Of a DNA stretch of 37,594 nt, positions 1 through 37,594 are shown one piece after another (the first letter of the stretch is position 1; each line of letters opens with the position of its first letter). Both the position numbers and the translations under genes were made by a program. Where the stretch lies: positions 1 to 37,594 of the forward strand of contig JACPAX010000060.1 of assembly GCA_016180585.1 (NCBI GenBank). The letters run 5' to 3'. Source of the stretch: Candidatus Omnitrophota bacterium. Lineage in GTDB: Bacteria; Omnitrophota; Gorgyraeia; 2-02-FULL-51-18. The notes under the pieces were generated by a model. That model had not been told where the DNA came from, searched no databases, and saw nothing but the letters and a program-made list of their open reading frames with translations.

Positions 1-33
1 AAGTCGTTCGAAGAGATTATGGATATGGCATAG
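1..33 (+). CDS. ilvB: Acetolactate synthase large subunit, C-terminal end (partial)
   Basis: Only the last ten codons and a TAG stop are in the window, reading KSFEEIMDMA. The identification rests on position: the next gene is the acetolactate synthase small subunit, and ilvB directly precedes ilvN in most bacteria. Ten residues are too few to prove the family. If correct, the gene supplies the ThDP-dependent catalytic subunit for the first common step of valine, leucine and isoleucine synthesis. Confidence 0.4.
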   Translation, partial: KSFEEIMDMA

Positions 34-37
34 ATGC

Positions 38-156
38 GTTCAGAGTTCAGAGCTCGGAGTTCGGAGACAGTTTTTGAGTTGTGTAGTTCGGAGATGTTTT
101 TCTCCGAACTTAAAAACTCTTTACTGTCTCCGAACTCCGAACTCCCAACTCCGAAC
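38..156. repeat. Inverted short-word repeat (GTTCGGA family), ilvB-ilvN gap
   Basis: The gap holds a degenerate repeat built on GTTCGGA and GTTCAGA words. The left arm at 38-70 and the right arm at 124-156 are reverse complements at 29 of 33 positions. Between them a second perfect 10-bp hairpin (84-93 with 101-110) has a 7-nt loop. The whole gap could therefore form a nested hairpin in RNA or a cruciform in DNA. The right arm ends 11 nt before the ilvN start codon. The layout resembles the other word-repeat loci in this window, although the words differ. Confidence 0.75.
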
Positions 157-167
157 TAAGGAAAAGT

Positions 168-683
168 ATGGCCATTCACGAACAAACACCGATTCAAGAG
201 CATATCTTCTCCGTGTTGGTCGAGAATCGTCCCGGTGTTCTGTCGCATGTCGTCGGACTTTTTTCGGCGCGCGGATTCAACATCGATTCTCTGGCCGTCG
301 GCGAGACCGAGGACCCGACGATGTCGCGGATTACGCTGGCGTCGCGCGGCGACGAACGCACGCTCGAGCAGATCAAAAAACAGCTCAACAAGCTCATCGA
401 CGTCATCAAGGTCCACGATCTAACCGAGGAGCCCTTTGTCGACCGCGAGCTGATGCTCGTGAAGATGAAAAACGCCCCCGCGGTCAAAGACGCGCTGAAG
501 GCCCTTCTGGCCAAGTACCGGATGCAGGTCTCGGATGAAAACGAGAAAGTCCTGCTCCTCGAATGCGCCGAGACGAGGGAGAACACCAAAAAGATCTTTG
601 AAGCGCTTAAAAAAATAGGAATCACGGAAATCGCGCAGACCGGAGCCGTGGCGCTGTCGAAAAAAGCCCCAAAGGACTATTGA
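168..683 (+). CDS. ilvN: Acetolactate synthase small (regulatory) subunit
   Basis: A 171-residue protein of the IlvN/IlvH family, which binds the large subunit, stimulates it and confers feedback control by valine. The N-terminal ACT domain is clear: residues 12-28 read IFSVLVENRPGVLSHVV, followed by GLFSARGFNIDSLAVG, the classic effector-binding strand-loop-helix. The C-terminal half (from about residue 85, VDRELMLVK) matches the second ACT-like domain of the family. Length is typical (160-175 aa). The ATG at 168 is preceded by AAGGAAAAG, an acceptable ribosome binding site. It follows the end of ilvB and precedes ilvC, giving an ilvBNC-leuA order. The family assignment is secure; valine sensitivity is inferred. 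Confidence 0.95.
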   Translation: MAIHEQTPIQEHIFSVLVENRPGVLSHVVGLFSARGFNIDSLAVGETEDPTMSRITLASRGDERTLEQIKKQLNKLIDVIKVHDLTEEPFVDRELMLVKMKNAPAVKDALKALLAKYRMQVSDENEKVLLLECAETRENTKKIFEALKKIGITEIAQTGAVALSKKAPKDY

Positions 684-694
684 GTCGCAACCTA

Positions 695-786
695 GCGACG
701 GGTGACGCCGAAGGGGAGGCCTCCGCCGCGCGGAGTGCAAATTGACACGAGCACGGCGGAGTCCCGCAGGCGGCAGGACCCGTCGC
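695..786 (+). promoter_or_regulatory. Structured RNA leader before ilvC; glycine-riboswitch-like core (candidate)
   Basis: The ilvN-ilvC gap folds on paper into a closed multi-stem RNA. A perfect 9-bp outer stem pairs 695-703 (GCGACGGGT) with 778-786. Inside it, CTCCGCCG at 721-728 pairs with CGGCGGAG at 754-761, capped by GTGC/GCAC (735-738 with 751-754). The motifs GCCGAAGGGG (707-716) and AGGCnnnAGGAC (769-780) match the two most conserved strings of glycine riboswitch aptamers, in the right order and flanking a stem. The usual P2 helix (GAGAG/CUCUC) is not well formed, so a diverged relative or an unrelated fold is possible. The structure ends 5 nt before the ilvC Shine-Dalgarno sequence, which suggests translational control. 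Confidence 0.45.
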
Positions 787-806
787 CCTATTCAGGAGGG
801 AAATCA

Positions 807-1793
807 ATGGCTAAGATTTACTACGACAACGACGCGGATTTGTCTTTGATCACAAGCAAAACGGTGGGCGTGATCGGCTACGGGATCCAGGGCCGCGGCC
901 AGGCGCTGAACTTGAGGGACAGCGGCGTCAAGGTCGTCGTCTCCCAGAGGCCCGGCGGCCCGAATTATGAGATCGCCAAAAAAGACGGATTCCAGCCGGT
1001 GGAGGCGTCCGAGGCGGCCCGCCGGTCGGACATCGTCATCATTCTCGCGCAGGACCCTCTGCAGACCGAGATCTACAAGAACTCGGTGCTCCCTCATCTG
1101 ACGAAGGGCAAGGCGCTCGCGTTTTCGCACGGGTTTAACATTCATTTCAAACAGATCGTGCCCCCGAAGTTTGTCGACGTGTTCATGGTGGCGCCGAAGG
1201 GCCCCGGCAGCCTCGTCCGCCGGCTGTATGAGGAGGGAAAAGGCGTGCCGTGCCTGGTGGCCGTGCATCAGGACGCGACAAAAAACTGCAAGAAGATCGC
1301 GCTCGCCTACGCGAAGGCGCTGGGCGGGACGCGGGCCGGCGTGATCGAGACGACCTTCAAGGAAGAAACGGAGACCGACCTTTTCGGCGAACAGACGGTG
1401 CTCTGCGGAGGCGTGAGCGCCTTGATCAAGGCGGGTTTCGAGACGCTCGTCCGGGCGGGGTATCAACCGGAGGTCGCTTATTTCGAATGTCTCCATGAGC
1501 TCAAGCTCATCACCGACATGATTTATGCCTCGGGGATACAGGGGATGCGCAAAAGAGTTTCCGACACCGCCGAGTACGGCGATGTCACGCGCGGGCCCCG
1601 TGTCGTCAACCAAAAAACGCGGCAGGAGATGAAAAAAATCCTCAGTGAGATCCAAAAAGGAAAATTCGCCAGAGAATTCCTGGCCGACTACAAAAGCGGC
1701 AAGAAAAACTTCGAAAAGCTGCGCCACGCGGACGACAAGCACCCCATCGAAGAGGTCGGCGCCAAGCTTCGCGGCATGATGAAGTGGATGTGA
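807..1793 (+). CDS. ilvC: Ketol-acid reductoisomerase (class I)
   Basis: A 328-residue class I KARI, catalysing isomerisation and reduction of acetolactate or acetohydroxybutyrate in valine/isoleucine synthesis. The Rossmann motif GYGIQG is at residues 24-29, the catalytic-region His is in SHGF (about 108), and metal-site motifs [11 protein letters not shown] and [10 protein letters not shown] are intact. Start at 807 is chosen because AGGAGGG lies 6 nt upstream; the open frame extends to 702 but that part is the structured leader. The cofactor loop (residues 46-54, SQRPGGPNY) lacks the serine-rich signature (for example GSASW) of ordinary NADPH enzymes, so cofactor preference may differ. Family assignment is secure; cofactor use is inferred. 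Confidence 0.95.
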
Positions 1794-1797
1794 ACAA

Positions 1798-2017
1798 GAA
1801 ACAGGAAGCACGAAACATGAAGCAGGAAGCATGAAACACGAAGCACGAAGCATGAGACATGAAGCATGAGACATGAAGCATGAGACATGAAGCATGAGAC
1901 ATGAAGCATGAGACATGAGGCATGAAGCATGATAAAAGAACTATCTTTTCATGCTTCATGCTTCCTGCTTCCTGCTTCATGTCTCATGTTTCATGCCTCA
2001 TGCTTCCTGCTTCATAC
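1798..2017. repeat. Heptad repeat array, CATGARR words, in long inverted arms (ilvC-leuA gap)
   Basis: Almost the whole 247-nt gap is made of 7-nt words close to CATGAAG, CATGAGA and CAGGAAG on the left (about 1798-1931), and their complements (CTTCATG, CTTCCTG) on the right (1950-2017). The centre is a hairpin: GCATGAAGCATG at 1920-1931 pairs perfectly with 1950-1961, and AAAAGA at 1934-1939 pairs with TCTTTT at 1944-1949. A 28-nt core at 1927-1954 recurs at 29974-30001 with only two base differences. No protein-coding sense is apparent. The array ends about 23 nt before the leuA ATG. It resembles in style the heptanucleotide STRR repeats described in cyanobacteria. Confidence 0.85.
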
Positions 2018-2040
2018 GTTTCAACCGGATAGATTGAATA

Positions 2041-3597
<1,557 letters not shown>

Positions 3598-3600
3598 CGT

Positions 3601-4449
3601 TTGAAGGAAAATTGCGACGTCTACGGCATTTTTGGGAACCCCGTCGCCCATTCCCTGTCCCCGCATCTGCACAACACCTTGTTTGGGGCGTTTGGGATCA
3701 ACGCCGTCTACGCGGCGTTTCCGGTCGGACGGCGTTCGCTCGGGATGGCCTTCGAGGGGATGCGCGCGCTGGGAATCCGCGGGGTGAATCTCACGATCCC
3801 GTTCAAAGAGGAGGCGCTGAATTTTATCGACGAGATCCCGGAGGACCTGGACCGCTGCGTGGGGGCGATCAACACCGTGGTCAACCGGGAGGGGAGACTC
3901 TTCGGTTACAACACGGACGGCCGCGGGTTCCTGACGGCGGCGCGGGAGGAGCTGGGTTTTAACCCCGAAGGCAAAAAGGTCCTTGTCCTCGGCGCGGGAG
4001 GGGCGGCCCGCGGGGTGGGTTCGGCCCTCGCGATCGCGCACGCCGAAGCGTTGTGGTTTTATAACCGCACCCTTTCCCGGGCCGGGGGGCTGGCCGATTA
4101 TCTGACCGGCTATTTCCCGGAGACCCAAATCAAAGCGCTGGGTTCCCCGGAAAATCTGCCGGCTCAAAAAATAGACCTGGTGGTCAACGCGACCTCCTGC
4201 GGAATGCGGGCGGGGGACCCCTCTCCCTTTGATTTCCGGTTTCTCGAAGGAAAGGCCGCCGTTTACGATTTGATTTACAGTCCGGCCGAGACGATTTTTC
4301 TCAAAGACGCCAGGCGTCTCGGGTTTCCGGTCGCCAACGGCCTGGGGATGCTCGCCGCTCAGGCCGCGCTGTCTTTTGAGCTGTGGACGGGCCGTCACGA
4401 CGGCGTGCGGGAGAAAATGCTCGAGACGCTCAAGGCATGCTCCCGCTGA
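3601..4449 (+). CDS. aroE: Shikimate dehydrogenase
   Basis: A 282-residue NADP-dependent shikimate dehydrogenase, reducing 3-dehydroshikimate. Substrate residues are visible: SLSP at 18-21, the catalytic Lys69 in NLTIPFKEE and Asp106 in GYNTDGRG. The dinucleotide-binding loop is VLGAGGAARG (129-138), and NATSCGM and NGLGMLAAQAA are the usual later motifs. The start appears to be a TTG at 3601, three bases after the leuA stop; no in-frame ATG is available nearby without losing the substrate motif. The end overlaps the prepilin peptidase start by 13 nt. It belongs with aroC and aroK downstream in the chorismate pathway. Confidence 0.93.
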   Translation: MKENCDVYGIFGNPVAHSLSPHLHNTLFGAFGINAVYAAFPVGRRSLGMAFEGMRALGIRGVNLTIPFKEEALNFIDEIPEDLDRCVGAINTVVNREGRLFGYNTDGRGFLTAAREELGFNPEGKKVLVLGAGGAARGVGSALAIAHAEALWFYNRTLSRAGGLADYLTGYFPETQIKALGSPENLPAQKIDLVVNATSCGMRAGDPSPFDFRFLEGKAAVYDLIYSPAETIFLKDARRLGFPVANGLGMLAAQAALSFELWTGRHDGVREKMLETLKACSR

Positions 4450-5210
4450 TTCTTTTCGCCTTCGGGGCGATAGTCGGGAGCTTTCTCAACGTCTGCATCC
4501 TGCGGCTTCCGAAGGAAGAGTCGGTGGTTTTTCCGGGCTCCCACTGCATGGCCTGCGGGAAGCCGGTCGCGTGGCGCGACAACGTCCCCTTGGTGAGTTT
4601 TTTCGTCCTGAAGGGCAAGTGCCGGTCCTGCGGGCGGAGGATCTCCCGGCAGTATTTCGTCGTGGAGCTTGCGACGGCCCTTCTCTTCGCCGGGTTTTTT
4701 TATTTTTTCACGCCGCCCGCGAAGGCGGCCGTGTATCTTGCGATGACGCTGGCGCTTCTGGTGGAGAGCGTCATCGACTGGAGACACAAGATCATCCCGG
4801 ACGAGATCACTTTTCCGGGGATCCTCTTCGGGATCGTGGCCTCGGCGTTTTTCCCGGTGATCCACGGGGAATTTTTCTGGGCCCGCGGGTTCGCGCAGGC
4901 GCTCATCGGCGCGGCCCTCGGCGCGGGTCTTCTCATCGCGGTGGGGACGCTCGCGGAGCTCGTGATGAAAAAAGAGGCGATGGGCGGCGGGGACGTGAAA
5001 CTTTTGGCGATGATCGGCGCCGTCGTTGGCTGGCAGGGGGTGCTGTGGACGGTCTTTGTTTCCTCGCTCGTCGGGACGGGGGTCGGCCTGTATTTGAGAG
5101 TGAAAAAGGGCGAAGCAGCGATCCCCTTCGGACCGTTTCTGGCGATCGGCGCTTTCCTCTATCTTTTTTTCGGAAAGGAAGTCATCGCTTGGTATCTGGG
5201 AATTCTATAG
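4437..5210 (+). CDS. pilD: Prepilin peptidase / N-methyltransferase (A24)
   Basis: A 257-residue inner-membrane aspartic protease that cleaves and N-methylates type IV pilin-like precursors for pili or type II secretion. The N-terminal domain has the four-cysteine zinc site (Cys37, 40, 62 and 65) and the GSFLNVCILRLP start typical of the bifunctional PilD type. The catalytic aspartates are Asp114 (SVIDWRH) and Asp186 in GGGD. Several hydrophobic segments fit the multi-span membrane topology. The ATG at 4437 begins directly with the family's N-terminus and overlaps aroE. Presence between aro genes implies co-transcription and not a shared function; no pilin is in the window. Confidence 0.93.
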   Translation: MLPLILFAFGAIVGSFLNVCILRLPKEESVVFPGSHCMACGKPVAWRDNVPLVSFFVLKGKCRSCGRRISRQYFVVELATALLFAGFFYFFTPPAKAAVYLAMTLALLVESVIDWRHKIIPDEITFPGILFGIVASAFFPVIHGEFFWARGFAQALIGAALGAGLLIAVGTLAELVMKKEAMGGGDVKLLAMIGAVVGWQGVLWTVFVSSLVGTGVGLYLRVKKGEAAIPFGPFLAIGAFLYLFFGKEVIAWYLGIL

Positions 5211-5223
5211 GGAGACAGGCAAA

Positions 5224-6348
<1,125 letters not shown>

Positions 6349-6366
6349 AATTTTCTATCCGGGGAT

Positions 6367-6900
6367 ATGATTTTAAAAAACATCGTACTGATCGGATTCA
6401 TGGGCACCGGGAAGACCAGCGTCGGGAAGATTCTCGCCTCGAGGCTGGGGCGCCGCGTGATCGATATCGATCGTTTCATCGAGACGTCCGAAAAAAAGAA
6501 GATCCGCGAGATTTTTGAAAAAGAGGGGGAGGCCCGTTTCCGGGTTCTTGAAAAAGAAGCCGTGGGCGTCGTCGCGCGTCAGACGGGTGTTGTCATCACG
6601 ACGGGGGGAGGGGTCGTGCTGGACCCGGAGAATGTCCGGGCGCTCCGCCGGAACGGGGTGCTCGTGGAGCTTACCGCGACTCCCGAGACGGTATTTCGCC
6701 GCGTCAAAGACTCCGCGCGCCGGCCGCTTTTGGGCGGCGGCGATTTGATGGCCAGGATTCGGGAGCTTTATGAACCGAGAAGGGCCCTCTACGGGCAGAG
6801 CGATTACCATTTTTCGACGGACGGGCGCTCTCCTTCCGAAGCGGCCGACGAAATTTTTGAGAAATTGAAAGGGCCCCTGGCGCTTGAAAACGGCGGATGA
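6367..6900 (+). CDS. aroK: Shikimate kinase
   Basis: A 177-residue nucleoside monophosphate kinase-like enzyme phosphorylating shikimate. The P-loop GFMGTGKTS is at residues 10-18, followed by DIDRFIE with the shikimate-binding Asp, and TTGGGVVL with the glycine-rich substrate loop. A later RRPLL motif fits the lid. Length is standard. The ATG at 6367 has GGGGAT upstream. Its end overlaps the next gene's TTG start by 17 nt, so translation is likely coupled to dprA. With aroE and aroC it gives three of the shikimate-pathway steps in this cluster. Confidence 0.95.
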   Translation: MILKNIVLIGFMGTGKTSVGKILASRLGRRVIDIDRFIETSEKKKIREIFEKEGEARFRVLEKEAVGVVARQTGVVITTGGGVVLDPENVRALRRNGVLVELTATPETVFRRVKDSARRPLLGGGDLMARIRELYEPRRALYGQSDYHFSTDGRSPSEAADEIFEKLKGPLALENGG

Positions 6901-8002
6901 GTTGGTGCAGGTCGTGGCGCTGAGCCTGGTCGAAAATCTCGGTCCCGTCACGTTCAAGAAGCTGGTCGAAGAATTCGGGAGCGTCCAGGCCGTCTGGGAG
7001 GCCGGCAAGCGCGGTCTCTCGCGTCTGGCGAGAGTTAAAAAGATAGCGGCAAACGTTCCGCGGGATCTCGGGTCCGAAGCGTTTTTGGACCGGGCGGCCG
7101 AGGAGATCAAGACGGCCGGCGACCACGGCGTCGAGATCGTGACTTTTTTTGACGCGCGGTATCCCGCGGATTTAAAAGAAATCTTCGATCCGCCGATCCT
7201 TCTTTACGTGCAGGGAGACCTTCCGGAAGAGGGGCTGCCGGAGATCGCCGTCATCGGATCGCGCGAGGCGTCGCTCTACGGGGCGAGAATGGCGCGGTCG
7301 ATCGCCAGGGGCTTGGCCGCCGCCGGCGCGGCGGTGGTCAGCGGCATGGCCCGGGGCGTCGATTCCCAGGCGCACGAGGGGGCGCTCGAGGCGGACGGGG
7401 TCACGGTCGCGGTCTTGGGAGGGGGGCTGTCCCGTCTCTATCCTCCGGAGAACCGGAGGCTTGCCGCGCGCATCGCCAAAAAGGGGGCTGTGATTTCCGA
7501 GTATCCGATGCGCCGGTTTCCCGAGCCGGGAAATTTTCCCGTGAGGAATCGCATCATCAGCGGCCTCTCCCGCGCGGTCGTGGTGGTCGAGGCGAGGGAA
7601 AAGAGCGGCGCGCTCATCACGGTGGACGCGGCCCTTGAGCAGGGGCGCGACGTCTTCGCGGTGCCCGGAAACGCCGACTCGGCCAGGTCCAGGGGGACCA
7701 ACCGGCTTTTAAAGCAGGGCGCCAAGCTCGCCGAATCCGCCGAGGATATTTTGGAAGAGCTGGGACTTCAAAAAATCGGGACGGCCCGCGCGGGAGTCTC
7801 CGGGAAGCAAAACCCCCGGGCGGAGGTCCTCACGGAAGCCGAGCGGAGTGTTTTATCTTTTTTTGATTCGGAACCGCTGTCCGCGGACGAGCTTGTCGAC
7901 AAGAGCGGCCTGGCGGCAAGCCAGGTGGTCGGCACGCTTCTGTCGCTTGAGATGAAACGGCGGGTCCGCAAAGAACCCGGCAATTTTTTCGTGAAAAGAT
8001 AA
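6884..8002 (+). CDS. dprA: DNA-processing protein DprA
   Basis: A 372-residue DprA/Smf protein, which loads RecA on incoming single-stranded DNA during natural transformation. The N-terminal part has a helix-hairpin-like segment (ENLGPVTFKKLVEEFGS). The Rossmann core is evident: AVIGSREAS, VVSGMARGVDSQAHEGAL, GVTVAVLGGG, SEYP and FPVRNRIISGLS. The C-terminal 60 residues look like the winged-helix domain (SADELVDKSGLAASQVVGTLLSLE). The start is probably the TTG at 6884; a GTG at 6905 is an alternative. The order dprA-topA-xer is widely conserved. No other competence gene except the prepilin peptidase is present. Confidence 0.93.
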   Translation: MKTADELVQVVALSLVENLGPVTFKKLVEEFGSVQAVWEAGKRGLSRLARVKKIAANVPRDLGSEAFLDRAAEEIKTAGDHGVEIVTFFDARYPADLKEIFDPPILLYVQGDLPEEGLPEIAVIGSREASLYGARMARSIARGLAAAGAAVVSGMARGVDSQAHEGALEADGVTVAVLGGGLSRLYPPENRRLAARIAKKGAVISEYPMRRFPEPGNFPVRNRIISGLSRAVVVVEAREKSGALITVDAALEQGRDVFAVPGNADSARSRGTNRLLKQGAKLAESAEDILEELGLQKIGTARAGVSGKQNPRAEVLTEAERSVLSFFDSEPLSADELVDKSGLAASQVVGTLLSLEMKRRVRKEPGNFFVKR

Positions 8003-8018
8003 CAGGCGAATCAATAAA

Positions 8019-10328
8019 ATGGAAAAGGCCATGACCCGTGTGAGCATCCGGTTAAACGGCGAAGAAAAAACCTTCGACGGTCCGTTGTCGCTTGCCGCCC
8101 TCCTCGGGCGCCTGTCGCTCCCCAAAGAGAAAGTCGTCGTCGAGCTCAATCTCGAGATTGTCCCCAGGACGGATTTGGAGGCCCGCGCGCTCAAGGACGG
8201 CGACGAGGTGGAGATCGTCCACTTTGTGGGGGGCGGGTCCGAGCCTAAGGCGCGTGGCCCGGCCGGCGGGGGGGCGCTCGTGATCGTGGAGTCGCCGGCC
8301 AAATGCAAGACGATCCACAAGTATTTGGGGGCCGGCTACGAAGTCGCCGCGTCGATGGGGCACGTGGTGGATCTCCCGAAGAGCCGGATGGGGATCGATG
8401 TCGAGCACGGGTTTGAGCCGCAGTACATCGTCGTGAAGGAAAAGAAAAAGACGCTGGCCGATCTCAAGGCGAAGGCGAAGAATAAGCGCGAGATAATCCT
8501 TGCCTGCGATCCCGATCGCGAGGGAGAGGCGATTAGCTGGCATCTCAAGAACGCGCTTGGCGACGGCAAGAAGGTCTCGCGAGTGGTGTTCCATGAGATT
8601 ACCAAGGATGCGGTGCAAGAGGCCTTCAGGCATCCGACGGAGATCAACATGGACCTTGTGGGCGCCCAGCAGGCCCGTCGGGTGCTCGACCGAATCGTCG
8701 GATATTCCCTGAGCCCGCTTTTATGGCAAAAGGTCGGGCGCGGTCTCTCGGCGGGGCGCGTGCAATCCGTGGCGCTGCGCCTGGTTGTCGACCGGGAACG
8801 CCAGATCCTGGCGTTTTCGACCGAGGAGTACTGGACGATCGAAGCGGACCTAAAAAAGCAAAAGGGCCAGTCCAAGACTTTTGTCGCAAAGCTTGAGAAG
8901 GTCAAAGACCAGAAAGCCCGGATCCCGGACCGGGAGACCGCCGAGGGATATCTCGAGAAAATCAAGGGACGGCCGTTTGTCGTCCGCGACGTCAGGGAGC
9001 AGAGAAAGAAAAAAAATCCCTCCTCGCCGTTTACCACCAGCAAGCTCCAACAGGCGGCGTACAACCTCCTCCGGTTTCCCGCCTCGAAGACGATGCGGAC
9101 GGCGCAGACGCTCTATGAAGGGGTCGAGATCGGCGAAGAGGGCAGCATCGGTCTCATCACTTACATGCGCACGGATTCGGTGCGGATCTCGGACGGGGCG
9201 GTCGCCGAAATTCGGAAGCTGATCCTCGGGGATTTCGGCAAGGCGTACTTGCCGGCAACCCCCCCTGTGTATCGTTCCAAGAAACGGGCGCAGGAAGCGC
9301 ATGAGGCGATACGTCCGACCTCGGCGTTCCGCCGCCCCGAAGACATCGAAAAATATCTGACCCCCGATCAATTCAAGCTCTATCGCCTGATCTGGCGACA
9401 GGCCGTCTCAAGCCAGATGACCCCGGCCGTGATTCGCCAGGAGACTGTGGAAATAGCGGTCGGCCGAAGGTCCGCCGACGCTGCAGCGGCGGAAGATTAT
9501 TTGTTTAAGGCGACGGGAAGCCAGGTGGAATTTGCCGGTTGCCTGGTTCTCCAGGGCCGGTCCGAAGAGGAGGACAATCCGCTTCCCAAACTCAAGGCCG
9601 AAGAGACGCTGGATCTTGTGAAGATCGAGAAACACCAGCATTTCACCAAACCGCCGGCGCGGTATACCGATGCGTCCCTCATCAAGGCCCTTGAAGAAAA
9701 CGGGATCGGACGGCCATCGACGTACGCCCCGATTCTCATGACGCTGACCGGCCGCGATTACGTGCGGCGCGAGGGGGGGAGTCTGGCGCCCACGGAGCTG
9801 GGGATGCTCGTGACGGATCTTCTGGTCAAACATTTTGAGAAGATCATGGATTTTAAATTTACGGCGAACATGGAGGAAGCGCTCGACCGGGTTGAAGAAG
9901 GCGCGATCGAATGGGTCGCGGTGGTGAAGGAGTTTTACGGGATTTTTGACGGGCAGGTGGCGCTTGCCAGAACGGGGATGCAGGCGGTCAAAAAAGAAAA
10001 CGAGCCGACGGACGAGGTATGCGAGAAATGCGGCAAGCCCATGGTGATCAAGTGGGGCAGGCGCGGACGGTTCATGAGCTGTTCGGGGTGGCCCGAATGC
10101 AAAAACGCCAAATCCATTTCGACGGGGATCGCCTGTCCGCAATGCCGCGAGGGCAAGCTCGTCGCCCGCCGCGCGAAATCCGGCAAGGGGCGCCCTTTTT
10201 ACGGCTGCACGCGTTACCCGAACTGCAATTTTATCACCAACAAACTCCCCTCCGCCGCCCCATCGTCGGAGGACGGACCCGCCACGGAACCCTCCAGCGA
10301 CGCCTCCGAGACCGAGCCGACGGCTTGA
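8019..10328 (+). CDS. topA: ThiS-like ubiquitin-fold domain fused to DNA topoisomerase I
   Basis: A 769-residue frame with two parts. Residues 5-73 match the ThiS sulfur-carrier family over its full length (RLNGEEKTF, VVVELNLEIVPR, LKDGDEVEIVHFVGGG), including the terminal Gly-Gly. After a short linker (SEPKARGPAGGG), TopA begins at residue 87 with LVIVESPAK, then the TOPRIM acidic motif DPDREGEA, the catalytic Tyr382 in TYMRTDS, and two C-terminal four-cysteine zinc ribbons. TopA relaxes negative supercoils. No stop separates the two parts. An in-frame GTG at 8280 directly after a run of seven G could start a stand-alone TopA. A one-base loss in that run would end the ThiS part at TGA 8281-8283, overlapping the GTG. 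Start ATG 8019 or 8031. TopA is certain; fusion as expressed is less so. Confidence 0.88.
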   Translation: MEKAMTRVSIRLNGEEKTFDGPLSLAALLGRLSLPKEKVVVELNLEIVPRTDLEARALKDGDEVEIVHFVGGGSEPKARGPAGGGALVIVESPAKCKTIHKYLGAGYEVAASMGHVVDLPKSRMGIDVEHGFEPQYIVVKEKKKTLADLKAKAKNKREIILACDPDREGEAISWHLKNALGDGKKVSRVVFHEITKDAVQEAFRHPTEINMDLVGAQQARRVLDRIVGYSLSPLLWQKVGRGLSAGRVQSVALRLVVDRERQILAFSTEEYWTIEADLKKQKGQSKTFVAKLEKVKDQKARIPDRETAEGYLEKIKGRPFVVRDVREQRKKKNPSSPFTTSKLQQAAYNLLRFPASKTMRTAQTLYEGVEIGEEGSIGLITYMRTDSVRISDGAVAEIRKLILGDFGKAYLPATPPVYRSKKRAQEAHEAIRPTSAFRRPEDIEKYLTPDQFKLYRLIWRQAVSSQMTPAVIRQETVEIAVGRRSADAAAAEDYLFKATGSQVEFAGCLVLQGRSEEEDNPLPKLKAEETLDLVKIEKHQHFTKPPARYTDASLIKALEENGIGRPSTYAPILMTLTGRDYVRREGGSLAPTELGMLVTDLLVKHFEKIMDFKFTANMEEALDRVEEGAIEWVAVVKEFYGIFDGQVALARTGMQAVKKENEPTDEVCEKCGKPMVIKWGRRGRFMSCSGWPECKNAKSISTGIACPQCREGKLVARRAKSGKGRPFYGCTRYPNCNFITNKLPSAAPSSEDGPATEPSSDASETEPTA

Positions 10329-10334
10329 GGTCCC

Positions 10335-11219
10335 ATGCATCCATGGTTTGGAAAGTTTTTGACGTATCTGAAGGCGGAGAGGAATAGCTCCCCCCATACG
10401 CTGATCGGGTATACGCATGACCTTGGGGAGTTTTTCCGCTTTCTCGGAGACCTGCCGGTCGAGACGGTCGAAAAAGACCGGCTGCGGGCGTATCTGGCGT
10501 TCTTGAAGGAATCCAATCTTTCGAAACGCACCATCGCGCGGCGCACCGCCTGTCTGCGCACTTTTTTCCGTTTTGCGCGGCGGGAGGGTTTTCGTCCGGA
10601 CAATCCGATGGCCAGCCTGCAGAGCCAAAAACTCGAGAAAAGGCTTCCGCTGGTGCTCGACGAAACGGAGGTCGCGCGGCTTTTGGAATCGCCCGAGGAC
10701 GATCTGTCCGGCCGCCGGGACAGGGCGGCGTTCGAGACGCTTTATTCAACGGGGATGCGGGTGTCGGAGCTTGTGCGGCTGGATCTGGACGCGGTGGATT
10801 TTATCGGCGGCGCCTGTCGCGTCATCGGCAAGGGGTCCAAGGAGCGCCTGTGCCCGATCGGGGACAGGGCGCTCAAGGCCATCCGGCATTACCTGGAGCT
10901 GAGGGACAAAAAAGGGGGACCGAAGGCCCCTCGGGCGGTTTTTCTCAACCATTCTCCGAACCGGCGGGGCTCACGGCTGACCGAGAGAAGCGTGCGCCGG
11001 CTTCTGGACAAATACATCCGGAAGACCAGCCTGCGGGAGGGGATCTCCCCCCATACGCTCCGGCACTCTTTTGCGACGCATCTTCTCAACCGCGGGGCGG
11101 ATTTGAGATCGGTGCAGGAGCTTTTGGGCCACGAGAATTTGTCGACGACGCAGATCTACACGCATGTCTCGGCCCAGCGGCTGAAAGAGGCGTACGACAA
11201 GGCGCATCCCCGGGCGTAG
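10335..11219 (+). CDS. xerC: Tyrosine recombinase XerC/XerD type
   Basis: A 294-residue site-specific recombinase that resolves chromosome dimers. The N-terminal SAM-like DNA-binding domain spans about residues 3-85. The catalytic residues are all present: Arg142 (TGMRVSEL), Lys166 (GKGSKE), His240 and Arg243 (HTLRHSFATHL), His266 (LLGHENLSTTQ) and the nucleophile Tyr275 (IYTHVS). The length fits XerC/XerD and not phage integrases, which are usually longer with an N-terminal arm-binding domain. It lies 6 nt after topA, the usual housekeeping place. XerC versus XerD cannot be told apart here. Confidence 0.92.
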   Translation: MHPWFGKFLTYLKAERNSSPHTLIGYTHDLGEFFRFLGDLPVETVEKDRLRAYLAFLKESNLSKRTIARRTACLRTFFRFARREGFRPDNPMASLQSQKLEKRLPLVLDETEVARLLESPEDDLSGRRDRAAFETLYSTGMRVSELVRLDLDAVDFIGGACRVIGKGSKERLCPIGDRALKAIRHYLELRDKKGGPKAPRAVFLNHSPNRRGSRLTERSVRRLLDKYIRKTSLREGISPHTLRHSFATHLLNRGADLRSVQELLGHENLSTTQIYTHVSAQRLKEAYDKAHPRA

Positions 11220-11236
11220 GAGTAAGACAAAGACCC

Positions 11237-12417
11237 ATGAGATTTTTGTACGACATTTTGTTTTTTTTCTTTGCCGTCGTCTATCTGCCTCTCTTTTTTT
11301 TGAAGGGGAAGCATCACGGCGGTTTGCGGTCGCGGTTCGGGATCGTCCCGGCCCGGGCGCGGGCGGCGCTCAAGGGCAGGCGGGTGATCTGGATCCACGG
11401 GGTGTCCGTCGGAGAAGTCACTCAGGCCATCCGGCTGGCCGATGCGCTTAAAGGAAGGATCCCCGCCGCCAGGTTTCTTCTGACGACGACCACCGTCGCC
11501 GGTCGCCAGGTCGCCCAGGCGCTCAAGGGCGGGGAGGACGTCCTGCTTTATTTTCCGCTGGATTTCCGGCCGTGCGTCCGCTCTTTTGTCCGCGCCGCAA
11601 GGCGATCTCCGGTTATCGGAGGGTCGGTTTTTTCGCCAAAAGCGTTTTAAACCGGCTGGCCGGGATCGGGGCGCAGGATGAGCTGATGCGACGGAGGTTT
11701 TTGGGCCTGGGCGCCAGGCCGGACCGGGTGCGGGTCACCGGGAACATGAAATTCGACTGGAAACCTTCCGGAGGTCCTTCGGCGATTCTAAAAGGGATGG
11801 AGGTCCTTCTGAAAGGAGACGGCGGGATGCTCTGCATCGCGGGGAGCACCCATGAGGGGGAAGAGGAGATTTTTTTCAAGATGGTCCGTTCGCTGGGCGT
11901 CCGCCGGCCGGGTCTGCGCTTTTTGGTCGCCCCCCGGCATTTGCACCGGCTCCCGGACATCGAGCGGGCCGCGGCGAAAGAGAATTTGATCCCTTTAAGA
12001 ATTTCAAAGATAGGCAGCGAAGAAGAAAAAAGGTATGATAACCGGACGGGAGCCGTCGTTTATCTTCTGGACCAGATGGGAATCCTGGCTTCCGCCTACC
12101 GGCTGGCGGATCTGGCGTTTATCGGGGGGAGTCTCGTGCCTGCCGGCGGGCACAATCCCGTGGAGCCGGCGTTTTTTGAAAAGCCCGTTCTCTTCGGGCC
12201 TTTCATGAATAATTTCAGGGAAATGGCGGAGATCTTCAAGCAGGCCGGCGCCGCGCGGGAGGTCAGCGTTTCCACGCTTGAAACCGAAGTGGAGGCGCTC
12301 GCCGCGGACGCCGGAAAAAGAGAGGCGATGGGGGCGGCCGCCGGGCGCCTGGTGCGGTCGCACGAGGGATCCGTCGCAAAAAATATCGAGATGTTTTTGG
12401 AGGCCGTCCATCCATGA
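11237..12417 (+). pseudogene. waaA: Kdo transferase, interrupted by internal deletion and frameshift
   Basis: WaaA (KdtA, GT30) transfers Kdo to lipid IVA. The first frame runs from ATG 11237 to TAA 11650 with the N-terminal membrane helix, HGVSVGEV (holding the catalytic-base Glu) and YFPLDF. It then diverges. The homology resumes in another frame from about 11600 (ISGYRRVGFFAKS) through VTGNMKFD, STHEGEEE, PRHLHR and GGSLVPAGGHNPVEPA to TGA 12417. Between the two parts about 35 residues are absent, including the conserved ETE(L/I)WPN block; the missing DNA is about 100 nt and not a multiple of three. The downstream part might be translated from GTG 11572. This is either a true lesion or an assembly deletion. 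Loss would be surprising because lpxK and Kdo genes are intact. Confidence 0.85.
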
Positions 12418-13403
12418 GAAAGCTTATCCTGAGGTTTTTGGCGTGGGTCTACCGCCTGTGTCTTGTTTTTAGCCAGAGTTGGCACCGGGGAATGCCGTGC
12501 GGGATCAAAAAAGTGCCGGCCAGGGTGATCAGCGTCGGCAATATCACCTGGGGGGGAACCGGCAAGACGCCGCTGGTGACAAAGCTTGCCCGGGACTTAA
12601 GTTATTACGGGAAACGGGTGGTGGTGCTCGTCCGCGGCTACGGGAAAGACGAGGTGGAGGAGCTGCGCAAAAATCTGCCGCATATCCCGATTCTGGTGGG
12701 CCGGGACCGCGTCCGGACGGCGCGCCGCGCGGTGAAGCAGTTCAACGCCGAATACATCCTTCTCGACGACGGGTTTCAGCATATCCGGCTCCACCGCGAC
12801 CTGGACATCGTCAATATCAACGCCGCGGCGCCGTTCGGGCCGGGCGGTTTGACGCCGATGGGGACTCTGAGAGAGCCTCTCGAAAATCTGGCCCGCGCGG
12901 ACATCTTCATGCTGACCAAGAGCAATATCGGCTCGAAGAACCTGCACTGGATACGCCAAAAACTCCTTTCGATAAAACCCAATGCCGTGATCTTCGAGGC
13001 GGTGCACAAACCCCTTAAATTTACGGACGGCCTGAGGAACAGTTTTGTGCCGCTCTCCGGCGTGAAGGGCAAGCGGGTCGCGGTGCTTTCGGGAATCGGC
13101 GATCCCCATTCGTTTGAGAAGACCGTCGAAAATCTGGGCGCGGAGATTCTTTTTGCGGCGCGTTTCGATGATCACCATCCTTTCACGCCGTCGGAGATCG
13201 GGGAGTTTATCCGCCGCTGCGGCGAGCTCCAGCTGCGCGAAGTCATCACGACCGAGAAGGATTTTTACCGTCTGGAGCCGGCGTTGAAGAAGACGGGGGC
13301 GTCGGGCCGCGCGCCGCTCGATTTTTACATCTTACACATTGAATTTCAGGTGGGCGATGAAGAGGATTTCATTCGAAGATGCGTTAATTCTGCGCAGCGC
13401 TAA
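12414..13403 (+). CDS. lpxK: Tetraacyldisaccharide 4'-kinase
   Basis: A 329-residue membrane-anchored kinase adding the 4'-phosphate to the lipid A disaccharide to make lipid IVA, the acceptor for WaaA. An N-terminal hydrophobic segment (residues 4-19) is followed by VISVGNITWGGTGKTP, with the P-loop at 47-52, and DDGFQH, the family signature. Later motifs GIGDPHSFE and TTEKDFYRL are typical. The ATG overlaps the waaA stop (ATGA, 4 nt), suggesting coupled translation. Length is normal. The intact state of lpxK directly after a broken waaA is a reason to check the waaA sequence. Confidence 0.95.
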   Translation: MRKLILRFLAWVYRLCLVFSQSWHRGMPCGIKKVPARVISVGNITWGGTGKTPLVTKLARDLSYYGKRVVVLVRGYGKDEVEELRKNLPHIPILVGRDRVRTARRAVKQFNAEYILLDDGFQHIRLHRDLDIVNINAAAPFGPGGLTPMGTLREPLENLARADIFMLTKSNIGSKNLHWIRQKLLSIKPNAVIFEAVHKPLKFTDGLRNSFVPLSGVKGKRVAVLSGIGDPHSFEKTVENLGAEILFAARFDDHHPFTPSEIGEFIRRCGELQLREVITTEKDFYRLEPALKKTGASGRAPLDFYILHIEFQVGDEEDFIRRCVNSAQR

Positions 13404-15324
13404 AGTCGCGCGTCTGCTCGTCCGCTTTCTGCCTTTTCGGCTCTCGCTCTTTGTCGCCAAGGGCATCGGGGGGGCTCTTTATTTTTTCACGAAACGTCGC
13501 GGGATCGCGCACAAAAATCTCCGGGCGGCCTTCGCCGGTCAGAAGTCGGAAAGAGAAATAAAACAGATCGCCAGGCGCTCGATGGAGAACCTGGCGATGT
13601 GCGTGGTGGATCTCCTCAAACTTCCCGACCTGAATCGCCGGACGGCCGAAAGGCTTGTCGAGTTCCGGGGACTCGACCGGATACGCCCGAGTCTGGAGGA
13701 AGGCAAGGGGGTCATTTTTCTGACCGCGCATTTCGGCAGCTGGGAGTTTTTGAACGGCCTGGCCGGCCTCACCGGCTATCCGCTCGTCGGCCTGGCCCGC
13801 GCGCAGAAACATCCCCGCTCAAACCGTTTCCTGAATTCCCTGCGGAGCTGTCACGGAAACCAGGTGATCGAAAAAGGAATCCCGGTTCGGGAAATCCTCA
13901 AAGCCCTGCGCGCCGGTCGCGTCGTGGGGATCCTCGGGGACCAGGACGCCGGGAAGAACGGGGTCTTTGTGAATTTTTTCGGGCGCCAGTCCTCGTCCCC
14001 CAACGGGGTCGCGGCGTTCTCGGCCAAGACCGGCGCCGCGGTTTTTCCGGTGTTTATTTTCCGCACGGGCCTGACAAGCCACCGCGTCGAAGTGGAAGCG
14101 CCGATCCGCGTGCCGGAGGCGCTTGCCGGGGAAGCCGCCGGGGAGCGCGCGATGCTCCAGAGCTTCGCCGACACGCTCGAGGCCAAGATCCGCCGGTCTC
14201 CCGAGCAGTGGCTTTGGGCGCACCGCCGCTGGAAATCGACGCCGGACCGCTTTGTGCTCGTTTTAAGCGACGGGAAGACCGGCCACCTGAACCAATCGCT
14301 GGCGGTTTTCGAGGCCCTGAAAGAAGAGCGCGCCCGGCAGGGCTTTTCCCCGCAAAACCTTCATCTGGAGATTCTCGATGTGGGCTATCGGAGCCGGATC
14401 GGGAAGAACCTTCTTCAGGCGCTCGGCATTGTCTTCCGGGGAAAAATTCCTTTTGCCGGCGCCGTTCTCGGCGCGGCGCTTGAACGTGAAGGTTACCGCC
14501 GTCTTTCGGGGGCGTACGCGGACGTTGTGATTTCGAGCGGTTCTTCGCTTGGCGCCGCCCATCTGTGGGTCCGAAAAAAAAACCAGGCCAAGTCCGCGGT
14601 CGTGATGAAGCCGTCCGCCGGCGCGGGACTTTTCGACGTCGTGATTGCGCCGCGGCATGACCGGATGAAGCCTGCGGAAAACGTGTTTGTGACCGAACGG
14701 GCCCTGTCCCGGATCAGCCCCCAGACGCTGAAGACGGAATCCGAGAAACTCTTTAAGACCCTGGAGGCCCCGGCGGAACGCAGGCGCGTCGGGCTTCTGG
14801 TCGGCGGAGACGGCGGAAAGGTCAAGTTCGACAAATATTTGCTCCAAAAATCCCTGGAGGACATTCAGCGGGCCTGCCGCCAGACCTCCTCCGCGGTGCT
14901 GGCGGCCTCTTCGCGCCGCACGCCTTCCTGGGCCGACGCGATCCTGAAGGAGAAGTTTCAAAACAAGGCGGATTGCGAGGTGCTTGTGATCGCCAATGAG
15001 GCCAACCGCGAGGGAATTGTCCCGGGGATCCTGGGGCTGAGCGACCTGGTTGTCGTCACGGGTGAATCGATGTCGATGGTTTCGGAGGCCGTGTCCGCGG
15101 GGAAGCCCGTGGTCGTTTTTATGCCCGCCGTCAACGCCACGGGAAGGGCCAAGACCGGTGAATTCCTGGACCGGATGGTTCGTGAGCGTTGTGTGGTGAT
15201 GGCCGGCGCCGACGATCTGTACGAAGTGCTGCTGCGTGAAATCCGGTCCCCGAACGGTTTCTCCGGCGCCGCCGCGGATCGTGACGCCGGGACGCTCCGG
15301 CAGGCGGTCAGGAGGCTTTTATGA
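13357..15324 (+). CDS. Lipid A acyltransferase (LpxL family) fused to ELM1-like domain
   Basis: A 655-residue two-domain protein. Residues 1-296 are an LpxL/HtrB-type late acyltransferase with the HX4E catalytic motif at His125-Glu130 (HFGSWE), GDQD and QWLWAHRRWK. LpxL adds a secondary acyl chain to Kdo2-lipid IVA. From about residue 298 (LVLSDGKTGHLNQS) the sequence matches the ELM1 family (COG3660, related to GT-B folds), with SSRRTP and TGESMSMVSEA motifs. ELM1 function in bacteria is unknown; genes for it often neighbour lipid A genes. ATG 13357 is preferred over TTG 13339 because it has CAGG 6 nt upstream. It overlaps lpxK by 47 nt and the next gene by 4. Confidence 0.85.
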   Translation: MKRISFEDALILRSAKVARLLVRFLPFRLSLFVAKGIGGALYFFTKRRGIAHKNLRAAFAGQKSEREIKQIARRSMENLAMCVVDLLKLPDLNRRTAERLVEFRGLDRIRPSLEEGKGVIFLTAHFGSWEFLNGLAGLTGYPLVGLARAQKHPRSNRFLNSLRSCHGNQVIEKGIPVREILKALRAGRVVGILGDQDAGKNGVFVNFFGRQSSSPNGVAAFSAKTGAAVFPVFIFRTGLTSHRVEVEAPIRVPEALAGEAAGERAMLQSFADTLEAKIRRSPEQWLWAHRRWKSTPDRFVLVLSDGKTGHLNQSLAVFEALKEERARQGFSPQNLHLEILDVGYRSRIGKNLLQALGIVFRGKIPFAGAVLGAALEREGYRRLSGAYADVVISSGSSLGAAHLWVRKKNQAKSAVVMKPSAGAGLFDVVIAPRHDRMKPAENVFVTERALSRISPQTLKTESEKLFKTLEAPAERRRVGLLVGGDGGKVKFDKYLLQKSLEDIQRACRQTSSAVLAASSRRTPSWADAILKEKFQNKADCEVLVIANEANREGIVPGILGLSDLVVVTGESMSMVSEAVSAGKPVVVFMPAVNATGRAKTGEFLDRMVRERCVVMAGADDLYEVLLREIRSPNGFSGAAADRDAGTLRQAVRRLL

Positions 15325-17471
15325 ACATTTTGCAGGTGCTCCCGGAACTCAAATCGGGCGGTGTCGAGCGCGGGACGGTGGACCTTGCCAAGCACCTGAA
15401 GCAGCACGGCCACCAATCGGCGGTCATCTCCGCCGGCGGCCCGCTTGTCGGCGACCTCACCTCCGCGGGTGTGACGCACTACGTGCTCCCGGTCCATCGC
15501 AAGTCGCCGCTTTCGATTTTTTATTCGGTCCGGGAGATGTCGAAGATCGTGAAGCTCGAGAAGGTGGATCTCATTCATGCGCGCAGCCGCGTGCCGGCCC
15601 TGATTGCGTATTTGGTCAGCCGGCGCACCCGTGTCCCGTTCATGACCACCTGCCACGGTTTCTACAGCCGGAATCTTCTGGGGCGGGTCATGGGATGGGG
15701 GAAGCTGGTCGTGGCGGCAAGCCATATCATCGCCCAGCGGATGCGTGATGATTTTAATGTCCCTCACGAAAAGATTCGTTTGATTCACCGCGGGGTGAAT
15801 CTGAAAGAATTTCGTCTCCGGGAGGTCAAACCTGAGGACGAAAGACGTCGGACGACGGTGATCGGCCTCATCGGACGGATCACGCCGATCAAGGGGCACC
15901 CTCTTTTTTTGAAGGCGATGGCGCGCGTCACCCGCGTGTTTCCCAACGTGAAGATCCAGATCATCGGGGACGCGCCAAAGCCCCAATATAAGGAAGAGCT
16001 TCTGGCGCTGACTCGCGGCCTCGGTCTTTCCGGCATCGTCGAGTTTCTGGGCACGCGCTACGATATCCCCGAGCTTTTGTCCAGGATGGATATTCTGGTG
16101 GTGCCTTCGGTGGGCGAGGAGGCCTTTGGCCGCGTCGTGATCGAGGCGGGCGCCTGCGGGGTGCCCGTGGTCGGCACCCGGGTCGGAGGGATCGTCGACA
16201 TCATCGAGGACGGCCGGGACGGGCTTCTGGTCGGACCGGGCGACCCGCGGCAGCTGGCGGAGGCGGTGTTGCGTCTCCTGAAGGAACCGGAGCTTGCGCG
16301 GTCGCTGGCCGGCTCTTTGCGCCGCAGGGTCGAGCGGGAATTCAGCCTTGACCTGATGTTCGAAAAAACCCTTCGGGTCTACCAGGAGGCCGTCGCGAAG
16401 GTCAAGATACTCGTGATCAAGCTAAGCGCCGTCGGGGACGTGATCCTGATCATTCCTTCGCTTCGCGCGCTTCGCAAAAAATATCCCGAGGCGAAGATCT
16501 CCGTCCTCGTCGGGCGGAAATCGCGCAAGATCATACGGAATTGTCCGGCCATCGACGACGTGATCGTCTGGCAGGAGGGGGGGGCGGCCCGGTTTCTTTC
16601 GATGTTGAAGATGGCGCGGATCCTTGCCAAGGAAAGCTTTGACATCGTCGTGGATCTGCAAAACAACCGCGCCAGCCACTTTCTGTCTTATTTTTGCGGC
16701 GCCAGGATCAGGGCCGGGCACGACAACCACAAATGGTCCTTTTTTCTCAGCCATAAAACCGGAGGCGCGGCCGCCTCGCTTTCGCCGGTCGAGCATCAAT
16801 TTCAGGTCTTGAGGCTCATCGGGGCGGACCCTCTCGACAAGCGCCTGGAGCTTTGGACGGAAAAAGAAGAGGACGAAAAAATCGCCGGGCTTCTCGAATC
16901 CCACTGGGTGTCGCCGAGCCAGACGTTGGTGGGGATCAACCCCTCGTCTTCGCTGCGCTGGCCGACGAAGCAGTGGCCTCTCGAGAATTTCGCCAGGCTT
17001 GCGGATGAGCTGGCCAGGCACAACGTGCGCGTCGTCGTGACGGGATCGGCGGAAGACGCCGCTTATACGCAGCCGCTTTTTGGGATGACCCGGAACAAAC
17101 CGATCAACGCCGTCGGGAAGACCTCGATCACCGAGCTTGTGTCGCTCATCAAGCGTTGCCAGGTGTTTGTGAGCTCCGATTCGGCGCCGATGCATATTGC
17201 CTCGAGCGTCGAAGTCCCGCTCGTGGCGATCTTCGGCCCGACGGACCCCAGGCGGCACCTCGTGCCCCCGCCGAAGGCGCAGGTGTTTTGGAAGGAGGTC
17301 CAGTGCAGCCCCTGTTATCTGCGCAGCTGCCCGATCGGCCATCTCTGCATGAAAAAAATCACGGTTCAGGAGGTCTTGGATTCCGTGCTTTATTTCCTGA
17401 GCCTGTCCAGAGGCGCCTCCGGCGAAGGCGTATCGGACGGAAAGATGCGCCATGCGCTCGCCGGCCCTTAA
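15321..17471 (+). CDS. GT4 glycosyltransferase fused to GT9 heptosyltransferase
   Basis: A 716-residue protein with two glycosyltransferases in one chain. Residues 1-355 form a GT4 (group 1) enzyme: ILQVLPELKSGGVERG at the start, HRGVNLKEF, LIGRITPIKG, and the donor-site E-x7-E stretch in EEAFGRVVIEAGACG. Residues from about 360 (KVKILVIKLSAVGDV) form a GT9 ADP-heptose transferase, with GINPSSSLRWPTKQWP, SSDSAPMHIA and FGPTDP. A cysteine quartet (CX2CX4CX5C) lies near the C-terminus. It probably builds the LPS core in two successive transfers, but donor and acceptor sugars cannot be read. The ATG overlaps the preceding stop by 4 nt. Confidence 0.88.
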   Translation: MNILQVLPELKSGGVERGTVDLAKHLKQHGHQSAVISAGGPLVGDLTSAGVTHYVLPVHRKSPLSIFYSVREMSKIVKLEKVDLIHARSRVPALIAYLVSRRTRVPFMTTCHGFYSRNLLGRVMGWGKLVVAASHIIAQRMRDDFNVPHEKIRLIHRGVNLKEFRLREVKPEDERRRTTVIGLIGRITPIKGHPLFLKAMARVTRVFPNVKIQIIGDAPKPQYKEELLALTRGLGLSGIVEFLGTRYDIPELLSRMDILVVPSVGEEAFGRVVIEAGACGVPVVGTRVGGIVDIIEDGRDGLLVGPGDPRQLAEAVLRLLKEPELARSLAGSLRRRVEREFSLDLMFEKTLRVYQEAVAKVKILVIKLSAVGDVILIIPSLRALRKKYPEAKISVLVGRKSRKIIRNCPAIDDVIVWQEGGAARFLSMLKMARILAKESFDIVVDLQNNRASHFLSYFCGARIRAGHDNHKWSFFLSHKTGGAAASLSPVEHQFQVLRLIGADPLDKRLELWTEKEEDEKIAGLLESHWVSPSQTLVGINPSSSLRWPTKQWPLENFARLADELARHNVRVVVTGSAEDAAYTQPLFGMTRNKPINAVGKTSITELVSLIKRCQVFVSSDSAPMHIASSVEVPLVAIFGPTDPRRHLVPPPKAQVFWKEVQCSPCYLRSCPIGHLCMKKITVQEVLDSVLYFLSLSRGASGEGVSDGKMRHALAGP

Positions 17472-18216
17472 AACCGCCGCCGTTCTCGGCGTGGCGGCGC
17501 TTCTTTACGCCTGGGTCGCCTCGGCCCGCGAAACGCCGGTGCTCATGTATCATCGCATCTCCTCCTCGGAGTCGCCGTCGAGCCTGCATGTCCTGCCGGA
17601 GGACTTTGAAAAACAGATGGAATTTTTGAAAGTCCACCGTTACCGCGTCGTGCCGCTGGCGGAGCTGGCCGGACGGATTCTCGAAAAAAAACCCGTTCCC
17701 CCGAAGACGGTGGCCATCACGTTTGACGACGGATCGCTGGATAATTTTCAGAACGCGTTCCCCGTGCTCAAAAACATGGGTTTCCCGGCCACGATATTCA
17801 TGATCACCGAAAATATCGGCAAAGAGGGCTGGCTTTCGGAGGAAGACCTGAGGATCCTCGACGAATCGGGGATCGCCATCGGGAGCCACACGGTCACGCA
17901 CGCGTTTCTTCCCGAGCTCGGGACGGAGAAGGTCGCCGAAGAGCTGGCCCGATCCAAAAAGGACCTGGAGAAGGTCCTCGGCCATCCGGTGACCCTGCTG
18001 AGCTACCCCGGCGGCGGAGTCACCCGGTCCGTGATCGAGGAGGCCGGAAAAGCCGGTTATCAGGCGGCGGTAACCACCAATTATGGCAGGGAGAAAGACA
18101 ATGCCTATGCGATGCGGCGCGTCAAGGTCAGCGGAAAAAACGGCAATCTCTTTCGTTTCTGGCCTAAGGTGAGCGGGTATTCACAGCTGGGGAAGAAAAG
18201 AATTGAAATTAAATAG
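17452..18216 (+). CDS. Polysaccharide deacetylase (NodB/CE4 domain)
   Basis: A 254-residue CE4-family protein. An N-terminal hydrophobic helix (residues 7-24) indicates a signal anchor or signal peptide, so it probably acts in the periplasm. The metal and catalytic motifs are intact: PVLMYHRI at 29-36, TFDDG at 90-94 and SHTVTH at 145-150, with LSYPGGG as motif 3. CE4 enzymes remove N-acetyl groups from sugars. The substrate is not evident; its place within an LPS-core cluster suggests a surface glycan or LPS sugar. It overlaps the upstream gene by 20 nt and is followed by a repeat array. Confidence 0.88.
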   Translation: MRSPALKTAAVLGVAALLYAWVASARETPVLMYHRISSSESPSSLHVLPEDFEKQMEFLKVHRYRVVPLAELAGRILEKKPVPPKTVAITFDDGSLDNFQNAFPVLKNMGFPATIFMITENIGKEGWLSEEDLRILDESGIAIGSHTVTHAFLPELGTEKVAEELARSKKDLEKVLGHPVTLLSYPGGGVTRSVIEEAGKAGYQAAVTTNYGREKDNAYAMRRVKVSGKNGNLFRFWPKVSGYSQLGKKRIEIK

Positions 18217-18405
18217 GGACCGGAGCACCAGGGCACCAGGGACATGGACACCAGAGCACCAGAGACATGGGCACCAGAGCACCAGGGACATGGACACCAG
18301 AGCACCAGAGCACCAGTTTAACGGAGCGCCGGGCGCCTGGTATGAACTTTACTGGTCCCTGGTGCTCTGGTCCCTTGTCTCTGGTCCCTTGTCCCTTGTC
18401 TCTCC
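18217..18405. repeat. Inverted short-word repeat array (GAGCACCA/GGGACATG words)
   Basis: The 207-nt gap consists of 7-8 nt words close to GAGCACCA, GGGCACCA and GGGACATG on the left (18217-18316). A 35-nt centre follows (18317-18351), then complementary words CTGGTCCC, TGGTGCTC and CTTGTCTC on the right (18352-18405). A perfect 16-nt inverted match pairs 18274-18289 with 18355-18370, and many registers are possible. No coding sense or promoter is visible. It begins at the first base after the deacetylase stop and ends 18 nt before the next ATG. The same words occur at 31602-31678 and 35011-35082. Confidence 0.8.
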
Positions 18406-18423
18406 CCAGCGCTCTCACTTAAC

Positions 18424-19437
18424 ATGACTTCCCGACTTCTGATTATCAACCAAAACTGGCTTGGCGACGTGCTTTTCTCGACGCCGGCGATACGCGCGCT
18501 CCGCAAGGCGTATCCGCAGAGCTTTATCGCCTGCCTCGTGCCGGCGCGCTGCCGCGAAGTGCTCGAAAACAATCCCCATCTCAACGAAGTGATTGTCTAT
18601 GACGACCGCGCCCCGGTTTTTTCGCCCGCGTTTTGGCGTCTGGCCGGCCGCCTGCGGCGCGGCGCATTTACCCGGGCCTTCTTTTTTCACCGGTCGGGGA
18701 CCAAGACCCTGCTTGCGTTCGCGGCGGGGATCCCCGAGCGCTATGGCTACGGGGTCCCCGGCCGGCGGCGTTGTCTTACCGCGACGGTGCCGTCCCCCGC
18801 GCGGGAAGTTCACAAAATCGATTTCTTTTTGAATTTACTGGAACCACTGGGCGTACCGTCCGCCGGCCGGGCGCCGGATTTTTTTCCGGACCCCTCCGCG
18901 AATGCCAAACTCCAGGCGCTTTTGAACGCCTCCGGCATCGGACCCGGGGACCCGTACGTCGTCGCGCACGCCGGGGGCAATTGGGAGCTCAAACGCTGGC
19001 CGGCGGATTATTTTGTCCGTTGGATACGGCTTTTTTTGGCGAAATTTCCGTGGCGCGTGGTTTTGTGCGGGACGGCCTCCGAACAGGGGATTTCGGACGC
19101 GATCGCCGGCGGTTTTGACTCCCGCCAAGTGACGTCGCTGTGCGGCCGGACCTCCCTCGGCGAGCTGGCGCTGCTCCTGCGAAGAGCGAAGTTTCTTTTG
19201 TCCAATGACTCCGGCCCGATCCACCTGGCCGCGAGCCAGGGGACGCCGGTGTTGGGGCTCTATGGCCCGACCTCCGCGCGTCTGACCGGTCCTGTTTCGG
19301 ACGGGACGGTCCGTGTTTTTCAGAAAGACGTCGGCTGCGCGGTGCCGTGTTATTTCAGGTCCTGCGACGCCCGGGTATGCATGGAGTGGCTATCCCCAGA
19401 AGAGGTCTTCGCCCAAACGCTCGATCTAGCAGTCTGA
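18424..19437 (+). CDS. waaF: Heptosyltransferase (GT9, WaaF-like)
   Basis: A 337-residue GT9 enzyme transferring heptose from ADP-heptose to the LPS inner core. The N-terminus IINQNWLGDVLFSTPAIRAL is the classic GT9 start. Also present are HAGGNWELKRWP (nucleotide-sugar site), SNDSGPIHLAA and LYGPTSA. Length is typical (330-350 aa). Four cysteines near the end (CX3CX4CX4C) resemble the quartets in the other GT9 domains here but with different spacing. The final codons run into the following inverted-end element, which supplies the TGA stop. WaaF is the best match among subfamilies; WaaC or a related type cannot be excluded. Confidence 0.85.
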   Translation: MTSRLLIINQNWLGDVLFSTPAIRALRKAYPQSFIACLVPARCREVLENNPHLNEVIVYDDRAPVFSPAFWRLAGRLRRGAFTRAFFFHRSGTKTLLAFAAGIPERYGYGVPGRRRCLTATVPSPAREVHKIDFFLNLLEPLGVPSAGRAPDFFPDPSANAKLQALLNASGIGPGDPYVVAHAGGNWELKRWPADYFVRWIRLFLAKFPWRVVLCGTASEQGISDAIAGGFDSRQVTSLCGRTSLGELALLLRRAKFLLSNDSGPIHLAASQGTPVLGLYGPTSARLTGPVSDGTVRVFQKDVGCAVPCYFRSCDARVCMEWLSPEEVFAQTLDLAV

Positions 19438-19579
19438 TGAAAAAGCCTCACCTGCTTCGTTGCTCGGTCGCTCGCTTGTGCGGCGCTATTCCCATAGCGC
19501 CTCCGCGCTCGCTCACTCGCGCCTTGCATCTGAGGCTTTTTGATCAGACTGCCGACATGAGGTTTTTCAGCAGACTGTC
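19429..19579. repeat. Inverted-end element, copy 1 (waaF-GT9 gap)
   Basis: The left end at 19429-19450 (GCAGTCTGATGAAAAAGCC plus 3 nt) is the reverse complement of 19531-19552 at 21 of 22 positions. The right end reads GGCTTTTTGATCAGACTGC. A third, partial copy of the end follows (CATGAGGTTTTTCAGCAG, 19556-19573). The interior contains a hairpin GGCGCTAT/ATAGCGCC. The ends and the third copy recur at 27648-27810 with a different interior. There is no open reading frame for a transposase. The GC-rich stem followed by TTTTT could act as a terminator. It resembles non-autonomous repeat elements (MITE or REP-like). Confidence 0.8.
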
Positions 19580-19602
19580 GGGGAAAAGGAGCCTGCGCTG
19601 AA

Positions 19603-21627
19603 GTGATGAGGCCTGAGGACAGGGACGGCGTTCAAAAAATTCTTGTCGTGACGCTTTCCAATCTCGGAGACGTGGTCCTGACGCTGCCCGTCTTTCAGTC
19701 GCTGAGACGGGCCTTTCCCGGCGCGCGCCTGCACGTTGTCGTCGGTCCGGCCGGCGCGGAGGTTTTCACCCAAGATCCGCGGATTGACCGCGTGGTCGTT
19801 TATGATAAAAAAGGCGGATGGTCCGGGAAGCTCGGCCTTCTCCGCCGGATCCGGGCCGAACGGTATGACCTCGTCGTGGATTTGCGGAAGTCGCTTTTTG
19901 GGCTCCTTGCCGGCGCGCGATTCAGGAATCCCGTCTTTTTCTTCTCGCGCTCGAAGAAACACCGCGCGCTCCGCCACTGGAAATCGTTAAAGCCCATTTT
20001 GAACGAGCCCTCCATTCCGGAGGAATCTTTTCTGAGGACGGATTTCGGGGTTTCTCCGTTGATCGCGGAGGCGCTCTCGTCTTCCGACCGCCGGCTTGTG
20101 GTGGCCTGCGTAGGGTCGAAAAGCGATCTTAAGAAATGGCCGGCCGCCTCTTACGCGAGGCTCCTGGACCGGCTCGCCTCCGAATCGGACTGCCGTATTT
20201 TTCTGGCCGGCGGGGCCGAGGACAAAAAAGATTCGCAGGCGGTGGCGGAACTGATGAAACAGCCGGTGACGGATCTGACCGGGGGGACCACGTTTGTCGG
20301 TCTTTGCCAACTCTTGCGCGCCGCGGATCTCGTGGTGACCAACGACAGCGCCCCGCTCCACGTAGCGGATTCCCTGAGGGTCCCCGCGTTGGCCGTCTTC
20401 GGCCCGACGGATCCGGTGAAGTACGGGCCGAGATTTCACGGGAGCGCGGTGGCCCGCCGTGTTCTTTTTTGCGCGCCGTGTGAGCGCGCGCAGTGCCGTT
20501 TTCATCACGAATGCATGAAGGAGCTTGGCGCGGACGAGGTCTACCGGCAGGCGGTCCGCGTGCTCGAAGGGGAGGGCCGCCCGCACCGGCCGCGGATTCT
20601 GGCGGTCCGTTTGGACCGCATCGGGGATGTGCTGCTTTCTTTGCCGGCGCTCGCGATCCTGCGCCGCCGTTTTCCGGATGCCTGGATCTCCGTGATGGTC
20701 CGTCCGTCCACACGGGAAATTCTCGAGGGGCATCCGCTGATTGACGAGGTGATCCCCTACGACTACTCCCCGGAGGGGCGGGACCGTTTTCCGCTGGGGT
20801 ATCTGCGTTTCTTAAGAGGGATTGCCAAGAGACGTTTTGACATCGCCTGTGTTCTGCGCCCCGGCGTGCGTTCGCATCTGGCCCCTTTTCTGGCGGGCAT
20901 CCCGCGCCGGGTCGGATTCCGACGCTGCGGCTGGCGGTTTTTTTTGACCCAGACGGTGTCCGACAGGCGTCACGAGGGACTCCGGCACGAATCCGAATAC
21001 ACCGCCGACGTGGTGCGGCAGTTTGGGGGCGAGGAAGGGCCCGCCGATCTTCCGCCTTATCCGGTATTTTCCGAGAGCGACCAGAGCATTTCCGGCCTGC
21101 TTTCGGAGGAGAGGCCCGGGCAGGGCCATGAGCGACTCATCGCTTTTCATGCCGGCGCGAGCTGTCCGTCCAAGCGCTGGCCCAAAGAAAGCTTCGCCTG
21201 GCTCGGCAAGGCGGTCCTTGCCGGATTGCCCCATCGCCTCGTTCTCATCGGCGGGGGTCGGGAGCGCGAGACTTCGGAGTTTCTGAAAGCGGAATGGGGC
21301 GCGCGCGCGCTGGACCTGACGGGACGGCTGAACTTAAGGGAATCCGCGGCCCTTCTCAAGCGCTGCGAGGTTCTCGTCTCGAACGATTCAGGCCCCGTGC
21401 ATTTGGCCGCGGCGGTCGGCACGCGGACGCTTACGATTTTCGGAAGAAATCAGGACGGCCTGAGCCGGCGCCGGTGGAGGGCGTTGGGGGCGGGGCACGA
21501 GACGATTCAAAAAGACGTCGGTTGCGTCGTATGTCTGGCGCATCGCTGCAGCATCGGCTTCGAGTGCCTGAAGGCGATTTCCGTGGAGGAAGTATTTGAG
21601 CGCCTTAAACAAATGGTGGGAAAATGA
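19603..21627 (+). CDS. Tandem GT9-GT9 heptosyltransferase fusion
   Basis: A 674-residue protein holding two complete GT9 domains. Domain 1 (about residues 10-325) starts ILVVTLSNLGDVVLTLPV and has CVGSKSDLKKWP, TNDSAPLHVA and FGPTDP. Domain 2 (from about residue 330) starts ILAVRLDRIGDVLLSLPAL and has HAGASCPSKRWP, SNDSGPVHLAA and FGRN. Each ends with the same cysteine quartet CX2CX4CX5C. The two domains are clearly diverged, so they may add different residues, or one may be non-catalytic. The start is GTG 19603 or ATG 19606; AGGAG at 19587-19591 fits the GTG better. It follows the inverted-end element and overlaps the next gene by 4 nt. Confidence 0.9.
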   Translation: MMRPEDRDGVQKILVVTLSNLGDVVLTLPVFQSLRRAFPGARLHVVVGPAGAEVFTQDPRIDRVVVYDKKGGWSGKLGLLRRIRAERYDLVVDLRKSLFGLLAGARFRNPVFFFSRSKKHRALRHWKSLKPILNEPSIPEESFLRTDFGVSPLIAEALSSSDRRLVVACVGSKSDLKKWPAASYARLLDRLASESDCRIFLAGGAEDKKDSQAVAELMKQPVTDLTGGTTFVGLCQLLRAADLVVTNDSAPLHVADSLRVPALAVFGPTDPVKYGPRFHGSAVARRVLFCAPCERAQCRFHHECMKELGADEVYRQAVRVLEGEGRPHRPRILAVRLDRIGDVLLSLPALAILRRRFPDAWISVMVRPSTREILEGHPLIDEVIPYDYSPEGRDRFPLGYLRFLRGIAKRRFDIACVLRPGVRSHLAPFLAGIPRRVGFRRCGWRFFLTQTVSDRRHEGLRHESEYTADVVRQFGGEEGPADLPPYPVFSESDQSISGLLSEERPGQGHERLIAFHAGASCPSKRWPKESFAWLGKAVLAGLPHRLVLIGGGRERETSEFLKAEWGARALDLTGRLNLRESAALLKRCEVLVSNDSGPVHLAAAVGTRTLTIFGRNQDGLSRRRWRALGAGHETIQKDVGCVVCLAHRCSIGFECLKAISVEEVFERLKQMVGK

Positions 21628-22436
21628 GACCTCCCCGCTTCTTTATTTTGGGTATTTGTTTAAGCCTTTCTCTTGCCGGAGGTGTTTGGGCGGAGCCGAG
21701 CGGGAATTTTACGGGGCGCGGCGGCGGGGGGGCGCGGGAGATCGCGGCTCCTTTGGCCGCTCCGCGCGTCGGGGAGCGTCTGGTCTATGATGTTTTCTGG
21801 ATGGGGATTCCGGTCGGCATCGGCACGCTTGAGGTGAAGGAGAAGACGACGGTCGACGGTCGCCGGGTTTTTCATCTGGAGGCGACGGCCCGGACGGGCG
21901 CTTTTCTATCCAAGCTGTATCCCGTCGAAGATCAGGTGCGCAGCCTCGTCGACGCCGAGAAGTTTTACTCGATCGAGTTTCGGAAGACGCTGAGAGAAGG
22001 CCGCTACCGGGCGGATGAGCGGGTCCGCTACGATTACGCCGCGCGGAAAGGCTACTACGAGTCGTTTTGGAACAAGAGCAAAAAGGAGATCCCGCTCGGC
22101 CCGGGGGGATACGTGCGGGATATCCTGGGCGTGTTTTACTGGTTTCGTCTGCAGAAAGCCGAAGTCGGAAGGTCGATCAAGACGGTCGTGAATTCCGAGG
22201 AGAAGAACTGGGACGTGGAGCTTCGCGTGCTGAGCCGTCAAACCAAGGAGATCAAGGGCCGGGGCGCTTTTGACACGATCCTCGTCGAGCCGAAGACGCG
22301 GCTCAAGGGCGTTCTTTATCGGCGCGGCCGGGCATTGGTGTATTTTACGACGGATCCCCGGCGCCTGCCGGTGTGGATTACGCTGAAAACGCCGTTTGGC
22401 CCGGTGGTCGGCGTGCTCAGGGCGGGGAGCGATTGA
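21624..22436 (+). CDS. DUF3108 family envelope protein
   Basis: A 270-residue protein with a clear signal peptide (residues 1-23, RFFILGICLSLSLAGGVWAEP with cleavage after the AxA-like site). The mature part begins near GERLVYDVFWMGIPVGIGTLEV, the usual start of DUF3108 proteins, and proceeds through strand-rich sequence with repeated basic and aromatic residues (KLYPVEDQVRSLVD). No enzyme motif is visible. The fold is probably a beta-rich periplasmic or outer-membrane-facing domain. It overlaps the tandem GT9 gene by 4 nt, linking it to LPS core synthesis; the family's function is unknown. A promoter for the next operon overlaps its end. Confidence 0.75.
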   Translation: MRPPRFFILGICLSLSLAGGVWAEPSGNFTGRGGGGAREIAAPLAAPRVGERLVYDVFWMGIPVGIGTLEVKEKTTVDGRRVFHLEATARTGAFLSKLYPVEDQVRSLVDAEKFYSIEFRKTLREGRYRADERVRYDYAARKGYYESFWNKSKKEIPLGPGGYVRDILGVFYWFRLQKAEVGRSIKTVVNSEEKNWDVELRVLSRQTKEIKGRGAFDTILVEPKTRLKGVLYRRGRALVYFTTDPRRLPVWITLKTPFGPVVGVLRAGSD

Positions 22437-22462
22437 CACGTCTTCCGGCAGGGTGTTAGAAT
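22433..22462 (+). promoter_or_regulatory. Sigma70-type promoter for the heptose/Kdo operon
   Basis: A perfect -35 box TTGACA (22433-22438) overlaps the DUF3108 stop codon. An 18-nt spacer leads to TAGAAT (22457-22462), one base from the -10 consensus. Transcription would start near 22469, giving a leader of about 17 nt before the heptose kinase ATG at 22486, with GGAG at 22472. No operator-like repeat is visible. This is the clearest promoter in the window. Confidence 0.65.
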
Positions 22463-22485
22463 GCAGCGTCCGGAGATTCTCTTTC

Positions 22486-23480
22486 ATGAAGTCTTTTAAT
22501 TTCTCTCGTCTCAAAAGCGTCATTTCCAATTTTCACAAGGCAAAAGTTCTCGTGGTCGGCGACCTGATTCTGGATGAGTTCATCTGGGGGAAGGTCTCGC
22601 GCATTTCGCCCGAGGCCCCGGTGCCCGTCGTATGGGTCGATTCGGAAAATTTCATGCCCGGAGGCGCCTCCAACGTCGCCAACAATATCCGCGCCCTCGG
22701 CGGCGAAGTCTATCTGGCCGGGGTAGTCGGGGAAGACGACCGCGGGGGCGTGCTCTGCTCGCTCCTTAAGGAAAAAGGAATACACTGCGAGGGGATATTC
22801 AGGGACGTCTCGCGCCCGACGACCCAAAAAACCCGCGTGATCGCCCATCACCAGCAGGTCGTGAGGATCGACCGCGAGAGAGCGGCGCCGCTTTCGGCCG
22901 AGAACCTTGAGCCGATTATCGGATTCATCCGCCAGAGGCTGCCGGCGGTGGACGCGCTGATCCTCGAGGATTACGGCAAGGGGGTCATCGTGCCGGCGCT
23001 GGTGAAAGAGGCGGTCCGCCTCGCCAAAAAACACAAAAAAATAATCACGGTCGATCCGAAAGAAGACCATTTTTCCTATTATCAGGGGGTCACGACGATC
23101 ACCCCGAACCATCACGAGGCCGCTTCCGCCGCGGGCGTCGCGGTCAAAGACGACGCGTCGCTTCTCAGGGCGGGCAAAAAACTGCTCGGCAAGCTCCGCT
23201 GCGAGTCGGTGCTCATCACGCTCGGCGAGAACGGGATGAGCCTCTTCGTGAAAGGGAGGCCGATGTTCAAGATCCCGACGGTGGCGCAGGAGGTGTTCGA
23301 TGTTTCCGGCGCCGGCGACACCGTGATCGGCGCCTACACGCTCGCGCGCGCGGTGAAGGCCTCGGCCACCGAGGCGGCGTATATCTCCAATTGCGCGGCG
23401 GGTATCGTCGTCGGCAAGGTGGGTGTGGCCGTCACGTCGTGCGGAGAGCTTTTGGACAGAATCGGGCAGGAGATGAGCAA

Positions 23481-23484
<4 letters not shown>
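22486..23484 (+). CDS. rfaE1: D-glycero-beta-D-manno-heptose-7-phosphate kinase (HldA/RfaE1)
   Basis: A 332-residue PfkB/ribokinase-family enzyme that phosphorylates heptose-7-phosphate at C1, en route to ADP-heptose. The family start VLVVGDLILDEFIWGKVSRISPEAPVPVV and GGASNVANN are diagnostic of RfaE domain I. The catalytic region is DVSGAGDTVIG near the C-terminus. The second (nucleotidyltransferase) domain of bifunctional HldE is absent, so an HldC or RfaE2 is expected elsewhere. ATG 22486 lies behind a strong promoter; the frame extends upstream but that part overlaps DUF3108. Its stop overlaps the kdsB start codons. Confidence 0.93.
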
Positions 23485-25830
<2,346 letters not shown>

Positions 25831-25859
25831 GCCGTGGGTAACGGGCCCGGCGGGGGTGG

Positions 25860-26690
25860 GTGGTGAGCAAGGTGGTTCGAGTAGGCGATGTCCTTCTCGG
25901 CGAGGGAAGGCCGCTGGCGTTGATCGCGGGGCCCTGCGTGATCGAGAATGAAAAAAGCGCTTTGCGGCACGCCAAGGCCATCCAAAAAATTTCCCGCCGT
26001 CTCGGGGTCCCGCTGGTTTACAAATCCAGCTATGACAAGGCCAACCGCAGCTCTCTGGGTTCCTTCCGCGGGATCGGGATCGGGCAGGGTCTGGACGCGC
26101 TCCGGCGCGTGAAGGAAGAGACGGGGCTTCCCGTCCTGACGGATGTTCACAGCGCCTCCGAGGCCGAGGGCGCCGCCGAGTTTGCGGATGTGTTGCAGAT
26201 CCCCGCGTTTCTTTGCCGGCAGACGGATCTTCTTTTGGCCGCCGCCCGCACCGGGAGGGCCGTGAACGTGAAAAAAGGGCAGTTTCTCTCGCCGTGGGAG
26301 ATGCGGAACGTCGTCGAGAAGCTCGTCTCCACGGGAAACAAGAGAGTGCTCCTGACCGAACGGGGGACTTTTTTCGGTTACCACGCGCTGGTCAACGACT
26401 TTCGCTCCATTCCGGTCATGAAAGAATTCGGGTGCCCGGTGATTTTCGACGCCACGCATTCGGTCCAAGCACCGGGAGGGAAGGGGAAGAGTTCCGGCGG
26501 AGACCGCCGTTTCGTGCCGACGCTCGCCAGGGCCGGCGTTGCGGCGGGCTGCGACGGCGTTTTCATGGAGGTCCATGAGGACCCGGACCGGGCGCCGAGC
26601 GACGGTCCCAACATGGTGGTTCTGAAGGATCTGGAAAAACTTCTTGAGAGTCTTTTGCGCGTCAGCCGGGCGGTGCGCCATGCCGGTTGA
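25860..26690 (+). CDS. kdsA: Kdo-8-phosphate synthase
   Basis: A 276-residue aldolase condensing arabinose-5-phosphate and phosphoenolpyruvate. Diagnostic segments are [26 protein letters not shown] (substrate loop), VLTDVHS, and [12 protein letters not shown]. The Cys in AGPC is also the metal ligand of metal-dependent KdsA enzymes, so this may be a metal-dependent type. Only GTG codons (25860, 25863) are available as starts, preceded by a G-rich stretch. It is 29 nt after pyrG and overlaps kdsD by 11 nt. The four steps kdsD, kdsA, kdsC and kdsB are all present here. Confidence 0.95.
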
Positions 26691-27648
26691 CGGGGTCAAA
26701 GTCGCCAAAAGGGTTATCGGGATAGAACGGGAGGCGCTGGCTCTTCTGAGGTCGAGAATAGACCACAATTTTGAAAAGGCCTGCGCGCTCATCATGGAAT
26801 GCCGCGGCCGCACGGTGCTTACGGGGCTTGGCAAGCCCGGGTTTATCGCCCAGAAGATCTCGGCGACCCTTTCGTCGACCGGGACCCCCTCGCTCTTCTT
26901 GCATCCGGCCGAGGCGCTTCACGGCGACCTGGGGCGCGTGATGAAAGAGGACGTCGTGGTCGGGCTCTCCAACAGCGGTCGGACCGAGGAAATCGTAAAG
27001 CTTTTGCCGGTCGTGAGGAAAATAGGCGCCAAACTCATCTCGATTACGGGGAACCCCAAATCGCCGCTGGCGACGCACAGCGACGTGGTCCTCGATGTGC
27101 GTGTCAAAAAGGAGGCCTGTCCGTTGAACCTGGCGCCCACGGCCTCGACGACCGCGATGCTGGCGATGGGGGACGCGCTGGCCGTGGCGCTGCTTGAGAA
27201 AAAAGGGTTCAAGGCCGAGGACTTCGCGTTTTACCATCCCGGCGGCGACCTCGGCAAGAAACTGCTTCTCAGGGTCTCCGACATCATGCGGACGGGCAGA
27301 GACAACCCCGTGGTCTCAGGGGACATGAAGGTGGAGGAGGTGCTGTACCGGATCACGGGCGCCCGGGCGGGCTCGGCGACCATCGTGGATAAAAAAGGCC
27401 GCTTGGCCGGGATCTTCACCGACGGGGATTTGAGGCGGCACTTAAAAGGCGGCGGCGATCTTTTGCAGACCCCCGTGCGCGACGTGATGACCAAAAACCC
27501 AGTCACGATCACCGCCGGCAAGCTCGCCGCCGAGGTCCTCGAGCTTTTACGCAGCAAGCGAATCGACGAAGTGCCGGTCGTGGACCCGAGGGGGCGTCCC
27601 GTGGGTTATCTGGACGTCCAGGACATTTTGAAAGCGGGGATTGTTTAG
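26680..27648 (+). CDS. kdsD: Arabinose-5-phosphate isomerase (KpsF/GutQ type)
   Basis: A 322-residue isomerase making arabinose-5-phosphate from ribulose-5-phosphate, the entry to Kdo synthesis. The N-terminal SIS sugar-isomerase domain has [21 protein letters not shown] (residues about 48-68), HGDLG and LSNSGRTEE. Two CBS domains follow (from about residue 205, VSDIMRTG, and from about 270, [10 protein letters not shown]), usual for KdsD. The ATG at 26680 overlaps kdsA. The gene ends at TAG 27648, whose last base begins the inverted-end element. Length matches E. coli KdsD (328 aa). Confidence 0.94.
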
Positions 27649-27810
27649 CAGTCCGATGAAAAAGCCCAATCTCCGCCACAAAGCGCCGGCGGACCCGTCC
27701 GCAAAGCTCTGTGGACGGACCCGACGAGCTTTGTGGCGGGCGCGCTCGATCCCTCGCGCCTCGCATCTTGGGCTTTTTGATCAGACCGCTGGCATGAGGT
27801 TTTTCAACGA
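27648..27810. repeat. Inverted-end element, copy 2 (kdsD-kdsC gap)
   Basis: The left end 27648-27669 and right end 27768-27789 are reverse complements at 19 of 22 positions. They match copy 1 at 19429-19579 (GATGAAAAAGCC at left, GGCTTTTTGATCAGAC at right). The partial third end, GGCATGAGGTTTTTCAAC (27791-27808), is also shared. The interior differs: here CCGCCACAAAGC pairs with GCTTTGTGGCGG, making a long hairpin, while the other copy has different GC-rich arms. The element fills the 174-nt gap and starts at the last base of the kdsD stop. It carries no coding sequence. A terminator role is possible. Confidence 0.8.
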
Positions 27811-27822
27811 CCCACGACTGAT

Positions 27823-28344
27823 ATGACGGACGACCTCAGGGAGCGGATTCTTAAAATCAAGCTTGTCGTGTTTGACGTCGACGGGGTTTTGACCGACGGG
27901 CGGATTGTGCTGGGCAATTACGGCGATGAGCTCAAATTTTTCGACGTGCAGGACGGGCTCGGGATCGTGCGGTTGAGGAGAGCGGGACTCAAGACCGCGC
28001 TCGTGACCTCGCGCAAGTCGCGCATCAACCATCGGCGGGCGCGGGAGATGGACGTCACGAAGCTTTACCAGAACGTGAGCGACAAGCGCAAGGTGTTTGA
28101 CAAGATCCTTCGGAAATTCAGGCTCGACGCCGCCGAGGCGTGTTTTGTCGGCGACGACCTCATGGATATCCCTGCGCTCGCCCGGGCGGGGCTCGCCGTC
28201 GCCGTCCAAAACGCCGTCCCGGCCGTCAAGGAGATCGCCCATTACGTGACGGAAAAATCCGGGGGCCGCGGGGCCGCGCGGGAGATCTCCGACCTGTTGC
28301 TCAACACGCAGGGGCGCTCCGACGCCCCGGTTCCTAAGGACTGA
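27823..28344 (+). CDS. kdsC: Kdo-8-phosphate phosphatase
   Basis: A 173-residue HAD-superfamily phosphatase (C0 subtype without a cap) releasing Kdo from Kdo-8-phosphate. Motif I is VVFDVDGVLTDGRI near residue 10; motif II lies in LVTSRKS; the last motif is FVGDDLMDIPAL. KdsC forms a tetramer, and its short length agrees. The ATG at 27823 follows the inverted-end element by 12 nt. It is the last Kdo-synthesis step before KdsB and sits next to LPS transport genes, as in many diderms. No abnormality. Confidence 0.94.
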   Translation: MTDDLRERILKIKLVVFDVDGVLTDGRIVLGNYGDELKFFDVQDGLGIVRLRRAGLKTALVTSRKSRINHRRAREMDVTKLYQNVSDKRKVFDKILRKFRLDAAEACFVGDDLMDIPALARAGLAVAVQNAVPAVKEIAHYVTEKSGGRGAAREISDLLLNTQGRSDAPVPKD

Positions 28345-28354
28345 CGCCCGGGAC

Positions 28355-29140
28355 ATGCCGAGAAAAAACTATTTTCCTTTTGTGCTGGTGCTCGTCATCC
28401 TCTCCTCCGCTCTCTTTTTCTTTTTCATGAAGTCCCGTCAGTCGTCGCGCCGGGGGGCGCCGGGGGGCGAGTCGCGCGAGGAGATCGTCCGGTTGAGCCA
28501 CGACCAGCGGCTTCAAAAATTCAGCCTGACGGGTTTTGACGACAAGGGCCAGAAGTTCTGGAACCTCGAGGGAGACACCGCCAAGATCGATCTCGGCGAG
28601 ACGGTCTTTCTCGAAGACAACGTGACGCTCAGGTTGAAGAATGACACCGTGATTAAAACCGACCACGTCCGGTGGACCCAGGACAAGGGAATCCTCCGGA
28701 CGAACTCCCCGGTTTTTGTGACGCGCGGCAACACCCGCATCAACGGGATGGGCTCTTACGGGCGTTTGCACGAGAATTTCATTCAGATCAACCGGGACAT
28801 CGAAATGATCGTTCAGCCGGGAACGGTCCTGACCTGTCTGGGGCCGATGAAGATATTTTACAACGAGAACCGCATGGTCTATTTCCGCCACGTCACCGTG
28901 ACGGACGCCAAGGGGACGCTGACCTCCAACCGCATGGATGTTTATTTTGATCCCGACGAAAAGAAGGTCAGCCGGATCGTGGCGCTCGGCGACGTCGTGA
29001 TCGACCGCGGCAGCGACACGACGCGGGCCGAGCGGGCGGTCTATCTCCCGGAGACCGGATCCATTCGGCTTGAGGGAAGCCCCGAGATCACCCTTCATCA
29101 AGGAAGCGCGGAACTGCTCCATGCCCCTGCTGCAAACTAA
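28355..29140 (+). CDS. lptC: LptC-type LPS export protein with LptA-like C-terminal segment
   Basis: A 261-residue protein. A single transmembrane helix (residues 6-24, FPFVLVLVILSSALFFFFM) is followed by the LptC domain, which bridges the inner-membrane ABC exporter to LptA in the periplasm. Residues about 60-165 show the strand-rich jellyroll pattern, and the last 100 residues (GTLTSNRMDVYFDPDEKK, VIDRGSDTTRAERAVYLPE) resemble OstA/LptA repeats. At 261 residues it is longer than E. coli LptC (191 aa), so it may combine LptC and LptA roles. No separate lptA is found before lptB. It overlaps lptB by 20 nt. Confidence 0.85.
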   Translation: MPRKNYFPFVLVLVILSSALFFFFMKSRQSSRRGAPGGESREEIVRLSHDQRLQKFSLTGFDDKGQKFWNLEGDTAKIDLGETVFLEDNVTLRLKNDTVIKTDHVRWTQDKGILRTNSPVFVTRGNTRINGMGSYGRLHENFIQINRDIEMIVQPGTVLTCLGPMKIFYNENRMVYFRHVTVTDAKGTLTSNRMDVYFDPDEKKVSRIVALGDVVIDRGSDTTRAERAVYLPETGSIRLEGSPEITLHQGSAELLHAPAAN

Positions 29141-29840
29141 GGCGCTCAAAAAATCCTACAACGGCCGCGCGGTGGTCGGCGGCGTGGACCTGACGATCAA
29201 CCGCGGCGAGATCGTCGGTCTTTTGGGGCCCAACGGCGCCGGGAAGACCACGACCTTTTATATGGTGACCGGGATCGTGAAGCCCGACGCCGGATCAATT
29301 CTTTTCGATCACCGCGACGTGAGCCAATACCCGATGCATAAGCGGGCCCAGCTCGGGATCGGGCTTTCCCAGGAACCCTCCATTTTCCGCAAGCTGACCG
29401 TCGAGGAAAACATCCTGGCGATTCTCGAGACGCTGGACCTGCCGCGCTCCGAGAGGGAGAAAAGGCTCGAGGAGCTTCTCAACGAGCTGGGGATCAGGCA
29501 TTTGAGAAAGTCCAAGGCCTTTACGCTCTCGGGCGGCGAGAGGCGCCGGCTCGAGATCACGCGGGCGCTCGTAACCCACCCGCTTTGCATTCTGCTGGAC
29601 GAGCCGTTTTCCGGGATCGACCCGATCGCGGTACACGACTGCCAGAACCTGATCAAAGAACTCAAGGGGAAGGGCCTGAGCATTTTGCTGACCGACCACA
29701 ACGTCCGGGAGACCCTGTCCATCACGGACCGCGCCTACATCATGTTCGAGGGCCGCATCCTGATTTCGGGGAGCAAAGACGATCTTTTGACCAGTAAAAA
29801 AGCCCGCCAGATCTATCTTGGCGAGCAATTTACTATGTAG
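29121..29840 (+). CDS. lptB: LPS export ABC transporter ATPase
   Basis: A 239-residue ABC ATPase that powers LPS extraction from the inner membrane via LptFG. Walker A is GPNGAGKTT, the signature is LSGGERRRLEI, and Walker B is CILLDEPFSGIDPIAV, whose sequence is specific to LptB. HNVRETLSITDRAY carries the H-loop. ATG 29121 is preferred; the open frame extends upstream but overlaps lptC. LptF and LptG are not in the window. In many bacteria rpoN follows lptB; here a repeat array and then hpf follow. Confidence 0.96.
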   Translation: MPLLQTKALKKSYNGRAVVGGVDLTINRGEIVGLLGPNGAGKTTTFYMVTGIVKPDAGSILFDHRDVSQYPMHKRAQLGIGLSQEPSIFRKLTVEENILAILETLDLPRSEREKRLEELLNELGIRHLRKSKAFTLSGGERRRLEITRALVTHPLCILLDEPFSGIDPIAVHDCQNLIKELKGKGLSILLTDHNVRETLSITDRAYIMFEGRILISGSKDDLLTSKKARQIYLGEQFTM

Positions 29841-29877
29841 TGGAACTGTGATAACATGAAACGCTTGTGTCTAAAAT

Positions 29878-30048
29878 ATGAGATATGAAGCATGAGGCAT
29901 GAAGTATGAAGCATGAGGCATGAAGCATGAAGCATGAGGCATGAAGTATGAAGCATGAGACATGAAGCATGAGGCATGATAAAAGAACTGTCCTTTCATG
30001 CGTCGTGTTTCATGCTTCCTGCTTCGTGTTTTCTGCGTCATGTTTCTT
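29878..30048. repeat. Heptad repeat array, CATGARR words, second locus (lptB-hpf gap)
   Basis: The 221-nt gap repeats heptads such as CATGAAG, CATGAGG and TATGAAG from about 29878 to 29978, with complementary words (CTTCATG-like, GCTTCCTG, CTTCGTG) from 29995 to 30048. The centre at 29974-30001 matches the core of the ilvC-leuA repeat (1927-1954) at 26 of 28 positions, beginning GCATGATAAAAGAACT. The right arm ends at CGGATAGA followed by a start codon 4 nt later; leuA has the same CGGATAGA just before its ATG. The right arm is more diverged than the left. The first 35 nt of the gap (29841-29877) holds no clear feature. Confidence 0.85.
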
Positions 30049-30061
30049 CGGATAGAGGATT

Positions 30062-30388
30062 ATGGAAGTCGACATTACCGGCCGCCATTTTCAGATTACG
30101 CCGGCCCTGCGCGATTACGCGACGGGCAAGATCCAGCGGCTTGAGAAATACAGTTTAAAGCTCGAATCCGTGCATGTGATTTTCGAGGTCGAAAAATTCC
30201 GCCATATCTCCGAGATTACGGTGCTTGGGAAGGGACTGAGGACGAAGGCTAAAGAGGAAAGCACCGATATGTACGCCGCGTTCGACAAAAGCCTTGGAAA
30301 TCTCCAGGTTCAGCTCGGGCGTCTCCATGAGCGCTCAAAGGATCACAAAATTCACGACGGCGGGACGGGTCATGAGATCCAATCTTAA
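30062..30388 (+). CDS. hpf: Ribosome hibernation promoting factor (short form)
   Basis: A 108-residue protein of the HPF/RaiA family that inactivates ribosomes in stationary phase. The sequence ITGRHFQITPALRDYATGKIQRLEKY is the family N-terminus, followed by ISEITVLGKG and a helix-rich MYAAFDKSLGNLQVQLGRLHE. It lacks the C-terminal dimerisation domain of long HPF. ATG 30062 lies close to the end of the repeat array, with GAGG 6 nt upstream. It overlaps the trigger factor start by 17 nt. It is normally linked to lptB-rpoN in Proteobacteria. Confidence 0.93.
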   Translation: MEVDITGRHFQITPALRDYATGKIQRLEKYSLKLESVHVIFEVEKFRHISEITVLGKGLRTKAKEESTDMYAAFDKSLGNLQVQLGRLHERSKDHKIHDGGTGHEIQS

Positions 30389-31601
30389 GAAAGGCGCCGG
30401 CTGCAAGGCCCGCATGACCGTGGAAGTGGAGGCCCAGAAGGTCGAGGGCCGTTTCCAGGAGATCTTCAGGGGCATTCAACGGGTCGCCCGCCTTCCGGGT
30501 TTTCGCGGGGGCAAGGCCCCGTTTGACCTCGTCGAAAAAAAATTTTCAAAGGAAGCCGAGGAAGAAGTCCTCAAATCGCTGATCCCCGAGGCCTATCATC
30601 AGTCCGTCGAGAAGCAAAAAGTCGATCCCGTTTCCCTGCCGTCCATTTCCGAGATTAAAATGAACCGGGGCAAGGCCCTCACGTTTACGGCGGAGTTCGA
30701 GCTGAAGCCCGAGTTTTCGCTTCGCGGCTACAAGGGGGTGCGTCTCAAGAGGCAGCCCGTCGAAGTGACCGAGGAGGAGGTGGAGAAGGGCCTGACGACG
30801 CTCCTGGATTCACGGGCGGATTTGGTGCCGCTCGTCGATCCGAGACCCGTCCAGAGGGGGGACTTTATCGTGGCGGACCTTGAGATTTGGAAAGACGGGC
30901 AGTACGCCCCCGCCAAGCAAGGGGTTCTTTTGGCCGTCGAACCGGCCGGGGAAGACGACTTTTTTGAGAAGATCGTCGGCGCCCAAACGGACGAGGTCCG
31001 CGAAGTTTTTTTGGACAAGAAGCCGCATTACAAAGTTTGGGTCCGCCAGATCAAGGAGAAAAAAACGCCGCCGCTTGACGAAGAGTTCGCCAAGGGCTTC
31101 GGAAAGGAGACCGTGGCGGAACTGAGGGAGGCCGTTCGCAAGGACCTGGTGGCTTACAAGCGCTCGGAATCGTTTGCGAAGATGCGCGCCGAACTTTTTT
31201 CGAAGCTTTTGGCGATGGCCTCGTTCGAAATCCCGGCCGGGCTCGTGGAGAAGCAGAAGGAGCGTCTCCTGGCGGAGGGCCGTCGGGAATGGCAGCAAAA
31301 GGGCCTGACGAAGGACCGGATGGAGTCTCAAAGAGAGGCGATGGACCGCCAGGCCGCCCAACGCGCGGTCGAGCAGGTGAAGCTTTATTTTATTTTGCAG
31401 AAGATCGCCTCAAGCGAGGAGATCGAGGCCGACGAAGTCGAGCTTGAAAAAAAGCTTTCCGCCCTTGCCGCGGAGTCCAAGCGCCCGATGGAAGAGGTCC
31501 GGCATCTTTTTGAGGGCGATCTCAGGGAAAGCATGAGAGAATCCAAGACCGTCGACTTCCTCGTCGCCAACGCAAAGCTGGATGAGAAAGATACTGTTTA
31601 G
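30372..31601 (+). CDS. tig: Trigger factor
   Basis: A 409-residue ribosome-associated chaperone. The N-terminal ribosome-binding signature GFRGGKAP is at residues 43-50 (GFRKGKxP in the family). The middle region (about 160-228) aligns with the FKBP prolyl-isomerase domain but is about 20 residues shorter and lacks the usual FIPGFE segment, so isomerase activity may be lost. The C-terminal helical arms follow (LDEEFAKGFGKETVAEL). ATG 30372 is used; the longer frame would overlap all of the late hpf region. The order tig-clpP is conserved in bacteria; no clpX follows. Confidence 0.9.
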   Translation: MRSNLKKGAGCKARMTVEVEAQKVEGRFQEIFRGIQRVARLPGFRGGKAPFDLVEKKFSKEAEEEVLKSLIPEAYHQSVEKQKVDPVSLPSISEIKMNRGKALTFTAEFELKPEFSLRGYKGVRLKRQPVEVTEEEVEKGLTTLLDSRADLVPLVDPRPVQRGDFIVADLEIWKDGQYAPAKQGVLLAVEPAGEDDFFEKIVGAQTDEVREVFLDKKPHYKVWVRQIKEKKTPPLDEEFAKGFGKETVAELREAVRKDLVAYKRSESFAKMRAELFSKLLAMASFEIPAGLVEKQKERLLAEGRREWQQKGLTKDRMESQREAMDRQAAQRAVEQVKLYFILQKIASSEEIEADEVELEKKLSALAAESKRPMEEVRHLFEGDLRESMRESKTVDFLVANAKLDEKDTV

Positions 31602-31678
31602 AGCACCGGGGACCAGGGCACCAGAGCACCAGGGACCAGGGCACCAGGGACCAGGGCGCCGGAGACCGGAGCACCAAC
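31602..31678. repeat. Short-word repeat (GAGCACCA family), single-arm copy (tig-clpP gap)
   Basis: The 96-nt gap after the tig stop holds 7-8 nt words close to GGGACCA, GGGCACCA and GAGCACCA in direct tandem. Unlike the copies at 18217-18405 and 35011-35082, no complementary right arm is present. After the array, CAATTGGGGGAAAAACC leads into the clpP start, with GGGGG about 8 nt upstream of the ATG. No promoter or open frame is seen. Confidence 0.8.
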
Positions 31679-31697
31679 CTCAATTGGGGGAAAAACC

Positions 31698-32297
31698 ATG
31701 AGCATACTTATTCCGATGGTGATCGAGCAGACGGGCCGCTCGGAGCGCGCCTACGACATTTATTCGAGGCTTCTCAAAGACCGCGTGATCTTTATCGGCA
31801 CGCCGATCGATGACACGGTGGCCAATCTCTTGGTGGCCCAGCTTCTGTTTCTGCAGATGGAGGATCAGGAAAAGGACATCCACATTTACATCAATTCGCC
31901 GGGCGGATCGATCACGAGCGGGCTTGCGATTTACGACACGATACAGTTTCTGAAGCCCGATGTCTGCACCTACTGCATCGGACAGGCCGCGAGCATGGGG
32001 GCCGTGCTTTTGGCCGCGGGCACGAAGGGCAAGCGCTATGCGCTCCCGAATTCGCGGGTGATGATCCATCAGCCGTGGGGAGGCGTGCAGGGGGTGGCGG
32101 CGGACATCAATATTCAAGCCAAGGAGATTCTGGGCCTCAAGGACCGCCTGAATAAAATCCTTTCCAAGCACACGGGGCAGACGCACGAAAAAATAGAAAA
32201 AGACTGCGACCGCGATTATTTTATGTCCGCGGAAGAGGCGAAGGCCTACGGTCTGGTGGACGAGGTGGTCGCCAACGTGAGGGCCCTCAAAAAATGA
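31698..32297 (+). CDS. clpP: ATP-dependent Clp protease proteolytic subunit
   Basis: A 199-residue serine protease subunit that forms a tetradecamer working with a Clp ATPase. The catalytic triad is visible: Ser99 (GQAASMGA), His124 (MIHQPWGG) and Asp173 (DRDYF), with the family N-terminus [19 protein letters not shown]. Length fits the canonical ClpP1. ATG 31698 has a G-rich SD upstream. Its stop overlaps the start of the aminotransferase. Normally clpX follows; here it is not seen, so the ATPase lies elsewhere. Confidence 0.97.
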
Positions 32298-33409
32298 AAG
32301 AATCCCTCCTTTTGACTCCGGGCCCGACCAACGTCCCGGCCGGGGTGCTCGGAAAGACGGCCCTGCCGATGATCCATCACCGCACGAAGGAATTCCAGGC
32401 GGTCCTGGAGCGCGTGAACGCCAATTTGCAGAAAGTGTTTCTGACGAGGCATCCCGTGATGACCTTCGCGTCTTCCGGGACGGGCGCCATGGAGGCGTCG
32501 GTGACCAACCTTCTTTCCCGAAACGACCAGGTGCTTTCGTTTTCGGCGGGGAAGTGGGGAGAGCGCTACCGGGACATCGCCAGGGTTTACGGGATGGACG
32601 TGAAAGTCTATGCGAAGGCGTCGGGCGAGGCCTTCTCGGCGGCGGAGGTGGGCAAGGCCCTCGACGACCATCCGCGCGCCAAGGCGGCGCTCATCACGCT
32701 CTGCGAAACGTCCACCGGGGTGCGGCACCCCATCCAGGAGATCGCCGCGGTGACGTCCAAGTCGGGCGCGATGCTTTTTGTCGACGCGATCAGCGGCCTT
32801 CTCTGCGATCCGCTGCGGATGGATGAATGGGGCGTGGATGTGGTGGTCTGCGGCAGCCAGAAAGGATTCATGCTTCCTCCCGGTTTGAGCTTTGTGGCCG
32901 TGAATGAGAGAGCGCAACGGGCGATCGCCGGATCGGACCTGCCGAAGTATTATTTTAACTTCAGCGAGACGATCAAGATGATCAAAAAAAACGACACGCC
33001 ATTCACCCCGGCCGTGGGGCTTATCCGCGGGTTGGATGAGGCGCTGGGGATGATTCTTGCCGAAGGGGTTGAAAATGTCTGGAGGCGCCACGCCGAAGTG
33101 GCCCGCTGGGTGCGCCGGGAGATGTCGTCGCTGGGGCTTGCGTTGCTGGCCACGGCGCCGTCCGATGCGCTGACGGCGGTCCGTATGCCGGAGGGGATTG
33201 TCTCGGGGGATGCGATCAAGGTGATGAGAGACTCGCACGGCGTCGTCATGGCGGACGGGCAGGGCGAGCTCAAGGGGAAAATCATCCGCTTCGCCCACAT
33301 GGGCGCGGCCTGCACGATGGACGACGCGCGGCGGGGGTTTGGGGCGTTCTGCGACGCGATGTCCAAGGCCGGGTTTAAGCCCCCCTCGCTCAAGCCGGTC
33401 AAGGAGTAA
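32294..33409 (+). CDS. Class V aminotransferase (serine/alanine-glyoxylate type)
   Basis: A 371-residue PLP-dependent enzyme of the AGT/SGAT group. [10 protein letters not shown] at the start and [17 protein letters not shown] are typical; the cofactor Lys is in [12 protein letters not shown]; the Asp that binds the pyridine ring is in LFVDAISG. It overlaps clpP by 4 nt and is 2 nt before serA. Because no serC is present, this enzyme may transaminate 3-phosphohydroxypyruvate, or serine and glyoxylate; that is inference from neighbourhood. The typical SerC phosphate-binding motif is not apparent. Length is normal for the family. Confidence 0.88.
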
Positions 33410-33411
33410 AA

Positions 33412-34995
33412 ATGGTCAAGATTCTCGTGTGTGATGAGCTCGCGAAGGAGGGCCTTGCCCTTTTTCACGGAGAAAAGACGATGCAGGCGGTCGTCAAGAC
33501 GAAGCTGCCGATCGCCGAGCTGAAGAAAGAGATCGCGGATGCGGATGCCTGCGTGGTCCGTTCGGGCACACGGATCACCGCGGAGGTCATCGAGGCGGGG
33601 AAAAAACTCAAGGCCATCGGCCGCGCGGGCGTGGGGCTCGACAACGTGGACGTGGAGGCGGCCTCCAAACGGGGGATCGTCGTGATCAACACGCCGGGCG
33701 GCAATACGATTTCCGCCGCCGAGCATGCGTTCAGCCTTCTCTTGGCGATGGCGCGGAAGATCCCGCAGGCCAATGAGTCCCTCAAACGGGGAGAGTGGGA
33801 TCGCAAAAAATTCACGGGGGTCGAGTTGTACGAAAAAACGCTCGGCGTCCTGGGGCTGGGACGGATCGGCGCCGAGGTGGCCAAGCGCGCCCAGGCCTTT
33901 GGGATGCGCGTGCTGGCCTATGATCCGTTTCTCAGCGTGGAGAGGGCCAATCAGCTCGGCGTGGAAATGGTGACGGTGGAGGATCTTCTGAAGACCTCGG
34001 ATTTTCTGACGCTCCATCTGCCGCTCACGGCCGACAGCCGCCACCTGATCGGCGACAAAGAGTTTTCGAAAATGAAAAAAACGGCGCGTATCGTCAACTG
34101 CGCCCGCGGGGGCCTCATTGACGAGGCGGCGCTGGCCCGGGCCCTTGAGGCGGGCACGATCGCGGGCGCGGCGCTGGATGTCTTCGAGGAGGAGCCGCCG
34201 AAAAACCTCGGCTTTCTCAACCATCCCGCGACGGTGGCCACGCCGCATTTGGGCGCGTCCACCGAAGAGGCGCAGATCGCCGTCGCGGTCGATGTCGTGC
34301 AGAGCCTTATCGATTTTTTCCACGGCAAGGGGACCAAAAACGCGGTGAATATGCCGATCGTAGACCCCGAGGTCCTCGAGCAGATCAAGCCCTATCTGGG
34401 GCTCGCCGAGAAGCTGGGCATGCTGCAGGCGCAGCTCATGGAAGGACAGATTCTGCAGGTGGATATCCAGTATTCGGGAACGGTGGCGGAGCTGGCGACG
34501 ACGCCGATCACCGTTTCCGTGGTCAAGGGCCTCCTTTCCCCGATCCTCGCGGAGACCGTCAATTACGTCAACGCGCCGCTTCTGGCCAAAGAGCGCGGCA
34601 TCAAGATCACGGAGTCCAAATCGTCGACCGCCGCCAGCTACTCCAACCTGATTCAGGTGGGGGTCAAGACGGAAAAAAAGAAGAGCGAGGTCGCCGGGAC
34701 CCTGTTTACCCGGGAAGACGCGCGCATCGTGAAAATCGACAGCTTCAACGTGGAGGCGGTCCCCGAGGGCTACATCCTTCTTATCTCCAATCGGGACGTC
34801 CCCGGGATCGTCGGTCAGATCGGCACGCTTCTGGGGGCCAACCGCGTCAATATCGCCGGGATGACGCTGGGACGCGACAAGCCGGGCGGCGAGGCCAAGA
34901 CGCTTTTGAAGATCGACAGCGCCGTGTCGGATGACGTGCTTTCCAAAATCAAGAAAGCAAAAAATATTTTAGACGCGAAGCTGATTAAACTGTAA
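33412..34995 (+). CDS. serA: D-3-phosphoglycerate dehydrogenase
   Basis: A 527-residue dehydrogenase starting serine synthesis. The NAD-binding motif LGLGRIGAEVAKRA, catalytic Arg in NCARGG, Glu in FEEEPP and His in PHLGAST are intact. After the catalytic core come the ASB intervening domain (YSGTVAELATTPI) and a C-terminal ACT domain (VPGIVGQIGTLLGANRVNIAGMTLGR), which in the long form mediates serine feedback. The length matches long SerA (about 525 aa). It is 2 nt after the aminotransferase, suggesting a functional pair. The end is followed by a repeat. Confidence 0.96.
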   Translation: MVKILVCDELAKEGLALFHGEKTMQAVVKTKLPIAELKKEIADADACVVRSGTRITAEVIEAGKKLKAIGRAGVGLDNVDVEAASKRGIVVINTPGGNTISAAEHAFSLLLAMARKIPQANESLKRGEWDRKKFTGVELYEKTLGVLGLGRIGAEVAKRAQAFGMRVLAYDPFLSVERANQLGVEMVTVEDLLKTSDFLTLHLPLTADSRHLIGDKEFSKMKKTARIVNCARGGLIDEAALARALEAGTIAGAALDVFEEEPPKNLGFLNHPATVATPHLGASTEEAQIAVAVDVVQSLIDFFHGKGTKNAVNMPIVDPEVLEQIKPYLGLAEKLGMLQAQLMEGQILQVDIQYSGTVAELATTPITVSVVKGLLSPILAETVNYVNAPLLAKERGIKITESKSSTAASYSNLIQVGVKTEKKKSEVAGTLFTREDARIVKIDSFNVEAVPEGYILLISNRDVPGIVGQIGTLLGANRVNIAGMTLGRDKPGGEAKTLLKIDSAVSDDVLSKIKKAKNILDAKLIKL

Positions 34996-37108
<2,113 letters not shown>

Positions 37109-37112
<4 letters not shown>

Positions 37113-37594
37113 TCTCGCCGGTGAGTCCGCGTTTCGCCAAAAGGGCGCTGACGAGCGCGGCGCTGATCGGGGCCACCGCGGTGACGCTTTTTTGGATGCC
37201 GCCGGTTTACTTTTGCCTGCAGGTGACCCTTTTTATCGCGCTGGCGCTGAGCGAGTTCCTGGGCCTTCTCAAGACCGCGGACATCCCCGTTTACCGGGTT
37301 TTCGGGATCGCCATGGGAGTGATGATCCCGCTCGTGGTGACGTTCGAGTTCGGCGTCACCGAATCCGGGGAGGTGCTGCTTCTGGTCTTCGGGTGCCTTT
37401 CGCTTTTTGTGCTCCAGTTTTTCAGGAAACACAACCCGCAGGCGCTGGTCGGAATCTCGCTGACGCTCTTTGGGATTTTATACATCAGCTGGTTTCTGAG
37501 TTTTGTCGTCAAGATCCGGTTCCTGGAGGGCGGGATGATCTGGGTCGCCTATCTTCTGGCGGTGACCAAGGCCGGGGACATCGGCGCCTATGCG
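37109..37594 (+). CDS. cdsA: Phosphatidate cytidylyltransferase (partial, runs off the end)
   Basis: An open frame from GTG 37109 (overlapping the uppS stop, GTGA) to the window end, 162 residues so far. It is strongly hydrophobic with four or five predicted spans (for example TAVTLFWMPPVYF, LLLVFGCLSLFVLQFF and LTLFGILYISWFLSF). The last segment AVTKAGDIGAYA matches the conserved metal-binding motif of CdsA enzymes, which make CDP-diacylglycerol in the membrane. The gene order uppS-cdsA supports this. The C-terminal signature of the family is beyond the window. Confidence 0.85.

What the first reader, a model, noticed from the sequence alone, without database searches (positions are those of the whole stretch)
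8019..10328. ThiS sulfur-carrier domain fused in frame to topoisomerase I
Residues 5-73 are a full ThiS fold ending in VHFVGGG, followed without a stop by a linker and complete TopA. ThiS normally needs a free C-terminal Gly-Gly for adenylylation, so a fused copy is either processed after the Gly-Gly, as ubiquitin precursors are, or used as a non-catalytic ubiquitin-like domain on TopA. I know of no described ThiS-TopA fusion, though I cannot search for one.
Basis: partly seen in the sequence, partly recalled or inferred. Interest (0 to 1): 0.75.

Follow-up and report, generated by a model that had tools for sequence, protein, structure and literature searches.

The report
ThiS sulfur carrier fused to topoisomerase
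In uncultured Omnitrophota bacteria the small protein that carries sulfur for making vitamin B1 is built as the front end of an unrelated DNA enzyme, topoisomerase I, so it probably has to be cut free before it can work, much as ubiquitin is cut from its precursors.

Summary
Window 8019-10328 is one open frame: a ThiS domain (TIGR01683, residues 10-73, ending EIVHFVGGG), a probably disordered linker, then complete TopA. It is not an artefact: I read 34 such fusions, all in Omnitrophota (7 families). Gly-Gly is kept in 34 of 34 while the linker varies from 4 to 65 residues. thiS lies directly upstream of topA across much of the phylum, split or fused; fused versus split changed about 7 times on the TopA tree. 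Split copies often carry 1-5 residues after GGG; thiS genes beside thiG end exactly at GGG (20 of 20). The topA-linked ThiS is very probably the thiamine sulfur carrier: ThiG occurs in 39 of 44 topA-linked genomes against 13 of 121 with neither linkage, and in 33 of the 44 it is the only ThiS. Best reading: a precursor cut after Gly-Gly, with TopA as a giant C-terminal cap. A JAMM protease is the leading candidate (38 of 44 topA-linked genomes, 6 of 32 thiG-linked) but was not found in several genomes of the window's family. Cleavage is inferred, not shown. I found no description of a ThiS-TopA fusion; ThiS-ThiG fusions and JAMM-uncapped carriers are known.

The parts
8019..10328 (+). ThiS-TopA fused gene (769 aa)
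   Evidence: single open frame; TIGR01683 plus TIGR01051
8046..8237 (+). ThiS beta-grasp sulfur-carrier domain, residues 10-73
   Evidence: PF02597 and TIGR01683 above cut-offs; AF2 block-mean pLDDT 81-96 over residues 1-70
8229..8237 (+). Gly71-Gly72-Gly73, proposed cleavage point (after Gly73)
   Evidence: GG kept in 34/34 fusions, GGG in 32
8238..8273 (+). linker SEPKARGPAGGG, no in-frame start codon
   Evidence: residues 70-83 pLDDT < 50; 27/34 fusions have no in-frame ATG/GTG/TTG between GGG and Toprim
8277..8600 (+). Toprim domain of TopA, residues 87-194
   Evidence: PF01751 80.7 bits
8643..9929 (+). topoisomerase I core, residues 209-637
   Evidence: PF01131 403.9 bits
10014..10118 (+). 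best-scoring of two zinc ribbons of TopA, residues 666-700
   Evidence: PF01396, two stretches
6884..8002 (+). dprA, upstream neighbour
   Evidence: TIGR00732 252.8 bits, above its cut-off
10335..11219 (+). XerC/XerD-type tyrosine recombinase, downstream neighbour
   Evidence: NF001399 297.7 bits, above its cut-off; TIGR02224 XerC 332.2, just below its cut-off of 335.15

Best explanation
The gene encodes a precursor. Its N-terminal part is the thiamine sulfur carrier ThiS and its C-terminal part is housekeeping TopA. A protease cuts after the third glycine, giving ThiS with a free diglycine that ThiF can adenylylate and that ThiG then uses for the thiazole of vitamin B1, and a TopA with an ordinary short N-terminus. 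TopA thus acts as a giant C-terminal cap. The arrangement arose because thiS sat directly upstream of topA; once a peptidase could trim residues after the diglycine, a stop codon immediately after it was no longer needed, short caps appeared, and stop loss fused the genes several times. The likeliest peptidase is a JAMM metalloprotease encoded in most of these genomes. Shown: fusion, diglycine retention, caps, co-occurrence with ThiG, ThiF and JAMM. Inferred: the cleavage, its site, the enzyme and the order of events.
For: (1) Diglycine retained in 34/34 fusions while the linker varies from 4 to 65 residues; in a 14-row alignment GGG are 3 of 10 invariant ThiS positions. (2) In the class sample ThiG is in 39/44 genomes with topA-linked thiS versus 13/121 with thiS beside neither; the 5 absences fit incompleteness (5.7 expected). 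(3) In 33 of these 44 the topA-linked copy is the only TIGR01683 ThiS; G004 (92% complete) has no other ThiS-family protein but has ThiG, ThiF and ThiC. (4) Split topA-linked ThiS often carry V, A, R, AA, AR, CG, SGG, SFAE or SIHGR after GGG; thiG-linked ThiS end at GGG in 20/20. (5) JAMM in 38/44 topA-linked versus 6/32 thiG-linked genomes; by family 10/10 versus 3/11. (6) The second ThiS, beside JAMM, is itself capped (MV, AWA, SPSDKEA and others) or fused to CysK; capped carriers uncapped by a JAMM-type protease are described (QbsD; proposed for PtmS1 and MV-capped PtmS2: PMC6006322). (7) Linker at very low model confidence, as for a disordered stretch. (8) JAMM motif residues conserved: E23, H78-x-H80, S88, D91.
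Against: No proteomic or biochemical data. JAMM was not found in 5 of 13 genomes of the window's family (1.8 expected from incompleteness, P = 0.02), nor with a profile of the class's own JAMM proteins at E <= 10 in nine JAMM-negative genomes, so another protease may act there. JAMM is encoded in the cysteine cluster, not beside topA, so its association could come from cysteine synthesis and shared ancestry (topA linkage changes only 3 times on the tree).
Confidence: 0.68

Rival explanations
1. ThiS is a permanent, non-catalytic ubiquitin-like domain on TopA that modulates the topoisomerase or links it to another protein.
For: In-frame fusion conserved across a whole family; in 27/34 genes no separate start for TopA exists in the linker.
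Against: The diglycine tail, of no obvious use to a structural domain, is retained in all fusions while the linker is free to vary. Linked copies track ThiG and are usually the only ThiS. Relatives have the two as separate genes.
Confidence: 0.12
2. The fused ThiS no longer carries sulfur; thiazole sulfur comes from another carrier such as the CysK-linked ThiS, and the fused copy is a relic.
For: The window's genome has a second TIGR01683 ThiS and a SAMP1/MoaD-like carrier.
Against: Tail and core residues conserved over long divergence; 33/44 topA-linked genomes have no other TIGR01683 ThiS and 30 of those have ThiG.
Confidence: 0.1
3. Free ThiS is made at the ribosome by frameshifting or slippage on the G-rich glycine codons, with TopA made from read-through.
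For: G-rich codons at the junction; in the window a -1 shift meets a stop after 3 codons.
Against: Distance to the first stop in shifted frames is not conserved (1 to 136 codons) and the glycine codons vary, so there is no fixed slippery site.
Confidence: 0.05
4. Artefact of assembly or a sequencing error that removed a stop codon.
For: Split copies with an in-frame stop exist in relatives (G035).
Against: 34 fusions in separate genomes with unrelated linkers.
Confidence: 0.01

Closest known systems
ThiS-ThiG fusions of proteobacteria
   Same: N-terminal ThiS with an internal diglycine followed in frame by a second protein; noted in Iyer et al. 2006 (PMC1779556) and seen here in Sphingomonas loci (GGG-DHAAP...ThiG)
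   Different: There the partner is ThiS's own pathway enzyme; here it is an unrelated housekeeping DNA enzyme.
Capped sulfur carriers with a JAMM-type protease (QbsE/QbsD of thioquinolobactin; PtmS2/PtmS1)
   Same: Residues after Gly-Gly must be removed before activation; PMC6006322 says capped carriers typically require such a protease and reports an MV cap on PtmS2, as on one ThiS2 here
   Different: The caps reported there are one or two residues; here the cap is a whole topoisomerase. The JAMM gene is not beside topA.
Ubiquitin-ribosomal protein precursors of eukaryotes (own knowledge)
   Same: A ubiquitin-fold protein made as the N-terminal part of an unrelated housekeeping protein and released after Gly-Gly
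   Different: Release by deubiquitinases is proven there and only inferred here. ThiS is a sulfur carrier, with no protein tagging shown.
Canonical thiS beside thiG
   Same: Same family (TIGR01683); same final nine residues as B. subtilis ThiS
   Different: Those beside thiG in Omnitrophota end exactly at GGG (20/20).

Membership tests
ThiS sulfur carrier (TIGR01683) | score above the equivalog cut-off over the whole model | tested here: met
   66.9 bits against 37.45, model positions 1-64 of 64
ThiS sulfur carrier (TIGR01683) | Gly-Gly at the very C-terminus of the polypeptide | tested here: not met
   Gly-Gly present but followed in frame by linker and TopA; would be met only after cleavage
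ThiS sulfur carrier (TIGR01683) | partners ThiF and ThiG in the genome | tested here: met
   ThiF G000:C11, ThiG G000:C30, ThiC G000:C55
ThiS sulfur carrier (TIGR01683) | forms a C-terminal thiocarboxylate | not testable with these tools
   needs biochemistry
Bacterial topoisomerase I (TIGR01051) | complete Toprim, core and zinc ribbons | tested here: met
   778.4 bits against 456.4, model 1-631 of 632
JAMM-processed capped sulfur carrier (QbsE/PtmS2 kind) | residues after the diglycine | tested here: met
   all fusions and many split homologues
JAMM-processed capped sulfur carrier (QbsE/PtmS2 kind) | JAMM protease encoded in the genome | tested here: inconclusive
   present in the window's genome (G000:C89) and 38/44 topA-linked genomes; not found in G001-G004, which may be incomplete
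JAMM-processed capped sulfur carrier (QbsE/PtmS2 kind) | JAMM gene next to the carrier gene | tested here: not met
   JAMM lies beside the CysK-linked ThiS2 on another contig
JAMM-processed capped sulfur carrier (QbsE/PtmS2 kind) | cleavage after Gly-Gly | not testable with these tools
   needs proteomics or an assay

The most novel reading that the evidence does not exclude
Cleavage at the diglycine is a control point that couples sulfur or vitamin B1 status to DNA supercoiling: TopA stays inactive or differently located until ThiS is released, so a bacterial ubiquitin-like precursor regulates a topoisomerase.
Probability: 0.1. Interest if true: 0.85.

Novelty: new variant of a known kind. 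Interest (0 to 1): 0.62.

Why it matters
It is a bacterial counterpart, in layout, of ubiquitin-ribosomal protein precursors: a ubiquitin-fold carrier made in front of an unrelated housekeeping enzyme, with the diglycine kept at the joint. Iyer et al. 2006 proposed that JAB/JAMM proteases could free ThiS or MoaD fused to other proteins (PMC1779556). This phylum offers natural replicates of every step (exact end, short cap, fusion), so the question of how a fused ThiS gets its free C-terminus becomes directly testable, and it bears on the known ThiS-ThiG fusions too. It also warns that thiS can be missed when it is looked for only beside thiG.

Tried and rejected
Frameshift or slippage at the G-rich junction: stops in shifted frames not conserved. 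Internal start for TopA: none in 27/34 linkers. TPP riboswitch or other Rfam element on the window or the thiG locus: none at gathering thresholds. Missing JAMM in G001-G004: a profile of the class's own JAMM proteins found none at E <= 10 while ringing strongly in two positive controls. First literature search was useless because ThiS reads as 'this'; a phrase search gave no paper. ThiS-TopA outside Omnitrophota: of the 80 best ThiS loci in GTDB genomes, topA lies within 4 kb only in the four Omnitrophota ones. A full-length model of the fusion was not attempted: the relatives allowed as input were too few for TopA.

Full report
WHAT IS THERE. Window 8019-10328 (+) is one open frame of 769 codons. 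Residues 10-73 match ThiS over the full TIGR01683 model (66.9 bits, cut-off 37.45) and PF02597; residues 87-700 match TopA over almost the full TIGR01051 model (778 bits). The ThiS part ends EIVHFVGGG, the same nine residues with which the solved chain of B. subtilis ThiS ends (1TYG chain B). AlphaFold2 on residues 1-234 gives a confident ThiS domain (block means of pLDDT 81-96 over residues 1-70), a stretch below 50 at residues 70-83 that holds the GGG, and Toprim from residue 86. Neighbours are ilvC, leuA, aroE, aroC, a shikimate kinase and dprA upstream and a XerC/XerD-type recombinase downstream.

ORGANISM AND DISTRIBUTION. Named relatives are Candidatus Omnitrophota MAGs (L251 has the contig length of G009:C2 and L252 that of G005:C23). 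In the window's family the fusion is in every genome whose 5' end is on the contig. In a class sample of 197 genomes it also occurs in families f24, f29 and f36 and once in f18; in a phylum sample it occurs in f62 and repeatedly in f53. In total I read 34 fused genes in seven families. Elsewhere thiS is a separate gene directly upstream of topA: f2, f9, f18, f20, f22, f45 in the class, and f53, f57, f59, f60, f61, f65 outside it. On a TopA tree, topA linkage against no linkage needs 3 changes and fused against split needs 7; branches of strong support alone force 3 changes of the fused state. So the adjacency looks ancestral in the phylum and the fused state changed several times. Outside the phylum, among the 80 best ThiS loci of GTDB genomes, topA was near ThiS only in the 4 Omnitrophota ones and thiG was near it in 74.

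WHICH ThiS IS IT. In the class sample, thiS lies beside topA in 44 genomes, beside thiG in 32 and beside neither in 121. ThiG is found in 39/44, 32/32 and 13/121. No topA-linked genome has a thiS beside thiG. Absence of ThiG from five topA-linked genomes fits MAG incompleteness (5.7 expected). In 33 of the 44 the topA-linked copy is the only TIGR01683 ThiS, and 30 of these have ThiG. In G004 it is the only ThiS-family protein found at all, with ThiG, ThiF and ThiC present. I take the topA-linked ThiS to be the thiamine sulfur carrier (probability about 0.85).

HOW THE END IS FREED. Carriers of this kind are adenylylated and thiocarboxylated at their C-termini (reviewed in PMC3980101). Three facts bear on this. 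First, the diglycine is kept in 34/34 fusions (GGG in 32) while the linker ranges from 4 to 65 residues; the residue after it is A (12), S (11), K (5), R (3), Q (2) or G (1). Second, split topA-linked ThiS often carry one to five residues after GGG, whereas 20/20 thiG-linked ones end exactly at GGG. Third, a Prok-JAB (JAMM) protein with conserved motif residues is found in 38/44 topA-linked genomes and in 6/32 thiG-linked ones; by family 10/10 against 3/11. The six absences in topA-linked genomes equal what incompleteness predicts (5.7); the 26 absences among thiG-linked genomes do not (1.9 expected). In the window's genome the JAMM lies beside a second ThiS fused to cysteine synthase CysK, in a sulfate-assimilation cluster; the split versions of that ThiS are nearly all capped too (MV, AWA, SPSDKEA, GDDGREN, DLKS, ENG; one ends at GGG). 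Capped carriers that need a JAMM-type protease are known (QbsD; PtmS2 with an MV cap, PMC6006322), and Iyer et al. [quoted passage not shown] Hence the precursor model, with TopA as the cap.

LIMITS. Cleavage is inferred. The JAMM assignment is the weakest step: in the window's family 5 of 13 genomes lack it (1.8 expected, P = 0.02), a profile of the class's own JAMM proteins found nothing in nine JAMM-negative genomes, and the class-wide association rests on few independent changes, so shared ancestry or the cysteine cluster could explain it. I give about 0.75 for cleavage after Gly-Gly and about 0.5 for JAMM as the enzyme. JAMM and ThiG were not tallied outside the class. Genomes are MAGs, and the phylum tree used partial TopA sequences for many rows.

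ALTERNATIVES. A permanent ubiquitin-like appendage would not need the diglycine and would not track ThiG. A dead relic is unlikely where no other ThiS exists. Frameshifting lacks a conserved site or stop. Assembly error is excluded by 34 cases with unrelated linkers.

NOVELTY. ThiS-ThiG fusions and capped carriers are known; fusion of the thiamine carrier to an unrelated DNA enzyme, its repeated appearance, and the graded series from exact end to cap to fusion appear undescribed (no paper found in an open-access library). I rate it a new variant of a known kind.

Noticed in passing
L090:5909-7066 (-), G000:C89: ThiS fused in frame to cysteine synthase CysK (TIGR01683 61 bits, TIGR01139 442 bits), directly after a JAMM gene in a sulfate-assimilation cluster with CysN, CysH and a sulfonate-type ABC transporter; split and fused forms both occur in relatives.
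   Followed up: partly
L090:1947-2588 (-), G000:C89: A SAMP1/MoaD-like carrier whose diglycine (IAGG) is followed by a C-terminal extension of about 90 residues, so all three ThiS-family carriers found in this genome have an internal diglycine.
   Followed up: partly
L255, L258-L263 and other Sphingomonas-type loci: ThiS-ThiG fusions with GGG followed by DH and a short linker; they pose the same release problem as ThiS-TopA.
   Followed up: no
L269, L272, L282 (Acidobacteriota): ThiS with short caps after GGG (RGGD, SISRCQTNS, SI), so capping is not confined to Omnitrophota.
   Followed up: no
L066, G000:C11: The ThiF gene (398-aa frame, longer than the ThiF domain) lies near an IscS-like cysteine desulfurase gene, a possible sulfur supply.
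   Followed up: partly
L240, G171:C68: A ThiS-TopA fusion nested among split relatives in family f18, with a 48-residue linker.
   Followed up: yes
L090:8376-8790: A repeat that reads ASCFMLHASCFVLHASCF in one frame, next to the sulfur cluster.
   Followed up: no

Follow-up and report, generated by a model that had tools for sequence, protein, structure and literature searches.

The gene described here raises the question of what an ELM1 domain does when it shares a polypeptide with a late lipid A acyltransferase, and whether such a protein is real. It lies in a 37,594-nucleotide stretch of DNA from a Candidatus Omnitrophota bacterium, referred to here in its entirety as the window. Bacterial ELM1-family proteins ('mitochondrial fission protein') were a puzzle until December 2025, when the family member KdoT of Acinetobacter was reported to use CMP-Kdo as donor and to pass its Kdo on to Kdo2-lipid IVA (PMC12856342). 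The ELM1 activity, which the sequence-only reading of this DNA had called unknown, is thus no longer so, and at NCBI the family already goes under the name 'ELM1/GtrOC1 family putative glycosyltransferase'.

The fusion frame starts with an ATG at 13357, with an in-frame TTG upstream at 13339, and ends with a stop at 15322-15324; its first codons lie within the 3' end of lpxK, which runs to 13403. When the whole protein was searched against Pfam, PF03279 was matched at aa 20-293 (E 1.8e-52, 178.8 bits against a cut-off of 22.3) and PF06258 at aa 309-614 (E 1.4e-48, 166.1 bits against a cut-off of 27), and no further Pfam family was matched at E 1e-3. The AF2 model of the whole protein had a pLDDT of 94.3 and a pTM of 0.91. 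The protein is an LpxL-type acyltransferase joined to an ELM1 domain, and the fusion, as it had been read from the sequence, is real and no artefact. The features of the locus are collected in the table.

Table. Features of the LpxL-ELM1 locus in the window
Feature	Position	Strand	Basis or remark
waaA (Kdo transferase)	11237..12417	+	two frames, ~35 codons missing at ~11599
lpxK, tetraacyldisaccharide 4'-kinase	12414..13403	+	PF02606 and TIGR00682 over cut-off
LpxL-ELM1 fusion gene	13357..15324	+	single open frame, 655 aa, two Pfam domains
LpxL/HtrB-type late acyltransferase domain, aa 20-293, HX4E = H125 and E130	13414..14235	+	PF03279
Junction, aa 266-321	14152..14319	+	longest indel-free stretch within scanned aa 60-594
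Predicted ELM1/KdoT-like GT-B glycosyltransferase domain, Pfam aa 309-614	14281..15198	+	PF06258, AF2 GT-B matches, KdoT alignment
SRRT motif, aa 519-522; R521 = KdoT R180 equivalent	14911..14922	+	KdoT alignment
GT4-GT9 fusion, directly 3' of LpxL-ELM1	15321..17471	+	
Polysaccharide deacetylase	17452..18216	+	PF01522
CMP-Kdo supply cluster	23391..28344	+	TIGR00466, TIGR01362, TIGR00393, TIGR01670 over cut-offs; pyrG by Pfam
kdsB	23391-24224	+	
pyrG	24217-25830	+	Pfam
kdsA	25860-26690	+	
kdsD-type isomerase	26644-27648	+	
kdsC	27823-28344	+	

The ELM1 loci were read in 194 Omnitrophota genomes, which are those with an ELM1 match fetched from the stronger of 265 matches, weak matches being under-sampled. 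Both domains were found in one frame in 185 of these genomes, from 47 family groups, with a median identity of 31% to the window protein. The fused state is the rule in Omnitrophota, not an oddity of the window genome, although LpxL and ELM1 had been described as normally separate and separated genes in relatives had been named as what would count against the fusion. ELM1 was joined to LpxK in another four genomes, and the remaining five had just a piece at a contig end or a different, extra ELM1 copy; three genomes scored as having the extra copy only (G292, G298 and G139) each have a second ELM1 match outside the fetched set. The listed matches in relatives contained no internal stop, and in two of the 185 fusions (G015 and G131) the frame was broken inside the ELM1 part, away from the junction. 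A chimeric assembly, read-through or a lost stop in this MAG could be suspected from waaA, which is frame-broken just upstream. This explanation was ruled out, and we consider it vanishingly improbable, because the same frame is shared by those 185 genomes and by 73 of the 80 named contig records listed from 554 confirmed matches.

The join itself was constant. Exactly 11 residues separate the last conserved lysine of the LpxL part (K293) from the first conserved aspartate of the ELM1 part (D305) in 185/185 aligned fusions. An indel scan covering aa 60-594 of the 175 full-length proteins, the 10 end-truncated ones being dropped, found no length change in the junction in any of them, and when all 185 were included the junction was the sole indel-free stretch. 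Separate alignments covered 75 of 99 ELM1 stretches (A1) and 71 of 81 fusions (A2).

Conservation in the two halves was counted from alignments, as a census by regular expressions was too strict (152/185 for the HX4E pattern and 153/185 for DxxxGH) and was replaced. H125 and E130 were conserved in 180/180 fusions that reach the LpxL part, the HX4D/E motif being the catalytic pair of PF03279 late acyltransferases. In the ELM1 part, D305 was conserved in 185/185, H310 in 183/185, D435 in 184/184, R520 in 182/184 and R521 in 182/183. Both halves therefore look catalytically intact. The LpxL half fell below the curated cut-off of all 17 NCBIfam models that it matched (best PRK08419, 159.9 bits against 248), so the label 'LpxL-type' is used rather than a choice between LpxL, LpxM and LpxP. 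This half is a PF03279 late acyltransferase by its sequence, and is predicted to transfer an acyl chain to Kdo2-lipid IVA.

The window ELM1 domain is 25% identical to A. baumannii KdoT by BLASTP (E 8e-18, three-sequence comparison), a level too low to settle which sugar donor is used, since donor use changes easily within GT-B families. With hhalign the two were matched at 99.8% (E 2.5e-30), the homology starting at about aa 299 of the window protein. KdoT is, to our knowledge, the sole ELM1 relative with an in vitro assay. Its residues D8, H13, H109, D110, R179 and R180 align to D305, H310, H434, D435, R520 and R521 of the window protein. The first five were each dispensable when changed to alanine, so their conservation alone is no proof of Kdo transfer; R180 mattered on mutation, and the published model puts it close to the carboxylate of Kdo (PMC12856342).

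The AF2 model of the ELM1 domain (pLDDT 95.2) matched GT-B enzymes with Z scores of 17 to 21, including UDP-GlcNAc 2-epimerase 7vz6 (Z 21.1, rmsd 4.6 over 305), MGD1 4wyi (Z 20.1, rmsd 4.6 over 296) and MurG 1nlm (Z 17.7, rmsd 5.7 over 298). On this modelling we are confident that the ELM1 half has a GT-B fold, in line with the earlier suggestion of a GT-B glycosyltransferase, for which a structure prediction had been proposed. Although the epimerase was the best fold match by Z, the domain was rejected as a UDP-GlcNAc 2-epimerase, as no such Pfam family was matched and the activity of KdoT is that of a transferase. The best 50 fold matches did not include WaaA, which excludes nothing, and a PDB sequence search with an ELM1 profile gave four hits, none better than E 0.26, which were regarded as chance.

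It could be that the ELM1 half is a GT-B enzyme acting on Kdo-lipid A with a donor other than Kdo, for example a uronic acid, a hexose or a heptose. Besides the modest identity to KdoT, this would agree with the heptose kinase and GT9 genes in the same cluster and with the UDP-sugar enzymes at the top of the fold matches. However, the equivalent of KdoT R180 is kept in nearly every fusion, and the CMP-Kdo genes are in the same cluster, although WaaA needs them too. We regard another donor as unlikely, and Kdo as the most likely one.

The usual gene order is waaA-lpxK-[lpxL-ELM1]-[GT4-GT9], with the CMP-Kdo genes near. Among the 36 Omnitrophota fusion loci with long flanks, GT4-GT9 followed the fusion in all 36, and lpxK was present in 34 and waaA in 29; in the one-contig genome G080, waaA is more than 500 kb from the fusion. 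Together with the KdoT data and the aligned residues, these lipid A, Kdo and core neighbours support the earlier proposal of a lipid A or core intermediate as the substrate of ELM1. Other fusions are found in this operon (GT4-GT9, GT9-GT9 and ThiS-TopA), and their frequency weakens the inference from any single one. The window also carries heptosyltransferase-type GT9 genes and the heptose kinase. As the A. baumannii core is without heptose, the inner cores of the two differ.

Co-occurrence with WaaA was counted in 285 genomes: 256 had both ELM1 and WaaA, 9 had ELM1 only, 11 had WaaA only and 9 had neither (Fisher 1.9e-7). This profile was rejected as stand-alone evidence for a dependence of ELM1 on WaaA, being confounded by linkage and kinship, and the co-absences carry little weight because the genes are adjacent, the genomes are related and one contig end removes several genes. 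The waaA/lpxK contig was inspected in 6 of the 11 genomes with WaaA only (G218, G102, G132, G231, G267 and G030), and in 6/6 a contig end precedes ELM1; in G190 the LpxL contig was inspected in place of the waaA contig, and G282, G284, G104 and G125 were outside the inspection. In G166, where the fusion is present and WaaA and LpxK are seemingly absent, the upstream DNA consists of N. The loss of ELM1, WaaA and LpxK together in G148 (two contigs) looks genuine.

Another, not mutually exclusive reading is that WaaA supplies a single Kdo and the second comes from the ELM1 half, the fusion completing the Kdo2 unit for its own LpxL half and then acylating it. E. coli LpxL requires Kdo2-lipid IVA, which would fit, as would the coinciding absences of ELM1, WaaA and LpxK if they were not confounded by linkage. 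A. baumannii KdoT, however, is described as a strict KdoIII transferase without activity on lipid IVA lacking Kdo (PMC12856342), and this reading is to us quite unlikely. As the alternatives discussed here can hold side by side, their probabilities need not sum to one.

The trees, which were quick searches with SH-aLRT support only, bear on the history of the two halves. The fused LpxL of Omnitrophota formed one clade with support of 97 among 20 fused and 24 stand-alone LpxL rows, and of 94 in a 55-row tree; in one further tree 4 changes of the fused label were required, which is probably due to a separate labelling of fused-gene pieces at contig ends. The LpxL-fused ELM1 domains were not one clade (4 changes): among them are placed copies that stand alone, are fused to LpxK or come from other phyla, some of these on weakly supported branches. 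KdoT grouped with the ELM1 domain of Methylophaga (100) and then with alpha- and gammaproteobacterial types (95), while the Omnitrophota fusion domains were placed elsewhere. By sequence the window domain is a homologue of KdoT, and orthology is not supported by the tree.

The Methylophaga domain belongs to a gammaproteobacterial plasmid protein of M. pinxianii (WP_226069883.1), which joins LpxL and ELM1 in the same order and whose gene is followed by two GT4-type genes and one GT9 gene. In the LpxL tree it falls with Halomonas (100), and its ELM1 half is 34-37% identical to KdoT. Both trees indicate that this fusion is of independent origin. For the spread of the fusion beyond Omnitrophota, the 80 listed contig matches and four plasmid records with an ELM1 match were examined; no ELM1 matches were found in viral contigs. 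In the phylum of one MAG labelled Deltaproteobacteria, ELM1 was found in 4/191 genomes, stand-alone in three and cut by the end of the stretch in one. In the four Omnitrophota genomes with LpxK-ELM1, none of the 12 LpxL copies belongs to the fused LpxL clade, which means that ELM1 need not be coupled to LpxL in particular.

These cases could mean that the fusion is a membrane anchor or a convenience of expression only, with LpxL or LpxK giving a soluble glycosyltransferase a foothold and the activities unlinked. The LpxK fusions would suit this, as would the linker of about 73 residues in Methylophaga and the membrane association of KdoT, for which no transmembrane helix is predicted (PMC12856342). 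On the other hand, the junction is of fixed length throughout the Omnitrophota fusions, the LpxL-ELM1 pairing arose independently in Methylophaga, and both identified partners belong to the lipid A pathway. We consider it somewhat unlikely that the fusion has this role alone.

What is likely, in our view, is an inner-membrane enzyme with two functions in the late steps of lipid A and inner-core assembly, which would both acylate Kdo-lipid IVA and transfer a sugar to it, most likely Kdo or otherwise another inner-core sugar. The LpxL half would use its HX4E site to acylate Kdo-lipid IVA, with acyl-ACP as the donor. The ELM1 half, as a KdoT-type inverting GT-B glycosyltransferase, would draw on an activated sugar, most likely CMP-Kdo, and link that sugar to the Kdo which WaaA has put on the same lipid. 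Kdo2-lipid IVA would be the acceptor. As the acceptor-binding half of the glycosyltransferase seems to be joined directly to the acyltransferase, with no variable linker, both active sites could be held over one membrane patch. They would then probably act on one and the same Kdo-lipid IVA molecule ahead of core extension by GT4-GT9, and acylation and sugar transfer probably take place together. In a stronger form, which we hold to be slightly less likely than not, a rigid, two-headed enzyme would acylate Kdo2-lipid IVA and attach another Kdo to that molecule, so that late acylation and the onset of core extension become a single coordinated step.

The substrate of LpxL is the acceptor of KdoT, and the phylum-wide fusion, the independent gammaproteobacterial fusion and the LpxK-ELM1 variant together give strong genomic support for the ELM1 family working on Kdo-lipid A beyond Acinetobacter. 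If the two-headed reading is true, KdoT-type Kdo transfer would be an old, phylum-wide component of LPS synthesis and not something peculiar to Acinetobacter and Rickettsia; the LpxL fusion would have evolved at least twice. The protein also allows a direct test, within one polypeptide, of whether acylation and inner-core glycosylation are coupled. Among the matches listed, no titles or abstract openings in the open-licence PMC literature described an LpxL-ELM1 or LpxL-KdoT fusion. The lipopolysaccharide of Omnitrophota seems uncharacterised: in that literature 8 papers mention Omnitrophota with lipid A and 11 with lipopolysaccharide, and by their titles none is about this subject.

Compared with known systems, the window protein shares with LpxL/HtrB a PF03279 match over cut-off and the HX4E motif, and differs in its putative C-terminal glycosyltransferase, its own Omnitrophota clade and its scores below the NCBIfam cut-offs. 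WaaA (KdtA, GT30) is likewise a GT-B Kdo transferase of the same pathway; its domain, PF04413, had no match in the fusion protein at E 1e-3, and WaaA is encoded by a separate gene upstream. The Methylophaga protein differs in its gammaproteobacterial-type LpxL, an ELM1 half nearer to KdoT and its long linker. KdoT (A1S_2903, GtrOC1) favours Kdo2-lipid IVA over hexa-acylated Kdo2-lipid A (PMC12856342), and it resembles the window domain in PF06258, in the GT-B fold of its published model and in the aligned D8, H13, H109, D110 and SRRT residues. The kdoT operon of A. baumannii also carries glycosyltransferase and polysaccharide deacetylase genes. KdoT, however, is a stand-alone protein of 296 aa, whereas the window domain is fused to LpxL and encoded beside waaA and lpxK.

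The LpxL-ELM1 gene overlaps both its neighbours: it begins within the 3' end of lpxK, and its stop lies in the first codons of the GT4-GT9 gene. Beyond the two domains listed in the table, no third Pfam family was found in the protein at E 1e-3. The AlphaFold2 model of the whole protein had a pLDDT of 94.3 and a pTM of 0.91, the latter suggesting that the relative placement of the LpxL and ELM1 domains is predicted with confidence.

Features of the window around the LpxL-ELM1 gene
Feature	Position	Strand	Remarks
ThiS-like domain fused to DNA topoisomerase I	8019-10328		ThiS-like domain at residues 10-73
waaA	11237-12417		two frames; about 35 codons absent near 11599 relative to relatives
LpxL-ELM1 fusion gene	13357-15324	+	uninterrupted frame, 655 codons
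PF03279 late lipid A acyltransferase	residues 20-293	+	Pfam, far above cut-off
PF06258 ELM1	residues 309-614	+	Pfam, far above cut-off
GT4-GT9 gene	15321-17471
Paired heptosyltransferase-type (GT9) domains	19603-21627		two domains in a single protein
kdsB, kdsA, kdsD-type isomerase, kdsC	downstream in window	same as fusion	CMP-Kdo synthesis
CTP synthase, LptC/LptA-like and LptB genes	downstream in window	same as fusion

ELM1 is already known as a putative glycosyltransferase, since NCBI names the family so. The sequence-only reading had suggested that ELM1 is possibly a GT-B glycosyltransferase, and the ELM1 half modelled separately (pLDDT 95.2) matched GT-B enzymes across almost its entire length. 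Z reached 21.1 for UDP-GlcNAc 2-epimerases and was 20.1 for the galactolipid synthase MGD1 and 17.7 for MurG, at an rmsd of 4 to 6 across some 300 residues and a Foldseek TM near 0.5.

The assayed relative is KdoT of Acinetobacter baumannii. The kdoT gene recovered from an Acinetobacter record lies immediately downstream of a branched-chain aminotransferase gene, matching the published description. Its 296-aa product has D8, H13, H109, D110, S178, R179, R180 and T181 in agreement with the numbering of the paper. The window ELM1 matched KdoT by BLASTP at E 8e-18 with 25% identity in a three-sequence comparison, and separately by hhalign at 99.8%. In the alignment these eight KdoT residues correspond to window D305, H310, H434, D435, S519, R520, R521 and T522. 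According to the KdoT paper, D8, H13, H109, D110 and R179 are each singly dispensable and R180 is important (PMC12856342); R521, the R180 equivalent, is kept in 182/183 fusions. The paper also reports H13 as not conserved outside Acinetobacter (PMC12856342), whereas its equivalent is kept in 183 of the 185 Omnitrophota fusions.

The substrate of LpxL is Kdo2-lipid IVA. KdoT transfers Kdo from CMP-Kdo to this same lipid (PMC12856342). The fusion could hold the LpxL and ELM1 activities above a single membrane patch, so that acylation and a further sugar transfer would take place on one and the same lipid molecule. Kdo is probably the sugar donor of the ELM1 half, and the likeliest one; a different donor, or completion of the second Kdo by this half, is less likely.

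The junction is fixed. Exactly 11 residues separate K293, the last conserved lysine of LpxL, from D305, the first conserved aspartate of ELM1, in 185/185 aligned fusions, whose median identity to the window protein is 31%. Residues 266-321 form the longest stretch free of indels (56 residues) across 175 full-length proteins in the scanned part, residues 60-594, the next longest being 37 and 33 residues. Alignment and model show no variable linker, the ELM1 Rossmann fold beginning with its first strand directly where the acyltransferase ends. In the published model of KdoT, the N-terminal half is the one that binds the lipid acceptor (PMC12856342); carried over to the fusion protein, this would mean that the acyltransferase is joined to the half that binds the acceptor.

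PF06258 was present in 265/285 Omnitrophota genomes. Searching these relatives recovered the fusion, which the sequence-only reading had noted in the window, as a single frame in 185 of the 194 genomes whose ELM1 locus was read (47 family groups). Four others had LpxK-ELM1, two only a contig-end piece of ELM1, and three were represented solely by an extra stand-alone copy, although the search reported a second ELM1 match in each. A second ELM1 frame in 5/185 fusion genomes was a true extra copy in three (G001, G008, G113) and a break inside ELM1 in two (G015, G131). The 80 named records listed, out of 554 matches, overlap the 194-genome set and comprised 73 LpxL-ELM1, 4 LpxK-ELM1 and 3 ELM1 alone, two of the last beginning at a contig end and one from a Deltaproteobacteria-labelled MAG; 78 of the 80 are Omnitrophota and the other two are labelled 'uncultured bacterium' and 'Deltaproteobacteria'. 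No published account of an LpxL-ELM1 fusion was found in titles and abstract openings among the open-licence literature matches listed.

All trees were quick searches. In a sample of 20 fusions, the LpxL halves formed one clade (support 97) that excluded the 24 LpxL-type proteins encoded alone in Omnitrophota, which fits a single old fusion event for this half; the ELM1 halves were not monophyletic in the ELM1 tree.

The four genomes with ELM1 fused to LpxK comprise three from family group f25 and one from f54. Their LpxL-type proteins, 12 in all, fall outside the fused LpxL clade, which points to a probable loss of the LpxL module with retention of ELM1. Because LpxK can replace LpxL as the partner, a bare anchor effect of the fusion is a serious rival to coupled acylation and glycosylation. 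WaaA and LpxK share one open frame in at least two genomes (L067, 829 aa; L072, 803 aa). The partners seen vary, yet all lie within the lipid A/Kdo pathway. At three LpxK-ELM1 loci (L064, L065, L079), two genes lie between waaA and the fusion: one is CBS-domain-like, and the other encodes a membrane protein that, on reading its sequence, resembles cation antiporters.

The usual gene order is topA-xerC-waaA-lpxK-[lpxL-ELM1]-[GT4-GT9]-further GT4/GT9, often with a polysaccharide deacetylase. Long flanks were fetched for 36 Omnitrophota fusion loci, excluding four with stand-alone ELM1 copies; the GT4-GT9 gene directly followed the fusion in all 36, and lpxK was within the fetched stretch in 34 and waaA in 29; some of the seven without waaA are interrupted by a contig end or N, and in G080, a single-contig genome, waaA lies >500 kb from the fusion. 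The interruption of the window waaA may be an assembly error or a real lesion; the window's genome (81% complete) had no other PF04413 match. The ThiS-topoisomerase fusion occurs in several relatives (L066, L078, L082-L087) and is absent from others, and the paired GT9 domains seem to be encoded separately in some relatives.

Outside Omnitrophota the survey was sparse. In another phylum (L262-L265), non-fused ELM1 is followed by a gene whose start is much like that of the window GT4 (Pfam-checked in L262), with a GT9-like gene 5' of ELM1 in the three loci extending that far (two by sequence reading). These ELM1 domains nest among those of Omnitrophota in the tree, possibly reflecting acquisition through gene transfer. 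A Pseudomonas plasmid encodes a 780-aa ELM1 protein (L267:3573-5915) whose first 440 residues had no Pfam match. G148, a two-contig Omnitrophota genome, had no ELM1, WaaA or LpxK match and retains two LpxL-family proteins; it is perhaps a lineage without Kdo-lipid A. Co-absence statistics across Omnitrophota genomes are confounded by gene linkage and genome relatedness.

A Methylophaga pinxianii plasmid encodes a 674-aa LpxL-ELM1 protein, with two GT4-type genes plus one GT9 gene downstream and an O-antigen ligase gene nearby. Its LpxL half groups with Halomonas (support 100, with only three other proteobacterial LpxL rows in the tree) and its ELM1 half with KdoT (support 100; 37% identity over 263 columns), which looks like an independent event involving a nearer KdoT relative. 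Since the Omnitrophota operon often contains fusions, the argument for a joint function draws on several lines taken together: the catalytic residues conserved in both halves, the fixed junction, the independent recurrence and the assayed relative. Unlike the Omnitrophota proteins, the Methylophaga fusion has a linker of about 73 residues. The kdoT operon of Acinetobacter, like the window, carries glycosyltransferase and polysaccharide deacetylase genes 3' of kdoT.
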